Virus record (IMG/VR): IMGVR_UViG_3300012000_000005
Location: 31,462-95,461 of that record
Length of the DNA: 64,000 nucleotides
Direction: 5' to 3' (one strand)
Source: a virus
Numbering within the stretch: position 1 is the stretch's first letter; each line of letters opens with the position of its first letter. Positions 1-64,000 of this stretch are shown piece after piece. Below the pieces are notes generated by a model. It ran no database searches. It was given only the letters and a program-made list of their open reading frames with translations, and had not been told where the DNA came from. Both the position numbers and the translations under genes were made by a program.

Positions 1-176
1 AAGGTCCAACTGGTTCTCAAGGTATTCAGGGTGTAACAGGACCAACAGGAAGTCAGGGTTTACTAGGTCCAACAGGCCCTACAGGCACTACACTACTTAA
101 TGTAGATGGTGGCGGCCCTGCAACAAATTATGGCGGAGTTATAACCATCAACGGAGGAGACGTGAGCGGTAACTAA
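1..176 (+). CDS. Collagen-like tail fibre protein, C-terminal end only
   Basis: The frame is open from base 3 and ends at TAA 174-176, so these are the last ~57 codons of a gene that begins left of the window. Several Gly-X-Y triplets (GPTGSQG, GPTGPTG) are followed by a short non-repetitive tail ending GGDVSGN. Collagen-like triple helices form stiff shafts in the fibres of many tailed phages. The stop overlaps the next start (TAATG), so this gene and its collagen-like neighbour are translated together and may be parts of one fibre. The fibre role is inferred from repeat type and position. Confidence 0.7.
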   Translation, partial: GPTGSQGIQGVTGPTGSQGLLGPTGPTGTTLLNVDGGGPATNYGGVITINGGDVSGN

Positions 177-589
177 TGGCAATTAAATTACAATTACGTC
201 GTGGTACGGCGTCAGAATGGTCAACAACTAACCCTCTTCTTTCCGAAGGTGAACTAGGTCTTGAGCTTGACACTGGAAAGTTTAAAGTTGGCAATGGAAC
301 TCAAAACTGGAATGCGTTAGTATATGCATCTGGTATACAGGGACCTACAGGACCACAAGGACCAGCAGGCTCAAACGGCGCTGCAGGTGCAAACGGTTCT
401 GCGGGACCACAAGGACCAACAGGCTTGCGTGGACCAACAGGTGCACAAGGCCCCGCTGGAGACGGTGGAGTTGGTCAACTACTTGCTATGGATGCGCAGT
501 TAGAACTTGGAATATTCTTTCCGCGTTATTCACAGACACGTACTACTACTGTTGTACAAACCGTTATTCCACCAATTTCGCTTATCTAG
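176..589 (+). CDS. Collagen-like short tail fibre protein
   Basis: A 137-residue protein. The first ~50 residues ([11 protein letters not shown]...[17 protein letters not shown]) match the small beta-rich N-terminal motif common in phage fibre and Mtd-like proteins, which attaches the fibre to its base. Residues ~55-98 are an uninterrupted collagen region of Gly-X-Y triplets, mostly [10 protein letters not shown]-like. A ~40-residue C-terminal tip follows, rich in beta-formers and Thr. It starts at the ATG of a TAATG overlap with the upstream collagen-like gene. It probably forms a trimeric fibre or spacer; the receptor-binding part may be in a neighbouring gene. Confidence 0.75.
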
Positions 590-603
590 GAAGGTAACAA
601 TTA

Positions 604-3600
604 ATGGCACGTAATATTGCGCCCGAGGATTATGTATTTAATCCGACTCTTAAGACTATTACTATTGAGCGCTACATCAAGAAAATTCACATCTTCCTTA
701 TTGTTAACGCAACAACTAATCAGATTCTTTTTAACTTTTCTGACCCAGATAAAAAAGCTACGGTCAGCTATATATATCCAGACACAAGCGTATCTAATCC
801 TTACGGAGAAACTAACTATAAAACTGTAATTCAGTTAGACGCAGCTATTAGCACAGCGGGTATGACCGCTAATGACACACTTCAAATTGTTGTTGATGAT
901 GAGCACCAGAAGGTCACATTTGATGACACCTTTATTGACGGAGCGCAGAAGCTTCGTACATCTAGCCCTCAGTCACTTATGGATACTGACTTTGAATACT
1001 CAGTACAGCCATCTAAATGGGAGGCGCTATTCCTTCACAACAACTACCCATCATTCTTCCCTAAAGGAACTGGTGGTAACTCCCTTGACATCGTGTCTAT
1101 GACTGGTAATGGAGTTAGACCACGTTCTACTATGACAGTTACAACTGCGCTTCCTCACGGTCTAACCCCAGGACAGGTAGTATCTGTTCAAGAAACTCTT
1201 AACTATCTTGCAGAGGGTACCTCTCTTGTAACTTCAGCGCCTACCCCTGAAACTTTTACATACACAGCTCGTGGAGTTGTTTCGGGAGACGTTCTTTCTG
1301 GAACGCTTACTAGCGTATACGGTGGAGACATTTTTGACGGCGCTCACATTCCTGGAGGTAACTTCCCAATTGGTGGAGTTAGCACTCTAAAAGATTGGAG
1401 AGCTACTACAGACGGTGCGGCACCAGTTTCAAAAGTAACAGTTCAATTTGAACAGCCACACGGTGTTTATCCAGGAGCACTTATTGTTGTTACTGGTACA
1501 AACAGCTTTGATGGTAACTGGTCAGTAAGCGAAGTTCCAACAACAAGAACATTATCCTTTCAATTAGACCGTCAGCAGTCTGCTGTGTCAGTTCCTAATA
1601 CAGCATTAATTCTTACAAAAGGCGACGGATATATCGTACACAGGCCATTTGATGGCGGAGTTTCTTTGACAACTGGTACTAATACAATGGGTAACCAAGT
1701 TATTCGTCAAACCCGCCGTTACTTCCGCTACCAGTCTGGTAAGGGCATTCAGTTCTCAACTGGTGCTCAATTAACTCCAGTATTTGACGTAGAGCAAATG
1801 TACTTAAATGGCGGAGCAATTGGACCAGCTATTGTTACAGTTAAGACTGTACAAGACCATGGTCTACAAGCTGGTGTAGGTATTCAGGTTGAAGGCGTTA
1901 TTACCCGTGGAGCTTATAATCCTTTTAATGGTGATAACTTTGTTGTTACTGAAATTATTGATGTTAACACATTTACCTATGCAGTAAATCTAACTCAAAC
2001 AGTTTCTTTAACTGACCAGAACCCAGCGGGTGTTAACGTATACGTACACGCTCGTACTTGGTACGGAGCTGTTACTCGCGCTGGTATGTTTGATGACCAA
2101 AATGGTTTCTTCTTTGAATATGACGGAACAAAAATGTATGCTTGCCGTCGTCACTCTGAAAAAGAAGCTATTGGACGTATTAACGTAACTAAAGACTCAA
2201 GTTTTGTTACTGGTTTATCTACTCAGTTCCGCAAACAGCTTGTAGTTGGTCAATCAATTGTTATTAAGGGCGCTACATATAGAGTTGTTCAAATTAACTC
2301 TGCAACATCCATGAATATTGCCCCTGCTTACAAAGGAACGTCTGGTCTTCGTACAAGATTTATGATTACACAGAACGAAAGAATTCCTCAAGAAGAGTGG
2401 AACATTGACCGTTTTGACGGTACAGGACCATCTGGTTACAAGATGGATATTGGCCGCATGCAGATGATTTATATCGACTATACCTGGTACGGTGCTGGAA
2501 CTATTCGTTGGGGTATGCGTGGCGTAAATGGAAAGATTGTTTGGTGCCATAGACTACCTATGAACAACGTCAATAACGCCGCCTATCAGCGTTCAGGTAA
2601 CTTGCCTGCACGTTATGAAGTATCTAACGACCCTGGTTATTTTTCACGTATGTTAGCTGGTGGCTCCGCTGGAGTTATTGGAACACAACTTGGGCCTGAT
2701 GACAATGTTCTGTGGGTAGAAAACACGGCAGATTGGCCAGCCGCTGGTTATGTTTGGGTTAGAGATGATACCAACTGCGAAATTATGCGCTACTCTTCAG
2801 TAGGAGCGTACGACCCAGTAAAGAAATGCGCACCTATCTTTATCGCAGAACGTAGAGCATCTGTTACACAAATTTATCCAGATATTCCATTTACTTTTTC
2901 TGGAACAAAGTCACGTGTAACATTTACCCCAGATTCCTCATTTACTGGTGTTGGAGGAAATCCTCAGGTAGCAGTTCAGTCAATTACTCAAAATTGCGCA
3001 CCTATCATTAGCCACTGGGGTTCCTCAGTTATTATGGACGGTAGGTTTGACGATGACTCAAGCTTTATCTTTACTGGTGGTATGACAAAGCTTCTTAGCG
3101 TAGCAGCAGGTGTTCAAAGACCTCTTATTGCTATTCGTTTGGCACCGACCGTAGATAACGCTATTGCACGTAACTATGGTATTAGAGAGTTAACTAACCG
3201 AATGCAATTAAAGTTAAACTCTATTGGTGTTACTACTAACGGACAGTTCCGTATAGATGGCTTACTAAACCCAAACAAACTCGAATACACTAGATGGACC
3301 GCGGCCCAGATGACTACAACTCGTTCGTCTGTAACTGGAGCATCTGGCGTTAACACTATTACTATTGCTGATACCTCAGGTACTAACGGTATTGTTCCTG
3401 GAATGTTGGTAACAGGAACTGGTATTGGTTCAGGAGCTACTATTGCTTCTGTAGCCGCAAACAGAGTAACTTTGTCGGTTGCAAACTCGGGAACTGTTTC
3501 TGGAACTATTACCTTTACGCCTCGTTCTGGTTTAGCTGGAATTCCAGATGATTGGGGTCGTGACCTCGTTGGTTCTGGTTCTTTGGCTCAGATTATCTAC

Positions 3601-3900
3601 TTTGATAACACTGGTCCTGGAGCTGGTAACGCCCAAACTGCCTCAGGCCTTGTCACGGGTGGAGACTCTGTAGCGTCTTTCTACTCAGAAAATGGCGCTG
3701 GTGGCACCAACTACAACATCTCTAACTATGACCTAAGTAAAATTAGGGACCTTGGTAACTCAATTCTTAGCGGAAATGGCAATGTATCTAGCCCATCATA
3801 CCCAAATGGCCCAGACCTACTTGTTATTGCCGCGACAAATATCGGTACCGCATCAGCCAATATTGCCGCTCGTATCTCATGGACTGAGGCTCAGGCATAA
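604..3900 (+). CDS. Large modular tail fibre / virion structural protein
   Basis: An 1098-residue protein with an AGGAAGG ribosome site before ATG 604. No catalytic motif is visible. The N-terminal ~150 residues look like a baseplate-attachment domain. Residues ~175-460 hold three copies of a ~45-residue beta module with the signature HG(L/V)xxGxxVxVxG...FNG (around 1129, 1435 and 1822), which also occurs in the baseplate J and tail protein I genes downstream. Near 3320-3520 is a second module (GTGIGSGATI...VTLSVANSGTVSG) shared with the glycine-rich fibre gene at 4645. Modular, repeat-rich architecture and position among fibre genes indicate a side-fibre or host-recognition protein. The exact role is not known. 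Confidence 0.7.
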   Translation: MARNIAPEDYVFNPTLKTITIERYIKKIHIFLIVNATTNQILFNFSDPDKKATVSYIYPDTSVSNPYGETNYKTVIQLDAAISTAGMTANDTLQIVVDDEHQKVTFDDTFIDGAQKLRTSSPQSLMDTDFEYSVQPSKWEALFLHNNYPSFFPKGTGGNSLDIVSMTGNGVRPRSTMTVTTALPHGLTPGQVVSVQETLNYLAEGTSLVTSAPTPETFTYTARGVVSGDVLSGTLTSVYGGDIFDGAHIPGGNFPIGGVSTLKDWRATTDGAAPVSKVTVQFEQPHGVYPGALIVVTGTNSFDGNWSVSEVPTTRTLSFQLDRQQSAVSVPNTALILTKGDGYIVHRPFDGGVSLTTGTNTMGNQVIRQTRRYFRYQSGKGIQFSTGAQLTPVFDVEQMYLNGGAIGPAIVTVKTVQDHGLQAGVGIQVEGVITRGAYNPFNGDNFVVTEIIDVNTFTYAVNLTQTVSLTDQNPAGVNVYVHARTWYGAVTRAGMFDDQNGFFFEYDGTKMYACRRHSEKEAIGRINVTKDSSFVTGLSTQFRKQLVVGQSIVIKGATYRVVQINSATSMNIAPAYKGTSGLRTRFMITQNERIPQEEWNIDRFDGTGPSGYKMDIGRMQMIYIDYTWYGAGTIRWGMRGVNGKIVWCHRLPMNNVNNAAYQRSGNLPARYEVSNDPGYFSRMLAGGSAGVIGTQLGPDDNVLWVENTADWPAAGYVWVRDDTNCEIMRYSSVGAYDPVKKCAPIFIAERRASVTQIYPDIPFTFSGTKSRVTFTPDSSFTGVGGNPQVAVQSITQNCAPIISHWGSSVIMDGRFDDDSSFIFTGGMTKLLSVAAGVQRPLIAIRLAPTVDNAIARNYGIRELTNRMQLKLNSIGVTTNGQFRIDGLLNPNKLEYTRWTAAQMTTTRSSVTGASGVNTITIADTSGTNGIVPGMLVTGTGIGSGATIASVAANRVTLSVANSGTVSGTITFTPRSGLAGIPDDWGRDLVGSGSLAQIIYFDNTGPGAGNAQTASGLVTGGDSVASFYSENGAGGTNYNISNYDLSKIRDLGNSILSGNGNVSSPSYPNGPDLLVIAATNIGTASANIAARISWTEAQA

Positions 3901-3974
3901 TGTCCACGGTTTACTATGGCAAGACATTTAAAAATGCTACACTTTTAATAACCTCGGAAGGTAGGTAATAACAC

Positions 3975-4313
3975 ATGCCCGATTACTCATCGCTGTCTAC
4001 GCAGATTACTGCTGTTAAGACAGAGATTACAGATAGTCTTGCAGCGAGCACATATACCGCACAGGACCTTGTGTTCGTCGCCAAGGCATTAGAAACCCTT
4101 GGCAGCCTGCTAGGGGTAAACGACATTGTTGCTGCAACCGCAGACCGCGTCACAGCAATTACAACTGCTGGTACCTCACAAGTTGCTGCTGTTAACTCAG
4201 CTGGCACTACACAGGTTTCTGCAGTTAACACTGCAGGAAATACAAAGATAGCTGCTATCCAAGCGGAGTCAGCTAACTTAACCAATCTAGCTTATATAGG
4301 AGTACTAGCATAA
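3975..4313 (+). CDS. Small tail fibre-associated protein with AVNSAG-type repeats
   Basis: 112 residues, acidic N-terminus, then a predicted helical stretch. Residues ~63-95 contain short tandem repeats (ITTAGTSQVAAVNSAGTTQVSAVNTAG) typical of trimeric coiled fibre stalks. A GGAAGG ribosome site lies at about 3956. Its stop overlaps the ATG of the next gene (ATAATG), so the pair is coupled. Similar short repeat proteins sit beside tail fibre genes in T4-like phages. It could be a fibre stalk, a fibre chaperone or a minor fibre subunit. No enzymatic motif is visible. Confidence 0.5.
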   Translation: MPDYSSLSTQITAVKTEITDSLAASTYTAQDLVFVAKALETLGSLLGVNDIVAATADRVTAITTAGTSQVAAVNSAGTTQVSAVNTAGNTKIAAIQAESANLTNLAYIGVLA

Positions 4314-4618
4314 TGCCAACTACAGTTACACGTTTTAGAGCAGGTACTGCTGGAACTACAGATGGCTCTGCCTACTCTGTTCCTGCAAGTAATACTGCAA
4401 TTATTACTAATGTAAATCTTTCAAACAAGACAGGTGCTACACGCACAGTCACCGTTACTGTTGGTGGCTTTTCGTACTGCACAGGTCTACAGGTACCGCC
4501 AAACGGTACTGTAAACTTCGATACTCGCACAGTGTTGAATGCCACAGAAACCATTACAGTTACGGCAGATGTTGCATCTGCAGTTGACTTTTTGATTTCT
4601 GGCGTTTTAATTTCTTAA
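4313..4618 (+). CDS. Small beta-sandwich virion protein, unknown role
   Basis: 101 residues, almost entirely alternating Thr/Val/Ser beta-strand patterns with no charged helix, for example GATRTVTVTVGG and GTVNFDTRTVLNATETITV. This resembles small single-domain decoration or fibre-tip proteins. It is coupled to the preceding gene by a TAATG overlap and followed by the giant glycine-rich fibre gene, so it probably belongs to the same adhesion apparatus. The family was not recognised beyond fold character. The protein at 10654 has a similar size and composition. Confidence 0.5.
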   Translation: MPTTVTRFRAGTAGTTDGSAYSVPASNTAIITNVNLSNKTGATRTVTVTVGGFSYCTGLQVPPNGTVNFDTRTVLNATETITVTADVASAVDFLISGVLIS

Positions 4619-4644
4619 CAACCAGGTAAAGGACAGGTATATAA

Positions 4645-7600
4645 ATGGCTATTAGTTCAAGCAAAGAATTTATCGTATTTCCTAACGATAATTCTGGTCG
4701 CGTTTACGTTAAAGAGCAGGCCTTTACAGCCAGTGGTACCTGGACAGTTCCTGCTGGTGTAACAAGCGCTCAAATCATCCTCGTTGGTGGAGGTGGCGGC
4801 GGTGGAGGCGGAAGCCAAAACGTCGCGGGCGGCGGTGGCGGTGGCGGACAGGTAATTGTTCGTAACCTCGACGTTAATCCACTACAGACCTACACTGTAA
4901 CAATTGGTGCAGGTGGTCAGGGCGGTCTTGGCGCTCAGACTGGTGCAGCTGATGAAACAAGCACACTTCCAGGCGGTAACGGTACTCCTACCTCATTTGG
5001 AAACATTACAGTTGCAAACCTTTTGACAAATACAGACTTTGATTACAACATTCTTGGCTGGGAACCAGACATTACTTTCCGTTCTGCCACTGGTATTTCT
5101 GGTCAGTCTGGTATCACCGTATATCCTAATGCTGCTGGTATTTCAGTAGGTCAGATTGTATCTGGTGGTAACATTGCTGGTGGTGCGGTTGTTCAGTCTA
5201 TTACTGGAAACGTAGTAGCGCTATCTCTTGCTAACACAGGTACAGTGAGCGGTATTATTCGTTTTGACAACGATACTGTTCGTCTACGTCCATCTAACGT
5301 ATTCTTTAATAACATCTCAGGTGGCGGTGACACAACTAACCCACAGACATCAAATACCCCAGGTTCACCATATTTCCAGAACCTATCTAACAACATTTTG
5401 ATGCCTGAACTATCACAGCTTGAAGAAGCAGCCCTTATCACGAACAATAACATTCGTCAGTATGGAACTGCGCTTTCTACCTTTACCATTACCAACGCTG
5501 GTGTTCCTACCAAGTTGGCAGAAATGGCTGGCGGATACGCTAAGTTAGCAACGGGTGTATTAACTGCAACATCAATTACTTTGGATAGCACACTAAATGT
5601 TTATCCAGGTATGTCTATTTCAGGAAATGGTTTCCAAGCTGGAACTACTGTTCTTAGCGTAGATAGCAGCACAGCGATTACAATTTCTGCTGCACTTACA
5701 TCGCCATTAACTGCCAGTGCTTGTACTGTTTCTTACACAGGCGCTACTGGTGCTAACGCCCTTATTTGCGGTACTAGCTCCTCAACAGCGTCGGGTAACC
5801 CAACATGGGTTCAGTTCTCTAACATGAACTCAACCAGCACTTCAAACGGTCTTCAGACATCTGCAGGTTTCCAGGGAGTTCCATATATCCCAGGCACTAC
5901 CTACACAATGTCTGCTTATGTTTCTACAAACGTAAATATCAGCACCTCAACACCAATCCTATTCCAGATTCGTTCAGCGGGAGCTTCTCGTAACGCTATC
6001 TCCAGCACTTCATATCAGGGCGGCTCTAACTCAGCAACCACTGACTCTATTGATGCTGGTACCGCTAACGGTTTCTTTGTGCGTCAAGCAACTCCAGCAG
6101 CCTTGAGTGGGTACGGTGGTTCCTTCTCAACTACAGCTAACGCAGGCAACAACTCCACAACAATTACTGTTGCTGATGCAAGCGGTATTTTGCAGAGCAT
6201 GACCATCACAGGTTCAGGTATTCAGTCAAACACTACAGTATCTTCTATTGTGGGAAACACTGTTACTATAAGCCTTCCAACAAACGCTGTTATTACTAAC
6301 GGTGCTGTTTCATTCAACTCTGGAAACTCTCAGGTACTTGGTTCAAACGTTACTCCTAGCCAAACACCATGGCGCCGTATCTCAGCAACCTTTACCACAC
6401 CAACAATTGCAACCACACTTGCTAACAGCATTTATGCGTTTGGTTCAACACCTCAGTTTATTCACCCAGTAATCATGCTTCAGCAGGGTTCTGTAAACTA
6501 CTGGTTTGATAACATCCAGCTTGAAGTTGGTAATACAACTACAACTTGGCGTCCACCTGTATACCGTGAGGCACAAGCACTTGTTGCTATGTCTAACAAC
6601 GCACAGGGCGGAAACCTTGAGGCTTCACACCGATTTGTAAGGTCAGTAGCTGGTACTCAGTACTCAGGTTCTGCATTCGTTGTTGATATGGGTACAGCTA
6701 ACCAGTACCGTCCAGTGCGTGGATTTATCGAGTTTTTTGATAGAGACTACAACTCACTGCTTCGTACAGAAGGCAGCAACGTATTCTTGCCAATCTCTGG
6801 TGTTTCAGCGCTAACTCAGCAAATGCCTAACGTTACTTATCCAGTACGTGTAGGTGTGACAGCTACAGCTCCTGTTAACACTGCTTGGATGAAGTTTGGT
6901 GTCTTTAAGCTTAACGGCACTCAATCAGCTTCAGCTAACGCAATTGAACTTGCAATCATGGCTCCACAGCTTGAGGCTGCAGCAGTCCCAACTATTTACA
7001 AAGAAGCTGACGGCGTTAACTTTGTATACGCTGGACAAGCTGGTGTCACACCAATTGTTACAGCAGCAACCATCTCTGCAGAAGGTGGCGGAGGCGGCGG
7101 AACATATAACGCTAACTCACTAGTTTGGCAGTACGGTCTAGAAGGCGGCAACAACGGCGGTCACGCTGCACGTAACGCCCACACTTCTATGACTCTTGCT
7201 GGCGGTGGCGCTGGTTCAGGTTCTGCAGGTGGCAACGCGCTTTCATACATGCCTGGATTCTCAGGCGGTAACACCACTGGTGGTTCTAACATCACTACAG
7301 GTACAGCTCAGCAAACATGGCCACTTCGTGGAAACTACGGTGGTGGCGCATTCTGGCAGACTGGTACAGGCTCAGCTAACATCCCAGGTTGGGGTGGAGA
7401 CGGTGGTCTTGGACAGTTAATTAACAGTATTAACAGCGGTTCGCCTATTGGCCTCGCACTTGGTGGCGGTGGCGGTGGCGCTGGCTGGAGCTCTAACTCA
7501 CAATTCCAAACTTCTCCAGGTCGCGGAAACGGTGGCGGTGGTAAGGGTGCAGGTACTTGGATTCTTAACCAGTCTGCTGCAACTGCTGATTACTACGCAC

Positions 7601-8295
7601 GTGGCCTTGATGGTATTGCTAACACTGGCGGCGGAGGCGGCGGTGGAGGTTCAAACTGGTCCAACGACCCAGCTACCTTCATTAACCACGCAGCTGCAAA
7701 CGTTGCTGTTAACTATGAAGCGCTATCTGCTGAATACTTCAAGTGGACACCTATTTACAACGCAACAATCGTTATCTCAGGACAGGCTGGTTTCTACGGT
7801 TCAAACGTTCTACGTGTGACTATTCAAGATGTTGGTAATGCAAAAATTACTACCACATGGCAGTCATTCCCAATTCTTCCACGCATCCCACTATTCTTCT
7901 CAGGTGTGGCTGCACGTCTAACAACTGCTCCTGGTGGTGTGACATCTTCACAGTTCCCAGGTCTTGCTAAGCGCGTACGTCCAACAGTTCGTTGGAAGAA
8001 TGACCGTAACATTGTTCTTCGTGAAGACCGTCCAGATTTCAACATTGTATTTGCTGGTACTAACGCCATCACTTACCTTGGCGCAGCAGGTGCTACATCT
8101 GGTTCATGGTTAACTCTTCAGGCTCCAGCTGACGCATCATTCTTTGATGTATGCTGGGAATTCCTATACTTTGATGCTGGCGACATCGTTGATGTTGACC
8201 TTGGTGGATGCCAGTATCAGGGCTATAAGTCAGACGGCGGTAACGGTGCTGACGGTTATGCTCTAATCCGCTGGTTTGACAAAGCAGTTCTATAA
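4645..8295 (+). CDS. Giant glycine-rich tail fibre / receptor-binding protein
   Basis: 1216 residues. Residues ~45-75 and several stretches in ~810-1000 are Gly-rich runs (up to eight consecutive Gly) within a jelly-like glycine-rich domain of the kind that forms polyglycine sandwiches at phage adhesin tips (compare T-even gp38 tips). Between them are three copies of a ~50-residue beta module (GxGIxxxTxVxSIxGNxVTIS; around 5095, 5560 and 6150), related to one in the gene at 604, and carbohydrate-binding-like jelly rolls (WVQFSNM..., YWFDNIQLEVG). It begins with an N-terminal motif (FTASGTWTVPAGVTSAQI) common to glycine-rich phage tail proteins. It is likely the main host-recognition protein; the receptor is unknown. 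Confidence 0.75.
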   Translation: MAISSSKEFIVFPNDNSGRVYVKEQAFTASGTWTVPAGVTSAQIILVGGGGGGGGGSQNVAGGGGGGGQVIVRNLDVNPLQTYTVTIGAGGQGGLGAQTGAADETSTLPGGNGTPTSFGNITVANLLTNTDFDYNILGWEPDITFRSATGISGQSGITVYPNAAGISVGQIVSGGNIAGGAVVQSITGNVVALSLANTGTVSGIIRFDNDTVRLRPSNVFFNNISGGGDTTNPQTSNTPGSPYFQNLSNNILMPELSQLEEAALITNNNIRQYGTALSTFTITNAGVPTKLAEMAGGYAKLATGVLTATSITLDSTLNVYPGMSISGNGFQAGTTVLSVDSSTAITISAALTSPLTASACTVSYTGATGANALICGTSSSTASGNPTWVQFSNMNSTSTSNGLQTSAGFQGVPYIPGTTYTMSAYVSTNVNISTSTPILFQIRSAGASRNAISSTSYQGGSNSATTDSIDAGTANGFFVRQATPAALSGYGGSFSTTANAGNNSTTITVADASGILQSMTITGSGIQSNTTVSSIVGNTVTISLPTNAVITNGAVSFNSGNSQVLGSNVTPSQTPWRRISATFTTPTIATTLANSIYAFGSTPQFIHPVIMLQQGSVNYWFDNIQLEVGNTTTTWRPPVYREAQALVAMSNNAQGGNLEASHRFVRSVAGTQYSGSAFVVDMGTANQYRPVRGFIEFFDRDYNSLLRTEGSNVFLPISGVSALTQQMPNVTYPVRVGVTATAPVNTAWMKFGVFKLNGTQSASANAIELAIMAPQLEAAAVPTIYKEADGVNFVYAGQAGVTPIVTAATISAEGGGGGGTYNANSLVWQYGLEGGNNGGHAARNAHTSMTLAGGGAGSGSAGGNALSYMPGFSGGNTTGGSNITTGTAQQTWPLRGNYGGGAFWQTGTGSANIPGWGGDGGLGQLINSINSGSPIGLALGGGGGGAGWSSNSQFQTSPGRGNGGGGKGAGTWILNQSAATADYYARGLDGIANTGGGGGGGGSNWSNDPATFINHAAANVAVNYEALSAEYFKWTPIYNATIVISGQAGFYGSNVLRVTIQDVGNAKITTTWQSFPILPRIPLFFSGVAARLTTAPGGVTSSQFPGLAKRVRPTVRWKNDRNIVLREDRPDFNIVFAGTNAITYLGAAGATSGSWLTLQAPADASFFDVCWEFLYFDAGDIVDVDLGGCQYQGYKSDGGNGADGYALIRWFDKAVL

Positions 8296-8305
8296 GGAGT
8301 AACTA

Positions 8306-8611
8306 ATGGCTAAATATGCACTGATTGACGGAACACTTGTAAACTCTGTAGTTGTAGCCGACTCCGAGGAAGGTCTCGGAGTTATGGCTTCACTATTTGA
8401 GGTTATAGATGTTACGGCATTAGTTCCACAGCCTTCAAAGGGCTGGGCATACGAAGGTGGGATTTTTTATCCTCCTAAGTTGACAGACGCCGCTAAAGCA
8501 CTGTGGGATGGAAAAACATTCACAGACCCTAATATTATCGATGCAGAGGTTGTAGAAGAAACCCCTGCTATCGAAGAAACACCTGCAACTTCTAGTAGAA
8601 AGAGAAAGTAA
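8306..8611 (+). CDS. Small acidic tail fibre-associated protein
   Basis: 101 residues with a clear AAGGAG ribosome site at about 8294. The N-terminal half (MAKYALIDGTLVNSVVVADSE) resembles the short two-strand domain often encoded just after phage fibre genes, where it acts as a fibre-assembly factor or cap. The C-terminus is low-complexity Glu/Thr/Pro with a basic SSRKRK end. It abuts the next gene with no gap. The assembly-factor role is an inference from position. Confidence 0.5.
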   Translation: MAKYALIDGTLVNSVVVADSEEGLGVMASLFEVIDVTALVPQPSKGWAYEGGIFYPPKLTDAAKALWDGKTFTDPNIIDAEVVEETPAIEETPATSSRKRK

Positions 8612-8995
8612 ATGGCAATATCATCATCGCCTACGGTGTTGACCCAGTCTAACGACGCCTACATCAACGCTGGACATACTGGACGTTTGCAGACCTTTTC
8701 TGCATCAACTGGTGCAGTAAGTATCAACGTAACTAACGGACCTTTTGTCCGTATTGCAAACCCTGTCGGTGCGGTTACCGTAACCTTTGTTGGTATTCCA
8801 ACTGGTTATGGAAACCTGTGGCAGGTAGAAGTTGCTAGCCGTGGAGCTAATGCTGTTGCATTTAACAACATCATTTGGGACGGTGGCTCAGCCCCAACTT
8901 TAGCTTCAGGTACTAATAAGACTGTTCTTGAGTTCTACTCATGGGACGGCGGTACCCAAATCTTCGGTCGCGTTAAGTTTGCAACCCTAGCTTAA
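8612..8995 (+). CDS. Small beta-rich virion protein at end of fibre cluster
   Basis: 127 residues, beta-rich throughout with repeated short strands (VSINVTNGPFVRIANPVGAVTVTF) and two WDGG motifs (residues ~90 and ~111). It is directly adjacent to the preceding gene and followed within 15 bases by an intrinsic terminator, so it is the last gene of the fibre transcript. It is probably a fibre tip or decoration protein. No specific family was recognised. Confidence 0.5.
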   Translation: MAISSSPTVLTQSNDAYINAGHTGRLQTFSASTGAVSINVTNGPFVRIANPVGAVTVTFVGIPTGYGNLWQVEVASRGANAVAFNNIIWDGGSAPTLASGTNKTVLEFYSWDGGTQIFGRVKFATLA

Positions 8996-9007
8996 TTTAT
9001 AGAAATA

Positions 9008-9044
9008 GCTCCCCGCCGTCCCCAGGGACTGGCGGGGCTTTTCT
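9008..9044 (+). terminator. Intrinsic terminator ending the fibre operon
   Basis: A GC-rich hairpin with CCCCGCC and GGCGGGG arms, an inner GTCCC/GGGAC extension and a CA loop, followed by CTTTTCTATTT. It separates the fibre genes from the glycosyltransferase gene, which has its own promoter-like element. Confidence 0.85.
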
Positions 9045-9053
9045 ATTTAAAGG

Positions 9054-9059
9054 TACAAT
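9054..9059 (+). promoter_or_regulatory. -10-like element of a leaderless start (TACAAT)
   Basis: TACAAT is followed by exactly six bases and then ATG 9066, with no ribosome-binding site. It lies directly after the fibre terminator, where a new promoter is expected. The -35 region is not recognisable. Confidence 0.6.
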
Positions 9060-9065
9060 TAATTT

Positions 9066-10124
9066 ATGAAAATAGCCGTATACACCATCGCATTAAATGA
9101 AGAACAGTTTGTAGAACGCTGGTATAAATCAGCTAAGGATGCTGACTATCTCATGATTGCTGACACAGGCTCTGTTGATGAGACTGTAAGTAAGGCTGAA
9201 GCCCTAGGAATTGTGTGCCACAAAATTAGCATACGTCCGTGGCGCTTTGATGACGCCCGCAATGCTGCCCTTGCTTTATTACCTGACAACATTGACTATT
9301 GCATATCTTTAGATATGGACGAGTTGCTGGCACCAGGTTGGAGAAAGGAAATGGAAAAAGTTCCAAAAGGCTCTACACGTATACGCTACGACTACACCTG
9401 GAACTTTAACGACGACGGCACCCCAGGCTTAACATTTGGCGGAGATAAGATTCATGCACGTCACGGTTATCGTTGGGTTCATCCTGTTCATGAGTGCTTG
9501 TATACAGACCGTATAGAAGAAAAAGAATACTGGTCTAAGTTAGGACTGTGGCACAAAGCTGATAACTCTAAATCCCGTGGGCAGTACCTACCTCTTCTTA
9601 AACTGTCAATAGAAGAAGACCCAGATAATGACCGTAACGCCTACTACTACGCTCGAGAGTTATTCTTTCACGGACAGTACGAAGAAGCTAAGGTTCAGTT
9701 TGAACGTCACCTTTCCCTGCCAAAAGCTATATGGAAAGCTGAACGCGCATCGTCTATGCGCTACATAGCCAAGTGTTCTACAGACGAGGCAGAAAAAATT
9801 AAATGGTGGAAATTAGCAACTCAAGAAGCACCTGGTAGAAGAGAGGGGTATGTTGAGTGGGCTAACTACCACTACGACAAAGGTAACTTTACAGAGTGTC
9901 TACATCTGTGCAAAAAAGCACTTAATATTAAAGAACGAGATATGGACTATTTAAATGAAGCATTTGCTTGGGGCCCTTTGCCTTACGACTTAGCCGCTGT
10001 ATGTTCCTTTTGGCTTGGTGAAAAAGAAAAAGCGGTTGAATATGCGGAGAAGGCGGTAGAGCTAGACCCGACAAATGAGAGATTAAAGAGTAACCTAGAA
10101 CTTTGTAGGAAGGAGATTGCCTAA
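9066..10124 (+). CDS. Family 2-type glycosyltransferase with C-terminal TPR repeats
   Basis: 352 residues. The N-terminus (IAVYTIALNEEQFVERWYKSAKDAD...IADTGSVDET, split here) is the nucleotide-sugar-binding GT-A fold start, and DMDE at residues ~84-87 is the DXD metal site. A conserved-looking HPVHE motif follows. Residues ~190-350 contain TPR-like helical repeats (the last is GEKEKAVEYAEKAVELDPTN). GT2-TPR enzymes transfer sugars to protein or glycan acceptors. Embedded between virion structural genes, it may glycosylate a virion protein or alter the host surface. It has its own leaderless promoter element and is coupled (TAATG) to the next structural-type gene. Confidence 0.8.
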   Translation: MKIAVYTIALNEEQFVERWYKSAKDADYLMIADTGSVDETVSKAEALGIVCHKISIRPWRFDDARNAALALLPDNIDYCISLDMDELLAPGWRKEMEKVPKGSTRIRYDYTWNFNDDGTPGLTFGGDKIHARHGYRWVHPVHECLYTDRIEEKEYWSKLGLWHKADNSKSRGQYLPLLKLSIEEDPDNDRNAYYYARELFFHGQYEEAKVQFERHLSLPKAIWKAERASSMRYIAKCSTDEAEKIKWWKLATQEAPGRREGYVEWANYHYDKGNFTECLHLCKKALNIKERDMDYLNEAFAWGPLPYDLAAVCSFWLGEKEKAVEYAEKAVELDPTNERLKSNLELCRKEIA

Positions 10125-10645
10125 TGAGAGGTCACACCCCAGGCGGTCGTTTTGACGCTGACTTTGAAACCACCGACCTATTAAAAGGTGTAGACCACGA
10201 CCTCAAGTACCCAGTGGGTACAAAGGCTCTCTGGTATGTGTGGAACCCTGCGGCAACTGTAGTTGACCCTATCTACGACACTGGTCAAGATATAACCAAT
10301 AACCTTGGTGGCAAAAGGTGGCTTGGTCCTTATGAACTTCCTGTAGTTAGAGCAGTTATCACTCAAGGTCAAGCTAAGACTTCGGCGGTCGGTTACTACA
10401 ACGCGGATGAGCTTCACCTTACTCTTAACATTGAAGACGTTGAAAGAATTGCTCCTGGTGTTATTGCAAACCCAGATAGGCAAAACCGCGGTCGTCTAAT
10501 CTGGAAGAACCAGGTATATCGTCCATATGCTGTTCAAGAACGCGGCATTGTTGCTGAAAGATTCACCCTACTGGTAGTAGACTGTATACAGGTCATGCCA
10601 GAAGAAATGGTTAATGACCCACAATTTTTAGCGTACGCTAACTAG
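10124..10645 (+). CDS. Putative minor virion (neck/head-tail joining) protein
   Basis: 173 residues, soluble, mixed alpha/beta, no catalytic motif. It starts at the ATG of a TAATG overlap with the glycosyltransferase. Residues ~50-170 contain a possible beta-barrel (ADELHLTLNIEDVERI; GRLIWKNQVYRPYAVQERG). Proteins of this size between capsid genes and tail sheath in contractile phages are often head-closure or stopper proteins. That is a positional inference only; no family was recognised by sequence. Confidence 0.45.
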   Translation: MRGHTPGGRFDADFETTDLLKGVDHDLKYPVGTKALWYVWNPAATVVDPIYDTGQDITNNLGGKRWLGPYELPVVRAVITQGQAKTSAVGYYNADELHLTLNIEDVERIAPGVIANPDRQNRGRLIWKNQVYRPYAVQERGIVAERFTLLVVDCIQVMPEEMVNDPQFLAYAN

Positions 10646-10653
10646 GAGGCAAC

Positions 10654-10935
10654 ATGCTAAATCATTCAGCGTTTACAGTAGGTACTAGTCCAGTTTTACT
10701 TGTAACTATTGGACCAAAAGAACCCACCACTACAGTCACAATTGTTAACGACGATAACAACTCTATCTATGTTGGCGATGCTCAGGTTGCCACATCTGGA
10801 GCAGATAAAGGCCTTACTATAAAGAAGGACTCTGCTTATAGATTTGACCTTAACGCTGGGGACAAGCTGTATGCAATAACGGCTACACCTACAGCTGCCA
10901 ACGCCGTATCTATTGTCTATTCATCATTGTTCTAG
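10654..10935 (+). CDS. Small beta-sandwich protein, possible capsid decoration
   Basis: 93 residues with a strong AGGAGG ribosome site (10645-10650). Beta-strand pattern throughout (LLVTIGPKEPTTTVTIVNDD; SIYVGDAQVATSG). Single-domain proteins of this type, found near head genes, serve as capsid decoration or head fibres. It is similar in size and Thr/Val character to the protein at 4313. No family was recognised. Confidence 0.45.
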   Translation: MLNHSAFTVGTSPVLLVTIGPKEPTTTVTIVNDDNNSIYVGDAQVATSGADKGLTIKKDSAYRFDLNAGDKLYAITATPTAANAVSIVYSSLF

Positions 10936-10944
10936 GAGTAATAT

Positions 10945-11109
10945 ATGAAAGGCAAATCTAAAGTAGAAAAGGTTATGCACGAGTACAAAGCTGGTACTTT
11001 AAAGTCTGGTAAAAAAGGTCCTGGTAAAGGACCTAAAGTAAAGTCCAAAAAACAGGCTATAGCAATTGCTATGTCTGAAGCTGGTATGTCAAAGAAGAAG
11101 AAAAAATAA
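10945..11109 (+). CDS. Small lysine-rich DUF6496-like protein
   Basis: 54 residues, too short for ordinary gene callers. ATG 10945 follows TAGGAGTAATAT. The layout KVMHEYKAGTLKSG...KKQAIAIAMSEAG matches the DUF6496 pattern seen in small phage and bacterial proteins (KVMxEFKxGxLxSG, then xKQAIAIxxSEAx). It ends in six lysines after a serine. It is the first of five consecutive tiny lysine-rich genes joined by TAATG overlaps. It may bind packaged DNA or RNA; function is unproven. Confidence 0.6.
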   Translation: MKGKSKVEKVMHEYKAGTLKSGKKGPGKGPKVKSKKQAIAIAMSEAGMSKKKKK

Positions 11110-11330
11110 TGGCACAAAAAGAAAAACCAGCCAAGCTTCTTGCTGGTGGAGCACCGCACGTTGTCTATAAAAAAGACAAAAAAGTGATTGTTGACCACCT
11201 TGGTAAGAAGGGTGGCAAAAACGACAAAATAAATCTAACCCAAAAAGGCGGAGCTAAGACAGTGAAGCAAGGGGTTAAGGCGGTAAAAAACTGGCATTCA
11301 AAGAATGCCCATCGTAGTCAGGGACGCTAA
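11109..11330 (+). CDS. Small highly basic protein (lysine-rich cassette, second gene)
   Basis: 73 residues, about a quarter lysine, with very few acidic residues. Start and stop overlap the flanking genes by TAATG. Segments such as KLLAGGAPHVVYKKDKKVI and GGAKTVKQGVKAVKNWHSKN suggest short helices with clustered Lys on one face. No zinc or enzymatic motif. It is probably a nucleic-acid-binding or DNA-condensing protein, possibly packaged in the virion, given its place among head/neck-type genes. Confidence 0.55.
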   Translation: MAQKEKPAKLLAGGAPHVVYKKDKKVIVDHLGKKGGKNDKINLTQKGGAKTVKQGVKAVKNWHSKNAHRSQGR

Positions 11331-11500
11331 TGGCTAAAAAAGAAAAACCAGTTTGGGAGAAGAAGGACCCAACCCCAGGCAAATCTAGTAAACTATCTAA
11401 GAAGCAGAAATCCTCTGCTAAGGCTAGGGCGAAGGCAGCAGGCCGTCCCTATCCCAACCTCGTCGACAACATGGCTGCTGCAAGAAAGAAGAAAAAATAA
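11330..11500 (+). CDS. Small lysine-rich protein (cassette, third gene)
   Basis: 56 residues (11330 ATG within TAATG, stop TAA 11498-11500). The N-terminus is MAKKEKPVWEKKDPTP; the centre is KSSKLSKKQKSSAKARAKAAG, split by short non-basic residues; the C-terminus is RPYPNLVDNMAAARKKKK. The GRPYPNLVDNMAAARKK end is typical of short conserved phage basic proteins. It shares coupled translation and basic composition with its four neighbours and is probably a nucleic-acid-binding protein. Confidence 0.5.
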   Translation: MAKKEKPVWEKKDPTPGKSSKLSKKQKSSAKARAKAAGRPYPNLVDNMAAARKKKK

Positions 11501-11631
11501 TGTGCGCAACATGTGGATGCATGGGCAGCAAGAAGTCTGCTAAGAAGGCTCCAGCAAAGAAGGCAGCAGCTAAGAAGGCTGCAGCTAAGAAAATGCCAGC
11601 TTTCCTAAAGAAGGCTGCAAAGAAGAAGTAA
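11500..11631 (+). CDS. Histone H1-like KAAAKK repeat protein with CxxC N-terminus
   Basis: 43 residues (ATG 11500, TAA 11629-11631). The N-terminus MCATCGCMG contains three cysteines (CxxCxC) able to bind a metal. The rest is tandem lysine-alanine repeats (KKAPAKKAAAKKAAAKK) closely resembling the C-terminal tail of histone H1 and bacterial H1-like proteins. Such tails neutralise and condense DNA. A micro-protein fusing a Cys cluster to an H1-like tail is unusual. Start and spacing fit the cassette pattern (TAATG). Confidence 0.6.
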   Translation: MCATCGCMGSKKSAKKAPAKKAAAKKAAAKKMPAFLKKAAKKK

Positions 11632-11632
11632 C

Positions 11633-11902
11633 ATGGCTAAAACTCCGTCCTTCATGAAGGGCAAATACACTAAGTCCAAAGATGAAAAGATGGACGCCCG
11701 TCTTATGAGAAAGGGCGGCATCACTGATAAAGATGATAAGGCTGAGTTCCATAAGATGGACAAAGCCCACGGCAAAAAGAAGAAGCCAAAGACTATTGCC
11801 GAAGATAAGAAGATTGACCTAGGCATTATTAAAAAGGTCAAGAAGAAAGAAAAGGCTGAGGAAAAAGCCGAAGCCAAGGCAGAAAAAAAGAAAAAGAAGT
11901 AA
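11633..11902 (+). CDS. Lysine/glutamate-rich basic protein (cassette, fifth gene)
   Basis: 89 residues. The N-terminal half carries mixed charge (KGKYTKSKDEKMDARLMRKGG). The C-terminal third is a charged helix of alternating Lys/Glu/Ala (EKAEEKAEAKAEKKKKK). The upstream gene ends two bases earlier. A terminator follows immediately, closing the cassette. Likely an internal virion or DNA-binding protein, inferred from composition and position. Confidence 0.55.
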   Translation: MAKTPSFMKGKYTKSKDEKMDARLMRKGGITDKDDKAEFHKMDKAHGKKKKPKTIAEDKKIDLGIIKKVKKKEKAEEKAEAKAEKKKKK

Positions 11903-11909
11903 CCGCTTA

Positions 11910-11936
11910 GGGGTCCCAAAAGGGCCCCTTTGCTTT
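11910..11936 (+). terminator. Intrinsic terminator after the lysine-rich cassette
   Basis: The hairpin GGGGTCCC-AAAA-GGGCCCC (one bulged T) is followed by TTTGCTTT. It lies 8 bases after the stop of the last lysine-rich gene. Confidence 0.8.
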
Positions 11937-12010
11937 ATCCTAGTTAGTGAGCCCATGCGGGGCTCAAAGCACCACCCCTGCGTTTACCCTGCTACTCCTA
12001 CAGGAGCACC

Positions 12011-12172
12011 ATGCCTGAAGATAACAAGATAAGTAAAGCTTCCGATGTGGAATTCATCGAGGCTTTAGCCGAAGCCAATAAAGGCTCGGGCGCTGGCGTG
12101 TGGAAAGCACTTGTAATAGGAGCAGTAACGCGAGGGATTATTAACGGTGTTACCAACAAGCGTCGTAAATAA
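12011..12172 (+). CDS. Small hypothetical protein with hydrophobic segment
   Basis: 53 residues (MPEDNKISKASDVEFIEALA...), missed by long-ORF criteria. CAGGAG at 12001-12006 lies 4 bases before ATG 12011. The acidic N-terminal helix is followed by a hydrophobic stretch at residues ~29-46 (GVWKALVIGAVTRGIINGV) and a basic end (NKRRK), compatible with a membrane-interacting or head-associated peptide. Its 3' end overlaps the next gene by 26 bases. No family recognised. Confidence 0.5.
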   Translation: MPEDNKISKASDVEFIEALAEANKGSGAGVWKALVIGAVTRGIINGVTNKRRK

Positions 12173-12470
12173 TTTTAATTCTAAGCTGTCGTCATCATCA
12201 ATCTCGTTGACAGCCGAGCTTCGTCGTCACGCTCTCAATCGAGGCTGGCCTAGTGAGATAGTCAATTCCTTAGCGGTCGTTAAAAACGGCGGCTTACTTG
12301 ACATTACTTACCCAGAACAGTTTCGTACACAGATAGAGAACTTAGAGTATGGCGATGGTCCTAACCCACCCTCACCTGTTCTTCGTTCTTTTAACTACAG
12401 GGCAGACCAACTAGCTGAAGACATCTACGAGGAAACTCACGAGTCACTAATAGAAGCGAGCAGGATATAA
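12147..12470 (+). CDS. Putative neck / head-tail connector protein
   Basis: About 107 residues if GTG 12147 is used. That start lies inside the preceding gene, and a later TTG in frame is possible, so the N-terminus is uncertain. The body (LTAELRRHALNRGWPSEIV...LDITYPEQFRTQIENLEYG) is helical then mixed. Its place between head-type genes and the sheath gene suggests a head-completion or tail-completion protein. It ends two bases before the next ATG. No family was recognised by motif. Confidence 0.45.
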   Translation: MLPTSVVNNFNSKLSSSSISLTAELRRHALNRGWPSEIVNSLAVVKNGGLLDITYPEQFRTQIENLEYGDGPNPPSPVLRSFNYRADQLAEDIYEETHESLIEASRI

Positions 12471-12471
12471 C

Positions 12472-13113
12472 ATGGGTAACCCATTTATTATTGCTGAGGA
12501 CTTAGCCTTAAAAACCCTGTTACAAGGAATGACTGTGTCAGATGAGAAGAACGCATCTCGTCAAGTTAAGGTGTGGTTTGGGTACCCAGACGTTGAAGTC
12601 AGAGCCCAAGAATTCCCATTTGTAACTATTGACTTAATTGACATGTTACCCGCAAACGATAGGCAAACCTCAGGAATGCTTACCGACAATGATTACAGAG
12701 GAACAATATCCCCTGTAAACAATAGGACCTACTCCTATGAAATACCAGTAGCTTTTGATTTGGTCTATCAGATTACGACCTACGCGAGAAATCCGCGACA
12801 TGATAGGGCCATCATTCATCAGCTCACAACTAAGTTTCCATCAAAGTACGGCGGCTTGTTAGTGCCTAATGAACTAGGTACTGAAACCTCAAGACGACAC
12901 ATGTTCCTTGATGGGTTTGCAAAGAGAGACGCAGTTGACGGTGAGACTGGCAACCGCAGACTTCTTCGCAATGTCTACACAGTAAGAGTTGTTAGCGAAC
13001 TTACCCCGCTTGCTGCAAAGATTGCTACCAAGCGTGTTGAGGAAGTTAACATCAACACTAACCCAGTGTCCGTACCACAAGCCGTAATCCCTGCAGGACT
13101 AACAAAACTCTAA
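12472..13113 (+). CDS. Putative tail-completion (tail terminator-like) protein
   Basis: 213 residues. The layout is an N-terminal helix, a beta meander with VKVWFGYPDVEVRAQEFPFVTIDL near residues 32-55, a central strand set (YSYEIPVAFDLVYQITTYARN) and a helix (RAIIHQLTTKFPSKYG). This resembles the tail-terminator / neck fold (T4 gp15- or lambda gpU-like) that caps the tail tube. It sits immediately upstream of the sheath gene, the usual place for the terminator in contractile phages. The assignment rests on order and general fold. Confidence 0.5.
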   Translation: MGNPFIIAEDLALKTLLQGMTVSDEKNASRQVKVWFGYPDVEVRAQEFPFVTIDLIDMLPANDRQTSGMLTDNDYRGTISPVNNRTYSYEIPVAFDLVYQITTYARNPRHDRAIIHQLTTKFPSKYGGLLVPNELGTETSRRHMFLDGFAKRDAVDGETGNRRLLRNVYTVRVVSELTPLAAKIATKRVEEVNINTNPVSVPQAVIPAGLTKL

Positions 13114-13152
13114 TACACGGTCACCAAAGTTTAAACAAAGGAGATATAACAA

Positions 13153-14655
13153 ATGGCAGTACTACGACCAGGGGTCTACGTCGAAGAGACGCTTAACCCT
13201 GTTGCACCTGTAGTTGGCCCGAACTCAGATTCTATTGGTGCTTTTATTGGCGCCAACGATAGAGGACCAGTTCTTACACCAACACTTGTAACTTCTTGGA
13301 GCCAGTATGTAACCCTATTTGGTTCTTGGAATACCAGTGCAACTAACAATTTACCTTTAGCTGTATACATGTTCTTTTCAAACGGCGGAAGCCAGTGCTA
13401 CGTTGTTCGTATAACAAACAACGCTACAACCGCAACCCGTTCTTTGGCAGACCGTGCAGCAACACCATCTACAACCCTTCAAATTCAAGCAAAGAACGCT
13501 GGCGCTTGGGGTAACAACATTAACATTTCAGTAGTTAACTCTGTTACATCAGGTCTCTTTGATTTGCTTGTTTACTACAACGGCAACACAGATGCTAACT
13601 TGGTAGAGCGTCACAATGACCTTTCCATGACAGCCTCTAATGCTCGTTACGCACCAACAGCAGTAAACGCAGCATCAAATTACGTAGTTCTTACAGACCT
13701 AAACTCTGGAAACACTGGAGCTACTCGTAACCCAGCTGTTGTAACTAACCAAACTCTTGCTACTGGAAGCGCTGGAAGCGCCCTAGGAAACAATGATTAT
13801 GGAACTGGTTTGCTAGCTCTTGACACTGTTAAGCAATCTTTGATTCTTAACGTTCCAGGAGTATCAAACGTTCCTGTCATTAATGCAGCAATTGGTTATG
13901 CAAACTTTAGACAAGATGTTTTTGTTGTTATTGATGGAGTATACGATGTAGTTTCTACACAGCTTGCTCTTGCTTCTCAATATACATCTAGCTCATTAGC
14001 TGCAGTTTACTATCCAAACCTATTGATATCTGACCCAACAACCGCTGTTGGTTCTGGTTCTGGACGTACTGTTGCAGTAGGTTCTGGAGCTGCAGTTGTA
14101 GGTTTGATTAGCTCAACAGATGCATCACGCGGAGTGTTTAAAGCACCAGCGGGCTTGCAGGCACGTCTTGCAGGAGTTGTATCAGTTGTTACTCTAACTA
14201 ATGCTGAACTTGATAACCTTAACTCAGCAGCGGCACCAGTAAATGCAATTAAGTTTGTACCTGGTTCTGGATTTGTTGTTATGGGTTCAAGAACACTTAA
14301 GCCTGGATACGTAGACAAGTACGTACCAGTACGCCGCACACTTATTTATCTACGTAAGGCTCTTACAGACCTTACTGAGTTTGCCATCTTTGAACCAAAC
14401 GACGAAGCTTTATGGCGTCGTCTTGAAGCCAGCGTTAGTACATTCCTAACAGACTTCTGGAGCAAGGGCGGTCTACGAGGCACAACACCTCAAGCAGCAT
14501 TCTTTGTTAAGGTTGATGCAGAAAACAACCCACAAAGCTCAATTGATAATGGATATGTAAACATCGAAGTCGGTGTTGCATTACAGCGTCCAGCTGAGTT
14601 CATCATCATTAAAATCGGTCAGTTTGACGGTGGAACCACCGTTACTGTGGCGTAA
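13153..14655 (+). CDS. Tail sheath protein
   Basis: 500 residues. The N-terminus LRPGVYVEETLNPVAPV is the hallmark start of contractile tail sheath subunits, followed by a T(x)SWSQYVTLFGSW segment. The C-terminal domain (KPGYVDKYVPVRRTLIYLRKAL...LWRRLEASVSTFLTDFW, split) contains the conserved RR and LW(R)RLE elements that form the inner sheath ring around the tube. Length is within the family range (~400-700). AAGGAGATATAACAA supplies the ribosome site. Next come the tube gene and the baseplate genes, confirming a myovirus-type tail. Confidence 0.95.
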   Translation: MAVLRPGVYVEETLNPVAPVVGPNSDSIGAFIGANDRGPVLTPTLVTSWSQYVTLFGSWNTSATNNLPLAVYMFFSNGGSQCYVVRITNNATTATRSLADRAATPSTTLQIQAKNAGAWGNNINISVVNSVTSGLFDLLVYYNGNTDANLVERHNDLSMTASNARYAPTAVNAASNYVVLTDLNSGNTGATRNPAVVTNQTLATGSAGSALGNNDYGTGLLALDTVKQSLILNVPGVSNVPVINAAIGYANFRQDVFVVIDGVYDVVSTQLALASQYTSSSLAAVYYPNLLISDPTTAVGSGSGRTVAVGSGAAVVGLISSTDASRGVFKAPAGLQARLAGVVSVVTLTNAELDNLNSAAAPVNAIKFVPGSGFVVMGSRTLKPGYVDKYVPVRRTLIYLRKALTDLTEFAIFEPNDEALWRRLEASVSTFLTDFWSKGGLRGTTPQAAFFVKVDAENNPQSSIDNGYVNIEVGVALQRPAEFIIIKIGQFDGGTTVTVA

Positions 14656-14670
14656 AGGAGATAACCACAA

Positions 14671-15261
14671 ATGGCTAGCAGCATAATCAACCGCCACTCA
14701 ACCTTGGCAACAGACCCGTTACGTTCGTTTCGGTTCTTTGCTCAGTTTGAGGCAGCTAAAGAAGGCGGCGTGTTTAATAACAAACTCGTCACTTGGTCAG
14801 GCGGCTTTAGCAACATCAGTGGTTTGAGCGTTAATACTCAGGCCATCCAATACCGTGAAGGCGGTTACAACACCACAGTACACCAGGTACCAGGTATGAC
14901 TACCTTTACACCAATTACATTCCAGCGTGGAGTTCTTGACGGAAATGACCAGGCAATCACATGGATGCGCGGACTTTTTGCTGCTGCAGCTGGTGAGGGT
15001 CTTAAGGTTGAAGCTGGCAAAGGCTTCCGCGTAAACATTAAGGTGTTTGTAGCAGACCATCCAAACTCAGGTCCTACAGACGTTCAGCGCTACAAGATGG
15101 GCTTCAAGATTCATAACGCCTGGATTACTGCGCTAAACTATACAGACCTTAATGCAGCAGACGGAGCAATCTTGTTTGAGTCAATGACACTCGTTCATGA
15201 AGGACTATCAGTGTTCTTTACAGACGATGATGGCAAAGACCCAGCAGGTCTCATTTCTTAA
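14671..15261 (+). CDS. Tail tube protein
   Basis: 196 residues, the usual size for T4 gp19-type tube proteins. The N-terminal region (DPLRSFRFFAQFEA) followed by VTWSGGFSNISGLSVNTQAIQYREGG, split here, matches the gp19 pattern of a strand pair leading to an IxGLs(x)E-type loop. FTPITFQRGVLDGNDQAITWM is also typical. It forms stacked hexamer rings inside the sheath. It is directly downstream of the sheath gene with an AAGGAG ribosome site. Confidence 0.9.
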   Translation: MASSIINRHSTLATDPLRSFRFFAQFEAAKEGGVFNNKLVTWSGGFSNISGLSVNTQAIQYREGGYNTTVHQVPGMTTFTPITFQRGVLDGNDQAITWMRGLFAAAAGEGLKVEAGKGFRVNIKVFVADHPNSGPTDVQRYKMGFKIHNAWITALNYTDLNAADGAILFESMTLVHEGLSVFFTDDDGKDPAGLIS

Positions 15262-15288
15262 TTAACAACAACTTTAGGAGTATAAATC

Positions 15289-16083
15289 GTGCCAGATATT
15301 ATTACTGATGCAGAACTTGTAAATAAATTCGCAGCAAAGGCGATGGAGGAGCCCGCACAAGTCATTAAGACGCGGGCCCCTTCAGAGTCAGAAGTATCTT
15401 TGCCAGGCGGCTTCTTAGAAGCTAATGGTGAAGTTATCAAGACAGTCGAGGTGAGGGAACTTACTGGAGCTGATGAAGAAGCAGTTGCTAAAGCTGGTTC
15501 TTCAGGCAAAGCACTTGACGTGCTATTGCAGAGGGGTCTAGCAAAAATTGGGTCTAGGACTGTAGAAAAAGAAGACCTAAACTCACTTCTTGCTGGAGAT
15601 AGAGACGCAATTCTTTTAGGTATTAGAAGAGTTACGTTTGGTGACGATATGGAAATCGGTTACCGTTGCCGCACTTGCGGTGAGGAACAGAGAGACTCAT
15701 TGTTACTAAGTAAAGATGTACCTGTTGTTTCTCTAGAAGACCGTGCTCAAGAGGGCACTTTTGAAGTAGAGACTAAGAAGGGTACAGCAGTTGTTGCTTT
15801 ACCAAATGGTATTACACAGCGCAAGCTGATGGAAAACATTGATAAGACAACAGCAGAAATTAATACCTTGTTACTATCTGGATGCATTGTTTCACTAAAC
15901 GGCTCACCATCTTCTGGAGCTTCTACTGCCCTATCACTAGGTATGGCGGATAGAACAAAAATCGTTGATGAGATTATCAAACGTAACCCAGGCCCACGCC
16001 TAGGGGAGGTGAAGAAGGCTTGTCAGGCATGCGGTGAAGACGTACTTCTACCGCTTAGCTTGCTAGATTTGTTTCGCCTTTAG
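15289..16083 (+). CDS. T4 gp26-like baseplate / tail assembly chaperone with zinc pairs
   Basis: 264 residues between the tube and tape-measure genes, the standard slot for tail assembly chaperones. Two CxxC pairs, CRTCGEEQ (residues ~126-129) and CQACGED (~246-249), probably bind one zinc; such pairs occur in gp26-like baseplate proteins. VEVRELTGADEEAVAKAG at ~48-65 resembles the chaperone N-terminal helix. The gene ends CTT TAG, beyond which a second frame stays open for 47 codons (see 16079), suggesting a long frameshifted form. GTG start with TAGGAG upstream. Confidence 0.7.
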   Translation: MPDIITDAELVNKFAAKAMEEPAQVIKTRAPSESEVSLPGGFLEANGEVIKTVEVRELTGADEEAVAKAGSSGKALDVLLQRGLAKIGSRTVEKEDLNSLLAGDRDAILLGIRRVTFGDDMEIGYRCRTCGEEQRDSLLLSKDVPVVSLEDRAQEGTFEVETKKGTAVVALPNGITQRKLMENIDKTTAEINTLLLSGCIVSLNGSPSSGASTALSLGMADRTKIVDEIIKRNPGPRLGEVKKACQACGEDVLLPLSLLDLFRL

Positions 16084-16222
16084 TGAAGCAGATTACGAAA
16101 GCCTACTAGACCAATACGAGATTCTTACTAGAACTTTTGTTGGTTGGACACTTACAGAGATTCGTGGGCTCTCACCTAGAGAGCGCATGAACTGGTTAGA
16201 GCGGTCGAAAAGGACAAGATAG
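16079..16222 (+). CDS. Frameshift-expressed C-terminal extension of the tail assembly chaperone
   Basis: An open frame of 47 codons (FSEADYESLLDQYEIL...) fills the gap between the gp26-like gene and the tape measure. It has no usable ATG, GTG or TTG start: in-frame TAG at 16064-16066 is followed only by ATT, TGT, TTC, GCC. The WTLTEIRGLSPRERMNWLE portion resembles the short second domain of tail assembly chaperones. It can be reached by a +1 slip at CTT TAG T (16078-16084), a site like the bacterial prfB CTT TGA shift. This would give a ~311-residue fusion. It could also be an unused remnant. Confidence 0.55.
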   Translation, partial: FSEADYESLLDQYEILTRTFVGWTLTEIRGLSPRERMNWLERSKRTR

Positions 16223-16225
16223 TAA

Positions 16226-18502
16226 ATGGATTCTAAGCAAGGCCTAAACTTAGGCGGCTCCCATAGCGGCGCTGCTGCAAGTAACATGCAACGGTTTGAG
16301 TCTTCTGCTCGAGGCGCAAATAATAACTTGCTGCAAATGGCAAGTACGCTTCAGAGCAGAATTTTGCCTACCCTCTCATCTGCTGAGCAGATGCTTGCTC
16401 GTTTAGGTTCTCGCGCTAAAAATGTTTTCTCTGGTATGGGTGGCGGCGGTAGTTCTAATACCGTCATGGCACAACCTACCTTCTCTAATACTGGTAACAA
16501 TACAACTCCTGGCGGACCTACTCCACCATCTGGTGGTGGGGGTGGTGGCGGTGGTGGCACTGCACAACCTGCGGGTAACCAGCCTAGAGGCAACACAGTA
16601 TTTCAACAGCCAGCTAATACTGCTGGAACAATTGCAGCCGCAGCGGTTACCGCTGGTGGTATTGCTATGCCTTCAGTTGATGAAGCATTCAGAATGCAGT
16701 TATACACTGCACGTGGCGGACTTGTTCTTGGCGGAGCCTATGGAAGAGCAGGCGGAACATATAACGGTGTAGGACAAGCAATCAGCGGTAGTGGCGCCAG
16801 TTCTTACAACGACACTAGAGATTTATTAAATAGAATGGCCAAGTCAGGCACAGTAAAAGATGAGTTTGACGCTGCTCGTTCTTTGCAGGTAATGCGACAA
16901 AGCGGATTATATGGAGGCTCTTCAGCAAATGCTGCACAGCTTGCCATGGGCGCTGCACAGATGTCTAACCTAACTCCTGGTATTGGAGTTGAAGGTGCTA
17001 TGCAAGCACAGGGCGCTGTACAACGTGGACGTTCCGTAAACATGTTGAGAGCAGTTGGTATTCGTATTCGTGATGACCAAGGCAACATGAAACCACTACC
17101 TCAAATTATTGATGAGTTGTGGATGAAGCTTGAAAGAGAAAAGCGTAAGAACGGCGGTAGTGGCAGCACGCTACGAGACGTACAGATATCTTTGCAACCA
17201 GGTAATGCTCTTGCAACCATGCTTGATAACCTATTTGGAAATGACCCATACCTAAGAGCTCAAGTAGAAGACGGTCTTTTGTTTAAAGCTCAAAGCGGCG
17301 GCATGAGTATGTCTGACCCAAGAGTCTCAAAGAAAATGGAACAATTAGGATTTACAACTTTTGCTGCCAAGATGCAGAGCCAAAGAACAGCACAAGCAGC
17401 AGAGTTTATCTCTCAAACTGCTCCAGCTATGGCTGATGCTAAAGGTAGAGCTGACCAAATTGTTTCATACATTAGCGGTTTCTTTACTGAAGTAGAAAAG
17501 TTTACAGGTTTAATTAGTGCATTGGGCGCTACTAAAGGGTTCTTTGAAACTCTTGGCGGTGCTGGTAAGGGAGGCCTTGGAGGCTTCTTTGCTTCGTTAA
17601 TTCCAAATCCAATTGCCTCTGCTATTTCTAATATATTTAAAGCTGACGGCGGTCCTGTAGAAGAACAGCGTCCGTATATTGTCGGCGAGCGCGGTCCAGA
17701 ACTATTTATGCCTAAGACAGATGGCGTAATTATTCCTAACGATGAACTAAAGAACTACCCATTCCGACATGCTGGTGGCGCCGTAAAAGGAAAAAAGGGA
17801 CACATAGAGTTAAACGATAAGTCTTCTAATGAAGACTTTGCTAAAGCTATGTTGTTACATTTAAATGCGCCTATGACTAAAGATGCTATTGAAGCTTTGA
17901 AGATATGGCAAAACTTTGAAGGCGGACACTTCCAAAACTCTGCTAAGTACAATCCTCTTAACACTACATATGATAAGTACTCTAACAAATCTATGAATAG
18001 TGTTGGGGTAAAGATTTACAATAGTTGGGATGATGGACTACACGCAACTATTGAAACTCTTACTGGAGCTAAAGCTGGAGCACGAGGTTACTCAGATATT
18101 GTTAAAGCTTTACAAAGCGGAGCTAATAAAGAAGAGATTCTTGCTGCAATTAATAATTCAGCTTGGGTAACAGGTAAGACTGGTCAGAACCCATATAAGT
18201 TTAGTAAAAACCAAAGTGCGTCTGATTTCTCTGGTTTCTCTGGAATGTCTCCAAAAGATGGTGGGTTTACTGGTAGCGATAGATACGCTGGTTTTTGGGA
18301 TGACTTTACAAAAGGATTTTGGGAAAGCTCAAAGAAGATGCAGCAACAAGCCGCAGCTCAAGGAGCTCAAACAACTAATAACTACAATATGGGCGGAGTT
18401 GCAATTAAGGTAGATGGCTCAAGTGGTGCACTAGGTATTGCAGAGGCACTTAAAAAAGCTTTATCAGACAAAGACCTATTTAAACAAGTGATGGGGTCAT
18501 AA
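16226..18502 (+). CDS. Tape measure protein with C-terminal muralytic-like domain
   Basis: 758 residues. An N-terminal helical region is followed by a low-complexity Gly/Pro/Asn linker with a poly-Gly run (residues ~70-120). The middle is alanine-rich helical. The motif YIVGERGPELFMPKTDG near residue 486 is the classic tape-measure ERGPELF box. Residues ~530-665 (WQNFEGGHFQNSAKYNPLNTT ... SWDDGLHATIETLTG, split) look like a lysozyme/transglycosylase-type fold with a candidate catalytic Glu in NFEGG. It sets tail length and probably opens peptidoglycan during DNA entry. It is the largest gene between chaperone and baseplate genes, as expected. Confidence 0.85.
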   Translation: MDSKQGLNLGGSHSGAAASNMQRFESSARGANNNLLQMASTLQSRILPTLSSAEQMLARLGSRAKNVFSGMGGGGSSNTVMAQPTFSNTGNNTTPGGPTPPSGGGGGGGGGTAQPAGNQPRGNTVFQQPANTAGTIAAAAVTAGGIAMPSVDEAFRMQLYTARGGLVLGGAYGRAGGTYNGVGQAISGSGASSYNDTRDLLNRMAKSGTVKDEFDAARSLQVMRQSGLYGGSSANAAQLAMGAAQMSNLTPGIGVEGAMQAQGAVQRGRSVNMLRAVGIRIRDDQGNMKPLPQIIDELWMKLEREKRKNGGSGSTLRDVQISLQPGNALATMLDNLFGNDPYLRAQVEDGLLFKAQSGGMSMSDPRVSKKMEQLGFTTFAAKMQSQRTAQAAEFISQTAPAMADAKGRADQIVSYISGFFTEVEKFTGLISALGATKGFFETLGGAGKGGLGGFFASLIPNPIASAISNIFKADGGPVEEQRPYIVGERGPELFMPKTDGVIIPNDELKNYPFRHAGGAVKGKKGHIELNDKSSNEDFAKAMLLHLNAPMTKDAIEALKIWQNFEGGHFQNSAKYNPLNTTYDKYSNKSMNSVGVKIYNSWDDGLHATIETLTGAKAGARGYSDIVKALQSGANKEEILAAINNSAWVTGKTGQNPYKFSKNQSASDFSGFSGMSPKDGGFTGSDRYAGFWDDFTKGFWESSKKMQQQAAAQGAQTTNNYNMGGVAIKVDGSSGALGIAEALKKALSDKDLFKQVMGS

Positions 18503-19857
18503 TGCCAGTTCCATTAGCTGTTCCGTTAGCATTAGGTGCTATTAGAGTAGGCGCTGCAGTACTTGCTCGTTCTCGTGCGGTAAGCGCTGCAAAAATTGCA
18601 GTTAACGTTGCTACTAAAAGTAAAGCTGGTGGCACAGTAAAAACTGTTCTTAATAAGACTGTTAAGAATCCAACTGTTAAGACAGTTAGTGTTAGCGCTA
18701 AAGCGGCTAAAGGAACTGGTAAAGCAGCTACAGCCGTGGTAGCGCCGTCAATAGTAACTCGTGTTCTAGGATTTGCAAGAGCGGCTGGTCCTACCGCTGG
18801 TCCAGTGGGAACTGGTCTATCTGCATTAGCTGGTAGTGCTGCTTGGTATTTAACAAATAAAAAGAAAAAGAGCGGAACTAATTTAGGTAATAGACCGCTT
18901 GGTCAAGGAAGTAAAAAGGGCGGTAAGGGCGGAGACAGTGCATCTGGAACCCAACCAACTCCCGTAATACCTACACCTAACGGATTTAAATTTAACTTAC
19001 CACCTCACAGTTGGAGTTTACCTACAAGACCTCAACTAGTAGTTCCTGGAATATCCAACAGCTTAGCTGAAAACGTAGTGCAACACGGACTTAGAAGAGG
19101 AAGACTTTGGTATTTTGATAATGCTGGAATTATATCTAGCTATGATTACGACACTGGCGAGCTAACTAGCGCAGCAAAAAAAGCAGAAGAAAGACGTAAA
19201 GATGGAACGTACCAGGGTGACAAAAGTACAATTACATACAGCAAAGATATGTATAACTATGGATTCCAATTTCTTTGGAACCCAGAGTCAATCTCCCTTA
19301 GTGTTAACAGAAACATGGACGTAACTCCAACTGCAGCTGACGTCTATACTTCTGTGTCTGGAGCATTCCCTGGGCAAGAAAGTATTTCTTTTACTGTTAT
19401 CTTAGACAGAACAAATGACATGGCATGTATACGCGGTCAGTCTGGAACTTGGAAAGAATTTGCACCTTTTTATAGCAGTGGAAAACATCCATTAGCTGGC
19501 AATACCCCAACAATTGAGGAACAGATAGAAGAGCTTTCTCGTATTGGTACCATGCACGACATTGAGTATCTTTTAAAAGCTATTAACGGAGATGGTGTTT
19601 CAACCAAAGACCAACCTGGTGGTTGGACAAACTTATTAGGTAAGAAGACCGCAGACATTGGATACCTACAACCCTCTCTTCTTGCTTTTGAATTTGGTGG
19701 GGACCCCCTAGACCCTACTAACCAAAGCGCACTGTCCTATGTAGGTTGGATTAGTTCTTTATCAGTAAATCACACGGCGTTCACTGAAGGCATGGTGCCA
19801 ATTAGAAGCACCGTATCAATTGCCTTTGATTGCTTCGCTGGTTCGGCAATGGTATAG
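18502..19857 (+). CDS. Baseplate / tail-tube initiator-type protein
   Basis: 451 residues; ATG overlaps the tape-measure stop. Residues 1-120 are Ala/Lys/Val-rich and disordered or helical, followed by a Lys/Gly linker (KKKKSGTNLGNRPLGQGSKK). From ~190 on is a folded domain with FQFLWNPESISLSVNRNMD and a C-terminal LLAFEFGGDPLDPTNQ...YVGWISSLSVNHTAFT segment. This NPESIS pattern occurs in baseplate proteins between tape measure and LysM/gp53 proteins in Gram-positive myoviruses (T4 gp48/gp54-like position). The role in initiating the tube on the baseplate is inferred from position. Confidence 0.6.
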   Translation: MPVPLAVPLALGAIRVGAAVLARSRAVSAAKIAVNVATKSKAGGTVKTVLNKTVKNPTVKTVSVSAKAAKGTGKAATAVVAPSIVTRVLGFARAAGPTAGPVGTGLSALAGSAAWYLTNKKKKSGTNLGNRPLGQGSKKGGKGGDSASGTQPTPVIPTPNGFKFNLPPHSWSLPTRPQLVVPGISNSLAENVVQHGLRRGRLWYFDNAGIISSYDYDTGELTSAAKKAEERRKDGTYQGDKSTITYSKDMYNYGFQFLWNPESISLSVNRNMDVTPTAADVYTSVSGAFPGQESISFTVILDRTNDMACIRGQSGTWKEFAPFYSSGKHPLAGNTPTIEEQIEELSRIGTMHDIEYLLKAINGDGVSTKDQPGGWTNLLGKKTADIGYLQPSLLAFEFGGDPLDPTNQSALSYVGWISSLSVNHTAFTEGMVPIRSTVSIAFDCFAGSAMV

Positions 19858-19865
19858 GAGTAGAC

Positions 19866-20147
19866 ATGTCTATATTTTCAGGTTCTCGATATGAGTATTC
19901 AACTGTTGACTTTTTTTCAGTGGTTGCAGGTGAATCAGAAAACCCTACAGTGTTCTATGAGTTTGATGACCTAGGCCTTACCTCGTATCAAAACCACAGA
20001 TACCTATCTGGTGAACGTCTAGACCAACTTGCATATCGTTATTACAGCCGTCCTGAAATGTGGTGGATAATTGCTGAGTACAATCCGCAAATTGACGACC
20101 ATGAAAATATTCCTAATGGAACAATATTAAGGATACCTAGTGTCTAA
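19866..20147 (+). CDS. LysM-containing baseplate protein (gp53-like)
   Basis: 93 residues from ATG 19866, chosen over an earlier in-frame TTG (19830) because TAGGAG lies 5-10 bases upstream. The body RYLSGERLDQLAYRYYSRPEMWWIIAEYNP, split by one conserved gap, is a LysM-type module ending in IPNGTILRIPSV. Phage gp53-type wedge proteins carry this fold. It links tube initiator and hub. The stop overlaps the next GTG start. Confidence 0.8.
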   Translation: MSIFSGSRYEYSTVDFFSVVAGESENPTVFYEFDDLGLTSYQNHRYLSGERLDQLAYRYYSRPEMWWIIAEYNPQIDDHENIPNGTILRIPSV

Positions 20148-21486
20148 TTTTATATCTATTAGATTTCCTAATGCGTCTGTAAATCCAACATACGTTTATT
20201 CATTAACCCTGCATCAAAAGTTTTATGAACATGAAATGATTTCTATGACTTTTAAAGACTGGGCATACTCTTTTGATAATGTTAAACCTGGTACACCAGT
20301 TGAGATTGTGTTAAGGTCAGCAAAAGATAGCAGAGATTTTTATGGGTACGTTCACCACGTTGAAGCAGATAAAACTCCAGGAAAAGACTTTGCTACTGTC
20401 CACTGTATTGGTGGCTCCTTCCCTTTAAAACAATCAAGTCAATTGTCATACAAAAATGTAACAGCAAACATGGTTGTAGAAGAGCTAGCAAATAAACATG
20501 GACTTGTTGCTATTGCAGAACCTCATCCACGCATATTCCAACAAATATCTCACCCAGGATTAACAGATTGGCAAATGCTTGTAAAACTTGCAAAGCAAGT
20601 TGGGTGGGGATTACGTTCAGAAAATACAGAAATTTACTTTCAACCACTACTAGAAGACTATAAGACGTACCGAGCTCAGGCCCCTAGATTTTTTCAAAAG
20701 CCTGTTGGTCATGGGTTTGGTGGTATCTATAGTTTTACTCCAATTATTGGAGACTCTATAAATTACGATGGCGACGTTAAAGCTGCAGTTGCTGTAGGCG
20801 GTGTGGACAAAACTACTAAGTCCGCATTAAAAACCACTAGACAAAAAAGACGCAAGGTAACCAGACGCAGGACTCAAGATGAGTTCTTTGATAGATACAA
20901 CACTGATGCAGTTGCTCCTAGCCTTGAGATTATGGATTACGAAGCTGAAGCAGCAGAGTTAAGAAACGCATTTCCATACAGAGCCACGGTTAAGGTTATT
21001 GGACAAACACGTTTAAGACCAGGAATGCCAGTGTACCTAGGAAACCTTGGTAAAGATTATTCTGGTTTTTGGACCGTGCTTGGTGCAGAACACCACTACG
21101 AGGAAACTCAAACAAAAGTCTATACATATACAACCACACTAACTGTTGGAACCGACTCTCTTGGTGGGGCAGTTCGTTGGGATGACGGAGAAACAATTGA
21201 ATCCCCAGATGCAGAAACAAAGAGAGTTATTGTTCCTGGTAAAAGACAGACTAGACAAAGACCAAAAACAAAACTAGTTAGAACTGGTATAAAAATCGGT
21301 CCTCAAACTAAAGGCAGTTTTGGAAAAATACAAAATAGGCCTAAAATAGTTAGTGCCAAAAATAGTACTGCTGTTTGGAAGACTGGTTCTAAAAACCTAT
21401 CTAAATCTAAATTAGCTAACCCAGAAAAGAAACGCTCACCCGTAATAGCAGCTAGAGTACAAAAAGCAGCAGCGAGGACCAGATGA
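20140..21486 (+). CDS. Baseplate hub protein (gpD / gp27-like)
   Basis: 448 residues from GTG 20140, inside the end of the LysM gene. The fold pattern matches the phage late-control D / VgrG N-terminal family: MISMTFKDW...VKPGTPVEIVLRSAK, DFYGYVHHVEADKTPGKDFATVHCIGGSF (each split), then a helix VVEELANKHGL and TDWQMLVKLAKQVGW. The last ~80 residues are strongly basic and disordered (KKRSPVIAARVQKAAARTR). It forms the central hub on which the spike sits. Its stop overlaps the start of the spike gene (ATGA). Confidence 0.8.
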   Translation: MSNFISIRFPNASVNPTYVYSLTLHQKFYEHEMISMTFKDWAYSFDNVKPGTPVEIVLRSAKDSRDFYGYVHHVEADKTPGKDFATVHCIGGSFPLKQSSQLSYKNVTANMVVEELANKHGLVAIAEPHPRIFQQISHPGLTDWQMLVKLAKQVGWGLRSENTEIYFQPLLEDYKTYRAQAPRFFQKPVGHGFGGIYSFTPIIGDSINYDGDVKAAVAVGGVDKTTKSALKTTRQKRRKVTRRRTQDEFFDRYNTDAVAPSLEIMDYEAEAAELRNAFPYRATVKVIGQTRLRPGMPVYLGNLGKDYSGFWTVLGAEHHYEETQTKVYTYTTTLTVGTDSLGGAVRWDDGETIESPDAETKRVIVPGKRQTRQRPKTKLVRTGIKIGPQTKGSFGKIQNRPKIVSAKNSTAVWKTGSKNLSKSKLANPEKKRSPVIAARVQKAAARTR

Positions 21487-22028
21487 AAAACTATAACGAA
21501 AAGTTTTACGGTCTATATGAGGGCATTTGCTCAGACGTAGATGACCCAGATAAAGAAAACCGTATTAAGTTACAGGTTCCGCAGGTGCTTGGTGAAGACA
21601 TTACTGAATGGGCTAGACCCTGCCTTCCTGTAACCTCTAATAGCAACCACCCAGACCATAAAAAACATTTAGCATCTGAGGTTGCGGCTTTGTTACAGGC
21701 TCACGCTAATCACTCTGAGACTATTGGGACTACCAGCAACGGTGTTCCTGGCGTTACTGGAGGAGGTTCTCATAGCCACTCTATTACTATTAACCTTGCT
21801 CACACCAATAACCACACTGGTAAGAGCCCAGACACTACATACTTTTTAGACCACCCACACAAGACAGACCCTAACGAAGACAATAAACACAACGATGACC
21901 AAGAAATAACAACGGACCAACCACACCACACCCCACACAGACTGGTACCAAAGCTTGGTCAAAAAGTGTGGGTTATGTTTATTGGTGGGGACCCTAACTT
22001 TCCAGTATGGATGGGAGTAGAACTCTAA
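21483..22028 (+). CDS. Baseplate spike / assembly V-like protein with histidine-rich insertion
   Basis: 181 residues. The N-terminal ~45 and C-terminal ~25 residues form a split OB-fold of gpV/gp5 type (FYGLYEGICSDVDDPDKENR ... VMFIGGDPNFPVWMGVEL). Between them, residues ~50-160 are extraordinarily rich in His, Asn, Asp and Thr (HSHSITINLAHTNNHTGK; DHPHKTDPNEDNKHNDD; QPHHTPHR). Such His clusters coordinate metals in phage spikes, whose tips often hold iron or zinc. The insertion is longer than usual. It is part of the baseplate operon with 4-base overlaps. Confidence 0.75.
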   Translation: MKNYNEKFYGLYEGICSDVDDPDKENRIKLQVPQVLGEDITEWARPCLPVTSNSNHPDHKKHLASEVAALLQAHANHSETIGTTSNGVPGVTGGGSHSHSITINLAHTNNHTGKSPDTTYFLDHPHKTDPNEDNKHNDDQEITTDQPHHTPHRLVPKLGQKVWVMFIGGDPNFPVWMGVEL

Positions 22029-22432
22029 TGGAAACACCAGCAGCAATATCTTTGCCCTTTTCATTTAACTCTAACGGCTCATTGACCGTTAGCACAGACC
22101 CTAAAAAGATATGGCAAGACCGAGTAACTATTGCGGTCATGACTTACTTTGGAGAAAGGGTGATGCGCCCTAACTACGGAAGCGGTGCAAAAGGCGCGGT
22201 GTTTGAAAACGCCGATACCGCTAAGTCTGTTATTAACGAGGCTGTAAGCAAGGCATTCTCAGTATGGCTATCTCCGCTAAAGCTTACAAACATTCAATAC
22301 AAGTACGAGAACAATCAGGTTGATAGCTTTGAAGTGTTTTATACATACGGCGGTGGCGGTATAGCAGAGAGTGTAACTATCAATACTGCTATCCTAAGCA
22401 GGGCTGCAGAACAGGTACTGGAGGTTAGATAA
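22028..22432 (+). CDS. gp25-like baseplate wedge protein
   Basis: 134 residues; ATG 22028 overlaps the spike stop (TAATG) and is preferred to an in-frame upstream ATG inside that gene. The body (VTIAVMTYFGERVMRPNYGSG...AVSKAFSVW) carries the T4 gp25/lysozyme-like wedge signature: xGERVMRPxYG. These proteins are non-enzymatic wedge-ring subunits that meet the first sheath ring. It sits in the conserved order hub-spike-gp25-J-I. Confidence 0.9.
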   Translation: METPAAISLPFSFNSNGSLTVSTDPKKIWQDRVTIAVMTYFGERVMRPNYGSGAKGAVFENADTAKSVINEAVSKAFSVWLSPLKLTNIQYKYENNQVDSFEVFYTYGGGGIAESVTINTAILSRAAEQVLEVR

Positions 22433-24144
22433 TGGCAGAACAAAACTATATCCCGCAGGTTGACTATACCTCTAGGGACTACGCAGCTCTTAGGGAAGAT
22501 TTAACTGAGTTAATACCTTTCTTTGCTCCGCAATGGACAAACAGAGACCCATCTGACTTTGGCATGGCCATCTTAGAGTTGTTCTCTTATGTAGCTGATG
22601 GTTTACATTTCTATATAGACAGAACAGTGAACGAGTCTTTTATTGATACCGCTAGCCAAAGAGAAAGCGTGCTTCAGATTGCTCAGCTGTTGGGATATAC
22701 ACCAACAAAGACTACCCCGTCTACAGTACTGCTTACTTTTCAAAATTCAACAGCCAGCATTATTACTGTTCCAGCTAAAACAAAAGTTGCTGCTAACGTA
22801 ACTAACAACGGAGTTGTGACACAGGTAATCTTTGAAACAGATTCTGCAGTTCAGGTTCCAGCTAAATCTTTAGGTAATAACGGCTCAGCTACAGTAATAG
22901 CTACACAAGGTGAGACTGTATACGATGAGGTTATTGGAACATCTGACGGAACAGCAAACCAAGAGTTTGAGTTGTCAGAAAGCCCAGTAATTAATGGAAG
23001 CATAACTGTAAATGTTAACGGCGTTATTTATACCGAGGTTCCATATTTGGTTGACTACAGTGGATATGACCCTGTGTTTTCTACTTACACTAACTCAGAA
23101 AAAACAACCTTTATCAAATTTGGAGACAGCATTAGTGGACGCATTCCGTTAAACGGAGTGCAAATGACTGCTACCTACAGAGTAGGTGGTGGTCTTCTTG
23201 GAAATATTCCAGCTAACACAATTAAGTTTATTAAAACAAATGCTGTAGCAGGTTTATCAGTTAACAACCAAGATGTTGGATTAGTATCTGGAGCTGCTGC
23301 TGGAGGAGCTGACGAAGAATCAACCGACTCTATTAGAGTCAACGCTCCAAAATCTATTAGAGCACTAAACAGAGCGGTATCTCTTTCAGACTACGCCTCT
23401 CTTGTAATTCAAGTAGCTGGCGTTGCTAAAGCTGTATCAACAGCCGACGTGTATAGCAGCGTTACTGTTTATTTTGCCCCATACGGTGACAGCGGTCTAC
23501 AAAGCGACGGTGTTACTTCTTCCCTAGTCTTTAATAATTTAAAGACAGAGATTGAAGAGTATTTAGTAGATAAAATTCCTGCTGGAACAACTATTACATT
23601 GCAGCCGCCATCATACGTAAACTGTACAGTTGTAGGAAGTATTATTGTTCTTCCAACATATAGACAAGACCAGGTTAAAGCTGCTGTTGAAGAAGCAGTA
23701 CGAGACCTATTTGCTTTTGATAACGTTGTATTTAATGACTACATTGGTTATACAGATGTACTAAAAACTATTGACTCTGTGGAAGGCGTAAGCCGAGCTA
23801 ACCTACAAAAGCTTGTAAGAACTGCAAATGACCAAACATTTACTATTAGTAATAAAGCGCTTAACAACAGCGTTGCGACTCTTACTACCTCTGTAAACCA
23901 CAACATTACTGTAGGTCAGGTTGTTAGCGTTACAGGAGTTGATAGCACGTTTAACGGAATCTTTAGAGTTACTGCTAAGACTAACAACACATTTTCATTT
24001 GAGTGTGTTGCTACAAATGTTAGCTCTACCGCAGCTGTTGGTTCGGTAACTGTATACGAAGTTAACGACATTGAGTGCGCTAAGAGCGAGCTACCTCAAC
24101 TATCTAGTCTAACCATTGCGGCCTCTGGAGGTATTGTTATCTAA
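22432..24144 (+). CDS. Baseplate J-like wedge protein with extra C-terminal module
   Basis: 570 residues. The N-terminus (PQVDYTSRDYAALREDLTEL) and RDPSDFGMAILELFSYVADGL are hallmarks of baseplate J / gp47 proteins; ADEESTDSIRVNAPKSIRALNRAVSLSDYASL, split, is the conserved J core. Around residues 480-535 is an insertion absent from simple J proteins: ATLTTSVNHNITVGQVVSVTG...FNGIFRV, related to modules in the fibre gene at 604 and the next gene. It forms the wedge with gp25 and tail protein I. Confidence 0.88.
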   Translation: MAEQNYIPQVDYTSRDYAALREDLTELIPFFAPQWTNRDPSDFGMAILELFSYVADGLHFYIDRTVNESFIDTASQRESVLQIAQLLGYTPTKTTPSTVLLTFQNSTASIITVPAKTKVAANVTNNGVVTQVIFETDSAVQVPAKSLGNNGSATVIATQGETVYDEVIGTSDGTANQEFELSESPVINGSITVNVNGVIYTEVPYLVDYSGYDPVFSTYTNSEKTTFIKFGDSISGRIPLNGVQMTATYRVGGGLLGNIPANTIKFIKTNAVAGLSVNNQDVGLVSGAAAGGADEESTDSIRVNAPKSIRALNRAVSLSDYASLVIQVAGVAKAVSTADVYSSVTVYFAPYGDSGLQSDGVTSSLVFNNLKTEIEEYLVDKIPAGTTITLQPPSYVNCTVVGSIIVLPTYRQDQVKAAVEEAVRDLFAFDNVVFNDYIGYTDVLKTIDSVEGVSRANLQKLVRTANDQTFTISNKALNNSVATLTTSVNHNITVGQVVSVTGVDSTFNGIFRVTAKTNNTFSFECVATNVSSTAAVGSVTVYEVNDIECAKSELPQLSSLTIAASGGIVI

Positions 24145-26930
24145 TGGCACGTTACGGTCTTGATTACTATAGCGCTAAAAGTTTTCCTTTAAGCTATTAC
24201 GGTCCTGACTCCCCAATCAGCTTTGTTGCTGAAGACTTTTTTGGTCAATCTGTGGGGTATGGTCAGGTAAACCTTACTTGGATTACCCCTACTGGAGCCT
24301 GGGCTAAACTTCGTATTGTAAAAAACAAGTACGGTTACCCAATTAACATAAACGATGGTCAAACAATATTTGAAACTACTAGGGGAAATGACCCTCAGTT
24401 TTACGTAGATGTAAATAGACCAAACGAACCTAAAGTATTTTACTATTCAGTTTTTGTTTTTGAAACTACTCAACTCTCTTGGGTACTAGCTGGAAGAACA
24501 ACTGGTCTATCTGTCTATAACTATGGAACACAGACTCGTTTATACGACTATTTACCAGATGTAATGAAACTTGTATCACCGTATTCTGCTGGTTCTAGCA
24601 CAGACAACAAAGACCTAAAAGACTTTTTATCTGTGTTTGGGTTTAAGTTTGACTATATTAAATCATTGGCTCAACTATCTAAAGAAAAGTACAATACCGA
24701 AAAAACAGTTGGCGTCCTTATCCCGCCATTACTAAATCAATTTGGCATTACCTATGAGCCTGAGATTGGGTTTGAACGCTCAAGAGTTCTTCTAAGAGAT
24801 GTTCTGCTTATTGAAAAAACTAAAGGCAGCCGTGACGGATTAAAGAGTTACATAAAGGGGTTCACTGGTTGGGGAGTTCCACAACCACTTGCAACTACTC
24901 CAAACCCACCTGTAGAAGGAATAACCGTAAGTCACAACATAATGTTGGACTATAACGATTCTTCTTTTGAGGAAGGTATTGGACACTGGACCTCTCCAAA
25001 CTCATCAGCTTTGCTTTCTCAAGTTGGAAGAAAAGACATCTCAGCAGTTGCTATTTCTAGTAATCAAGCTCGTTTAAAAATTGGTGCCCACGGGTTTGGA
25101 GTTGGACAAGAAATATTTATATTTAACTGTCCGTTCCCTATCTTTAATAGTCCCGTAACCACTAAGACTATTACATCAGTAGATACAGATTCTATTTATT
25201 TTGCACTTACCGCAGCAGACTTTCCATTAAGAAACGCTTATAACTTTGCAATTGATGAGTATCCATATGTTCTTCCTAATCCAAATCCTTGGGTAGAGAA
25301 CACAACTCCAGCTCTTTTTCCAAATAAACGAAAAGGAATACTTGCTGTTAAGAATGCTAATGCAACACAGTCTGCAGAAATTTATATCTCCTGTGGAGAC
25401 GCAAAACCTGTCACATTAGGTATACCAGTAAAAACAGGTATTCAATATACATTTAGCGGGTACACAGCCTCTAGTGGAGCGGGTCGCTCTATACAGGCAT
25501 CTATTAAATGGTATGACAGATTTGGCGCGTTGATGTCTACCACTACAGGCACTGGCGTAACCAACACTACAAACGCATTTAGTGCTAGACCGTTTGTAAC
25601 AGACCGTGCGCCTACTCGTTTATTCTTAAACGCTATTACTAAGCCAGGAAGCGGGTATGTAAACGGTTCTTATACCAATGTGCCTTTAGTGTACGTATCT
25701 GGTAAGCAACCAACCATTGCTCCATTAGCAAATATATTTGTTGACAACGGAGCTGTGGCATCTATCTCTATCCCTAATGGTGGAGCTGGTGCCGATACAA
25801 CCACAGTCTTTACTGTAAGCAATACTAACCTTGGAGGAACTGGCTCTGGTTTTGAAATCACTGTACAAAGATGTCAAGAGTGTTATTACGCAGTTCCTCA
25901 ATTTGTTTTATCTTCTGTAGGTGCTGGAAACAGCAACGAGTATCACTACTTTGATGCCTGCCAGTTTGAACAGGCAACTTCAGTGACCTCGTACGATGAC
26001 GCTAGAACAGTTCACCTTACGCTAAAAGCCAACCGTATTAACGAATTATTAAATCCTAGGTTTGAGTCGCCCTATACCCCCTGGTCTGTAACCAACGCTA
26101 CGGCTACAGTTGTTAGCGGAAGTGCTGAGCCTAACTTAGACTCGTATCAGATTACCTCCAAGGTAGTAACTGGTGGGGTTGCAACATTGACTACGGATGT
26201 AGTTCATACATTTAAATCAAACGACTCTGTTGTTATTGAGAATATGGGTGCGCCTTTTGACGGAGTAAAGGTTTTAAACTCTGCTGGAGATAACGTTATT
26301 TCTTTCCCTGTCACAGGCGGTAATGTAACTAAAACGGTCACTACAGGACAGGTTTATAAATCTGGAAATGCTCTACGAGTTACCTCTTCTGGAACTACTC
26401 AAGTACTTGTTAAGTCAACTACAACTAGCGCTGACTTAACTAACATTCACTATCCAGACACAGCATATAGCTTTAGTTCTTATGTAAAAGCTGGCCAGGC
26501 TGGTGTTTCGGTTTCCGCGGCAATTGTTTGGTACAACAGCAATAAGACTGTTATATCTACTTCTCAGGGAACTTCTAGAGCCGCTTCAACAACTGGGTGG
26601 GTGAGACCTTCTGTAACCGCCATAGCTCCGTCTAATGCAGCTTATGCACACGTACAGCTGGTGTGGGAGCCTGCGGCACCTGGAAACATTATCTATACAG
26701 ACGCTGCTCTATTTGAAAATAGCTTCTTTGTATTAGATTACTTTGACGGTAGCACTGGCTTTAGCTCAACAGCTGAGCTCTTCTGGGAAGGCAGCACCCC
26801 TAACGCTGGGCGCAGCCATTACTACAAGAACCGAGTCTCTATTGAAAAGCGCCTTAACGCGGGTGCCCTTGATGAGTATGTTGGACTGGGGGCATCGTAC
26901 GCCGTTTACCTGGCACAGCCAAAGACGTAG
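24144..26930 (+). CDS. Tail protein I-like baseplate protein fused to carbohydrate-binding-like domains
   Basis: 928 residues. Residues ~1-270 match the tail protein I / P2-type wedge-to-fibre connector (LYDYLPDVMKLV...FGFKFDYIKSLAQLSKEKYN...VLLRDVLLIEKTKGSRDGLKSYI, split). The remaining 650 residues, far longer than a simple gpI, comprise beta modules: two HG-xxGxx-V..FNG-like modules (about 25060 and 26175) and two jelly-roll-like units with repeated SFSSYVKAGQAGVSVSAAI / YTFSGYTASSGAGRSIQASI strands typical of carbohydrate-binding domains. It probably joins fibres to the baseplate and touches the cell surface. A leaderless promoter element follows its stop. Confidence 0.78.
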   Translation: MARYGLDYYSAKSFPLSYYGPDSPISFVAEDFFGQSVGYGQVNLTWITPTGAWAKLRIVKNKYGYPININDGQTIFETTRGNDPQFYVDVNRPNEPKVFYYSVFVFETTQLSWVLAGRTTGLSVYNYGTQTRLYDYLPDVMKLVSPYSAGSSTDNKDLKDFLSVFGFKFDYIKSLAQLSKEKYNTEKTVGVLIPPLLNQFGITYEPEIGFERSRVLLRDVLLIEKTKGSRDGLKSYIKGFTGWGVPQPLATTPNPPVEGITVSHNIMLDYNDSSFEEGIGHWTSPNSSALLSQVGRKDISAVAISSNQARLKIGAHGFGVGQEIFIFNCPFPIFNSPVTTKTITSVDTDSIYFALTAADFPLRNAYNFAIDEYPYVLPNPNPWVENTTPALFPNKRKGILAVKNANATQSAEIYISCGDAKPVTLGIPVKTGIQYTFSGYTASSGAGRSIQASIKWYDRFGALMSTTTGTGVTNTTNAFSARPFVTDRAPTRLFLNAITKPGSGYVNGSYTNVPLVYVSGKQPTIAPLANIFVDNGAVASISIPNGGAGADTTTVFTVSNTNLGGTGSGFEITVQRCQECYYAVPQFVLSSVGAGNSNEYHYFDACQFEQATSVTSYDDARTVHLTLKANRINELLNPRFESPYTPWSVTNATATVVSGSAEPNLDSYQITSKVVTGGVATLTTDVVHTFKSNDSVVIENMGAPFDGVKVLNSAGDNVISFPVTGGNVTKTVTTGQVYKSGNALRVTSSGTTQVLVKSTTTSADLTNIHYPDTAYSFSSYVKAGQAGVSVSAAIVWYNSNKTVISTSQGTSRAASTTGWVRPSVTAIAPSNAAYAHVQLVWEPAAPGNIIYTDAALFENSFFVLDYFDGSTGFSSTAELFWEGSTPNAGRSHYYKNRVSIEKRLNAGALDEYVGLGASYAVYLAQPKT

Positions 26931-26936
26931 TAGGAT
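26931..26936 (+). promoter_or_regulatory. -10-like element of a leaderless start (TAGGAT)
   Basis: TAGGAT, six bases, then ATG 26943; no ribosome site. TTTACC 20 bases upstream is a poor -35 candidate. Confidence 0.5.
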
Positions 26937-26942
26937 AGCGGC

Positions 26943-27224
26943 ATGCTAGACCTGATATTGATTGGTTGTTTTACGGGATTTCTATTGGCGACGATAGAGC
27001 CGTTAATTTCTATTCTGAGTATATTTATCAGTAATAGGGTTATGAACGCTATTTCCTCAATTCTTTTTTCAAGCATTGCAACATGGTTAGTTGAAGTTTC
27101 AACTATCAAAGGTTTTATTCTGTATGCGGTAGCAGGAGCTTTCCTAGGCTCTGCCCTATTGGCAGCAGTTGAACGTGTGGCAACTTATCGCCCAGCCGTT
27201 GTGCAATCCCTAAGAGAACAGTAG
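26943..27224 (+). CDS. Small membrane protein, possible holin
   Basis: 93 residues with three hydrophobic segments: ~2-22 (LDLILIGCFTGFLLATIEPL), ~24-48 and ~56-78 (GFILYAVAGAFLGSALLAAV), and a short charged C-tail (ERVATYRPAVVQSLREQ). Size and topology suit a class I holin, and it lies right after the tail operon. No endolysin gene lies next to it, so the holin call is tentative; it may be another phage membrane protein. Expression appears to be leaderless. Confidence 0.5.
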   Translation: MLDLILIGCFTGFLLATIEPLISILSIFISNRVMNAISSILFSSIATWLVEVSTIKGFILYAVAGAFLGSALLAAVERVATYRPAVVQSLREQ

Positions 27225-27251
27225 TATCGGGTCTCCATACAAGGAGGACCT

Positions 27252-27911
27252 ATGTCTAAATATTTTGTAATCGTTGCTGGTAACGGCACAACTAGCAGAG
27301 CAAACATAGAAGCTCTGATGGAAGACTATTACTATGCAAACGGTGAGGGTGGAACTCTTCTTCTTCCCTACACTGATAAACCATCTCAAGGCCAAGTCTT
27401 TGCTGCACAGTATGCAAAAGACAATGGCAAAGATATTGTTGTCTTTGCTCCAGAGGGGGCGTCTCACGACAGCATCCCATCATCTAGTGCTGTACTAACT
27501 ACTGAACCTTTTGCTTCTGCTGCCGATGAGGCAAAGGGAAATAACCCATCCGCCTTTATTCTGTGGGCAGATGAAGACGGCGACTCACAAGTAATACTTA
27601 CTCACTGTAGAGATGCAAACATCCCGTGTTTTGATTTAACTAATGGTCTTGGACCTTTGACCGCAACTAAAGACGCGGTACCTGTTGTTACCCCTGTTGT
27701 ACCTAAACAAGAACAACTTCCTATTGCTGAGGTAGAAACCGAAGAAGAGGAAGAGGAGGATGAAGAGGAAGACGACGAGGAGTATGAAGAGGACGAAGAG
27801 GAGCTGGAAGACCTAGACGGCCTCTATGAGGGCGTTGAGGCGGTAGCTCGAATCTTTGCTAAGGTACTGATTGAGGAGTGGAATAAGGCGAATGAAAAAC
27901 CTAAGCCCTAA
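27252..27911 (+). CDS. Hypothetical protein with Rossmann-like N-terminus and long acidic tract
   Basis: 219 residues. AAGGAGG is 8 bases upstream. Residues ~1-130 alternate strands and helices (KYFVIVAGNGTTSRANIEAL; GKDIVVFAPEGASHD; SAFILWADEDGDSQVIL), consistent with a nucleotide-binding-like fold but with no certain motif. Residues ~155-190 are a nearly continuous Glu/Asp run. The C-terminal helix (VEAVARIFAKVLIEEWNKA) is amphipathic. Acidic tracts can mimic DNA or bind basic partners. The gene overlaps the initiator-like gene by 20 bases, suggesting a replication role. Function unknown. Confidence 0.5.
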   Translation: MSKYFVIVAGNGTTSRANIEALMEDYYYANGEGGTLLLPYTDKPSQGQVFAAQYAKDNGKDIVVFAPEGASHDSIPSSSAVLTTEPFASAADEAKGNNPSAFILWADEDGDSQVILTHCRDANIPCFDLTNGLGPLTATKDAVPVVTPVVPKQEQLPIAEVETEEEEEEDEEEDDEEYEEDEEELEDLDGLYEGVEAVARIFAKVLIEEWNKANEKPKP

Positions 27912-28800
27912 GGCCCTAGGCCTGCTGGTACATATAAACCGATACGGGGCTATAAACGGCGCTGAGGGCCTTGCAGAGGCCTTTGGTACTGGGGTTAAGT
28001 CCGTCCGTACAGGCCTTACGGAACTCCGCTCTAATGGCCTTATAAGCCTTTCTAAGGGGCGTACAGGCAACGGTCATTACTGGTCTGAGGTCCTGATTAC
28101 GGAGGCTGGTCAGGCTGTGGTAGAACGGTATGCCGAAATGGCACACGGACGGAGTGCCAAAAAGGCACCCCGACGGAGTGCCAAAACAGGCAACTACATA
28201 TCACCGAATAGCCACTCAGCTAATACTCCGTATAGTAAGAGAGCTAATTCAATATTAAAAGAGGGTCGGACGGAGTCCGACGAGAAAGAAGAATTTGATA
28301 AAGTCCCAATGCCGATAGGAGAGCAAATGCAAAGAGACCCAGACGACGAAGCCGAGGCCAAGAAAAAGTGGGAAGAAGAAACTCGGATAAAGCGTCGCGA
28401 AGCCAAAGAGTCTCGTCGTGTAGAAAAGATTAAACACATTGCTTCCCGTCCCGTTGAAGACTGGACCCCGACTCAGTTAGCAGAATACTTTGCTGACCAC
28501 ATGAAGCAGATGAACTGGAAGATTGCTGAGTGGACTAGTCGTAGTGGGTTTAAGGGTGGCATTGAAAACCTGCGCATGAATCACAACACTAATGGGGTTA
28601 TCGAAAAAGAATTGATTGATAGGTTCTTTTCAACTATTAAACATGACAAGGGACTTGACAACCCAGACCTCATATGGCGTATGTTTATCAAACGGGCACC
28701 GCAGATGTTAAATGATGCTAAGGCTTCTTTGAGAACTGATAAAGACGTTGTAGCATTAAGAGAACAGGCTTCTAAATCATGGGAAGGTCTTGATGTATAA
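27892..28800 (+). CDS. Putative replication initiator (lambda O-like) with winged-helix domain
   Basis: 302 residues from ATG 27892, preferred over an upstream TTG. Residues ~1-75 form a winged-helix domain (ALGLLVHINRYGAINGAEGLAEAFGTGVKSVRTGLTELRSNGLI, split) with basic recognition helix. Residues ~80-190 are low-complexity and charged; the DNA encoding them holds 15-bp direct repeats and an AT-rich stretch. The C-terminal part (TPTQLAEYFADHMKQMNW; IDRFFSTIKHDKGLDNPDLIW) is helical. The next gene is a DnaC-type loader, matching the O-P arrangement of lambdoid phages, where O binds iterons inside its own gene. The initiator role is inferred from these facts. Confidence 0.65.
   Translation: MKNLSPKALGLLVHINRYGAINGAEGLAEAFGTGVKSVRTGLTELRSNGLISLSKGRTGNGHYWSEVLITEAGQAVVERYAEMAHGRSAKKAPRRSAKTGNYISPNSHSANTPYSKRANSILKEGRTESDEKEEFDKVPMPIGEQMQRDPDDEAEAKKKWEEETRIKRREAKESRRVEKIKHIASRPVEDWTPTQLAEYFADHMKQMNWKIAEWTSRSGFKGGIENLRMNHNTNGVIEKELIDRFFSTIKHDKGLDNPDLIWRMFIKRAPQMLNDAKASLRTDKDVVALREQASKSWEGLDV
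28148..28276 (+). repeat. Iteron-like repeats inside the initiator gene, candidate origin
   Basis: Two perfect 15-bp copies of GACGGAGTGCCAAAA at 28148-28162 and 28172-28186, 24 bp apart, and a third core GACGGAGT at 28269-28276, the last inside an inverted repeat TCGGAC-GGA-GTCCGA (28267-28281). Between copies 2 and 3, bases 28190-28262 are AT-rich. The two long copies encode the peptide repeat RSAKK/RSAKT, so protein repetition alone might explain part of the identity, but the synonymous positions are also identical. Confidence 0.6.
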
Positions 28801-29482
28801 GTTAGAAGAGCAAAAGATTCGCCGTCGTACTTGGATACAGGCAGCAAACATTCCACCCGCTATGCAAGGCTGGAGATTAGAAGATTGCGTAGAGTCTGAC
28901 CCAGAGGATAAAACAAAAATCATTCGTTGGATTAAGGCTGTAGAAAAGGGTTTGGTTATTAGGGCTGTTGGTAACAAGGCATGTGGCAAAGGGTTGTTGT
29001 TAGATGGAAACCCAGGCCGAGGCAAGACCACGTTGGCTTTAGCCACTTTACAGGAGATGATGCTCACTCTTCCTATAGAAGCTTTTAGTGTAAAAGATGG
29101 CGATACTCTTACAAAACCTTGCTATTTCATGACTTTCAACGACTTTTTGGAACTTAAAGGTTCCATGATGGATGACCCGACAGATGCACAGGACACGCTC
29201 TATCATGGTGTCTTAGGAGAATGCTTGGCTGACGCCTACAACATTCGTATACTTGTACTAGACGATGTTGGTAAGGAACACGCTGGGCTCTCTGGGTGGC
29301 AGAAGAATATGCTTCATCATCTTCTTCGCACTCGTTTTAACAACGGACTACCTACTATCGTTACAACAAACGTAAAACTAGAAGATTGGGCAGGCCTCTA
29401 CGGTGATGCTACAGAAAGTTTCGCACGTGGAGCTTTTGCCTATTTACCAATCGTGGCAGAAAAAGGAGACCTACGTCGATGA
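28793..29482 (+). CDS. DnaC-like replicative helicase loader (AAA+ ATPase)
   Basis: 229 residues; ATG 28793 overlaps the initiator stop. Walker A GNPGRGKT at residues ~68-75, Walker B ILVLDDVGKEHAG, sensor region PTIVTTNVKLEDW and an arginine-finger-like C-terminus (GDATESFARGAFAYLPI) are the DnaC/IstB pattern. It would load the DnaB-like helicase encoded 0.7 kb downstream. Size is normal for DnaC-type loaders. It is coupled to both neighbours. Confidence 0.9.
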   Translation: MYKLEEQKIRRRTWIQAANIPPAMQGWRLEDCVESDPEDKTKIIRWIKAVEKGLVIRAVGNKACGKGLLLDGNPGRGKTTLALATLQEMMLTLPIEAFSVKDGDTLTKPCYFMTFNDFLELKGSMMDDPTDAQDTLYHGVLGECLADAYNIRILVLDDVGKEHAGLSGWQKNMLHHLLRTRFNNGLPTIVTTNVKLEDWAGLYGDATESFARGAFAYLPIVAEKGDLRR

Positions 29483-29793
29483 GGAATGCGGTGAATGAAG
29501 AACTAAGACTAGTGCAGGTGTTCCTGAGTCAGTCTCAGACGCCTGGACCAGGTATCTTTGAAGTGTCGGTTCAAGAAGGAACCGATAAATTGTTCTGCAC
29601 ATGCCCAGGATTCAGTGGACGAGGTTCTTGTAAACATACAAAGTTTGTCAAAGCCCGTATTGAAAATAACAACGGCAACTATCCTCTAGAAATATCTAAT
29701 CGTGCATCGAAAGAAGATGCAGACAAAGCGCGGTCTTCTAATTCACGGTTCCGCGAGTTCATTATAAAGTTCGGTAAGATAGAGGTATTCTAA
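29479..29793 (+). CDS. SWIM zinc-finger protein
   Basis: 104 residues. The motif FCTCPGFSGRGSCKHTKF (residues ~39-56) is the CxC...CxH SWIM finger, used by DNA-binding and recombination-associated proteins. The flanks are short and basic. It overlaps the loader gene by 4 bases and precedes the helicase block, so it may help replication or recombination. The partner is unknown. Confidence 0.8.
   Translation: MRNAVNEELRLVQVFLSQSQTPGPGIFEVSVQEGTDKLFCTCPGFSGRGSCKHTKFVKARIENNNGNYPLEISNRASKEDADKARSSNSRFREFIIKFGKIEVF
29786..29791 (+). promoter_or_regulatory. -10-like element of a leaderless start (TATTCT)
   Basis: TATTCT, six bases, then GTG 29798, overlapping the end of the SWIM gene. It supports the GTG start of the next gene, which has no ribosome site. 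Confidence 0.5.
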
Positions 29794-29797
29794 CCCC

Positions 29798-30205
29798 GTG
29801 AAGCACGGGGACATAAGTAACGAACTGCCAAAAAGAATACTCGTTACTACAGACATATTTTTACGAATTGAACTTACGAAGCAGCGCAAGTTTAAAATTA
29901 TTCCTACCATAAAGGTAGACAAAAAAGTTGACCGAGCTGTCCTTAGTTGGCTATACCTGTACACATCTAGGACAGGAACAACACTAGAGCTTATTTCTTA
30001 TGAGCTTAATGAAAATGATTTACAAGATTTTGTAGATGGACTTGACAGACTAGGCACTAATCCATTTAGATACTTTACAGCATACCAATCGGTACAACAC
30101 TTGGTTCAAGAGTTACCACTCAGACCTGAGGTTGTTGGTGTCGTTGATATACAATCAAGGATGCTAATGTACGGGCACTGGGGACGTAACATAAACGAAC
30201 TATGA
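29798..30205 (+). CDS. Hypothetical replication-block protein
   Basis: 135 residues from GTG 29798, five bases after the SWIM stop, with a TATTCT element six bases before the start. Mixed alpha/beta (RILVTTDIFLRIELTKQRKFKIIP; ELNENDLQDFVDGLDRLG, split from the rest). No motif recognised. Its stop overlaps the DnaB-like start (ATGA). Tight coupling with the helicase suggests a helicase or primase accessory. Confidence 0.5.
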   Translation: MKHGDISNELPKRILVTTDIFLRIELTKQRKFKIIPTIKVDKKVDRAVLSWLYLYTSRTGTTLELISYELNENDLQDFVDGLDRLGTNPFRYFTAYQSVQHLVQELPLRPEVVGVVDIQSRMLMYGHWGRNINEL

Positions 30206-31425
30206 ATAATGAAACTAGATTACTAAGCAAAGTCCTAGAGGACAGGTCCATAACCCTATTGTTTGATAGGGGTGCAAGCGACCAGTGGTTTGTAGACCCA
30301 GAAAATAAAAACATATGGAAGTTAGTTCGTGAGCATTACTTTGCTTATGGAGAGGTTCCAAGCCTTGATGTTATTACCGCTAGTTATCCAAACTATAAAT
30401 TAACTCAGGCACAAGACAGCCTTGAGTATCTCGTAGATGCTGTTATTGATGAGAGACGCAGAGCATCAACTATTAAGATGGTTGATACTGCTATCAAGCA
30501 CATAGAAAAACAAGACCATGAAACAGCGCTTCTTGCAATTCAATCAAGCCTTAGCCAACTTGAGGCTGACGGTCTTAGTGGCACTAGCGATTTAGATTTA
30601 ACAGTCGATGCACAAAAACGCTATGACGAATACGAATACCGAAAGAACAACCCAGGTCTATTAGGTGTTGCAACTGGTTTTAATACTATGGACCAGGCAA
30701 CAGGCGGATTACAGAACGGTCAGTTGATTGTTATCGTGGCTCCTCCAAAGACTGGTAAGTCAACTCTTGCGTTGCAGATTGCACAGAACGTTCATATGAA
30801 AGACAAGAGAGTTATGTTCCAGTCATTTGAGATGAGCAACCACGAGCAGCTGACTCGTTACGATGCAATGAGAGCAAGGGTTTCACACAGTCGTCTTATT
30901 AACGGTTTACTTACACCAGAAGAAGAAGGACGTTACAAAGCAAAGCTTGCAAGCATTGAGAAGATGAGAGAAAAGTTTTGGTTAGTTGACTCAGCAGCGG
31001 GCATGACTGTCACTGGCATCTCCAGCAAGATACAGGTGTTGCATCCAGACGTTGTATTTATTGACGGTACATACTTGATGATTGACGAGCAGACTGGAGA
31101 GGCAAATACTCCGCAGGCTATTACCAACATTACTCGTAGCTTGAAACGCATGGCACAAAGGTTTAAGGTACCCATTGTTATTTCCACTCAGGCATTGAAG
31201 TGGAAGATGAAAAAGGGACAAGTAACTGCAGACTCAATTGGTTACTCCTCTTCTTTTCATCAAGATGCAGACGTAATATTTGGACTACAAAGAGAGGATG
31301 AAGCAGTGGACGACACTCGCGTACTAAAGATTCTAGACAGCCGTAACTCTGGCCGTGGCGAAGTAACACTTATGTGGGACTGGAACAACGGTCAATTCCG
31401 CGAACTAGAAAATGATGACCTATGA
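30202..31425 (+). CDS. dnaB: DnaB-like replicative helicase
   Basis: 407 residues, somewhat shorter than cellular DnaB (~470). The N-terminal helical domain (~1-100) precedes the RecA-like motor: GLQNGQLIVIVAPPKTGKST (Walker A ~187-194), VMFQSFEMSNHEQLTRYDAM (H1a), HPDVVFIDGTYLM (Walker B) and PIVISTQALKW; the C-terminal DADVIFGLQREDE is the usual late motif. It unwinds the fork; loader upstream and primase downstream complete the module. It overlaps both flanking genes by 4 bases. Confidence 0.92.
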   Translation: MNNETRLLSKVLEDRSITLLFDRGASDQWFVDPENKNIWKLVREHYFAYGEVPSLDVITASYPNYKLTQAQDSLEYLVDAVIDERRRASTIKMVDTAIKHIEKQDHETALLAIQSSLSQLEADGLSGTSDLDLTVDAQKRYDEYEYRKNNPGLLGVATGFNTMDQATGGLQNGQLIVIVAPPKTGKSTLALQIAQNVHMKDKRVMFQSFEMSNHEQLTRYDAMRARVSHSRLINGLLTPEEEGRYKAKLASIEKMREKFWLVDSAAGMTVTGISSKIQVLHPDVVFIDGTYLMIDEQTGEANTPQAITNITRSLKRMAQRFKVPIVISTQALKWKMKKGQVTADSIGYSSSFHQDADVIFGLQREDEAVDDTRVLKILDSRNSGRGEVTLMWDWNNGQFRELENDDL

Positions 31426-32369
31426 CATTAAACGAGATGCAGGAAACGTTAGAGAGGTTAGGCCTTGAAGTCGTATCCACTAGAGGCTCAGAAATCCAAA
31501 GCTATTGTCCAGCACATGTTGAAAGAACAGGTCACGAGGACAGAAACCCATCGTGGTGGATTAACGCTGATACAGGTGCACATATCTGTTTCTCATGCCA
31601 CTACAAAGGTGGACTGCTGTCATTGGTTTCCTATATTCAAAAGTGGGACTTCGACAAATCTAAAGAGTGGCTTAATGACGGGTCATCTAACCTTGCGGCT
31701 TCTTTACAAAAAGCAATCAAACCAAAAAAAGTATTTGAAGACATTACTTACATAACCGAGTCAATGCTTGCGGCTTTTATTGACCCGCCAGCAGATGCAC
31801 TTGCCTCACGCGGTCTTACATTGGCTGCAGCGCAAGAGTATGAAGTTCTATGGAGTGAAAGACACAGCAATTGGATTACTGTTATTCGTGACCCACACAC
31901 CCATAAGTTATTGGGGTGGCAAGAAAAAGGTCACAAGTCTAGATTCTTTAGAAACCAGCCTGTTGGGGTACCAAAGAGCGCAACGTTATTTGGTTACAAG
32001 CAATACAAAGGTGGGGACATGATTATTGTTGAGTCTCCGCTAGATGTAGTAAGAATGGCATCTGTTGGTATCAAAGGTGGGGTCAGCACTTACGGCTCTA
32101 TGGTATCTATGCAACAGTTCAACCTAATGCGTGGAGCCGATAGGGTTATTTTTGCTATGGACAACGATAAGGCTGGTCAAGACTCGTCAGTAAACTTGTT
32201 GATTCTTGCACAGGAATATGGCACAGACGCTTGGTTCTTTAATTACAGCAACACGGACATGAAGGATGTTGGCGCTATGAGCAAGTCTGAGATAGTCTAT
32301 GGATTAGAGAACGCACGCCATATGGTAAATGGAAAGAAAGCACTAAGAGGAGAACATGCCGTTACGTAG
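31422..32369 (+). CDS. dnaG: DNA primase with CHC2 zinc finger and Toprim domain
   Basis: 315 residues. The N-terminal zinc finger is CPAH...CFSCHYKGG (Cys-His-Cys-Cys). The Toprim core begins MIIVESPLDVVRMASVGIKG with the catalytic Glu, and has the FAMDNDKAGQD DxD pair for magnesium. It is compact, like the single-chain primases of phages, lacking the long DnaB-binding C-terminus of bacterial DnaG. It directly follows the helicase, with which it probably forms the primosome. Confidence 0.9.
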   Translation: MTLNEMQETLERLGLEVVSTRGSEIQSYCPAHVERTGHEDRNPSWWINADTGAHICFSCHYKGGLLSLVSYIQKWDFDKSKEWLNDGSSNLAASLQKAIKPKKVFEDITYITESMLAAFIDPPADALASRGLTLAAAQEYEVLWSERHSNWITVIRDPHTHKLLGWQEKGHKSRFFRNQPVGVPKSATLFGYKQYKGGDMIIVESPLDVVRMASVGIKGGVSTYGSMVSMQQFNLMRGADRVIFAMDNDKAGQDSSVNLLILAQEYGTDAWFFNYSNTDMKDVGAMSKSEIVYGLENARHMVNGKKALRGEHAVT

Positions 32370-32841
32370 GATAAAGAAAAGACCAGCTTGGATATTTGAT
32401 GTAGATGGAACATTGGCTAACGTAGATTCAATATTAAAGTACATAGTTAACAAAGATGACACTGATGATTTTAAGAAAGATTTTGATAAGTTCCACAGAG
32501 AATCCGTCCATGTTCCACCCCATCCTCATGTGGTGGACATGTTGTGGAACGTTGTTGACAAGGGCGACACTGACATAATCATTGTGACCGCCCGCAGAGA
32601 AGAGTGGCGTGCCCACACCTCATACTGGCTAGAAACAAAAGCAAACGTCCCACACACCGCATTGTTTATGCGTGGCAATAAGGACTACAGACCAGACTAT
32701 GAGGTCAAAAAGGACATACTGGAACACATAAGACTATTCTGGGACGTTAAACATGCTGTTGACGACAACCCAAATGTGATTAGACTTTGGCAAGAAAATG
32801 GCATACCCACTACAAAGATAGGAAACTGGGACGGCAAATGA
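32356..32841 (+). CDS. HAD-family phosphatase (polynucleotide-kinase phosphatase-like)
   Basis: 161 residues with AAGAGGAG upstream of ATG 32356. Motif I FDVDGTLANVD (DxDGT), motif II IIVTARREEW, and motif IV AVDDNPNVI (DD) are complete, so it should be active. The pattern IFDVDGTLA...VTARREEWR...DDNP matches the 3'-phosphatase domain of T4-type Pnk, used to repair nicked DNA or tRNA; a 5'-nucleotidase is also possible. No kinase P-loop is present. It overlaps both the primase and the dNMP kinase genes. Confidence 0.8.
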   Translation: MPLRRIKKRPAWIFDVDGTLANVDSILKYIVNKDDTDDFKKDFDKFHRESVHVPPHPHVVDMLWNVVDKGDTDIIIVTARREEWRAHTSYWLETKANVPHTALFMRGNKDYRPDYEVKKDILEHIRLFWDVKHAVDDNPNVIRLWQENGIPTTKIGNWDGK

Positions 32842-33380
32842 TTATTGGACTCACTGGTTACGCACAGTCAGGCAAGGACACTCTTGCAAACATCCTTGTT
32901 GAAAAATATGCATTCAAACGCATAGCTTTTGCAGACCCTATACGTGAGTTCTGTTATGCCATGAATCCTGTAGTAGGACATGTAGCTAATGAAGAAACAA
33001 TATTAAGACAGCTAGTAGACCGAGTAGGTTGGGACGAGGCTAAGCAGTACGGCGGGGTACGCCGTCTATTGCAGAACGTGGGCATTGCTGCACGTGAAGT
33101 ATTTGGTGAACAGTTTTGGGTAGCACAGGCTTTAAGAGACGTGCACTTTACAGAGAACGTAGTTATTACAGATGTTAGGTTTCTTAATGAAGCAGATACT
33201 ATTAAGAAATACGATGATGCACAGATATGGAGAATCAAACGTCCTGGGTTTGGCCCAGTAAACGAGCACGTCTCTGAGTCTGAAATGGCAGATTACAAAG
33301 CAGACCAGATTTTTTATAACGCTGGGACCTTAGAAGATTTAAAGGTGCTGGTAGACACTCGTATGAGAGCTTATGTCTAA
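32838..33380 (+). CDS. Deoxynucleoside monophosphate kinase
   Basis: 180 residues from ATG 32838 (ATGA overlap), preferred to a longer form reaching into the HAD gene. P-loop GLTGYAQSGKDTLANIL at residues ~4-20; DPIREFCYAMNP and a later IWRIKRPGF segment match phage dNMP kinases (T4 gp1 class). It converts dNMPs to dNDPs, so it feeds the dNTP pool together with the class II ribonucleotide reductase encoded at 54847. Confidence 0.85.
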   Translation: MIIGLTGYAQSGKDTLANILVEKYAFKRIAFADPIREFCYAMNPVVGHVANEETILRQLVDRVGWDEAKQYGGVRRLLQNVGIAAREVFGEQFWVAQALRDVHFTENVVITDVRFLNEADTIKKYDDAQIWRIKRPGFGPVNEHVSESEMADYKADQIFYNAGTLEDLKVLVDTRMRAYV

Positions 33381-33678
33381 AGACTATAAAAAAAATTATG
33401 AACAGTATCTTTGCAATCACTGTTGGGTGTGGACTGCTAAGTTTTTAGATTGGATAACAGATGACGGCACGGTGTTTAAGGGAACCTATTTATGTATGAC
33501 ATGCGGTCACTGTCAAAAACAAGGAAAAATACTTATGAAGTATGATGAAAAGTTGCATGGTCACATGCCTTCTGGTTCTAGAAAAGGATTTGCTGATGTC
33601 CATGGGCGCGGCCCTTGCCCTTCTAAAGGTCTTAAAATGAAACCCATGCTTGAGGTAGAGTACGCAGATGACTTTTAG
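33373..33678 (+). CDS. Hypothetical zinc-ribbon protein
   Basis: 101 residues, overlapping dNMP kinase by 8 bases. Two Cys pairs, CNHC (residues ~14-17) and CMTCGHC (~38-44), form a likely zinc ribbon; the C-terminal part is basic (GSRKGFADVHGRGPCPSKGLKMK) and may contact nucleic acid. It overlaps the SNF2 helicase start by 11 bases. No family recognised. Confidence 0.6.
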   Translation: MSKDYKKNYEQYLCNHCWVWTAKFLDWITDDGTVFKGTYLCMTCGHCQKQGKILMKYDEKLHGHMPSGSRKGFADVHGRGPCPSKGLKMKPMLEVEYADDF

Positions 33679-35257
33679 TGGCTCCCTTCTTCCTTATCAA
33701 CCAGAGGCCGTTGACAAGATGTGCCTTCGTAAGCGCATGTTGGTTGCCTATGACCTTGGGTTAGGCAAAACAGTTATTACCATAGCTGCAATAGAGCGTC
33801 TGATGGATGAGAACAAAGTAACTGAGCCAGGCCTTATAATTTGCCTGTCTTCCCTAAAATACCAATGGGCTGGACAGATAGAGAAATTTACTAATGGAAC
33901 TTCACGAGCTTTGGTTGTGGATGGAACGCCGAAGAAAAGAGCAGAGCAATATGCTCAAGCCCAAGACTGGCGTAACACAGGCATTGATTACATCATTCTT
34001 AACTACGAGCAGATTGTTAACGACTGGGACTATGTCAAGGAGTTACCAAGAGGATTTGTCGTCCTTGACGAAGCCACAGCAATCAAATCTTTTAAGTCCA
34101 AGCGCTCAAGAGCAGTCAAGAAACTTGTCAACGCCCCGTACCGTTTTGCACTCACAGGTACTCCTATTGAGAATGGCAAGCCAGAAGAGCTGTATAGCAT
34201 TATGCAATTCGTTGACGCCAACGTACTTGGTAGGTTTGATATCTTTGACGCCGCTTTTATCGTAAGAAACTCTTGGGGCGCACCACAGTACTACCGTAAT
34301 TTAAAAACTCTTCACGAAAAGATGAAAGAAGCATCTGTTCGTAAAGCACAGAAAGACGAGGACGTTGCTCCTTATCTTCCAGACACAATTCATAAAGACC
34401 CAATAAAGATATTCTTTGACAGAAAGTCTTCTAAGTTATACAGACGTATAGTTGAAGATTTGTTGTCAGACTTAGATGAAGCTCAAGATTTGTTTGGCAG
34501 CAACTTTAATATTATGGCTCACTACGGTATGGAGTCTAGACGCGGTGGTCCAGAGGACGAGATGCGTGGCAAGATTATGTCTAAGATTGGTGCCCTTAAG
34601 ATGTTGTGCTCTCACCCAGATTTGTTAAAAGCTAGCGCTGCTAAGTTTAGAATGATGGGAGGCGAGGGTTCAGCATACATAGCTGAGCTTGTCGATAACG
34701 GCTCGCTAGATGAGATTAATAGTTCTCCAAAATTAGATTACCTAATTCAATATGTAAAGGACCACCTAGAGCAGGATGACAATAACAAGGTGGTTATCTT
34801 TGCTACCTATGTTGACATGCTTGATAAGATAGTCGCAGCACTCGGCGAAGACATGTGCAGAAAGTACTCAGGTAAACTAGATGCTCGTACTAAAGAACTT
34901 AACAAAACTGACTTCAATACTAATCCCGCTGTACGCGTACTGGTTAGTTCTGACGCTGGGGGTTACGGTGTGGACCTTCCTGCTGCTAATATGCTTATCA
35001 ATTACGACCTCCCTTGGTCTTCAGGCAGCGCAACGCAAAGGAATGGCCGCATACAAAGAGCGTCATCTACCTGGCCAACAATAGTTATTCAAGACATTAT
35101 CGTTTCTGGTTCCATAGAAGAAAGACAACACGAGGCTTTGCAACAAAAGAGTGCAGTAGCAAATGCGGTAATTGATGGAGAGGGGTTTGACGATAACGGT
35201 AACATGCCGTTAAGCGTTGGAAGTTTAAGACAGTTTTTACAAGCAGCAATTGTCTAG
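33668..35257 (+). CDS. SNF2-family DNA helicase / ATPase
   Basis: 529 residues. Motif I DLGLGKTVITIAA, motif II VLDEATAIK (DEAT), motif III ALTGTPIENG, and motifs V-VI (VLVSSDAGGYGVDLPAA ... ATQRNGRIQRASS) are all intact, identifying a SNF2-type translocase. Phage members remodel protein-DNA complexes during replication or recombination. The stop TAG is made by bases 5-7 of tRNA-Asn (35251-35257), so the gene ends inside the tRNA acceptor stem. Confidence 0.9.
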   Translation: MTFSGSLLPYQPEAVDKMCLRKRMLVAYDLGLGKTVITIAAIERLMDENKVTEPGLIICLSSLKYQWAGQIEKFTNGTSRALVVDGTPKKRAEQYAQAQDWRNTGIDYIILNYEQIVNDWDYVKELPRGFVVLDEATAIKSFKSKRSRAVKKLVNAPYRFALTGTPIENGKPEELYSIMQFVDANVLGRFDIFDAAFIVRNSWGAPQYYRNLKTLHEKMKEASVRKAQKDEDVAPYLPDTIHKDPIKIFFDRKSSKLYRRIVEDLLSDLDEAQDLFGSNFNIMAHYGMESRRGGPEDEMRGKIMSKIGALKMLCSHPDLLKASAAKFRMMGGEGSAYIAELVDNGSLDEINSSPKLDYLIQYVKDHLEQDDNNKVVIFATYVDMLDKIVAALGEDMCRKYSGKLDARTKELNKTDFNTNPAVRVLVSSDAGGYGVDLPAANMLINYDLPWSSGSATQRNGRIQRASSTWPTIVIQDIIVSGSIEERQHEALQQKSAVANAVIDGEGFDDNGNMPLSVGSLRQFLQAAIV

Positions 35258-35323
35258 TAGCTCAGTTGGCAGAGCAGGCGACTGTTAATCGCCAGGTCCC
35301 TGGTTCGAGCCCAGGCTAGACAG
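35251..35323 (+). tRNA. trnN: tRNA-Asn (anticodon GTT)
   Basis: 73 bases. Acceptor TGTCTAG (35251-35257) pairs with CTAGACA (35316-35322); discriminator G. D-arm GCTC...GAGC; anticodon arm GCGA-CTGTTAA-TCGC with GTT at 35284-35286; T-arm with GGTTCGAGC. No encoded CCA. It overlaps the last 7 bases of the helicase gene. Canonical fold in all arms. Confidence 0.95.
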
Positions 35324-35327
35324 CTTC

Positions 35328-35400
35328 GCGGATGTAGCGCAGTTGGTAGCGCGGAACCTTGCCAAGGTTCAGGTCGCGGGTTCGAACCCCGTCATCCGCT
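35328..35400 (+). tRNA. trnG: tRNA-Gly (anticodon GCC)
   Basis: 73 bases. Acceptor GCGGATG pairs with CATCCGC (35393-35399), discriminator T. Anticodon loop TTGCCAA with GCC at 35361-35363; T-arm GCGGG-TTCGAAC-CCCGT. No encoded CCA. It begins four bases after tRNA-Asn and ends two bases before the GTG of the adenosyltransferase gene. Confidence 0.95.
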
Positions 35401-35401
35401 C

Positions 35402-35989
35402 GTGGTTAGACTAAACAGGATATATACCAAGACTGGTGATACAGGCACGGCCGCACTCATGGGCGACGGACGCCATCCCAAAGAAGATATTATCTTTGAT
35501 GCAATTGGCACAGTAGACGAAGCTAACTCTTCTATTGGTGTTGCTATGTGTTATGTAGAAAACGAAGATGTACATAAAGTATTAAAAAATGTACAGAATG
35601 ATTTATTTGATTTAGGCGCTGACCTGGCCTATCCAAAAGCTTCTGTAACTGAAGCACACATTACTTATCTTGAAACCACTATAGATTTTTATAACTCTCA
35701 GTTAAAACCTTTAGAGTCATTTGTTTTACCTTCAGGCACCAAGGCTTCGTCCTACCTACATCTTTCTAGAACAATAGTACGGAGAGCTGAGAGGGATGTA
35801 TGGGATGCCGTAAAACAGCGGGAGACCAACCCCCTCATAGCCAAGTACCTTAATAGGCTTTCAGACCTGCTATTTGTCCTAGCTAGATACATGAATCATG
35901 GGGACGATATACTGTGGGAACCAGCAGTAAAACTATTGGCAGATGGTGTAATTGGCAACACGCCTGGCTCTGAACCAGGAGACGTCTAG
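35402..35989 (+). CDS. ATP:cob(I)alamin adenosyltransferase (PduO type)
   Basis: 195 residues. ATP-binding N-terminus IYTKTGDTGTAALMGDGR, then DAIGTVDEANSSIG, the helix SRTIVRRAERDVWDAV (conserved RRAER) and YLNRLSDLLFVLARYMNH are the diagnostic PduO/MMAB motifs. The enzyme makes adenosylcobalamin, the cofactor of the class II ribonucleotide reductase at 54847. The GTG start lies one base after the 3' end of tRNA-Gly with no ribosome site; processing of that tRNA would leave a nearly leaderless mRNA. The last 17 residues (after WEPAVKL) are encoded within tRNA-Gln and are non-conserved. Confidence in the family is high. Confidence 0.92.
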   Translation: MVRLNRIYTKTGDTGTAALMGDGRHPKEDIIFDAIGTVDEANSSIGVAMCYVENEDVHKVLKNVQNDLFDLGADLAYPKASVTEAHITYLETTIDFYNSQLKPLESFVLPSGTKASSYLHLSRTIVRRAERDVWDAVKQRETNPLIAKYLNRLSDLLFVLARYMNHGDDILWEPAVKLLADGVIGNTPGSEPGDV

Positions 35990-36010
35990 GTTCGACCCCT
36001 AGTCTGCCAG
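35937..36010 (+). tRNA. trnQ: tRNA-Gln (anticodon CTG), overlapping a CDS
   Basis: 74 bases. Acceptor TGGCAGA pairs with TCTGCCA (36003-36009), discriminator G. D-arm GTGT/ACAC; anticodon arm CCTGG-CTCTGAA-CCAGG, with CTG at 35970-35972; T-arm CTAGG-TTCGACC-CCTAG. No encoded CCA. Its first 53 bases are also the last 17 codons and stop of the adenosyltransferase gene, so RNase P cleavage would destroy that mRNA's 3' end. Confidence 0.93.
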
Positions 36011-36017
36011 CTTTACA

Positions 36018-36036
36018 CCCAACGATTATCGTTGGG
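36018..36036 (+). terminator. Hairpin after tRNA-Gln, possible terminator or processing signal
   Basis: CCCAACGA-TTA-TCGTTGGG, a perfect 8-bp stem with a 3-base loop, seven bases after the tRNA. It lacks a T-run, so it may stabilise the 3' end or act as an operator for the adjacent RHH gene rather than terminate. Confidence 0.5.
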
Positions 36037-36040
36037 CGGG

Positions 36041-36046
36041 TACACT
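36041..36046 (+). promoter_or_regulatory. -10-like element of a leaderless start (TACACT)
   Basis: TACACT, six bases, then ATG 36053; no ribosome site. The 36018-36036 hairpin directly upstream could be an operator. Confidence 0.5.
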
Positions 36047-36052
36047 TATAGG

Positions 36053-36199
36053 ATGCCTAACGCACCTAAGACCCCAACGCGTACTATCCGCGTGTCAGAC
36101 CAGCTATGGACCGCTGTCCAGAAGAAAGCTGCAGCTGAGAAGGTTACTGTAACCAGTATTATTATTGAAGCCTTAGAAAACTATATTAAAGAAGACTAA
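36053..36199 (+). CDS. Ribbon-helix-helix (CopG/Arc-type) regulator
   Basis: 48 residues: MPNAPKTPTRTIRVSDQLW, then TAVQKKAAAEKVTVTSIIIEAL. The TRTIRVSDQLW strand followed by two helices is the ribbon-helix-helix pattern of small DNA-binding dimers. It starts at ATG 36053 with a TACACT element six bases upstream. An inverted repeat lies immediately before the promoter (36018-36036), suggesting autoregulation. Confidence 0.75.
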   Translation: MPNAPKTPTRTIRVSDQLWTAVQKKAAAEKVTVTSIIIEALENYIKED

Positions 36200-36203
36200 T
36201 CAA

Positions 36204-36359
36204 ATGGGAAAACACCACGATAAGGTTGCCGCTGCTTTAAAGTGGCGTCAAGAGACTATGCCTAAGGGCAGTGGCTACAAGAAGCCTGGCTCTATGAACC
36301 CACGCAAGACTGGGTTCCGCAGTTATACAGCAGCAGAGGCTCGTAAAAAGATAGGTTGA
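36204..36359 (+). CDS. Small basic hypothetical protein
   Basis: 51 residues, MGKHHDKVAAALKWRQETMPKG..., ending AAEARKKIG at TGA 36357-36359. Strongly basic with no acidic patch; four bases after the RHH gene stop. Possibly nucleic-acid-binding. The TTGACA promoter box of the next operon overlaps its last codons. No family recognised. Confidence 0.5.
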   Translation: MGKHHDKVAAALKWRQETMPKGSGYKKPGSMNPRKTGFRSYTAAEARKKIG

Positions 36360-36385
36360 CAAATATCCAAACCCTGTAATAGGTT
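36356..36385 (+). promoter_or_regulatory. Candidate sigma70-type promoter for the polymerase operon
   Basis: TTGACA at 36356-36361 is consensus. Candidate -10 elements are TAATAG (36377, 15-base spacer) or TAGGTT (36380, 18-base spacer). The gene at 36416 follows with an AAAGGGG ribosome site. It precedes the SSB-like, polymerase and recombination genes. Confidence 0.65.
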
Positions 36386-36415
36386 GTGTATGTAAACAAC
36401 AACCAAAGGGGATTT

Positions 36416-36826
36416 ATGGATATCACCTCAGTACGCGGCTACATTAAGCAGTACTCTGCTATTAAAGATGAAGTCGAAACATTAACTAAAAGACAATCAG
36501 AACTAAAGTCTCGTCTTACACAGACGATTGATGAGTATGGTTCAGCCGACGAACGCGGTCACATCGTTCTTTCTGTCCCAACCGATACATCGGAAGAGGA
36601 CGACCTAACAATTATGAAACAACGTCGTGTGTCTAAGAACTTAGACATGGACCTTGCTGAAACTATTTTGACTAAAAAAGGTCTCAAAGATAAATGCATC
36701 AAGATGGTGCCACAGATAGATGAAGCAGCAATCATGGCTGCTTTCTATGAGGGCTATCTCACGGAAGAGGATATTGATACTATGTTTCCTTCAAAGGTTA
36801 CATACGCATTTATTGTAGGGAAATAA
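36416..36826 (+). CDS. Hypothetical coiled-coil protein
   Basis: 136 residues from ATG 36416, selected over an upstream GTG (36386) because AAAGGGGA lies 4-11 bases before it. Residues ~5-50 form a heptad-rich helix (YIKQYSAIKDEVETLTKRQSELKSRLTQ, split), followed by a mixed domain (VSKNLDMDLAETILTKKG; GYLTEEDIDTMFPSKVTY). It overlaps the MerR-like gene by one base (TAATG). Function unknown; it may be a helper in the replication operon. Confidence 0.6.
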   Translation: MDITSVRGYIKQYSAIKDEVETLTKRQSELKSRLTQTIDEYGSADERGHIVLSVPTDTSEEDDLTIMKQRRVSKNLDMDLAETILTKKGLKDKCIKMVPQIDEAAIMAAFYEGYLTEEDIDTMFPSKVTYAFIVGK

Positions 36827-37299
36827 TGTCAGACCAAATAGATAAAATGTTTTCTGACTTGGATACATACTATCCAGGCAGTAAACGAAAGCGCAGGGAA
36901 CCAAAAGCTCCCAAGGTAGAAGTTGACGATACGTGGGAATCAAAGTCCTACACTAAGACTCTACCTAATGGTAAGGACATGGAGTTCTATACTATTGGCG
37001 CTCTCGCTCAAGCGTTAGGACGACCAGTGATTACTATCCGTCAATGGATAAAGTCAGGTTACCTACCGCCATCACCATACAGACTTCCTACAAAGAAGAA
37101 TGTAAAGGGAGAAGACCACAAGGGTCGCAGACTATATTCTAAGGCCCAGATTGATAGCGTGGTAGAATTGTTTAAGGTCGCTGGCGTTTTGCACGTGAAG
37201 CGAATACAGTGGCCTAATCAGCAATTGACTAACGCAATCGCTGAGGCTTGGAAGAATATCCAAGTCGAAGACTCTAAAACAACTGAAACAAAGGAATAG
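36826..37299 (+). CDS. MerR-like helix-turn-helix DNA-binding protein
   Basis: 157 residues. Residues ~50-110 (MEFYTIGALAQALGRPVITIRQWIKSGYLPP, split by a proline-rich turn) form the MerR-type winged helix followed by RRLYSKAQIDSVVELF. Unlike MerR regulators it has no effector domain; a short C-terminal helix ends the protein. Such proteins act as phage regulators or excisionase-like factors. It is the second gene of the operon that leads to the polymerase. Confidence 0.75.
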   Translation: MSDQIDKMFSDLDTYYPGSKRKRREPKAPKVEVDDTWESKSYTKTLPNGKDMEFYTIGALAQALGRPVITIRQWIKSGYLPPSPYRLPTKKNVKGEDHKGRRLYSKAQIDSVVELFKVAGVLHVKRIQWPNQQLTNAIAEAWKNIQVEDSKTTETKE

Positions 37300-37306
37300 A
37301 AAAACT

Positions 37307-37969
37307 ATGGCAGTAAACCGCACGGAAGAATATCTTCCACAAAACGATGAGTTCGACACCGCAACCATCGAAGAACGACCAGTAGCAGCAACTACAAATG
37401 CTGTTCAGTCAGGCTGGGATGCAGCAGAAAAGCTAACCACAGCCACAGGTGACTACCCAACAGAATTTAAATTCGTTGATGGTGAGTTCACAATCGTCAA
37501 GTTCATTGACCAAAATGGTCCATTCGCAATCTACAAGCAGCACTTTCTACAGCAGAAAACTGTTGGTAAGCGTTCGTATGTTTCACTTGGACCTAACGAC
37601 CCACTATGCACAAAGCTAGGTAGCAAGCCAGAAGATAAAAGAGCATTCACTATTGCAGTGGTTACTCCTTCAGGCGTTGTTCGCCAAATGCTTATTGCAA
37701 GCCCACGTTTGTACAAGACATTGTACGCAGCAGAGTTTTCTCCACAAGGACCTCTGACAAAGAACTACTGGGCTATTAGCCGTACAGGCAAAATGCAACA
37801 GACTGTGTATCACCTCAACGCAGTAAAGCCTCGTGACCTCATGGAAGATTGGGGTATTGATGAAAAGACGGCGGAAGAAGGCGTGGCAGCAATCAAGCCA
37901 TTTGACCGCTCTGTAATCAAAGAACACACATGGGCCGAACTAGAAGAGATTGCAAACTCTCTTCTATAA
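37307..37969 (+). CDS. Putative single-stranded DNA-binding protein
   Basis: 220 residues; AAGGAA upstream. The centre (FKFVDGEFTIVKFIDQNGPFAIYKQHFL, split; SYVSLGPNDPLC; FTIAVVTPSGVVRQML) looks like an OB-fold, and the C-terminus is acidic-ending (ELEEIANSLL). Its place directly upstream of the family A DNA polymerase fits an SSB. No T7 gp2.5- or SSB-specific motif is certain, so the assignment is moderate. Confidence 0.5.
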   Translation: MAVNRTEEYLPQNDEFDTATIEERPVAATTNAVQSGWDAAEKLTTATGDYPTEFKFVDGEFTIVKFIDQNGPFAIYKQHFLQQKTVGKRSYVSLGPNDPLCTKLGSKPEDKRAFTIAVVTPSGVVRQMLIASPRLYKTLYAAEFSPQGPLTKNYWAISRTGKMQQTVYHLNAVKPRDLMEDWGIDEKTAEEGVAAIKPFDRSVIKEHTWAELEEIANSLL

Positions 37970-37979
37970 CCACTAGAGT

Positions 37980-38025
37980 TCTGAGGGCCAGTAAACTTAA
38001 TCCCCTTTCGTCGCTGGCCCTCAGA
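37980..38025 (+). promoter_or_regulatory. Perfect 12-bp inverted repeat with 22-base loop before the polymerase gene
   Basis: TCTGAGGGCCAG pairs perfectly with CTGGCCCTCAGA, enclosing a loop that contains CCCCTTT. No T-run follows, so it is not an ordinary terminator. It lies 24 bases before the TTG start of the polymerase. It may be an RNA structure controlling polymerase translation, a protein-binding site or a replication signal. Confidence 0.65.
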
Positions 38026-38048
38026 CACCTATCAATCGAGGCAATCAT

Positions 38049-40022
38049 TTGAATATCATTACTACAAAAGAACAGCTAAAAGAACTTGTTGATTATTACC
38101 TTGCACAAGAAGCATTTGCATTTGACGTAGAAACAGTCGGCGATAGAAGAGGAGTACCTGTTGTTAATCAAGTACTATGGCTTAGCCTTGCGACTTATGG
38201 TCGTGGGGATGTTATTCCGATGGGCCATCCTCATGGTGAATTTGTATCAGAAAGCTTCCCACTTACAGGACAGGGGGAGAAGCGTGTATTGGCTGGTTTA
38301 CAAGCCCGCGAAAGCGATTACTCTAGGGACAAGCGCAAAGCTACTAGGACTTTCGAATCTGCTCCTGAACAACTATCGCCAGCAGAAGTCTTTGCTGAAT
38401 TAAAACCTTTATTCTTTAGTGACAAGTTAAAGATTGGTCACAACCTAGTCTTCGACCTTTGCTCTGTAGCAAAGTACTTTGATAAAACAATTCCAGTAGG
38501 CCCATACTTTGACACGATGGTGGGCTCGTTTATTTATGACAACCGCAATAAGAACAAGTGCGGTCTTGATGATTGCTTAGAGCGCGAGCTTGGATACAAG
38601 ATGGAGAAGGGTGTGGGTGCTCAAGTAGAGGTCCACGCTTTTAGTGTTGTTGCTAAGTATGCGTACTTAGATGCTAAATATACGTTTATGCTTTGGAAAG
38701 TAGTACGCGATAAGATTAAAGAGTCTGGCGTAGAAAACATCATGAAGTTAGAGATGGATGTGCTTGAGGTTTTATGCCACATGAAACTTCACGGTGCTCC
38801 TATAGATACAGATGCGCTTTCTGAGTTGCATACCAAACTAGAAGCAGACATTGAGGCTGCTAGAGCACAGATTTATAAGCAAGCGGGCAGAGTATTTAAC
38901 ATTAACTCTAACCAAGAGAAACAGTATCTTTTGTACAGCAAGAAGTCTGAGGGAGGACGAGGTCTTAAGCCAAAGATTCTTACTAACAAGGGTGCTGAAA
39001 AAGAGATGCAAGGCAAAGACCTTGACTACATGGACTACTCAGTATCAGCCGAGGCTTTAGAACCATACAGAGATAAAGACCCAATGGTCCACGCCCTACT
39101 GGAGTACGCTGACCTTAATAAGTTGCTTAGCACTTATGTTATTCCGTACCTTGGTGGAGACGTTGTTCGTACAGTGGGTGGTAAATCTAAAGTAGAGTAT
39201 AAAGAAAGCTTGTTAGTAAGCGGTCGTATACATGCTGACTTTGTACAGCATGGCGCTGAGACTGGCCGTTTTTCTAGCCGTAATCCAAACCTGCAGAACA
39301 TACCTAACCCATCTGCTAGTGAAAACGGTAAAGCTATTCGTAATCTTTTTTACGCACCTGAGGGCTACAAGTTAGTGGTTGCTGACTACTCACAAATTGA
39401 GCCTCGTATTATTGCGTCTATGTCTAAAGATAAAACCATGATGAAAAATTATCTTGAAGGGCAAGACATCTACACCACTGTAGGAGATGTCATGGGTGTC
39501 AACCGTCAGGCTGGTAAGGTCTTAGTTCTATCTATGGCTTATGGTGTAGGACCAGACAAGATTGCTCGCTCCATAGGTTGTTCAGTTACAGAGGCTAGAA
39601 ACCTTCTTGGTGACTTTGCCTCTAAGTTTGGGGCGGTTAACTCTTATAGATTAAAAGTAGTTGGCGCAACTAAACAGAAAAAGTACGTTACTACCATAAT
39701 GGGTAGAAAACGGTACATTCCAGACATTGTATCCAAGGACTTTATTAAACGTGGCAGTGCTGAGCGCCAAGCATTCAACACACGTATCCAAGGTTCTGCT
39801 GCTGACATCATGAAGCTTGCTATGATTAGGGCACATAGACTTATCCCAAAGGAATCAAGCATCCTACTTACCGTACATGATGAGTTGGTTACTTTAACCC
39901 CAGCCAGTCTTGCTGAAGAGACAGCCGCGGCTATCAGAGAGGCTATGGAAGGTATTCAACTTCTTGATGTTCCGTTATTAGCGGACATCACGACCGTGCA
40001 GAGGTGGGGTGAGGCAAAGTAA
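38049..40022 (+). CDS. Family A DNA polymerase with 3'-5' exonuclease
   Basis: 657 residues from TTG 38049, supported by GAGG seven bases upstream. Exonuclease motif FAFDVETVGD at ~23-32; no 5' nuclease domain. Polymerase motif A VVADYSQIEPRI, motif B NRQAGKVLVLSMAYGVG and motif C LLTVHDELV are intact. This is the phage replicative polymerase type. The rare TTG start and the upstream hairpin suggest reduced or regulated translation. It is followed by a one-base overlap with the next gene. Confidence 0.93.
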   Translation: MNIITTKEQLKELVDYYLAQEAFAFDVETVGDRRGVPVVNQVLWLSLATYGRGDVIPMGHPHGEFVSESFPLTGQGEKRVLAGLQARESDYSRDKRKATRTFESAPEQLSPAEVFAELKPLFFSDKLKIGHNLVFDLCSVAKYFDKTIPVGPYFDTMVGSFIYDNRNKNKCGLDDCLERELGYKMEKGVGAQVEVHAFSVVAKYAYLDAKYTFMLWKVVRDKIKESGVENIMKLEMDVLEVLCHMKLHGAPIDTDALSELHTKLEADIEAARAQIYKQAGRVFNINSNQEKQYLLYSKKSEGGRGLKPKILTNKGAEKEMQGKDLDYMDYSVSAEALEPYRDKDPMVHALLEYADLNKLLSTYVIPYLGGDVVRTVGGKSKVEYKESLLVSGRIHADFVQHGAETGRFSSRNPNLQNIPNPSASENGKAIRNLFYAPEGYKLVVADYSQIEPRIIASMSKDKTMMKNYLEGQDIYTTVGDVMGVNRQAGKVLVLSMAYGVGPDKIARSIGCSVTEARNLLGDFASKFGAVNSYRLKVVGATKQKKYVTTIMGRKRYIPDIVSKDFIKRGSAERQAFNTRIQGSAADIMKLAMIRAHRLIPKESSILLTVHDELVTLTPASLAEETAAAIREAMEGIQLLDVPLLADITTVQRWGEAK

Positions 40023-40504
40023 TGTGGCCTTTTAAGAAAAAGAAACCCTTAAACATACAGTTTGAAACTGTAAATTCAGAAATACCTTTGGGCACACTAA
40101 TGCGTTGGTTTTTGTATGACACCGACCTAGCTGAAGAACCTAACACTATTGCTAAAATATTAGGTATGACTCCCGTCAGTGAAGAGGGAGACGAGCATGA
40201 GATGCAAGAAAGCGAAAAAAGATTAGAGCAGATTGCCTATTTACTTCCGTACATAGACATGATGTCTGAGATGACAGCGGATGTTATAACTGGCATACAG
40301 CTTGATGAACTACAGAAGCACGACCCAGGTAATGAAAAAGAACGTGAGCGCGAAAGAGAAATGATGCGCATGATGTATAAGATGATTGCGTTTTCTTCAC
40401 TTCTTGGGGGCTTGTCTTCTGGCGTACAACTTGGTTTAATTAACCCAGGGGAAGTATTTAGTACAAGCTTAGACTTTAGAAAGTTGGAGGACTTAGGTGA
40501 GTAA
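40022..40504 (+). CDS. Hypothetical protein of the replication operon
   Basis: 160 residues. Basic N-terminus (MWPFKKKKPL), then acidic helices (EEGDEHEMQESEKRLEQIAYLL; KHDPGNEKEREREREMMRMM, split). The C-terminal segment (FSSLLGGLSSGVQLGLINPGEVF) is weakly hydrophobic. Start overlaps the polymerase stop; end overlaps the zinc-ribbon gene. No recognised family; perhaps a polymerase accessory. Confidence 0.5.
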   Translation: MWPFKKKKPLNIQFETVNSEIPLGTLMRWFLYDTDLAEEPNTIAKILGMTPVSEEGDEHEMQESEKRLEQIAYLLPYIDMMSEMTADVITGIQLDELQKHDPGNEKEREREREMMRMMYKMIAFSSLLGGLSSGVQLGLINPGEVFSTSLDFRKLEDLGE

Positions 40505-40829
40505 CAATTGGTGGGCAAGCAAACTTGGTGGTCAGCCTTCAAACACATTTCAAACGCCACCACCTGCTCCACGACCAGTACAACAACCAACCCCGCCAGT
40601 AGAAAACATCCGAGTATCAGAACGTTGCCCAGGCTGCGGAAGTCAAAACTATGGTGGAGCAACTCCAGAGTCTAGAAAGCGTTGTTACGATTGTGGCTAC
40701 CCTATAGTACAATCGGGTACTGGAATGAGAGGAGTAAACACGGGTCAGTCGGCTGCGGGGCCAGCGCAACCAGCTAAACAAGTATCAACTGGCGGATACA
40801 ATCCAACCACAATCATAGGGAAGATTTAA
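40497..40829 (+). CDS. Zinc-ribbon protein with proline-rich linker
   Basis: 110 residues from GTG 40497. Residues ~20-36 are Pro/Gln-rich; ~43-65 form a zinc ribbon (RCPGCGSQNYGG...RCYDCGYPI) with CxxC pairs at each end; the rest is disordered. The ribbon resembles those in RNA- or DNA-binding adaptor proteins. It lies between the polymerase accessory and RecA and overlaps RecA by one base. Confidence 0.65.
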   Translation: MSNNWWASKLGGQPSNTFQTPPPAPRPVQQPTPPVENIRVSERCPGCGSQNYGGATPESRKRCYDCGYPIVQSGTGMRGVNTGQSAAGPAQPAKQVSTGGYNPTTIIGKI

Positions 40830-41881
40830 TGAATGCAGAATTAGTAAAAGTATTACGAAACATAAATAAAAAATACGGCGAAGACACAATCATTTTAGGT
40901 TCTGAGATTAAGACCGATGTATCTCAGCGTATAACAAGTGGTTCAATAAGTTTAGATGTAGCCCTTGGTGGTGGGTGGCCAGTAAATCAATGGCACGAAA
41001 TTATTGGCGAGGCAAGTAATGGCAAGACTGCTATCGCACTTAAAACAATTGCTGCTAATCAAAAGAAAAATCCAGAGTTCACTACCGTTTGGGTAGCCGC
41101 TGAGCAATGGGTACCTAGTTACGCAGAGATGTGTGGCGTAGACGCAAGTCGTGTATATGTAGTTTCAACAAACGTAATGGAGGAAGCCTATGAATCGGTC
41201 ATCCAAATTACTGGCAGTAAAGCGGTCGATTGTATTGTTATTGATTCGTTACCTGCCTTGGTCCCTACAACAGAGGACGATAAAGAGATGGAGATGGCTA
41301 CTGTAGGTCGTGGCGCCCTTCTAACTAATAAGTTTTTTCGTAAGGTTGGTAAAGCATCTAAGCGTTCATTGGTAGAACCAGAACGCCCTTTCATAGGTAT
41401 TGTTATTAACCAATGGCGCTCAAAGATTGGCGTCATGTACGGCGATGACCGTACTACCCCAGGCGGTTTAGGTAAGGACTATGCGTTCTTTACCCGCCTA
41501 GAAATACGTCGTGCTGGCTGGATTGAGGTTGGTTCAGGCCAAGAAAAGAGACGTGTGGGTCAAGAGGTTAAGGTACGAGTAATCAAAAACAAGTCTGCCC
41601 CACCATCCCAGGTGGCATCTTTTGACTTTTACTTTGCCAAAGGCAATGGACTTTTGGCTGGCGACCTAGACTTTGCCAAAGAGATATTGGCTATTGGAAT
41701 TGTCAACAAAGTGATAACCAGAGCTGGTGCCTATTACCGCTACGGCGATAGACAGTGGCAAGGTTCCGATGCTATGCTTGACTCTATACGGGAAGAAATT
41801 GATTTAAAGGAGACACTCGAGCGTGACGTTCTTGACTCAATCAAACAAGGCTCTAAGTTAGTAGCCGAGGATGAAGAGTAA
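40829..41881 (+). CDS. recA: RecA-family recombinase
   Basis: 350 residues. Walker A GEASNGKT (residues ~61-68), Walker B DCIVIDSLPALVP, and the L2-like segment RPFIGIVINQWRSKIGVMYGDDRTTPGG (split here by function) identify RecA. It drives strand exchange for phage recombination-dependent replication. The end overlaps an endonuclease gene, and other recombination nucleases follow, forming a recombination cluster. Confidence 0.93.
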   Translation: MNAELVKVLRNINKKYGEDTIILGSEIKTDVSQRITSGSISLDVALGGGWPVNQWHEIIGEASNGKTAIALKTIAANQKKNPEFTTVWVAAEQWVPSYAEMCGVDASRVYVVSTNVMEEAYESVIQITGSKAVDCIVIDSLPALVPTTEDDKEMEMATVGRGALLTNKFFRKVGKASKRSLVEPERPFIGIVINQWRSKIGVMYGDDRTTPGGLGKDYAFFTRLEIRRAGWIEVGSGQEKRRVGQEVKVRVIKNKSAPPSQVASFDFYFAKGNGLLAGDLDFAKEILAIGIVNKVITRAGAYYRYGDRQWQGSDAMLDSIREEIDLKETLERDVLDSIKQGSKLVAEDEE

Positions 41882-42212
41882 GGGACAAAGGGAGTCGAAG
41901 AAACACGAGGACCGATTAGCAAAAGCAATCGGCGGTCAGCGTAATGCTGGCAGCGGTGCGTTTTGGAGTCGGAAGGGTGATGTTCGGTCTAAAGACTTGT
42001 TAATAGAACACAAGTGGACTGGCAAAGCCACCGTGACTATCAAGGCCACGGTTCTAGAGAAGATTGTTAAGGAAGCAATCCTTGACAGTCGTACTCCAGT
42101 ACTCGGTTTCAGTCTCAACAATGAAAACTATGTGATGTTATTGGAGGACGATTTTCTAGAACTACGCCAGAAAACTTTGGAGTGTAGTTGTTCGAAGATA
42201 TCGGCCACTTAG
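41871..42212 (+). CDS. PD-(D/E)XK endonuclease, Holliday-junction resolvase-like
   Basis: 113 residues. AIGGQRNAGSGAFWSRKGDVRS is followed by DLLIEHKWT, giving the D-(x)n-ExK active site of small resolvase-like nucleases; the GxRNxGSGAF(W)xRKGDV layout is typical of phage members. It overlaps RecA by 11 bases. Basic N-terminus (MKSKGQRESKKHEDRLAK). A RuvC-type enzyme is also encoded nearby, so the two may act on different DNA structures. Confidence 0.75.
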   Translation: MKSKGQRESKKHEDRLAKAIGGQRNAGSGAFWSRKGDVRSKDLLIEHKWTGKATVTIKATVLEKIVKEAILDSRTPVLGFSLNNENYVMLLEDDFLELRQKTLECSCSKISAT

Positions 42213-42505
42213 AAGGTTGGCGACATCAAGCCAAGTGTCGGGGGATGGACACAGAGCTTTGGTTTCCTCCCAGAGATAAAGCCAAATATAAAAAGATTGC
42301 ATCCGTATCTAAAGCTGTCTGCTTTGGACGTGATGGCTTACCTGAATGCCCAGTGCGTAAGGAATGTTTGCTGTACGCAGAAGCACAAGAAGAGCAACAC
42401 GGTATATGGGGTGGCATGTCGCATCGTGAGCGTAATGCGCTTAAGCGTAAAGCTAAGAAGCACGGCAAAACCCTAGAGGAGTGGATACTTGACGGCGACC
42501 TGTGA
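42188..42505 (+). CDS. whiB: WhiB-family iron-sulfur transcription regulator
   Basis: 105 residues from TTG 42188 (GGAG five bases upstream). Four cysteines in the WhiB pattern: AKCRG, AVCFG, then ECPVRKEC, followed by the GIWGG turn (GIWGGMSHRER) and a basic C-terminus (KRKAKKHGK). WhiB proteins bind a 4Fe-4S cluster and the principal sigma factor and occur only in Actinobacteria and their phages. The second and third Cys are separated by eight residues rather than the common two. It may steer host RNA polymerase to the phage's TANNNT promoters. Confidence 0.93.
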   Translation: MFEDIGHLEGWRHQAKCRGMDTELWFPPRDKAKYKKIASVSKAVCFGRDGLPECPVRKECLLYAEAQEEQHGIWGGMSHRERNALKRKAKKHGKTLEEWILDGDL

Positions 42506-42511
42506 TACGGT
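42506..42511 (+). promoter_or_regulatory. -10-like element of a leaderless start (TACGGT)
   Basis: TACGGT, six bases, then ATG 42518; no ribosome site. It starts one base after the whiB stop. Confidence 0.45.
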
Positions 42512-42517
42512 GTCGGT

Positions 42518-43369
42518 ATGACAGAAAAGTACAAGCCAGGTGGGGCACTAAAATCATTTTTAGATGCAGGCAAAAAACCTTCACGAGTTCTAGGGTCGGT
42601 AGAACGTTATGTTCTATCTAAACCAACGGATAAATCTAGACGCACAGACGTCTTACACCCCTCAGAGATGGCGGGCGATGAGTGGTGCTATCGAGCATCT
42701 TACTTTCAATTAAAAGGCCATTTACCATTAGAAAGCTCACGTCGTAATAGTTTACGGCTGCAATCAGTTTTTGCAGAGGGTCACGGCATTCACGCTAAGT
42801 GGCAACGATGGTTTCAAGAAATGGGTCACTTGTACGGAAAGTGGTACTGCAAAGATTGCGACGAGTATTTTTGGGGCGGGTCTGATTGCCACGAAGGTCC
42901 ACTAGAGTATAAAGAAGTCCCGTTGTTTTACGAACCACTACGCATCTTTGGGCATGCAGATGGTTGGCTTACTAATTTTGGTGACCCTCTAATGCTAGAA
43001 GTAAAGTCAATAGGTTTTGGAACTATACGCTGGGAGAACCCAGAGATGGCAAAAGAGTTTGGAACCATGGAGAAGGTGTGGCCAGAAATCAAAGCTCCAT
43101 TTGCTAAGCACGTAACTCAAGTACAAATCTATATGAAACTTGCAGAGCTATTGGGGTATGACAATTACCCACGGGAAGCTGTTCTTATTTATGAGAACAA
43201 AGCTACGCAAGATGTAAAAGAGTTTGTTGTACCAAAGAGTGATTTTGCTATTGCGCCTTTATTCGAGGCTGCCGCTATGATTGTCGAGTCGATTAACAAC
43301 AACACTCCACCCGCTTGTAATTTAGATAAGTGGGGCGGATGTTCAAAGTGCGGAGGCTACAATGAGTGA
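42518..43369 (+). CDS. Cas4/RecB-like nuclease with probable Fe-S cluster
   Basis: 283 residues. PD-(D/E)XK signature: GHADGWL (D), LMLEVKSIG (ExK) and VTQVQIYMKLAELLG (QxxxY). One Cys near the N-terminus (DEWCYRAS) and three at the C-terminus (ACNLDKWGGCSKCGG) match the four-cysteine iron-sulfur staple of Cas4/AddB nucleases. An extra CKDC...DCHEG pair at ~106-122 is unusual. No Cas1 or CRISPR array is present. It likely trims DNA ends for RecA. Expressed from a TACGGT-type leaderless start. Confidence 0.85.
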   Translation: MTEKYKPGGALKSFLDAGKKPSRVLGSVERYVLSKPTDKSRRTDVLHPSEMAGDEWCYRASYFQLKGHLPLESSRRNSLRLQSVFAEGHGIHAKWQRWFQEMGHLYGKWYCKDCDEYFWGGSDCHEGPLEYKEVPLFYEPLRIFGHADGWLTNFGDPLMLEVKSIGFGTIRWENPEMAKEFGTMEKVWPEIKAPFAKHVTQVQIYMKLAELLGYDNYPREAVLIYENKATQDVKEFVVPKSDFAIAPLFEAAAMIVESINNNTPPACNLDKWGGCSKCGGYNE

Positions 43370-43856
43370 GTTAGTTGCTACAGGTATAAGTGAGATTGTT
43401 CTACAGCAGTTAGAAGCGCAGGGACTTCCACTAAAAAGGAAGATGGATATTGCCCCACCCCCATTCCCTGAGGATATAACGTTAGTTGATGACCAAGACC
43501 TAATGATTATGGCTGCAAAGTACATGGAAAATCTAAACTTTCTTAGAACTCAAGTTGCCTGTGCATCATTGGCAGAGTTAGAAGCTACTAATAATTATGA
43601 GATAGAAGTGGCTCGTGGACTATTAACTAAGACCAACGGAAAGACTACGGAAAAGGCCGTCATGTTAAAGGCATCTGTGTCCACCGATGACACAGTGATG
43701 GTTCTAGAGAAAGCAAAGAACTATGCCCACGCTTATCGTAAATTATTAGAGACAGCACTAGAAAACCTAGAGCGGTACTACTCCCTAACTAGTAGAGAGC
43801 TTACCCGACGTACCTCTAACGGTAGGTCAGGATTTGGAAATAGATTTGTACCATGA
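43362..43856 (+). CDS. Hypothetical helical protein in the recombination cluster
   Basis: 164 residues, overlapping the nuclease by 8 bases and the RuvC-like gene by 4. Mostly helical: a long run at ~55-150 (MENLNFLRTQVACASLAELEA; TDDTVMVLEKAKNYAHAYRKLLETALENLE, split) with coiled-coil character, ending in a basic tail (RRTSNGRSGFGNRFVP). No recognised family; probably a recombination or replication accessory. Confidence 0.55.
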   Translation: MSELVATGISEIVLQQLEAQGLPLKRKMDIAPPPFPEDITLVDDQDLMIMAAKYMENLNFLRTQVACASLAELEATNNYEIEVARGLLTKTNGKTTEKAVMLKASVSTDDTVMVLEKAKNYAHAYRKLLETALENLERYYSLTSRELTRRTSNGRSGFGNRFVP

Positions 43857-44410
43857 CCTTAAAAAAATTTGATGGAGGTCTGTCGGTCACAGGCAGTAGC
43901 CGTTTGTATCTGGGTATTGACCAGTCATACAGCGGTTTTGCGTGCACGCTGCTTTCAACAAATGGCACATACTTAACAACAGTATTTAAGTCTGAGATTA
44001 AAGGCATAGATAGGCTTGTTGAGATTAGGAAGTTTTTAAAAGAAACGATTGATGGTGCAAAGTACCCTATAGAAGACATAGCCATGGAAGATTACGCTTT
44101 TGCTGGTCAAGGCAGGGTGTTCCATCTAGGTGAACTTGGGGGTATGGTTAAACTTGTATGTAGAGACGCGGGGTACTACCCGCTTCTTGTCCCGCCCACA
44201 AGCCTGAAGAAGTATGTAACAGGCAAGGGGACGGGTATACAAAAGGCTCAAATGCTACTTTACATTTATAAAAAATGGGGGGTAGAATTTACCGACGATA
44301 ACGCCGCAGACTCGTATGCATTAGCAAGACTTGTGGCTGGGCTTCATGGACCAGCATACGAGAAAGAAGTGTATGAAAAGCTGCAAGGCGCAGACCATAG
44401 GGAACGATAA
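43853..44410 (+). CDS. RuvC-like Holliday-junction resolvase
   Basis: 185 residues. RNase H-fold acidic residues: GIDQSYSGFA (first Asp), AMEDYAFAGQG (Glu), and DDNAADSYALARL (last two Asp). The PPTSLKKYVTGKGTGIQKAQ segment matches RuvC and phage resolvases. It cuts branched DNA before packaging. Its neighbours are a Cas4-like nuclease and RecA. Confidence 0.85.
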   Translation: MTLKKFDGGLSVTGSSRLYLGIDQSYSGFACTLLSTNGTYLTTVFKSEIKGIDRLVEIRKFLKETIDGAKYPIEDIAMEDYAFAGQGRVFHLGELGGMVKLVCRDAGYYPLLVPPTSLKKYVTGKGTGIQKAQMLLYIYKKWGVEFTDDNAADSYALARLVAGLHGPAYEKEVYEKLQGADHRER

Positions 44411-44971
44411 ATGACAACAATCGTAGGAGTGCAGCATAAAAACAAGTGCGTACTAGGTGCAGATAATCAAGTAACCGATGACGACGGCCGCATTTTTAGA
44501 CACAAGAACATGGTTAAGATTTCACAATTAGCTAATGGAGTGTTGCTAGCGGGTGCAGGTGAGGTTGGGGCTTGCGATATTGCCCAACACCTGTGGAAAC
44601 CACCACGTATGACAGCTAAAGATAAGGCTGACACCTATCACTTTGTTATTTCAAAGTTGATTCCTTCTTTGCGTGAGTGCCTAAAAAATAATGGTTATAA
44701 CTTTGATGAAGAGAGGCCAAAGAACGACAAGGGCCAAAGATTTCATTTCTTGATAGCTGTTAATGGTGAGATATTTGATGTTAGCGAAGACCTATCTGTG
44801 TGCCAAGCTGAAACAGGGTTCTATGGAGTAGGTAATGGCTCTGGTTACGCTCTGGGAGCCTTGCATGCTGGCGCAAACATACAGGAGGCGTTAAAGATAG
44901 CTGAAGATTTAGATGTGTATACCTCAGGACCTTTTCTTATATTAGAACAGAAAAAAGCTAATGAAAGATAA
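44411..44971 (+). CDS. HslV/proteasome beta-like N-terminal-threonine peptidase
   Basis: 186 residues. After Met removal the protein begins TTIVGVQHKNKCVLGADNQVT: threonine nucleophile, GAD with the HslV-type Asp17, and Lys in RHKNMVKI at the place of Lys33. GVLLAGAGEVGACDIAQ and GVGNGSGYALGALHAG match the proteasome-fold strand-helix pattern. Family length is ~175. No HslU or other unfoldase is adjacent. It begins one base after the RuvC-like stop, with no good ribosome site. Protease activity is inferred; non-proteolytic Ntn hydrolases are possible. Confidence 0.75.
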   Translation: MTTIVGVQHKNKCVLGADNQVTDDDGRIFRHKNMVKISQLANGVLLAGAGEVGACDIAQHLWKPPRMTAKDKADTYHFVISKLIPSLRECLKNNGYNFDEERPKNDKGQRFHFLIAVNGEIFDVSEDLSVCQAETGFYGVGNGSGYALGALHAGANIQEALKIAEDLDVYTSGPFLILEQKKANER

Positions 44972-45179
44972 GCAGCTCAGGGCCCACGGTTACATGACCG
45001 TCGATGAGTTCATTAGTAAATTAACCCCTGGTCTAAGAGACTATCTATTACATAACTGGACTAAAGATGAAACTAGCCTCAACCACCCTGAAGACCTTGC
45101 TTCAAACGCCCTTGTTTATATGGAGGTGGCTTTCTCAGTGATAGGACAGTTTGGTGCAGCGCCACACGAAGAGCATTAG
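44961..45179 (+). CDS. Small hypothetical protein
   Basis: 72 residues, overlapping the HslV-like gene by 11 bases, so translationally coupled. Helical N-terminus (YMTVDEFISKLTPGLRDYLLHNW) and an acidic C-terminus ending HEEH. Because it is coupled to the peptidase gene, it might be an adaptor or substrate, but nothing in the sequence shows this. Confidence 0.5.
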   Translation: MKDKQLRAHGYMTVDEFISKLTPGLRDYLLHNWTKDETSLNHPEDLASNALVYMEVAFSVIGQFGAAPHEEH

Positions 45180-45384
45180 AGAACTAAAGCCCGATTATTC
45201 AGGGTCTATGGATTATGCAGACCAGGTTCTGCATGAATGCCCTATTTGCGAGTCAACTATATGGAATATAAAAGCTCAATTTGAGGATTATGAAATGGCT
45301 ACGTACTTCCTGGACATGGAGTGCAGCAGCTGCGGTACCTATGGCAGGGCCCCTACCCCTTTAGACAGACCAAATCTAATTTAG
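45154..45384 (+). CDS. Zinc-ribbon protein
   Basis: About 76 residues using GTG 45154, preferred because AGGA lies seven bases upstream; TTG 45151 or an internal ATG 45208 are alternatives. Zinc ribbon with CPIC at the centre and CSSCG near the C-terminus (LDMECSSCGTYGRA). Acidic in between. Overlaps the previous gene by 26 bases. Role unknown. Confidence 0.5.
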   Translation: MQRHTKSIRELKPDYSGSMDYADQVLHECPICESTIWNIKAQFEDYEMATYFLDMECSSCGTYGRAPTPLDRPNLI

Positions 45385-45435
45385 ACTTCATAATTGTACT
45401 TACGGGAGTCCCACTATACGTAAACCGAGGTACAC

Positions 45436-45714
45436 ATGTCCGAACAACCCCAAGAACAAATCCTACGCGTAAGCGCTGGGTCCAATCCACAGGCTGTGGC
45501 ATCCGCAATTGCTCATAGTATTTATGAGACACGTAATTGTAAGATTCGTGCGGTAGGTGCAGGTGCAGTTAATCAGGCTGTAAAAGCTATCGCTATTGCT
45601 CGTGGATATACAGCTCCCCGCGGTCTTGACCTCATCTGCGTCCCAGGGTTCTCAAGCATTGAGAGCCATGACGGCCAGATTTCCGCAATTGTCTTTGAAG
45701 TAAAGGCAAGTTAA
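45436..45714 (+). CDS. spoVS: SpoVS-family (Alba-like) nucleic-acid-binding protein
   Basis: 92 residues. ILRVSAGSNPQAVASAIAHS and IRAVGAGAVNQAVKAIAIARG, with APRGLDLICVPGF, closely follow the SpoVS pattern (VSAxSxPxxVAGAxA, IxAIGAGAxNQAVKAxAIARG, DLICIP). SpoVS is an Alba-like fold protein that affects sporulation and division in Gram-positive bacteria. Phage copies could alter host development or bind nucleic acid. Ribosome site GAGG. A weak promoter (TTGTAC, then TATACG at 45415) precedes it. Confidence 0.93.
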   Translation: MSEQPQEQILRVSAGSNPQAVASAIAHSIYETRNCKIRAVGAGAVNQAVKAIAIARGYTAPRGLDLICVPGFSSIESHDGQISAIVFEVKAS

Positions 45715-45731
45715 CCCTGTATTTATCCAAT

Positions 45732-45749
45732 AATAAGGCTACCCTTATT
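45732..45749 (+). terminator. Hairpin after spoVS
   Basis: AATAAGG-CTAC-CCTTATT, a 7-bp stem followed by TAAA. Weak terminator or regulatory hairpin between spoVS and the next basic protein gene. Confidence 0.45.
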
Positions 45750-45774
45750 TAAACCCTTGGCCAAAGGAAACTAA

Positions 45775-46119
45775 ATGAAAAAAGATTCAACTAAGAACAA
45801 GGCACCATTGGCTCCGACATCAGCGGAACCAAAGAATGCCGCAGGCGCAAAGCCACGCGTTGCTATGCCTTCAAAGGGCACACTTGTTAAAAAAGGTGGA
45901 GCTCAAGCTGGAGACCCATACAAGCAACCAAAACCTGCACGCTCTAACATCATGGGCAAGCTTGCTCGTGGCGGTGCACGTTATGGTATCCGCGTTAAAT
46001 TCCAAAAGACCGTAGCACCAGAAGCAGGAGCAACACAGGCAAATGGCCGTATGTTTGCACCTGCAGTTCGTCGTCAACGTCCTAATTTTCAGGACGGCGG
46101 CGGGTCACACGGTAACTAA
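45775..46119 (+). CDS. Small basic Ala/Lys/Pro-rich protein
   Basis: 114 residues with AAAGGA upstream. Extended low-complexity basic sequence (KNKAPLAPTSAEPKNAAGAKPR; KQPKPARSNIMGKLARGGARYG, split). No secondary structure or catalytic pattern is evident. It may be a virion or nucleoid-associated protein. A strong terminator follows its stop. Confidence 0.55.
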   Translation: MKKDSTKNKAPLAPTSAEPKNAAGAKPRVAMPSKGTLVKKGGAQAGDPYKQPKPARSNIMGKLARGGARYGIRVKFQKTVAPEAGATQANGRMFAPAVRRQRPNFQDGGGSHGN

Positions 46120-46133
46120 AACTTAATAGCTCA

Positions 46134-46156
46134 GGCCCCCGCAAGGGGGCCTTTTG
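46134..46156 (+). terminator. Strong intrinsic terminator
   Basis: GGCCCCC-GCAA-GGGGGCC stem followed directly by TTTTGC. It closes the recombination operon before the hsp20 gene. Confidence 0.92.
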
Positions 46157-46190
46157 CATTTACAGGAATATATTTAAATTTAGAATGTTG

Positions 46191-46196
46191 TATACT
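46191..46196 (+). promoter_or_regulatory. Candidate promoter of hsp20 (TATACT)
   Basis: TATACT lies 35 bases after the terminator with an AT-rich upstream region and no clear -35 box. The 59-base leader to ATG 46255 carries AAGGAGA as ribosome site. Confidence 0.6.
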
Positions 46197-46254
46197 ATTG
46201 ATGACTGCTCAATTCCGAGGGTCACTAAACATTTATCGTCTAAGGAGATAAATT

Positions 46255-46791
46255 ATGGCTTCAGGCTACCCAATTCAATGGTCAGGAAACAACGACTGGT
46301 CTCACCCTAAAGAAATGAAACTAGGCGCTCAACAGGTTGCAAACGCTCACCGTATTGCTGCTGAACGTTCCGTAGACCCATTAGCACTACTAAATAACAT
46401 GCTTAAACCGTGGACTTTCGGTTTTGATAAGCATCTAGACATGTTTAACCAGTTATTTGACCTCAAAGTCAACTCAACCTATCCCCCATACAATATTAAG
46501 ACCCTACCCGATGACAAAGCCGAGATTGAACTGGCGGTTGCGGGGTTCAAGAAGTCTGAAATTAACATTGAGTATAAAGAAAATGTTATTACCGTATCGG
46601 GAGAAAAGGAAGAGGAGGACGGGGCAACCTACGCCTACAAAGGCATAGCTGGCCGCACCTTCTTGCAGCGTTTTGCCGTGTCAGACGACGTGGTAGTAAA
46701 CGGTGCTAAGCTAGAGGACGGGTTCTTGACCATCGCACTAGAGAGAATCGTTCCAGAGGCTAAGAAAGCTAAGACTATTTCAATAGAATAG
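46255..46791 (+). CDS. hsp20: Hsp20-family small heat shock protein
   Basis: 178 residues; the N-terminal arm ~1-75 is variable. The alpha-crystallin domain begins YPPYNIKTLPDDKAEIELAV and continues with AGFKKSEINIEYKENVITVSGEKEEED (split) and IAGRTFLQRFAVSDDVVV, ending in IPEAKKAK-like IVPEAKKAKTISIE. It is an ATP-independent holdase. Hsp20 genes also occur in T4-like cyanophages, so a role in virion protein folding is plausible. Own promoter and terminator flank it. Confidence 0.92.
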   Translation: MASGYPIQWSGNNDWSHPKEMKLGAQQVANAHRIAAERSVDPLALLNNMLKPWTFGFDKHLDMFNQLFDLKVNSTYPPYNIKTLPDDKAEIELAVAGFKKSEINIEYKENVITVSGEKEEEDGATYAYKGIAGRTFLQRFAVSDDVVVNGAKLEDGFLTIALERIVPEAKKAKTISIE

Positions 46792-46792
46792 T

Positions 46793-46825
46793 TGTCCATG
46801 GTTGTACATAGATGTCCATGGTTGT
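46793..46825 (+). repeat. Direct repeat TGTCCATGGTTGT after hsp20
   Basis: Two identical 13-base copies at 46793-46805 and 46813-46825, 20 bases apart (nearly two helical turns), containing NcoI-like CCATGG palindromes. They lie just upstream of a promoter (46846) and may be a regulator-binding site. Confidence 0.6.
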
Positions 46826-46845
46826 CTAACAATCTTATTATAATA

Positions 46846-46875
46846 TTGCAAGGTTGACAGTAACCATGTTATAGT
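46846..46875 (+). promoter_or_regulatory. Candidate promoter (TTGCAA / TATAGT)
   Basis: TTGCAA at 46846-46851 and TATAGT at 46870-46875, 18 bases apart, with an extended-10 TG (TGTTATAGT). Transcription from here meets a hairpin within about 20 bases, giving a very short RNA. Confidence 0.6.
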
Positions 46876-46897
46876 ACGACTCCCCCTTCTTGTACAA

Positions 46898-46927
46898 AGC
46901 CCCCTGCAAATATTTTTGCAGGGGGCT
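46898..46927 (+). terminator. Perfect 13-bp hairpin, attenuator or small-RNA end
   Basis: AGCCCCCTGCAAA-TATT-TTTGCAGGGGGCT is a perfect inverted repeat followed by ACTTTACAT. With the promoter at 46846 it defines a ~45-base RNA. The following TTTACA belongs to the next promoter. Confidence 0.65.
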
Positions 46928-46929
46928 AC

Positions 46930-46958
46930 TTTACATACCGCTAGTGATTCTTTATGAT
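46930..46958 (+). promoter_or_regulatory. Promoter TTTACA-17-TATGAT
   Basis: TTTACA at 46930-46935, TATGAT at 46953-46958, 17-base spacer. The leader to GTG 47001 carries AAAGGA. It drives the phosphoesterase operon. Confidence 0.75.
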
Positions 46959-47000
46959 ACGCTTAAGATGCAGTGCAAGACGGGATGAAAGGAACTTGTG

Positions 47001-47300
47001 GTGCCGAAACTATCGGACAAAAAGAGTCTTGGTGATTTGTTAACCGAATTAGAGACTAATCCTAAGAGACGTAGAAGCGCAGGCGGATGCATATGCGCTA
47101 GATGGTTAGAAACTGTTGATGAAGAAACAGTTGAACGAATGTATAAAGCATTCGGTGGTCAGAAAATCCTTGTAGATATGTCTAATTACTTCTTTGCAAT
47201 TAAAGAAGTGTACCCAGAGATACCTCTACAAAGGACCACGTTTTACAATCACTTTAGAAAAAAGTGTTCATGCTATAAACAAGAGAAAGAACTGAACTGA
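47001..47300 (+). CDS. Hypothetical cysteine-containing regulator-like protein
   Basis: 99 residues from GTG 47001 (AAAGGA seven bases upstream; an in-frame GTG at 46998 is the alternative). CICARWLETVDEETVERMYKAF suggests an N-terminal helix with a Cys pair; PLQRTTFYNHFRKKCSCYK near the C-terminus resembles a helix-turn-helix with another Cys pair. Terminase small-subunit-like or transcription-factor roles are both possible. Its stop overlaps the phosphoesterase region start. Confidence 0.5.
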   Translation: MPKLSDKKSLGDLLTELETNPKRRRSAGGCICARWLETVDEETVERMYKAFGGQKILVDMSNYFFAIKEVYPEIPLQRTTFYNHFRKKCSCYKQEKELN

Positions 47301-48331
47301 TGACAAAAATGTCTATAGGGGATTTATTAGATAAAGCTATAGAAGAACAAGTAGTTGCTGCACCTAGCGTAGATTGGGCTTGGCCTCCAGTACAACCAGC
47401 AAAGCCAACAATAATTAAGCCAGCAACATATAAAGAACGCAAGGGTAAAAAAGATGGCACACGTTTAATAATGTTCGTGCCAGACCCACAGATTGGTTAT
47501 CGTAAATACGAAGACGGAACACTAGACCCATTCCATGATGAAGCAGCGATTGATGTTCACTTCCAATTACTTGCGTATCTAGAAGAAAAATATGGCGTAG
47601 ATGAAATTATTCATCTGGGGGATTACTTAGATTTACCAACCATGGGCAAGTACGCACAAGAAGAAATGTTTGCCCACACAGTACAACCAGCACTTGATTA
47701 CGGCCACAACCTACTAGCAAAGCAAAGAGCTACTTGCCCAGACGCAAAGATTGTTTTGTTGGAAGGAAACCATGATTGCCGCATGAATAAATTTGTAGTC
47801 ATGAATGCTATGGCAGCCAAGGGAATTAAGAGGGCAGCGTCAAAGCCAGAAGACTGGCCTGTTATGTCCATCCCATACCTTCTACGTCTAGATGACATTA
47901 AGGTTGAGTATGTGGGCGCCTACCCAGCAGGAGAGTATTGGGTAACCAAATACCTTCGCGCTATTCATGGAACCACAGTGCGTTCAGGTGGCTCAACAGC
48001 AAGTGCCTATATAAATAAAAACCCACACATCTCAACAGTGTTTGGACATGTCCACAGACAAGAGATGCAGTACAAGACTGTGCATGACCAAGATGGTCCT
48101 ATCCGCAGTGTATCTGCAAGCCCTGGATGCCTATGCCGAATTGATGGCGCGGTTCCTTCATACGGCTCTGGTCTTACTGATAACGGTCGACCAGTTAAAC
48201 ACTGGGAAGATTGGCAGCAAGGAGTGATGATTGGTTGGGTCAGACCTGACGATTCCTTCACTTTACAGCCTATCCATATCATGGATGGCTGGGCTGTTTA
48301 CGAAGGCAAAGAGTTTACAGCGACCCTGTAG
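47300..48331 (+). CDS. Calcineurin-like metallophosphoesterase
   Basis: 343 residues. Binuclear metal motifs in order: VPDPQIGY (D...), HLGDYLDLP (GDxxD), LEGNHDCR (GNHD), AIHGTT and VFGHVHRQE (GHxH). The set is complete, so it should hydrolyse phosphoesters. Phage homologues act on nucleotides or DNA ends. N-terminal ~50 residues are an extension before the catalytic fold. It starts at the ATG overlapping the previous stop. Confidence 0.9.
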   Translation: MTKMSIGDLLDKAIEEQVVAAPSVDWAWPPVQPAKPTIIKPATYKERKGKKDGTRLIMFVPDPQIGYRKYEDGTLDPFHDEAAIDVHFQLLAYLEEKYGVDEIIHLGDYLDLPTMGKYAQEEMFAHTVQPALDYGHNLLAKQRATCPDAKIVLLEGNHDCRMNKFVVMNAMAAKGIKRAASKPEDWPVMSIPYLLRLDDIKVEYVGAYPAGEYWVTKYLRAIHGTTVRSGGSTASAYINKNPHISTVFGHVHRQEMQYKTVHDQDGPIRSVSASPGCLCRIDGAVPSYGSGLTDNGRPVKHWEDWQQGVMIGWVRPDDSFTLQPIHIMDGWAVYEGKEFTATL

Positions 48332-48342
48332 TTTTACAGGCG

Positions 48343-48348
48343 TATGAT
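48343..48348 (+). promoter_or_regulatory. -10-like element of a leaderless start (TATGAT)
   Basis: TATGAT, six bases, then ATG 48355; no ribosome site. It heads the small-protein run to 50598. Confidence 0.55.
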
Positions 48349-48354
48349 TGATGC

Positions 48355-48894
48355 ATGCCTAATCCACATCAAAATACGCAGAACTTAGGTGCCAATGGCA
48401 TGTACGGCACCTACACCAATTATGGTGGCGGTGGTACTCCTGTCGCTCGTTCAGAGCTCGACTTTCTGCGCCTTGGTGTTGGCCGTGTTCCACAAGCTGA
48501 ATATCCAGACGGTTATTTAGGCACGATACGAACACGTCGCGATGACCGCGGTCGTCCCAATGGACAATCAGAACGTGTATCAGACTCACTTAAAGTTAGA
48601 ATAGGACAGCGTTCCTACCAACGTGGTGTTCACCGCGGTGAGCGCATTGACCAGTCTGATTACTATTACCCAGCAGGATTAGATAACATGCGTGGCATTG
48701 AACGTCAGATGAAAGCTAGCAAAGACGGTAATGTCTATCGTGTAAAAAGAAATGTAGAAGTAACCACACTAGTTCCAGCTCCTCATCTACCTAACGATGG
48801 TAAAGCAGGTCCATCAGTAAGAAGCGATTCCCCATACAACATTAACAAAGTACGCGTAGAGCAAATGTCTCGTATGCGTCCACAGTGGAAGTAA
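48355..48894 (+). CDS. Hypothetical disordered basic protein
   Basis: 179 residues, Gly/Asn/Arg-rich and apparently disordered (NPHQNTQNLGANGMYGTYTN; RRDDRGRPNGQSERVSDSL). TATGAT lies six bases before ATG. No motif seen. It heads a run of seven small coupled genes with similar low-complexity, basic composition that might be packaged or nucleic-acid-associated. Confidence 0.5.
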   Translation: MPNPHQNTQNLGANGMYGTYTNYGGGGTPVARSELDFLRLGVGRVPQAEYPDGYLGTIRTRRDDRGRPNGQSERVSDSLKVRIGQRSYQRGVHRGERIDQSDYYYPAGLDNMRGIERQMKASKDGNVYRVKRNVEVTTLVPAPHLPNDGKAGPSVRSDSPYNINKVRVEQMSRMRPQWK

Positions 48895-48897
48895 ACT

Positions 48898-49290
48898 ATG
48901 CCAGGTAAATATGCAGACGGTACCTACGGCCGCAAGCCGTGGCAGGATGATGGCCGCAAGCCTTATCACACACCGATTGAGGCAGCGTTCCCACCACAGG
49001 ATTACCTTGGACCTTTTCAGTCTAATCAAGACCGCTTACTTAATCAGGCGCTCGCTACATGGACTATGACAAGTGAAGAGGTACAAGAATACGTACGTCC
49101 TAACCTCCCACAGGTTAACCTGTTTCCAGACAGGTACGGATTCGTTACAGAAGAAATAGGCATTCGAGATATTATTGACCTACCAGGTAGAAGCGGAAAC
49201 CAAGCAGGTCAACGTGTGGAGTCTGACTTCTCCAACACACCTAACACTCCACAATCTACTAGCCGCAACACATTAGGAGGCTCAGTATGA
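48898..49290 (+). CDS. Hypothetical Pro/Gln/Asn-rich protein
   Basis: 130 residues. The N-terminus MPGKYADGTYGRKPWQDDGRKP resembles the style of its neighbour; the C-terminus is Ser/Thr/Asn-rich (NTPNTPQSTSRNTLGGSV). The centre (TWTMTSEEVQEYVRPNLP) is possibly folded. Overlaps the next gene by 4 bases. No family recognised. Confidence 0.5.
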   Translation: MPGKYADGTYGRKPWQDDGRKPYHTPIEAAFPPQDYLGPFQSNQDRLLNQALATWTMTSEEVQEYVRPNLPQVNLFPDRYGFVTEEIGIRDIIDLPGRSGNQAGQRVESDFSNTPNTPQSTSRNTLGGSV

Positions 49291-49496
49291 AAGACCCTGG
49301 ATTATTTACAGATAGCACTGGCGAAGGCATGGCAGGGGCTACAGATGTGTCTTTGGAGACGATTTATAACGGCACCAAGGCCTGTAAGGCATGTGGTATT
49401 TCAATGAACCCAGTACAATCATTGAAAGACCAGAGTCTATGCCCAGGTTGTACTCGACGTAAGGCAGCAAGACTAGTTAAAGGACGGATGGCATAA
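49287..49496 (+). CDS. Small zinc-ribbon protein
   Basis: 69 residues. CKACGISMNPVQSLKDQSLC-PGC forms a CxxC...CxxC zinc ribbon (residues ~33-57), followed by a basic helix (TRRKAARLVKGR). Likely nucleic-acid or protein binding. It overlaps the previous gene by 4 bases and the next by 1. Confidence 0.6.
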   Translation: MKDPGLFTDSTGEGMAGATDVSLETIYNGTKACKACGISMNPVQSLKDQSLCPGCTRRKAARLVKGRMA

Positions 49497-49705
49497 TGGC
49501 AGTTAATCAATCACGCTCCCTAAACGGAGACATGAACGAGGGCGCAACAGACGGTAAATATCGCAAGCGTCGTCCAAATACCACAGTTCAACCAGGTATG
49601 GGTGACCAGCTTGTTGTACAGAACCGTGCAGACCTACATCCATATATGAATTATGGATTTATTAATTCAGAAGAGACTTCTAAAGTAAACCCAGCGGGTA
49701 ACTAA
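49496..49705 (+). CDS. Small hypothetical basic protein
   Basis: 69 residues (MAVNQSRSLNGDMNEGATDG...), basic in the middle (YRKRRPNTT), no recognised motif. TAATG overlaps join it to both neighbours, so it belongs to the run at 48355-50598. Confidence 0.45.
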   Translation: MAVNQSRSLNGDMNEGATDGKYRKRRPNTTVQPGMGDQLVVQNRADLHPYMNYGFINSEETSKVNPAGN

Positions 49706-49983
49706 TGATTAAAGGCGTCCGCAGAGAATTAGATGCACGTCGTCAATCAAAGGCAACGGAGTCATCAATTAAGGCACATAAAGACACTATGCTTGGGCTA
49801 CTTCGCGCTTCAGTTGGAAGATATAGCGATAGTCCAGAAGTTGCACAGCGTCGTCGTGTCGCTGCAGGAGACCCAACAGCTACCGCAACAGGTTCAGACG
49901 GTAGAAAAATTACAACAAAGAACCCAACACCTCGAGATTCAGGCGGACATGTAAATGCCTCAGCGTCGAGAAACGGATACTAA
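49705..49983 (+). CDS. Small hypothetical basic protein
   Basis: 92 residues, helical N-terminal half (IKGVRRELDARRQSKATESS; AHKDTMLGLLRASVG), disordered C-terminal half (GDPTATATGSDGRKITTKNP). Overlaps the following gene by 29 bases. No family recognised. Confidence 0.45.
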   Translation: MIKGVRRELDARRQSKATESSIKAHKDTMLGLLRASVGRYSDSPEVAQRRRVAAGDPTATATGSDGRKITTKNPTPRDSGGHVNASASRNGY

Positions 49984-50146
49984 AAGACAGGGTGGGCCGT
50001 GGCCTACACCTGTTGGCATGGGAGCATTAGTAAGCCCAGATGATTTTCATGCAGCAAGAGCACGTCAAGAAGCTTATCAAGCAGAAGAAGCTGCCTTTGA
50101 TAAAGGTGGCATGTCTGCTGTCAATAAATTAAGGAATAAAAAGTGA
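49955..50146 (+). CDS. Small hypothetical protein
   Basis: 63 residues; ATG 49955 lies inside the previous gene. N-terminal GGPWPTPVGMGALVSPDDFH and a charged helical end (EEAAFDKGGMSAVNKLRNKK). Overlap with both neighbours supports expression; function unknown. Confidence 0.4.
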   Translation: MPQRRETDTKRQGGPWPTPVGMGALVSPDDFHAARARQEAYQAEEAAFDKGGMSAVNKLRNKK

Positions 50147-50598
50147 ACCCCACTGAGATGCAGTTCTCTGGAACAAGAGATGAAAAAGGTGAGATTAAAC
50201 TTTCAGCCAAACCTGCGCTGAACCCTAAAGAACACCAGTTCATTAAGTTTGATAAAGAGGCACCATCACACAGGGCGTTACTCGGCGCCTCCGCTAACAC
50301 AGAGCACCCTAATTACGTAGAAGGGCTTGCTATTCACAGCGGAGGCTTGTTTTCTGTACCAAAAACAGCAACACGTAAGCCAGGCAAAAATGCGCCTGCC
50401 CCAGAGCAAAGACGTAGTAGGCTTATTAGCGATGCTATGGCCGCTGGACCACTGGTCTCAAAAAAACCAAAGGAAGCAAGTCCAGTAAAGGCAGTAGCCG
50501 AAAAATTAAACGTAGACCAAGAACGTTCAGCCAAGCGTAAAGATACCCCAGAGGCAATAGCCAGACGAAACGCGCAAATTAAGAAAGCACGGGGATAG
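50143..50598 (+). CDS. Hypothetical Lys/Ala/Pro-rich protein
   Basis: 151 residues from GTG 50143, with AAGGAAT upstream. Low-complexity, very basic C-terminal half (KKPKEASPVKAVAEKLNVDQ; AKRKDTPEAIARRNAQIKK). Last gene of the small-protein run. It may be a DNA-associated or packaged protein, by analogy of composition with the lysine-rich cassette. Confidence 0.45.
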   Translation: MNPTEMQFSGTRDEKGEIKLSAKPALNPKEHQFIKFDKEAPSHRALLGASANTEHPNYVEGLAIHSGGLFSVPKTATRKPGKNAPAPEQRRSRLISDAMAAGPLVSKKPKEASPVKAVAEKLNVDQERSAKRKDTPEAIARRNAQIKKARG

Positions 50599-50620
50599 TA
50601 GACATCCTATAGTTCTGTGG

Positions 50621-50626
50621 TAGGCT
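50621..50626 (+). promoter_or_regulatory. -10-like element of a leaderless start (TAGGCT)
   Basis: TAGGCT, six bases, then ATG 50633; no ribosome site. An additional TATAGT lies nine bases further upstream. Confidence 0.5.
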
Positions 50627-50632
50627 GTTCGC

Positions 50633-51193
50633 ATGGTACTTGACCTATCCTACTTAAATAAAGATACGCCGCCTGAAAAGCGGCCAAAAGTTCTATTGCT
50701 TGCTTGTTTTACTTGCAAGTCGGTAGAAGAGATTCCTTATGATGACCGATTCCCAAACACAGATAAACCAGGTCATGACCAGAACCGTAATCCATTTCTA
50801 CATGCAGTAGTTGACCAACATGGTCCAGACCATAAAGGCACCCTGGCTGATGCTGATTTAGTTATTTGGCAACACCCAGATGGAAAACGGCAAATTACTG
50901 AACAATTCCAAAAAGGCTCACCTGGCCTTGATGTATTCGGTACAAATTTCTATGACACTAAGGACAATTATTCCGCAGATGCAATGCGTTGCTATGCCGA
51001 GCACAATCGTCCGCAGGGTCAGTGCTCTGACTACAAGTCAGAAAAGAAAGTGTTAAAACCAGAAACATCTAAGGACCGTAGGGAAGCTGGACTTGACCCT
51101 AGTAAGATGCCAAAAATGCATTTGTGTGATTTCTGCCCTGTTAAGTCATACAACATGAAGAAGTTTAACGAAAGTAAAGGACTATATAAATGA
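50633..51193 (+). CDS. Cysteine-rich hypothetical protein
   Basis: 186 residues. CFTCKSVEEIPYDD near residues 25-40 and MHLCDFCPVKSYN near the C-terminus give two CxxC pairs that could bind one metal; a third Cys pair (AMRCYAEHNRPQGQC) lies between. The centre has RKQITEQFQKGSPGLDVFG-like content (HPDGKRQITEQF). The family was not recognised; a zinc-dependent fold is likely. Expressed from a TAGGCT leaderless start. Confidence 0.55.
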   Translation: MVLDLSYLNKDTPPEKRPKVLLLACFTCKSVEEIPYDDRFPNTDKPGHDQNRNPFLHAVVDQHGPDHKGTLADADLVIWQHPDGKRQITEQFQKGSPGLDVFGTNFYDTKDNYSADAMRCYAEHNRPQGQCSDYKSEKKVLKPETSKDRREAGLDPSKMPKMHLCDFCPVKSYNMKKFNESKGLYK

Positions 51194-51474
51194 GCGAAGA
51201 AGTTATTGAAGACGCAGTTGTAATACCAGAAGAAGGAATTGCAGAAAATGTACCTGCAGAAGATAGTGGTGGAATTACAGCCTTTATTATTGTAAAGAAA
51301 CCAAGCGGGGACTGGTACGCAACGGCAGACCTGTCGACCACCCTTACCGTGGACCGTCAGGCAAGCCTAGATGACATCAAACATGGGTGTCAGGACATAG
51401 TAGACAGCATGAACCAGTCCGCAATTGCCTATCAGGTCCTGGATTTGATAAAACCGTTGATTTCTGGCGAATAG
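51190..51474 (+). CDS. Small acidic hypothetical protein
   Basis: 94 residues, coupled to the previous gene by a 4-base overlap. Acidic N-terminus (EEVIEDAVVIPEEGIAENVP), then a small alpha/beta region (AFIIVKKPSGDWYATADLST; ASLDDIKHGCQDIVDSMNQS). No recognised motif. Confidence 0.45.
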   Translation: MSEEVIEDAVVIPEEGIAENVPAEDSGGITAFIIVKKPSGDWYATADLSTTLTVDRQASLDDIKHGCQDIVDSMNQSAIAYQVLDLIKPLISGE

Positions 51475-51504
51475 TAAACCCGTATTTAGCCTGTACCTCA
51501 GGAG

Positions 51505-51510
51505 TATACT
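51505..51510 (+). promoter_or_regulatory. Candidate promoter (TATACT)
   Basis: TATACT within GTATACTGTAAATAC, 29 bases before ATG 51540, with AAGGGGG ribosome site between. No strong -35 box. Confidence 0.5.
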
Positions 51511-51539
51511 GTAAATACACTTCAAGGGGGTAGGTCTCA

Positions 51540-51758
51540 ATGGCGTTCGTAGAAATGACATGCGTGTGCGTGGCATCTTTTCAAGCAGAAGTCGAAGAAA
51601 ACGAATCAATGGTCATGATGTGGGCACAGCAATTTATTAATGCACACAGTCAATGTGGCTATATGACTCCAATAAAGACAGACAGAGCAGAGCATCCAAG
51701 CAAATTCATTGCTGATACCGATGTTATGTACAAAGAGCGGCGGGAAAAAGAACTATAA
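51540..51758 (+). CDS. Small hypothetical protein
   Basis: 72 residues with a very strong AAGGGGG ribosome site. One Cys-rich N-terminal strand (MTCVCVASFQAEVEENES), then a helix with acidic/basic mix. No family recognised. A consensus TATAAT for the next gene overlaps its last codons. Confidence 0.5.
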   Translation: MAFVEMTCVCVASFQAEVEENESMVMMWAQQFINAHSQCGYMTPIKTDRAEHPSKFIADTDVMYKERREKEL

Positions 51759-51759
51759 T
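51754..51759 (+). promoter_or_regulatory. -10 element of a leaderless start (TATAAT, consensus)
   Basis: TATAAT at 51754-51759, six bases, then ATG 51766, with no ribosome site. The -10 box straddles the previous stop. Confidence 0.65.
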
Positions 51760-51765
51760 ACCTAG

Positions 51766-52695
51766 ATGAACTATTACGACGCGCTGGTACGGCAGGCAGA
51801 GCCAGTCAAACTAGAGCCGTCGGAAACTTCATACTTCAGCACACCTGGAGCTGGTCTAGACCCTAGGTTGTTCAGGAACGGCAAGATTGTCCCCCACATC
51901 CGTTCTTTAATTTTAAGAATCCTATTTGACCATTTAAAACAGAGTTACTACAACCCTGAGGCCTTTGCCCATGTTTGGCTAGCTGGCTCAGCTGTGAGCT
52001 ACCAATGGACCGCAGCTCGTAAACCAGCAGACTTGGACTGCTTAATAGGAATTAATTATTTAGTTTTTAGGCAATCTAATCCTAAGTACAAAGGTCTTAG
52101 CGATAAAGAGATTTCCCAGATGTTCAACGAGGGGTTCCAGACCCTCCACCAGTCCACTTCTAATTTCCTAGATATATTTGAGTTGACATTTTATGTTAAT
52201 GTTCAGTCTGACATCCGCTCCATTAAACCATACGCAGCTTACAGCTTGACGAATGATGATTGGACTGTGATGCCAGAGGTTCGCGGTGTTCCGCAGAATC
52301 AGATATGGAATAGAAAAGTGGAGCAGGATAAGTCTATGGCAGTCGATATTTTGTCAAGGTATTCTGACGCCTTAACATCTATTGGCTCAGCAACCACAGA
52401 TGTGGCAAGAAGGAATGCCGAAGCTGCATTAAAACTTGCTGTAGAACAAGGCGCTGCTTTATTTGAAGATATTCACCACGGTCGTAAATATGCATTTAGC
52501 GCCTCTGGACAAGGCTACGCTGATGTATATAATTATCGTTGGCAAGCTGGAAAAGCATCTGGTGTTGTACAAGCATTAAAACAACTAAAAGAAATTTCCA
52601 CAAAAAGCCGAAAAGAATTTGAAGCACAAACGTATGGCATGGAATTGCCATCAACTAGCACTCTGATAAGGAGAGCGGCTACACACTACAAGTGA
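51766..52695 (+). CDS. Nucleotidyltransferase-fold protein
   Basis: 309 residues. The segment HVWLAGSAVSYQWTA followed by RKPADLDCLIGINYL is the polymerase-beta-type nucleotidyltransferase signature (GS near a helix, then a DxD metal pair). The remaining C-terminal region is helical (VDILSRYSDALTSIGSATTD) with a later AAALFEDIHHGRKYAFS segment. Its target is unknown: NTases of this kind modify nucleic acids, antibiotics or toxins. The phage copy might act in tRNA or DNA end modification or in anti-defence. Consensus leaderless promoter. Confidence 0.75.
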   Translation: MNYYDALVRQAEPVKLEPSETSYFSTPGAGLDPRLFRNGKIVPHIRSLILRILFDHLKQSYYNPEAFAHVWLAGSAVSYQWTAARKPADLDCLIGINYLVFRQSNPKYKGLSDKEISQMFNEGFQTLHQSTSNFLDIFELTFYVNVQSDIRSIKPYAAYSLTNDDWTVMPEVRGVPQNQIWNRKVEQDKSMAVDILSRYSDALTSIGSATTDVARRNAEAALKLAVEQGAALFEDIHHGRKYAFSASGQGYADVYNYRWQAGKASGVVQALKQLKEISTKSRKEFEAQTYGMELPSTSTLIRRAATHYK

Positions 52696-52701
52696 TAGGG
52701 T
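52696..52701 (+). promoter_or_regulatory. -10-like element of a leaderless start (TAGGGT)
   Basis: TAGGGT, six bases, then GTG 52708; overlaps the preceding stop codon. No ribosome site. Confidence 0.5.
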
Positions 52702-52707
52702 CTATCT

Positions 52708-53166
52708 GTGGCAATATTAGTATTTTTAGACGGCGTACTTAGAAATGATAAAAGCGCCCCCATCCCAAATGGTATGGCGCTGTACAGAAGTCTTAAAGAA
52801 AAGCATCGCGTTCTTGTTCTATGTGAAGACGTAGAAAAGGATGACCATTGGCTACGTCAGCAACGCGTCAATAACATTGACGACCTTGTTGATTATAAAA
52901 AAATTCCAGCACTCGGCGAGCACCCAAAGCTACGTCAGGTAGAGTGGGTAAAGTCCCAAGGTCCCGTAGAGTATGTAATAACTTCGGACCCAGAATTAGT
53001 CACCCAGCTACTTGAAATTGGTATGACAACTTTGGTATTTTTACAGCCGTTGTATATTAGAGAAGAATTTAGGCCAGACAGCCGCAGGGGTGTTAAAGCC
53101 TGGTCAGACATTGTTGAAGAAATTGAACGCCAACAGGATGCCTTTAAGGAGGACCCACGAATATGA
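52708..53166 (+). CDS. HAD-like protein with incomplete motif I
   Basis: 152 residues from GTG. Motif-like ILVFLDGVLRNDKS resembles the HAD nucleophile loop but has only one of the two aspartates (normally DxDGT). The rest (RVLVLCEDVEKDDHWL; VEYVITSDPELVTQLLEIG) matches the alpha/beta core of small HAD folds. It may have lost phosphatase activity or be a distant relative. It follows the NTase gene. Leaderless TAGGGT start. Confidence 0.55.
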   Translation: MAILVFLDGVLRNDKSAPIPNGMALYRSLKEKHRVLVLCEDVEKDDHWLRQQRVNNIDDLVDYKKIPALGEHPKLRQVEWVKSQGPVEYVITSDPELVTQLLEIGMTTLVFLQPLYIREEFRPDSRRGVKAWSDIVEEIERQQDAFKEDPRI

Positions 53167-53276
53167 GCGAGAAGCCAACTTGCCCTAGAGGGTGCGAGGG
53201 AAATGTATTAGATTACGTAAGCGGAGATGCGTACCTGTGTGCTAAGTGTGGCATCACCTGGAGCAAGCCTAAGTGA
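53163..53276 (+). CDS. Zinc-ribbon micro-protein
   Basis: 37 residues (ATG 53163, TGA 53274-53276), flanked by 4-base overlaps. Four cysteines as CPRGC...CAKC (TCPRGCEGNV; AYLCAKCGITW), a minimal zinc ribbon. GGAGG lies 7-11 bases upstream. Coupled between the HAD-like and the 488-residue gene, it is likely a nucleic-acid or protein-contact module. Confidence 0.65.
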   Translation: MSEKPTCPRGCEGNVLDYVSGDAYLCAKCGITWSKPK

Positions 53277-54739
53277 AGGTTATCTATCTAGGTGCTGAGG
53301 TTCCTTCAAATAGAGTAATACTCGAGGAAACTACCGCAAACCATGTTGGGGTCAGCTACCACCGACTGGTGAGCCGAGGGCTTCCTAAAACCAAAGAGTA
53401 TCTATTAGAAAACTACTTTAATAAAGATTTCTATATTTATGTGCACCCTGGCCTGCCCAAGACGCTGAAGCTCACAGCTGATGAGCTCGAAGAGTTTGCC
53501 GCGGGATACGAGCATTTTGTAGCCGTTAATATAGATAGGCTCAATACTGTATTTGAGATTAACAGCCCTACAATCGACCCAGCTTGGGTAGAGCGTCATC
53601 GTACAAAGGTTTGGTCGGAGTTACCCCCAGGTAAGTTCGTCCCCGTATGGCAGCCCCAGACGGATTTAAACGGCCTTCAGAGGTTAGCGGACTACTATTT
53701 AGATGTCGCAATCCCAGGAGATGCTATAGAAATAGATACAAGACTGGCTAGCGCTACCCGCTTAAACACCAAGCGCCAAGGGACCAGATGGCATGCATTA
53801 GGGTGCGCAAAGCCCGATAACCTTCGGTCTATTCTATTTGAAACCGCAAGTACCTTATCCTGGCTATCGCCAATGATGCACGGAGAAACAATCATTTGGG
53901 ATGGCACAAGGTTAGTCAGGTACCCAAAGAAGATGAAAGAACAAGCAAGACCAAGGTACAAGGCAATCTATGAAAAGGCTGGCTTGGACCTTGATAAGAT
54001 AATCGAGGATGACCCGCAGGAAGTCTGTAAGTTGGCGGTGTGGTCTTATGAACAGTTCGAGATAAGGATGAACAAGATGACCAATAGCCCAGACGACCCG
54101 TTGTTATATGATAATAGCGAGGGGAGAGAAGTGGAGCAAAGTGGGGAAACCAACCCTACCGTATATGATAATAAGGGTATTCATACGCGGAAACTTGAAC
54201 CACGAAATGCTGACGAATATGCCAATCTTCCAGTGTTCGGATTCGATACAAAGAGTGAAGTTGACGCCGACGGTGTCATCAAAGATGTAACCACTGTATC
54301 CTCACACAGCACCTCGCTTAGGGCATGCGATACCTGTTTCGTAGCCGCTAATTGCCCCGCTTTTAAACCACAATCTATGTGTGCTTTCAAGTTACCAGTA
54401 GAAGTAAAGAGTAAAGAACAACTTAAGGCTTTAATCAATGCGGTGATAGAAATGCAGGGACAAAGGGTCGCTTTTATGCGATTTGCTGAAGAAATGAATG
54501 GTGGATACGCTGACCCCAATGTATCTCAAGAGATAGACCGCCTATTCAAATTGATTAAAACAACCAAAGAATTGGACGACTCACGTGAGTTTATTCGCAT
54601 GACTGTAGAGCGCCAAGGAAGCGCAGGTGTGCTAAGTTCTATCTTCGGAGATAAGGCACAAGCGCTTCGTGAGTTGCCAAATGGCGGGCTAAATGAAGAG
54701 CAAACCACCCAGATAATTAAGGGTGCTATCGAAGAATAA
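53273..54739 (+). CDS. Hypothetical protein, possible TGT/DpdA-like TIM barrel with Cys cluster
   Basis: 488 residues from GTG. The N-terminal ~230 residues show barrel-like alternation (HFVAVNIDRLNTVFEINSPT; FVPVWQPQTDLNGLQRLADYY), ending RWHALGCAKPDNLRSILFETAS and TLSWLSPMMHG, split, reminiscent of tRNA-guanine transglycosylase or DpdA proteins that insert 7-deazaguanines into DNA. The C-terminal half has a cysteine cluster (CDTCFVAANC...SMC, near residue 351) and helices. No deazaguanine synthesis genes are in the window. The assignment is speculative. Confidence 0.45.
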   Translation: MKVIYLGAEVPSNRVILEETTANHVGVSYHRLVSRGLPKTKEYLLENYFNKDFYIYVHPGLPKTLKLTADELEEFAAGYEHFVAVNIDRLNTVFEINSPTIDPAWVERHRTKVWSELPPGKFVPVWQPQTDLNGLQRLADYYLDVAIPGDAIEIDTRLASATRLNTKRQGTRWHALGCAKPDNLRSILFETASTLSWLSPMMHGETIIWDGTRLVRYPKKMKEQARPRYKAIYEKAGLDLDKIIEDDPQEVCKLAVWSYEQFEIRMNKMTNSPDDPLLYDNSEGREVEQSGETNPTVYDNKGIHTRKLEPRNADEYANLPVFGFDTKSEVDADGVIKDVTTVSSHSTSLRACDTCFVAANCPAFKPQSMCAFKLPVEVKSKEQLKALINAVIEMQGQRVAFMRFAEEMNGGYADPNVSQEIDRLFKLIKTTKELDDSREFIRMTVERQGSAGVLSSIFGDKAQALRELPNGGLNEEQTTQIIKGAIEE

Positions 54740-54846
54740 GGATTTCTTATTATCATATAAGAGAGCCTCGCAATACCCTGGAACAGCATAGTTTCCAAAC
54801 AGATGTAACGCACTAGTAGAATTAACTTTTTAACAGAGGAGAGAAT

Positions 54847-56874
54847 ATGGCACTGAGTTTCCGACTAGCAGAAGAATTCCTAAAGGACTACCGCAGTAAG
54901 AAAGTACCTTGGGGTTATAAAGATGCGGCGGGTAACTCGGTGGGTGAGATTACTTTCCTTAGAACATACTCCCGACTAAAAGAGGACGGAACTAAGGAGA
55001 CTTGGGTAGATGTATGCCAGCGAGTAATCGAGGGCATGTACTCCTTACAGAAAGACCACTGCAAAACCAATCGTCTACCTTGGAATGACAGCAGAGCTCA
55101 AGCCTCGGCTAAGGAAGCCTTCGACCGTTTATTTAATTTAAAGTGGACACCCCCAGGACGAGGTCTATGGGTTATGGGAACACCACTGGTCAACGAGCAG
55201 AAGAACTCCGCGGCTTTACAGAACTGCGCCTTTGTGTCTACCTCTAGTATGACTAAGTTAGACCCTGCTAAACCGTTTGCTTTCCTCATGGAAGCATCAA
55301 TGTTGGGCGTGGGAGTCGGATTTGATGACAAGGGTGCAGACAAGGACTTTTTTATTTACGAGCCAAAACTGCCTGAGGTCATAATCCAGATTCCAGATAC
55401 CAGGGAGGGATGGGTGGAGTCAGTAAGTACCCTGATTAACTCCTATTTAAAACCAGAACAGCCTGTTTATGTATTTGATTATTCTTTAATTAGACCAGCG
55501 GGTACCCCCATCAAAACCTTCGGCGGCACAGCTGCGGGCCATGAGCCTCTGGAGAAGCTCCACAATCACGTACGACGCATCTTTAATAGAAAGAGGGCGG
55601 GTTCTAAATTAACAAGGGTAGATATAGCAGATTTGGGTAATCTAATTGGAGTCTGCGTTGTATCTGGCAATGTCCGCCGCAGTGCTGAGCTGTTGATGGG
55701 CCGACTTGATGACCAAGACTTTTTAAATTTAAAGAACGCAAAGGCTTTCCCTGAGCGCAACTCCTACGAAGCTGCAGCTCCTGGCTGGGCCTGGATGTCT
55801 AACAACTCTGTAGAAGTATCTGTGGGTTCTAAATTAGACCACATAGTTGAGGGTATTGCTTTGAACGGTGAGCCTGGTGTTATCTGGATGGATGTTACTC
55901 GTCAGTATGGCCGACTCATAGACCCAATCAATAATAAAGACCATCGAGCTGCTGGGTACAATCCGTGCGCTGAACAATCGCTGGAATCTTTTGAGTGCTG
56001 TACTCTGGTTGAAACTTACCTCAATCGCCATGAATCTAAAGAAGATTACCTACGTACTCTAAAGTTTGCCTATCTCTATGCAAAGACTGTAACATTGCTT
56101 CCTACCCACTGGGAAGAGACTAACGCAATCATGCAACGCAATCGTCGTATTGGAACCTCTATGTCTGGAGTGGCTAACTTCGCTGACCTCGTAGGTATGC
56201 CTGTACTTCGTGAGTGGATGGACGAGGGGTATAAAACAATTCAAGACTACGACCGCACATATTCAGAGTGGCTTGGCATTCGAGAATCAATTAAAACTAC
56301 CACCGTTAAGCCTAGCGGTACCGTTTCTATATTAGCGGGAGAATCTCCTGGGGTTCACTGGACTCCTGGCGGCAAGTACTTCCTACGTGCAATCCGTTTC
56401 TCTAATGAAGACCCAATGCTACCTTTGTTTAAAGCGTCGGGTTATAAAATAGAAAAGGCTTCCGAATCTCCTAAGACAACTAGCGTCGTTTACTTCCCCA
56501 TCAAATCAGAGGCGCTACGGTCAGAAAAAGATGTTTCAATCTATGAAAAGATGTCGCTCGCGGCTACCGCACAGCGATATTGGTCAGACAACAGCGTCAG
56601 CGTTACAGTATCCTTTAATGCAAATACTGAAAAAGACGCCGTAGGAACAGTTCTACACATGTTTGACGGGCAACTCAAAACCGTTTCCTTCTTACCAATG
56701 GGGAACGAGACTTACCCGCAAATGCCCTACACACAGATAACCGAAGCAGAATACGAAAAGTATGCCTTCAAGTTATTGCCTATTGACTTTGTTGACGTTT
56801 ATGCAGGTATGGCCGCGGACGCAATCGGTGAAAAGTATTGCTCAACTGATTATTGCGAAATCCCACAACAATGA
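54847..56874 (+). CDS. nrdJ: Adenosylcobalamin-dependent (class II) ribonucleotide reductase
   Basis: 675 residues; AGAGGAGAGAAT precedes ATG. Radical/active-site motif NPCAEQ (C374, E376) with the ECC pair (384-385), N-terminal Cys in LQNCAFV (C127), and C-terminal CSTDYC (C665, C670, Cx4C) match the monomeric triphosphate reductase of the Lactobacillus leichmannii type (Cys408/Glu410, Cys731/Cys736). It makes dNTPs using AdoCbl, needing no oxygen and no small subunit. The cofactor could come from the adenosyltransferase at 35402. Its stop overlaps the ATG of a transcobalamin-like gene. Confidence 0.95.
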   Translation: MALSFRLAEEFLKDYRSKKVPWGYKDAAGNSVGEITFLRTYSRLKEDGTKETWVDVCQRVIEGMYSLQKDHCKTNRLPWNDSRAQASAKEAFDRLFNLKWTPPGRGLWVMGTPLVNEQKNSAALQNCAFVSTSSMTKLDPAKPFAFLMEASMLGVGVGFDDKGADKDFFIYEPKLPEVIIQIPDTREGWVESVSTLINSYLKPEQPVYVFDYSLIRPAGTPIKTFGGTAAGHEPLEKLHNHVRRIFNRKRAGSKLTRVDIADLGNLIGVCVVSGNVRRSAELLMGRLDDQDFLNLKNAKAFPERNSYEAAAPGWAWMSNNSVEVSVGSKLDHIVEGIALNGEPGVIWMDVTRQYGRLIDPINNKDHRAAGYNPCAEQSLESFECCTLVETYLNRHESKEDYLRTLKFAYLYAKTVTLLPTHWEETNAIMQRNRRIGTSMSGVANFADLVGMPVLREWMDEGYKTIQDYDRTYSEWLGIRESIKTTTVKPSGTVSILAGESPGVHWTPGGKYFLRAIRFSNEDPMLPLFKASGYKIEKASESPKTTSVVYFPIKSEALRSEKDVSIYEKMSLAATAQRYWSDNSVSVTVSFNANTEKDAVGTVLHMFDGQLKTVSFLPMGNETYPQMPYTQITEAEYEKYAFKLLPIDFVDVYAGMAADAIGEKYCSTDYCEIPQQ

Positions 56875-57299
56875 AAATACTTGTAAGTATTGTTCTAATT
56901 GTAGGCGGGCTATTCTATGTTAATCAGCCAGAGAAGTGTATAAACCTACACGTTGATGGCGGCGGAAACCAGGTGAGCTCGAGCTGCATCCCGTCGCCAG
57001 ACAATACAAATGCTTTAGTTCTATTAAGAAATGCCGATTATAAAATAGAAGGCACAGTTAAATATGGAAATGCTGTCGTATGCAGAGTCAACGGAATGCC
57101 AGCTCAAGAGCTCGAATCATGCAAGGACATGCCACCAGCGGAAGCATATTGGGCAGTTTTAATTAAAAAGCACAGGGCTATCCCACTATTTAATGAGTGG
57201 GGTTGGGCTCAAACAGGAATCAACGAAGTTTATCTATCTCAGGGAGACTCTCTAGGATTGGTATTCGTAGTTAATGGAGAAGTAAAATGGCCGTCTTAA
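56871..57299 (+). CDS. Exported DUF4430 / transcobalamin-like protein
   Basis: 142 residues; ATG 56871 overlaps the reductase stop (ATGA), preferred over an upstream in-frame start. Hydrophobic N-terminus MKILVSIVLIVGGLFYV is an uncleaved anchor or signal peptide. Then CINLHVDGGG, ...NALVLLRNADYKIEG, VVCRVNG, WAVLIKKHR and INEVYLSQGDSLGLVF follow the order of the DUF4430 / transcobalamin C-terminal-like domain. Four cysteines (23, 39, ~72, ~86) suggest two disulfides, thus an extracytoplasmic site. Coupled to a B12-dependent enzyme, a cobalamin-binding role is attractive but unproven. Confidence 0.6.
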   Translation: MKILVSIVLIVGGLFYVNQPEKCINLHVDGGGNQVSSSCIPSPDNTNALVLLRNADYKIEGTVKYGNAVVCRVNGMPAQELESCKDMPPAEAYWAVLIKKHRAIPLFNEWGWAQTGINEVYLSQGDSLGLVFVVNGEVKWPS

Positions 57300-57415
57300 C
57301 ACCAGTAAAGAAAACAACTAATTGGCTAATTCCACAACTTATTACAAACCTATTCGCTCTCTACATAGCAAATAAGATAAGCGTCGATATATGGCGCTCG
57401 CTAACAGGTCATTAA
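57287..57415 (+). CDS. Micro-membrane protein at the end of the reductase operon
   Basis: 42 residues (ATG 57287, TAA 57413-57415), overlapping the DUF4430-like gene by 13 bases. One hydrophobic helix (WLIPQLITNLFALYIANKIS) flanked by VKKTTN and WRSLTGH. It may anchor or partner the exported protein, or be a separate phage membrane peptide. A strong terminator follows. Confidence 0.6.
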   Translation: MAVLTPVKKTTNWLIPQLITNLFALYIANKISVDIWRSLTGH

Positions 57416-57425
57416 AGACTTAAAC

Positions 57426-57463
57426 AGAAAGGCCACCTAGACCCGAAACTAGGTGGCCTTTCT
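57426..57463 (+). terminator. Bidirectional terminator between convergent operons
   Basis: AGAAAGGCCACCTAG and CTAGGTGGCCTTTCT form a perfect 15-bp stem with an 8-base loop; T-rich sequence follows on plus (TTTCTTTG) and also on minus. It separates the plus reductase operon from the minus operon. Confidence 0.93.
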
Positions 57464-57501
57464 TTGCGTTAGGGGTAGAGGCAACCCTGACGCGAGTGGG
57501 T

Positions 57502-57528
57502 GCGTTGGGGAAGCAAGAAACCCAACGC
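57502..57528 (-). terminator. Hairpin downstream of minus operon
   Basis: GCGTTGGG and CCCAACGC, an 8-bp stem with an 11-base loop, 11 bases after the last minus-strand stop. No T-run; the stronger terminator at 57426 lies beyond it. Confidence 0.4.
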
Positions 57529-57538
57529 GGACAAAAAA

Positions 57539-57688
57539 CTATTTACATGAGGTACAAAAGTTCTGCACTCGTAGGTTCTCTTTGGTTACCACCATAGTTC
57601 TTGAACAATGGTAGCAAGGCACTAATTTAAATGCCTTATCCGCTCTCCTACGAAGGAACAACGCTACGAGTTCTTCTTTAATCTTCAT
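57539..57688 (-). CDS. Small zinc-ribbon protein (last gene of minus operon)
   Basis: 49 residues from ATG 57688, chosen because it overlaps the acidic micro-gene; longer starts are inside that gene. MKIKEELVALFLRRRADKAF is helical and basic; CYHC (residues ~26-29) and CTSC at the C-terminus form a zinc ribbon. Likely nucleic-acid binding; role unknown. Confidence 0.55.
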   Translation of the reverse strand: MKIKEELVALFLRRRADKAFKLVPCYHCSRTMVVTKENLRVQNFCTSCK

Positions 57689-57779
57689 AGTCGTCATCAT
57701 CTCCTTCCTCATAAATCTCTTCATCGGGGATGTCGGGCATCGGCCTATCCCACAATGGCTCAGGTACTATCCTACTCAA
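57678..57779 (-). CDS. Acidic micro-protein
   Basis: 33 residues from TTG 57779 to TAA 57678, almost half acidic in the C-terminal part (PDIPDEEIYEEGDDDDYED). CAGGAG near the end of the previous gene provides the ribosome site eight bases upstream. Overlaps the next gene by 11 bases. It may mimic nucleic acid or bind the zinc-ribbon partner. Low-confidence but consistent spacing. Confidence 0.45.
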   Translation of the reverse strand: MSRIVPEPLWDRPMPDIPDEEIYEEGDDDDYED

Positions 57780-57781
57780 TT

Positions 57782-58087
57782 TTAAGACTCCTGTTTATAA
57801 ATTAGAGTACCTTGAATCTTTACTGGCTTTCCGTTCTCATCTTCGTTAACAACAGCGAGCTTAACGCTCTTGCGTGGGGTCAACTGCTGAACCCTCTCTT
57901 TAATATAACGCTTACCTGCGCTGGCGTTAGCCCACGCGGTTACGTTGTTATCAATTTCAATGTCGTCATATCCACCGAGTCCGTTGCTACGACTTTCGGT
58001 AATGGTATAAGTGACCTTCCATGCGCCACCTTTAACTGTGTTTTTCATGAGTGTTGCTTTGAACGTGCGTTCTACTTTGCGAGCCAT
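57782..58087 (-). CDS. Hypothetical beta-rich protein
   Basis: 101 residues from ATG 58087 (AAAGGAGACAAC directly upstream; an in-frame ATG at 58108 is less likely). MARKVERTFKATLMKNTVKG, then WKVTYTITESRSNGLGGYDD and a helix AWANASAGKRYIKERVQQLT. Composition suggests a small beta-barrel. It overlaps the glycosylase gene by 16 bases. No family recognised. Confidence 0.6.
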   Translation of the reverse strand: MARKVERTFKATLMKNTVKGGAWKVTYTITESRSNGLGGYDDIEIDNNVTAWANASAGKRYIKERVQQLTPRKSVKLAVVNEDENGKPVKIQGTLIYKQES

Positions 58088-58494
58088 GTTGTCTCCTTTG
58101 TTGGCCAATAGTACGGTAATGTTTCATCTACTTTGGGAAAGTATTTGCGATAATGCTCGGGCAACTTTCTTACGAGGTTGGCTTGGTGCGACGTGTGGAA
58201 CTCGTCGTGACCTAGCCATGCTGGCAATATTACCCTATCTTTAGGGAATTGCTCTAACAGGGAATCTTGGAAGCCTCGTTCGCGCCACTCGACACAAACT
58301 AATCTGCCGTATTCGTATAGTGCGCCTTCATAATCTCTCCACATAAGAACGGCGGGGTGGTTTCGCCAACCTTTCGTCATACCTGCTAATACACGCATGA
58401 CTTGGTAGGCTTCTACTCTTTGCTTACCTAACCTCTTATCGTCGAGAACTCTCGCGCTCTCTTTAAAGTCAGGAAGCGGTAGGAAAGTCTGAAT
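58072..58494 (-). CDS. Pyrimidine-dimer DNA glycosylase-like protein (MSMEG_6728-type), ATT start
   Basis: 140 residues. IQTFLPLPDFKESARVLDDKRLGKQRVEAYQV (split) continues with GWRNHPAVLMWRDYEGALYEYG and LPAWLGHDEFHTSHQANLVRK, ending YYWP; this is the actinobacterial pyrimidine-dimer glycosylase/endonuclease V-like family. Relatives begin MQTFLPYPDF, and here the matching first codon is ATT at 58494, with AAGGAG (58503-58508) exactly eight bases upstream. An in-frame ATG at 58398 would remove the conserved N-terminus. UV repair would protect phage DNA. Confidence 0.75.
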   Translation of the reverse strand: MQTFLPLPDFKESARVLDDKRLGKQRVEAYQVMRVLAGMTKGWRNHPAVLMWRDYEGALYEYGRLVCVEWRERGFQDSLLEQFPKDRVILPAWLGHDEFHTSHQANLVRKLPEHYRKYFPKVDETLPYYWPTKETTWLAK

Positions 58495-58506
58495 CTCTCT
58501 TACTCC

Positions 58507-58650
58507 TTAGAACGGTGGCTGGTCACCCTTTGGTGGCAAGCACATTACGCAGAACGCTACACCCGCAGTAACCGCTTCGTCAATATCCATGCCGTCAGGA
58601 ACTATAATTTCTCCGCGGTCATACTCTACAAAACACTTTGGACACTCCAT
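58507..58650 (-). CDS. Small zinc-ribbon protein
   Basis: 47 residues (MECPKCFVEYDRGEI...VAFCVMCLPPKGDQPPF). CPKC and CVMC pairs form a zinc ribbon. GAGG upstream. It ends 12 bases before the ATT start of the glycosylase gene, whose ribosome site follows its stop. Confidence 0.6.
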   Translation of the reverse strand: MECPKCFVEYDRGEIIVPDGMDIDEAVTAGVAFCVMCLPPKGDQPPF

Positions 58651-58659
58651 AACTAACCC

Positions 58660-58803
58660 TCACTCACTCTCTTTTTTAATAATAGGTAACTCTTTTTCTA
58701 TATTTAAACTCTCTTGTTGGCAAGTACAACCGCCACACCCGCAGCGTTGAGCTGGTTCTTCAGCGGGGGTATAAAGAATCTCATTTCCGACGTTATCTCT
58801 CAT
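58660..58803 (-). CDS. Cysteine-cluster micro-protein
   Basis: 47 residues with a compact CGCGGCTC cluster (residues ~21-28), which could bind a metal such as copper or zinc, followed by a charged C-terminal helix (QESLNIEKELPIIKKESE). GGAGAG upstream of ATG 58803; overlaps the preceding gene by 4 bases. Function unknown. Confidence 0.55.
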   Translation of the reverse strand: MRDNVGNEILYTPAEEPAQRCGCGGCTCQQESLNIEKELPIIKKESE

Positions 58804-59237
58804 TTATTCTCTCCACTTTCAAATAGACTCTCTCCACCTTCTATTTTTCCTTCGGCTAGAGTTATTTTCTCCCCGTATCCTTGCCACACGATATTTCCTT
58901 CGCTGTCGTGGATAGTGATTAATCTTTCATTTTCTACCCATTGATGAAGCGCATGACTATCTACTAAAACTCTAACGCTGGCTTCGGGCTCTCCCTTGTA
59001 TAGGTTGCCGTCGGGTAGTTTAATCATTGAATCCCACTCGCCATTGTTTGCTCTCTCGATAGCCTCTAAGCATGGGTCTATCATGGCTAGTGGTATTGGT
59101 TTCTCGAATCTTGTTTGAAGGTGATTTCCAACCTCGTTCCATAACGGCGGTAATTCCTCTAAGCCGTCGTCGCCTCTCTCGCTAATAATCTCAGCGTCAA
59201 TAATCTCGTTACCGTAATTGTCGTACTCAGTTACCAT
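58800..59237 (-). CDS. Hypothetical acidic protein
   Basis: 145 residues from ATG 59237, which overlaps the upstream gene's stop; the longer version would lie inside that gene. Acidic, mixed fold (VTEYDNYGNEIIDAEIISER; PLAMIDPCLEAIERANNGEW). The C-terminus has a beta hairpin (RLITIHDSEGNIVWQGYG). No family recognised. Confidence 0.55.
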   Translation of the reverse strand: MVTEYDNYGNEIIDAEIISERGDDGLEELPPLWNEVGNHLQTRFEKPIPLAMIDPCLEAIERANNGEWDSMIKLPDGNLYKGEPEASVRVLVDSHALHQWVENERLITIHDSEGNIVWQGYGEKITLAEGKIEGGESLFESGENK

Positions 59238-59379
59238 CAGGGTTCGAATCTTTCTTGTAGTCGGGCTTGTACTTGGGCTTTCTATTATATAACTTCTTGT
59301 TTCTAATTGGAACACTCGCATTACTACGGCGTAACTCGAGGATACGCCGTAGTTGCTCTGCGGTCTTTGAGAATCTCAC
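59227..59379 (-). CDS. Small basic hypothetical protein
   Basis: 50 residues from GTG 59379 (GAGTGAG overlap with the upstream stop). Highly Arg/Lys-rich (MRFSKTAEQLRRILELRRSN; KKLYNRKPKYKPDYKKDSNP). Possibly nucleic-acid binding. Both ends are coupled. Confidence 0.5.
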   Translation of the reverse strand: MRFSKTAEQLRRILELRRSNASVPIRNKKLYNRKPKYKPDYKKDSNPDGN

Positions 59380-59468
59380 TCGTCGTCGGTTTCGTCGGGC
59401 TCGATACACTTGTGGTTATCCCACGCGTAAGGGCTCTGCTCGTCACCGCACCATGTACACGTTGCCAT
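59376..59468 (-). CDS. Zinc-finger micro-protein
   Basis: 30 residues: MATCTWCGDEQSPYAWDNHK, then CIEPDETDDE. CTWC, then HKC could complete a four-ligand zinc site. ATG 59468 overlaps the previous stop (TAATG) and its stop overlaps the next GTG. Among the shortest plausible genes here. Confidence 0.5.
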   Translation of the reverse strand: MATCTWCGDEQSPYAWDNHKCIEPDETDDE

Positions 59469-59779
59469 TACTCACCGTCTAATCCGTAACCGTTTTCAAG
59501 GTCACGTTCGTCGGCTTCGTCGAATATAGGCGCTCGTAATCCTAGCCTATCTGCGTACGGCTCGATACTATCAACCGCCATATCTATCTCGCCTCTTGTG
59601 TCGTGGTAATCGAATAACTCGGTTAAGCGCTCGTCTGTATCGTTTCGTAGCGCCATAAGGTCAAGGCTTGCGCCTATCGCGGTATCGATTAGGTAGATAG
59701 CGTCGCTATCTCCTTCCATATATTTCTTTACTACGTCTTGGTATTGACCCGATAGTAGTAAGTCTTTCATAGCACCCAT
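59468..59779 (-). CDS. Hypothetical acidic helical protein
   Basis: 103 residues; AAAGGG nine bases upstream of ATG 59779. Helical and acidic (MKDLLLSGQYQDVVKKYMEG; DERLTELFDYHDTRGEIDMA). No recognised domain. It overlaps the zinc-finger micro-gene at its 3' end. Confidence 0.5.
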   Translation of the reverse strand: MGAMKDLLLSGQYQDVVKKYMEGDSDAIYLIDTAIGASLDLMALRNDTDERLTELFDYHDTRGEIDMAVDSIEPYADRLGLRAPIFDEADERDLENGYGLDGE

Positions 59780-59780
59780 A

Positions 59781-59981
59781 TTAGTTTCCCTTTCGTACTT
59801 GGTACTGCTTCGAAGTATCCTCTAAGTAGAACGAATAGTCAATAGCGGTATGCGCTAAGTTGGTTAGATATTCTGCTTGAGGGTGGTCACTCACTTCGGT
59901 TGCGCCGACTATCTTGAGTAGCGTATCCCTTAGTAGTTGTTTGTAATCTATATTTGTTTCCTCTGCTATTTCTATTTCCAT
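59781..59981 (-). CDS. Small acidic helical protein
   Basis: 66 residues (MEIEIAEETNIDYKQLLRDT...), helix-rich with a central TEVSDHPQAEYLTNLAHTAI stretch. Stop is one base from the next ATG. First small gene after the VWA gene. No recognised family. Confidence 0.5.
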   Translation of the reverse strand: MEIEIAEETNIDYKQLLRDTLLKIVGATEVSDHPQAEYLTNLAHTAIDYSFYLEDTSKQYQVRKGN

Positions 59982-60025
59982 TATCCCTGCTTCTGTAATC
60001 CTTCCGTTTGCGGGTTTGTGTTGAA

Positions 60026-60057
60026 GCGCGGTGGGGGGAAGGGATAGCCCACCGCGC
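60026..60057 (-). terminator. GC-rich hairpin after the VWA gene
   Basis: GCGCGGTGGG and CCCACCGCGC form a perfect 10-bp stem with a 12-base loop. It lies in the 84-base gap between the VWA gene and the next small gene, without a T-run; it may cause partial termination, lowering the downstream small genes relative to the ATPase pair. Confidence 0.55.
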
Positions 60058-60065
60058 CAACCTTA

Positions 60066-61970
60066 TTAGCGCCTTACGACCTTCATCTGTGATTTAACTA
60101 GGTCTTTGGCTACGTCGAGAATATCTTTGGCTTCGTCAACGACCCTAAAGAACTTAGCGCCATGACGTAAGGTAATCATGTATTGGTCGTAACGCTCTCG
60201 GTCGTTATCTTTGACCCATTGAAGGCTACCTAAGAATATGACACTCGTTAGAACGTTGTTGGCGTTCATGCGAGAGATAATACCGTCGTTAATCTCTGTA
60301 CTATCCCACTCGCCGTCGGTAATCATGAAGCATATCTTGATACCTTTACGGCTTGCGTTAAGTATGCGCTCGGCTTCGATAAGCGCCTTGAACGGATTAG
60401 TGCTACCGCTACTATCAACGAATCTAAACTCGTCGGGCTTAGCCTTATCGTCTGCCTTGTAGATTAGACGGCTATCGTGGTTGAACTTATAGACGGTTAC
60501 TCGACCGTTGATACGCTCGATACCGCGCTTTAGAATCCACGCCGTTTCCATTGTCTTATAGATACGAGCGCCCATGCTACCCGAGGTATCTACTAGGATT
60601 ACCGCTTCAATATCATTAGACGAGTTACCTTCACTCCAACGGTCGAATAACTTATTGATGTCATTTACGTCGGCGTTCATGGCTCGAGATACGTTAAGCC
60701 TACCGCTTTCTACCTCTAACTCCCACGCAGGGTCGTTATCGATACGAATACGCTCTAACTCTACGGCGAATCTACGAGCGCTCGCCGTAGCGTTCATAGG
60801 TACGCTCATGTTTTTATAGTTGGCAGGTCGAACACCTGAACGCATGACGTCGTTATCCATAATCGCTCTACGAACTTCGGCGGTATCACGACGTACGTTT
60901 TCGTCGTTTCTTATATTAGATAACTCGGAGTTAATCTTATCTTTGAGTAACTTCTCGCTATCTGTATATTCGTGTTGTACGTCTTGAGTAGTAATCGAAT
61001 CGTCAACCGTACCGTAACCTTGCCCTACGTTATCGTCATTGATGTCGTCGAACTTCTCGGTCTGTGTAGATTTCTCGGTTGCGTTAGCCTTATCTTGTAG
61101 TCGGTCTTGTTCCTTCTGACCTTCTGCTCGACCCTTTCTCATCATTTGGCGGTCGATATGACCGTCGCATTGACCTTTACCGTTTTGTGGTACTTGAGGT
61201 GGTGGGTTTTGCTCATCATTACCGACAACCTTAGCGAACTCTGCGATAAGCCTCTTGGCTCTATCGTAATCGCGTGGGAAGGCGAGTGTGCGGTACTCAT
61301 GGATAATATCCGCTAGGAATATCGCTGTGGCTTTGCCGAACTGCTGTGAGAATCGCGTGGCGATTTCCTGACGAATATCGTAATCTAAGTATTTTCTACC
61401 TGTGATTAATATAAATAAGGAAGCCCACTCACTTGAATCACCTTTGAGTATGTAGTCAAGCGTTGAAGCCTCTACGAACGGTTGAACGGCAGGATACTTA
61501 GCGATAAGTAAGCGCTCGATACGACTATCCTCGAGTATGTTCATGGCTCGACGATATTGGTTTTCCATGACCCACTTACCTAACTCGGAGTTTTCGCGTG
61601 GCGTATAAAGAACGTGTGCGACCTCATGGTAGTTGAATCCATGAAGGCTAACGATAGTGTTATCGTCAATATCCTCGAGTAGATGAGCGTTGAACACGAT
61701 AGCCTTACCGTCATTGTAGGCGGTAGTTTCTAGGTCGGGATTATCGTCAACCCTGACCTCTATCTTGTCACCTGTGATAATACTATCGGCGCGTGAGTAG
61801 ATAACACCCACGCTCGATAGTTTTTCTTTGTGCGCTTGATAAGCCTCTTGCTTGGCTTCGATTAGGTCTTGGTCGATTTCCATTTTGCCTAACTCGTCGT
61901 TCCATTGATAGGCACTATGAATCTCGCGGAGTAGGTCGTCGGTAGAATCTGCTTGGTAGCGGTATCCCAT
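60066..61970 (-). CDS. VWA-domain protein with metallopeptidase-like N-terminus (DUF2201-like)
   Basis: 634 residues. The N-terminal part has HEVAH (residues 115-119, HExxH zinc motif) followed by ILEDSRIERL, a candidate gluzincin-type glutamate site. Residues ~270-340 are an acidic, disordered linker. The C-terminal VWA domain has the MIDAS motif DTSGSMG (~460) and ITDGEWD. Metallopeptidase-like plus VWA is the DUF2201 layout, paired with MoxR AAA+ ATPases. The ATPase is just upstream (two-base gap). It may act as a metal-dependent chaperone or processing factor. CobT also has a VWA domain, but the HExxH part differs. Confidence 0.8.
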   Translation of the reverse strand: MGYRYQADSTDDLLREIHSAYQWNDELGKMEIDQDLIEAKQEAYQAHKEKLSSVGVIYSRADSIITGDKIEVRVDDNPDLETTAYNDGKAIVFNAHLLEDIDDNTIVSLHGFNYHEVAHVLYTPRENSELGKWVMENQYRRAMNILEDSRIERLLIAKYPAVQPFVEASTLDYILKGDSSEWASLFILITGRKYLDYDIRQEIATRFSQQFGKATAIFLADIIHEYRTLAFPRDYDRAKRLIAEFAKVVGNDEQNPPPQVPQNGKGQCDGHIDRQMMRKGRAEGQKEQDRLQDKANATEKSTQTEKFDDINDDNVGQGYGTVDDSITTQDVQHEYTDSEKLLKDKINSELSNIRNDENVRRDTAEVRRAIMDNDVMRSGVRPANYKNMSVPMNATASARRFAVELERIRIDNDPAWELEVESGRLNVSRAMNADVNDINKLFDRWSEGNSSNDIEAVILVDTSGSMGARIYKTMETAWILKRGIERINGRVTVYKFNHDSRLIYKADDKAKPDEFRFVDSSGSTNPFKALIEAERILNASRKGIKICFMITDGEWDSTEINDGIISRMNANNVLTSVIFLGSLQWVKDNDRERYDQYMITLRHGAKFFRVVDEAKDILDVAKDLVKSQMKVVRR

Positions 61971-61972
61971 GA

Positions 61973-63427
61973 TTAGATTACCGCCTGATGTTGAGTGATA
62001 GGGATATTGAAGGTGGTAACACCGTCGCTAACCTTATCATCTAGCATTTCTACTTTAGCCTCGTCGGTCTTAATTGAAAGTACCGCTAAGCCTAACTCCT
62101 CTGCGATATTATCGCGGTGAGTGTTGACTACCAACCGTACCGCCGAACGTTCCTCATCACCCTCGAAGGAGTTGATGTAGTTGTATGTAGCGAACTCCAT
62201 GCCGAAGGCTTTGGCATTAGTTACGAACGCTACGAGCGAACGAGTTGAGATAGGAGTGACGAGCGTACCTTTATTGAACTCGTCGCGTAGTTGATTTGCC
62301 ATTTCAACGAGCGCTCTATTCTTGAGTAACTTCTGCTCGATAGGCTTGTCGTATGGGAACGATAGTCTTATTGAGAATCGGTCTGCGAGTGCTTGGTTGA
62401 GTGGTCGAGTGCCACGATAGTCGGGGTTCATGTCACCGATAATCAATAGATTAGGGTGAGCCTTGATTACCTCGCCACCGTTTTCCATTAGTTGAATCTC
62501 ACGACGATAATCGAGTAGTGAGAATATGAAAGTTAAGAATCGCTCGGGCGCGAAGTTAATCTCGTTGAATAGGAGTACGCCACCGTTACGAACTATCTCT
62601 GTAACTGCGCCGTCTTGCCACCTAAAGTGACCGTCGGGAGTTGGTATCCAACGACCGACTAGGTGAGAGGCTTCTAGCCCGATATGGCATGCGACGTTGA
62701 AGTACCTCATGCCTCGAGCGCTTGCGTATGCTTGAGCGCTCATAGTCTTACCGCTTCCTGCGTGACCTTCAATTAGAACGTTCATGCCGTTGGCGAGTGC
62801 GTGGTCGTACACCTGATAATCGGTTAAGCCGTCAACGACCTTGCGGTTGATGTAGGTATCTGCCCACTTCTTGTCGGGTACGCTTACCATAGCATTGACG
62901 AGCGCTTGGCTTGTCGTTGGTACGGTTGGTCGTTCGATAACCTTAGTAGTGGTGGTTGCCACCTGTGCTACTTGCGCGATAGGAGTATCAACACCCTTCA
63001 CGATAGGCTTAATAGATACACCCTGATTACGTCGCTTGTCGGTGATGTAATCGTTGAGTGAGTTGTCGCCGATTTCTAGGCGAGCGATAAGGCTACCTGC
63101 GACCTCATTGTGCGCCTCGGGCGCGGTTGCGGTAGGAGTGGTTTCTAGGGCATATAGCGCCTTGATACCGACGTTAGTGATTTGACCTAGTTTCATCATG
63201 TCGCGGTCGCGGTCGCTAATAACGACGGCGCATGGTTCATGAGAGATAGGGTTATTTGGTAGTTGTGTGAGTGATACTTGCTTCCACGCCTGACCTCGAC
63301 CTTTCATGCCGTTCGATACGCGGTGGTATAGATATACCTCGGTATCGTCGGATAAGATGAGTGTCTGCGCTTGGGCAGGTAATCCCTCGAGTTGGTCGTC
63401 TGATACGACGAGTAACGCGAGTGACAT
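61973..63427 (-). CDS. MoxR-type AAA+ ATPase
   Basis: 484 residues. N-terminal ~215 residues are a phage-specific extension of unknown function. Walker A GHAGSGKT (~residue 223), then ASHLVGRWIPTPDGHFRWQDG, Walker B VLLFNEINFAPE, sensor ADRFSIRLSFPYD, and the C-terminal helix bundle identify a MoxR/CobS-class AAA+ protein. Such ATPases work with VWA partners to insert metals or remodel protein complexes. The VWA gene follows immediately, so the pair probably forms one machine. The first gene of the minus operon. Confidence 0.85.
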   Translation of the reverse strand: MSLALLVVSDDQLEGLPAQAQTLILSDDTEVYLYHRVSNGMKGRGQAWKQVSLTQLPNNPISHEPCAVVISDRDRDMMKLGQITNVGIKALYALETTPTATAPEAHNEVAGSLIARLEIGDNSLNDYITDKRRNQGVSIKPIVKGVDTPIAQVAQVATTTTKVIERPTVPTTSQALVNAMVSVPDKKWADTYINRKVVDGLTDYQVYDHALANGMNVLIEGHAGSGKTMSAQAYASARGMRYFNVACHIGLEASHLVGRWIPTPDGHFRWQDGAVTEIVRNGGVLLFNEINFAPERFLTFIFSLLDYRREIQLMENGGEVIKAHPNLLIIGDMNPDYRGTRPLNQALADRFSIRLSFPYDKPIEQKLLKNRALVEMANQLRDEFNKGTLVTPISTRSLVAFVTNAKAFGMEFATYNYINSFEGDEERSAVRLVVNTHRDNIAEELGLAVLSIKTDEAKVEMLDDKVSDGVTTFNIPITQHQAVI

Positions 63428-63520
63428 TTGTTCGGGTTTCCCTTCTTAATCGCCGTTGTTGGCTTAGTACCTATCTAAGCCTATTTCCGTATTTAATTCC
63501 ACTCCCGAGCCTCATTTTTG

Positions 63521-63539
63521 TATAACGAACTTATAACGA
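63521..63539 (-). promoter_or_regulatory. Direct repeat TATAACGA and possible minus-strand -10
   Basis: TATAACGA at 63521-63528 and 63532-63539, 11 bases apart, one helical turn. On the minus strand the first copy supplies a TATACA-like -10 for the AAA+ gene ~95 bases downstream. It could be an operator or iteron pair. Confidence 0.5.
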
Positions 63540-63550
63540 TTTTCTCTCAC

Positions 63551-63559
63551 TTATCCACA
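63551..63559 (+). promoter_or_regulatory. Consensus DnaA box TTATCCACA
   Basis: Perfect match to the bacterial DnaA box, 12 bases from the direct repeats. One 9-mer match in 64 kb is expected by chance with probability near one half, so origin function is only suggested. Confidence 0.45.
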
Positions 63560-63807
63560 ACCCTCTCTATGCGCCCGACGGCGCGGTAATAGGGTTATCT
63601 CTTGTATATAGAGAGAGAGGGGGGAAGGGGGCGAACACTAGCCTTATTGCTTCTTATCATATAGCCCACCCTCTCTCATAGCCGTAGGTCTGGCCTTACG
63701 CCTAATAAGCCTATCTCTCGTCGTGGCAGTAGCCTAACTCTCTCGGCTAGTCAAGCCGACACGCCGTTGCTCTCTTGTGATATGCGCCACAGGCCGCAGG
63801 GTTTGTG

Positions 63808-63834
63808 TTGGCCATAGCCTGCGGCTATGGCCAA
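63808..63834. other. Perfect 12-bp hairpin
   Basis: TTGGCCATAGCC-TGC-GGCTATGGCCAA. A very stable symmetrical structure without a T-run; it may be a protein-binding site or replication/transcription barrier in the non-coding region. Confidence 0.6.
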
Positions 63835-63970
63835 TGACGGAGTAGGCCGTCAAGGCCTTCAAATAGGGTGGGTCTATTCTAATATAGTTGGGTGGGTCAA
63901 CACAAACATTTCCGCGCCGAAGTTACTCGCGAGTAGCAACAGAATCAACGGGCGGCGGCGAACAAGCAAT

Positions 63971-64000
63971 AAGCCTACCGCCGAAGGAGCGGTAGGCTTT
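63971..64000. terminator. Terminator-like hairpin at the window edge
   Basis: AAGCCTACCGC-CGAAGGA-GCGGTAGGCTT followed by T at the end of the window. It can act in either direction, for a gene beyond the window. The downstream T-run is cut off. Confidence 0.65.

Follow-up and report, generated by a model that had tools for sequence, protein, structure and literature searches.

What is the function of a gene pair that joins a MoxR-type AAA+ ATPase to a protein carrying both a metallopeptidase motif and a VWA domain? The question is raised by two adjacent genes in a 64,000-nucleotide stretch of viral DNA (hereafter the window; positions 31,462 to 95,461 of IMG/VR record IMGVR_UViG_3300012000_000005). 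The upstream gene encodes a 484-residue ATPase of the MoxR/CbbQ class (61973-63427, minus strand), and the downstream gene encodes a 634-residue metallopeptidase-like/VWA partner (60066-61970, minus strand). An ORF check of the window places both exactly where a preliminary description had put them, with an intergenic distance of 2 nt. Such pairs are widespread in phages, where most are labelled as vitamin B12 genes. Gordonia phage annotations call them AAA-ATPase/CobT-like, those of cyanophages cobS/peptidase, and two readings have been published: cobaltochelatase subunits (PMC8651126) and a chaperone with a metallopeptidase (PMC7824862). Judged by sequence, the pair in the window is a further member of this module already known in phages.

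Related viral loci were collected using the AAA+ motifs alone as seed. The partner lies directly downstream of the ATPase at 79 of these 80 loci, and at the remaining one the contig stops 253 bp after the ATPase gene. All 79 partners keep HExxH. The preliminary description was to be abandoned if the two genes lacked a conserved association or if their motifs were inactive in all relatives, and neither is the case. Comparison with two relatives gives a dN/dS of 0.11-0.23. Two other searches yielded little: a scan of genome contigs recovered just seven weak loci, and ICP2 CobS had no match among viral contigs.

The ATPase matches Pfam AAA_5 (E=1.4e-22) and has the features of its class: a Walker A motif (GHAGSGKT at 221), a Walker B-like motif with a catalytic glutamate (VLLFNE at 284-289, where N replaces the usual D), sensor 1 (N334), and a candidate arginine finger (R350). 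Residues G221, G224, K227, E289, N334 and R350 are invariant across 57 relatives. The preliminary description assigned this protein a 215-residue phage-specific N-terminus. The predicted structure divides that region instead into a folded domain of some 130 residues, mostly beta (approximately 1-130), and a linker (approximately 140-180, modelled with low confidence at 148-174), with the AAA+ core starting near residue 180. Nearer metagenomic relatives share the extra domain. In a fold search, the nearest solved structures for the AAA+ core are CbbQ2 and NorQ. RavA is not among the sequence matches at E values up to 0.01 nor among the top 50 folds. The nearest solved MoxR/VWA relatives of the pair are CbbQ, NorQ and Midasin rather than RavA/ViaA.

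The partner consists of an N-terminal gluzincin-like domain, a charged linker (approximately 250-335) and a C-terminal VWA domain. Its HExxH motif, HEVAH at 115-119, would be expected by chance in this protein with a frequency of about 0.014. It is followed by NILEDSRIE at 144-152, in which E147 is the candidate third metal ligand, 28 residues on from the last histidine of the motif. The MIDAS is complete (D461-x-S463-x-S465, T524, D552). Among 69 diverse relatives, H115, E116, H119, E147, R150, S465, T524 and D552 are invariant and D461 and S463 are at least 90% conserved, so that both motifs claimed earlier for this protein are in place. The VWA domain (457-587, E=7.6e-5) falls slightly below the Pfam cut-off, but its assignment is supported because the modelled domain folds like the VWA domain of NorD and the MIDAS domains of Midasin. 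In the model (pLDDT 88, pTM 0.78), HExxH and E147 sit on two helices, 103-122 and 140-158. Gluzincins typically have HExxH, with a catalytic glutamate, plus a further glutamate downstream, and the partner shows this signature, with the second glutamate on the next helix, in both sequence and predicted structure.

The partner matches PHROG 459 'peptidase' (E=5e-9), and the N-domains of the window family, the cyanophage 'peptidase' and the phage-plasmid 'CobT' match one another (hhalign 95-97%, E 8e-10 to 2e-8). A Foldseek search of the PDB was dominated by the VWA domain; only VWA matches appeared near the top, with no named zincin and no solved structure for the N-terminal domain, and phmmer against the PDB gave nothing useful. 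No DUF2201 model is present among the Pfam matches at E values up to 0.1. An intact HExxH site is found in 12 of 13 named viral or plasmid partner proteins. A relative on an Acinetobacter phage-plasmid has lost the motif (DQEVAK) and still keeps the pair; therefore, catalysis is not needed in every case.

Several known phage systems share this architecture. For group 2.2 jumbo phages, Iyer et al. 2021 (PMC7824862) likewise described a MoxR-class ATPase next to a vWA protein whose N-terminal domain is a metallopeptidase, and the window has each of these elements: an adjacent AAA+ gene and a partner with N-terminal HExxH and C-terminal VWA. The likeness is one of description, not of accession. 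The group 2.2 pair belongs to large T4-like phages and was assigned to virion assembly, whereas the window pair comes from a 95-kb record with relatives of approximately 80-105 kb, and its ATPase has the extra folded N-domain. The Gordonia (Bendigovirus) and Brevibacterium Cantare pairs have the same gene order and type of spacing as the window and all of the motifs, and their partners are 26-30% identical to that of the window over nearly the whole length. Their ATPases lack the extra N-domain, and no B12-dependent reductase was found in these genomes.

Cyanophage CobS (T4-GC 150) and 'peptidase' (T4-GC 146, PHROG 459) form the same two-gene module, and the peptidase N-domain is homologous to that of the window partner (hhalign E=8e-10). 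Loci seeded with cyanophage cobS carry the partner in 70 of 80 cases, the other ten being at contig edges, and HEVGH...EDxRIE is found in all 57 cyanophage partners with a complete N-terminus. In contrast to the window, the cyanophage module has the peptidase first, with small genes between it and cobS, and its CobS showed no extra domain of the kind with about 130 residues. The two AAA+ cores are approximately 26-28% identical.

Could the pair be what its usual annotation says? Viral CobS and CobT would then join host CobN and boost cobalamin for a B12-dependent ribonucleotide reductase. This reading was published for tailed viruses of archaea and bacteria (PMC8651126) and repeated elsewhere (PMC9503304, PMC13390420, PMC11288001). 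Aerobic cobaltochelatase CobS/CobT does share the AAA+ plus VWA-MIDAS architecture, the ATPase is weakly similar to CobS (PDB CobS, E=9e-7), and the VWA domains of some relatives match Pfam CobT_C strongly. However, the ATPase scores 22.5 bits against the TIGR01650 CobS model, for which the cut-off is 558.55, and the window partner has no match to TIGR01651 or PF06213; parts of the CobT models are matched by more CobT-like relatives from RHEph10 and a Klebsiella phage-plasmid. The N-domain of CobT retains a VExARxE helix that aligns with LEDxRIE of the phage partners, and all five real CobTs keep the downstream glutamate. Yet HExxH is absent from these five and present in 79 of 79 window-type partners. 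CobT also requires CobN, which a host could supply; none of 22 viral or plasmid records (the window phage and 21 others) encodes it. Furthermore, no CobN-family match turned up in an E. coli control genome, although relatives of the pair reside on E. coli phage-plasmids. Of 5426 E. coli genomes, 219 carry a gene closely related to that of the partner, always on a plasmid.

The B12 connection of the window is also narrower than the 'B12 pathway' of the preliminary description. Two B12-linked genes are present outside the pair: a PduO-type cob(I)alamin adenosyltransferase (35402-35989, plus strand) and an AdoCbl-dependent ribonucleoside-triphosphate reductase (54847-56874, plus strand; TIGR02505, 369.5 bits, over cut-off) that is convergent with the small-gene operon. 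They favour a cobalamin role but do not constitute a pathway. Class II reductases occur in 28 of 29 viral-contig records, but this co-occurrence is barely informative because all of these are metagenomic relatives of the window from one lineage with shared synteny. Isolates must therefore decide: no class II reductase was found in pair-bearing GMA6, DalanDe, Cantare, ICP2 or Forza. Adenosyltransferase exceeds its cut-off in just two of 37 records, and the pair can occur with neither gene. Cultured acI actinobacteria lack a cobalamin pathway (PMC5301498), and they are a plausible, inferred host type for this phage. After the comparisons of HExxH, CobN, model scores and co-occurrence, the CobS/CobT relation that the preliminary description wished to see tested is not supported as a function. 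Cobaltochelatase is rejected as the main reading and is now highly improbable.

Fold relations could also fit a different kind of metal chemistry. The closest solved folds of the AAA+ core and VWA domain belong to NorQ/NorD and CbbQ/CbbO, and the pair might be a metalloenzyme activator like these or CoxD/CoxE, with the HExxH-E site holding or transferring metal and cutting no peptide. The metal-ligand set is more tightly conserved than the flanking sequence, and one relative does without HExxH. We nevertheless consider such a role unlikely. E116 is invariant and would be superfluous in a pure metal store, and the host phages share no common enzyme partner. In the matched regions of NorQ/NorD and CbbQ/CbbO, whose partners are host metalloenzymes, no metallopeptidase-like domain was seen. 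Of the preliminary MoxR-VWA chaperone or metal-insertase reading, the chaperone-like character is supported by sequence and fold, and the CobS/CobT function is not.

Gene context says little about function by itself. In ICP2, Cantare, cyanophages, RHEph10 and phage-plasmids, the neighbours of the pair are replication genes and not those of the virion. In ICP2, it lies in a plus-strand unit with primase, helicase and polymerase, and the head-tail-connector/packaging/fibre unit runs in the opposite direction. In Cantare, MazG/ThyX and DnaE/RecA flank it, and the head and tail genes lie elsewhere, at 0.5-38 kb. Cyanophages carry it between gp46/47 and the gp45 clamp, and in RHEph10 and phage-plasmids of E. 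coli, Klebsiella and Acinetobacter it adjoins dnaE. These arrangements bear on the proposal, made for group 2.2 jumbo phages, that the pair acts as a chaperone in virion assembly and processes structural proteins by proteolysis. That proposal draws on a comparison with p618/p892, an AAA+/VWA pair of Acidianus two-tailed virus (PMC7824862), whose VWA protein matches the partner weakly in fold (rank 40, E=3.6e-5). The distance from head and tail genes in ICP2 and Cantare and the position within the cyanophage replication cluster make it improbable. A related AAA+ gene on several plasmids is a further point against it, but a weak one, since some of these are phage-plasmids.

The clade of the window departs from this pattern: here the pair occupies a separate accessory operon, outside the replication block, with DUF932 (TIGR03299), DUF4192 and Api92-like genes. 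Accessory regions of phages and plasmids typically carry such genes. The setting could suit a role in host takeover or anti-defence, in which the pair would remodel or destroy one particular protein complex of the host, and MoxR-VWA modules are known in conflict systems (PMC7159879). PADLOC, however, gave no match to known defence families, and a conserved-core position in all T4-like cyanophages (PMC3037559) better suits a core function than a strain-specific weapon. We regard this role as very unlikely. Known defence families, RavA/ViaA and DUF2201 were all dropped as identities of the pair for want of a match.

We therefore turn to a reading that is, on balance, just probable from sequence and models: the pair may be an ATP-driven, gluzincin-like remodelling or proteolysis machine of the early-to-middle phase, and no cobaltochelatase. 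The AAA+ protein would assemble into a MoxR/CbbQ-type ring. The partner would dock on this ring through its MIDAS-bearing VWA domain and offer a client to it, and the N-terminal site (HExxH with Glu 28 residues on) would cut the client or bind metal to act on it. Activity would fall in the early-to-middle replication phase, not in virion assembly; no published expression timing of cyanophage cobS was found in the literature searched.

A broader claim is possible, though doubtful. Phage cobS and cobT/peptidase genes of cyanophages, actinophages, haloarchaeal viruses and enterobacterial phage-plasmids might not be B12 genes at all. They would all encode a single family of ATP-powered, MIDAS-gated metalloproteases, whose task would be to clear or process proteins while the phage genome replicates, and bacterial CobT would be a relative that has lost the protease site. 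SPRTN/Wss1 with p97 would work in a similar way, with no kinship to the phage pair. What is at stake is an annotation in wide use: T4-like cyanophages have 'cobS' among their core genes (PMC3037559), and ecological surveys count cobST among viral auxiliary metabolic genes for vitamin B12 (PMC8651126, PMC13390420). We argue that much of this viral cobS/cobT annotation is functionally wrong, because the gluzincin-like site is conserved in the partners and lost in real CobT, and because relatives reside on E. coli plasmids while the control genome has no CobN.

Downstream of the pair, the preliminary description counted about ten small genes, many with zinc ribbons. A small-gene operon is indeed present, with about eight genes supported, of which only three have Cys clusters, fewer than that wording implied. 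All are on the minus strand, and their conservation was counted over the loci of 79 relatives. Four have no assigned family: those encoding proteins of 66 residues (59781-59981, 19 of 79 loci), 103 residues (59468-59779, 19 of 79), at most 173 residues (58800-59321, 20 of 79; relatives suggest about 140) and 108 residues or slightly fewer (57782-58108, 46 of 79). The Cys-cluster genes encode a 47-residue protein with a CGCGGCTC cluster (58660-58803, 5 of 79) and two zinc-ribbon-like proteins (CxxC...CxxC) of 47 residues (58507-58650, 19 of 79) and 61 residues (57539-57724, 25 of 79). The suggestion that these micro-proteins are clients of the pair was rejected, because most small genes do not extend beyond the closest relatives, whereas the pair is also kept beside other neighbours. 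The remaining one is an MSMEG_6728-family gene (58072-58494, 57 of 79 loci; Pfam Pyr_excise, pyrimidine-dimer glycosylase-like), which probably starts with ATT at 58494 and has ATG in a relative.

The MoxR-VWA pair reported in the preliminary description is real and was well described, but pairs of this kind were already known; the novelty lies in a test that tells apart their two published readings. The 484-residue AAA+ ATPase (61973-63427, - strand) matches the Pfam family AAA_5 (E=1.4e-22) as well as PHROG 249 'porphyrin biosynthesis' (E=6e-50). In its 634-residue partner (60066-61970, - strand), whose open reading frame begins 2 nt downstream, a VWA domain is recognised (E=7.6e-5), and the HExxH region gives a short but significant hit to PHROG 459 'peptidase' (E=5e-9). 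Both reading frames had been placed exactly. The window covers bases 31462-95461 of a viral record 95,461 bases long. Each gene has a dN/dS of 0.11-0.23 against two relatives and is thus under purifying selection.

Lack of a conserved gene association, or inactive motifs in all relatives, had been named as evidence against the pair; neither was seen. Among 80 viral loci collected with AAA+ motifs alone, so that the partner's own motifs played no part in selection, 79 encode a same-strand partner directly downstream of the ATPase, and in the remaining locus the contig stops 253 bp past the ATPase. HExxH is present in all 79 partners (63 by strict pattern, 16 read from the sequences); one full-length partner, at locus L138, lacks the standard DxSxS. 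Residues H115, E116, H119, E147, R150, S465, T524 and D552 are invariant in 69 non-redundant partners, as are G221, G224, K227, E289, N334 and R350 in 57 ATPases. The Walker B Asp is replaced by Asn in the window ATPase and about half of its family, with the catalytic Glu kept (44 NE, 32 DE and 3 unmatched among 79 ATPases).

Two opposed readings of such pairs have been published. Liu et al. 2021 hold that viral cobST takes over host CobN and that cobT was 'mistakenly annotated as a peptidase' (PMC8651126). For a MoxR-vWA pair that includes an N-terminal metallopeptidase domain, Iyer et al. 2021 propose a role in virion assembly (PMC7824862). HExxH is absent from five of five real CobT proteins (Sinorhizobium, Rhizobium, Cereibacter, Pandoraea and Sphingomonas), all of which keep a VExARxE helix that aligns with LEDxRIE of the viral partners. 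Because this helix is kept and the Pfam CobT N-terminal model matches the N-domains of RHEph10 and Klebsiella phage-plasmid proteins, the two families are probably homologous, although hhalign gives no significant match when the CobT N-domain is compared directly with the rest. Judged by sequence, CobT looks like the family that lost the HExxH site. Since the viral proteins have this site and real CobT does not, the phrase 'mistakenly a peptidase' is unsupported by sequence. Searches for CobN in 22 viral or plasmid records found none, and the E. coli control genome has no CobN-family protein; among 5426 complete E. coli genomes, 219 nevertheless have a gene closely related to that of the partner, solely on plasmids. 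As a function, the CobS/CobT relation put forward for testing is disfavoured by the missing HExxH in CobT and by the lack of CobN in the records searched. The test favours an ATP-driven remodelling or proteolysis machine, with proteolysis putative. In such a machine, the partner would dock on the AAA+ protein, and a client would be proteolysed during infection.

The AlphaFold2 model of the partner, built with a 69-row alignment (pLDDT 88, pTM 0.78), puts HExxH on the helix spanning residues 103-122 and E147 on that of residues 140-158. Gluzincins carry HExxH on one helix and a Glu on another, and the modelled placement agrees with this expected arrangement. Among solved structures, the VWA domain is closest in fold to the VWA of NorD and the MIDAS domain of Midasin. 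In a search of a viral structure library, VWA proteins of uncultured phages align with the full length of the partner; further matches are those of Cantare, Gordonia GMA7, GMA3 and haloarchaeal tailed viruses. In the ATPase model (pLDDT 88, pTM 0.59), an N-domain predicted with confidence (about 1-130) is joined by a disordered linker to an AAA+ core, for which CbbQ2 and NorQ are the closest folds.

The pair is widespread. A tblastn search with the partner found 16 phage records, from Gordonia and Brevibacterium phages, where it is annotated as 'CobT-like' or 'von Willebrand factor protein'. The ATPase search found 446, chiefly cyanophage 'CobS', whose companion, read from the neighbouring genes, is the 'peptidase' T4-GC 146 with HExxH and MIDAS. 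Both motifs also occur in the 'CobT' or 'cobalamin biosynthesis' companions in Vibrio ICP2, Rhizobium RHEph10 and Actinomycetia DSL-LC01, and in an unnamed VWA protein of Gordonia Forza. AAA+ matches are not always paired: in Mithridates and Pumpernickel, the open reading frames tested near the match are not HExxH-VWA proteins. Cyanophage loci seeded with cobS contain the partner in 70 of 80 cases, the other 10 being contig edges, and HEVGH...EDxRIE is found in 57 of 57 complete partner N-termini; the same partner check gave 6/6 for RHEph10-like loci. The N-domains of the window family, the cyanophage peptidase and the phage-plasmid proteins match one another by hhalign (95-97%, E 8e-10 to 2e-8), and that of DSL-LC01 matches the window family at 91%. 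Those of ICP2 and Forza, each alone, give no significant hhalign match, so their homology rests on shared motifs.

Enterobacterial phage-plasmids also carry the pair. In an Acinetobacter baumannii phage-plasmid (locus L195, 3934-5856) the pair and MIDAS are kept and DQEVAK replaces HExxH, a natural site loss parallel to CobT. A Salmonella IncA/C-type conjugative plasmid (L188) has an AAA+ (CbbQ-like) gene followed by Bet, YqaJ exonuclease, DUF3150 and VWA genes, another MoxR-VWA set, adjoining recombination genes.

In ICP2, the pair lies in a + strand unit directly ahead of primase, helicase and polymerase, with head-tail connector, packaging and fibre genes in an opposite, - strand unit. In Cantare it falls between nucleotide-metabolism genes and DnaE/RecA, with the last of the annotated tail genes about 9 kb away; it is between gp46/47 and gp45 in cyanophages, and beside dnaE in RHEph10 and three phage-plasmids. 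These repeated replication-gene neighbours are circumstantial evidence that the pair acts in the early-to-middle, replication phase rather than in virion assembly. In the window's own clade, the pair occupies a separate accessory operon. In relatives (loci L023, 4274-5299, and L057, 12698-14332), the genes flanking the pair include DUF932 (TIGR03299), DUF4192 and Api92-like ones.

What had been called a B12 pathway consists of an AdoCbl-dependent ribonucleotide reductase (54847-56874, + strand; TIGR02505, 369.5 bits) and a PduO-type cobalamin adenosyltransferase (35402-35989, + strand; TIGR00636), a means of using scavenged cobalamin rather than of making it. The adenosyltransferase gene sits between tRNA genes. 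The reductase is present in every viral-contig relative searched except the GMA6 record, and in DSL-LC01. GMA6, DalanDe, Cantare, ICP2 and Forza have no RTPR-type or over-cut-off NrdJ match, and the sub-cut-off matches in cyanophages and phage-plasmids are probably class I reductases. Only 2 of 37 records have an adenosyltransferase match above the cut-off, whereas the reductase is near-universal in the window's lineage. A WhiB-family regulator (42188-42505, + strand; PF02467, E=4.6e-18) and the hosts of relatives suggest an actinobacterial host. The cobalamin pathway is missing from cultured acI freshwater actinobacteria (PMC5301498). Adjoining the reductase is a 488-residue protein (53273-54739, + strand) with a C-terminal Cys cluster, CDTCFVAANCPAFKPQSMC; it has no match in Pfam or NCBIfam and is kept beside the reductase in all four relatives' loci listed.

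Downstream of the pair is a same-strand set of small genes convergent with the reductase gene, as first described, but it comprises about eight genes, and only three have Cys clusters. Across 79 relatives' loci their presence ranges from 5 to 57, the MSMEG_6728-family gene being highest; they are neighbours and no fixed component of the pair system. This gene (58072-58494, - strand; NF038085, Pyr_excise) has an apparent ATT start at 58494, and relative L023 has ATG at the equivalent site (MQTFLPLPDF); ATG-only calling shortens it, dropping the N-terminal part. Upstream of the operon, just inside the contig end, is a strong terminator-like hairpin of 12 pairs (63971-63999, - strand).
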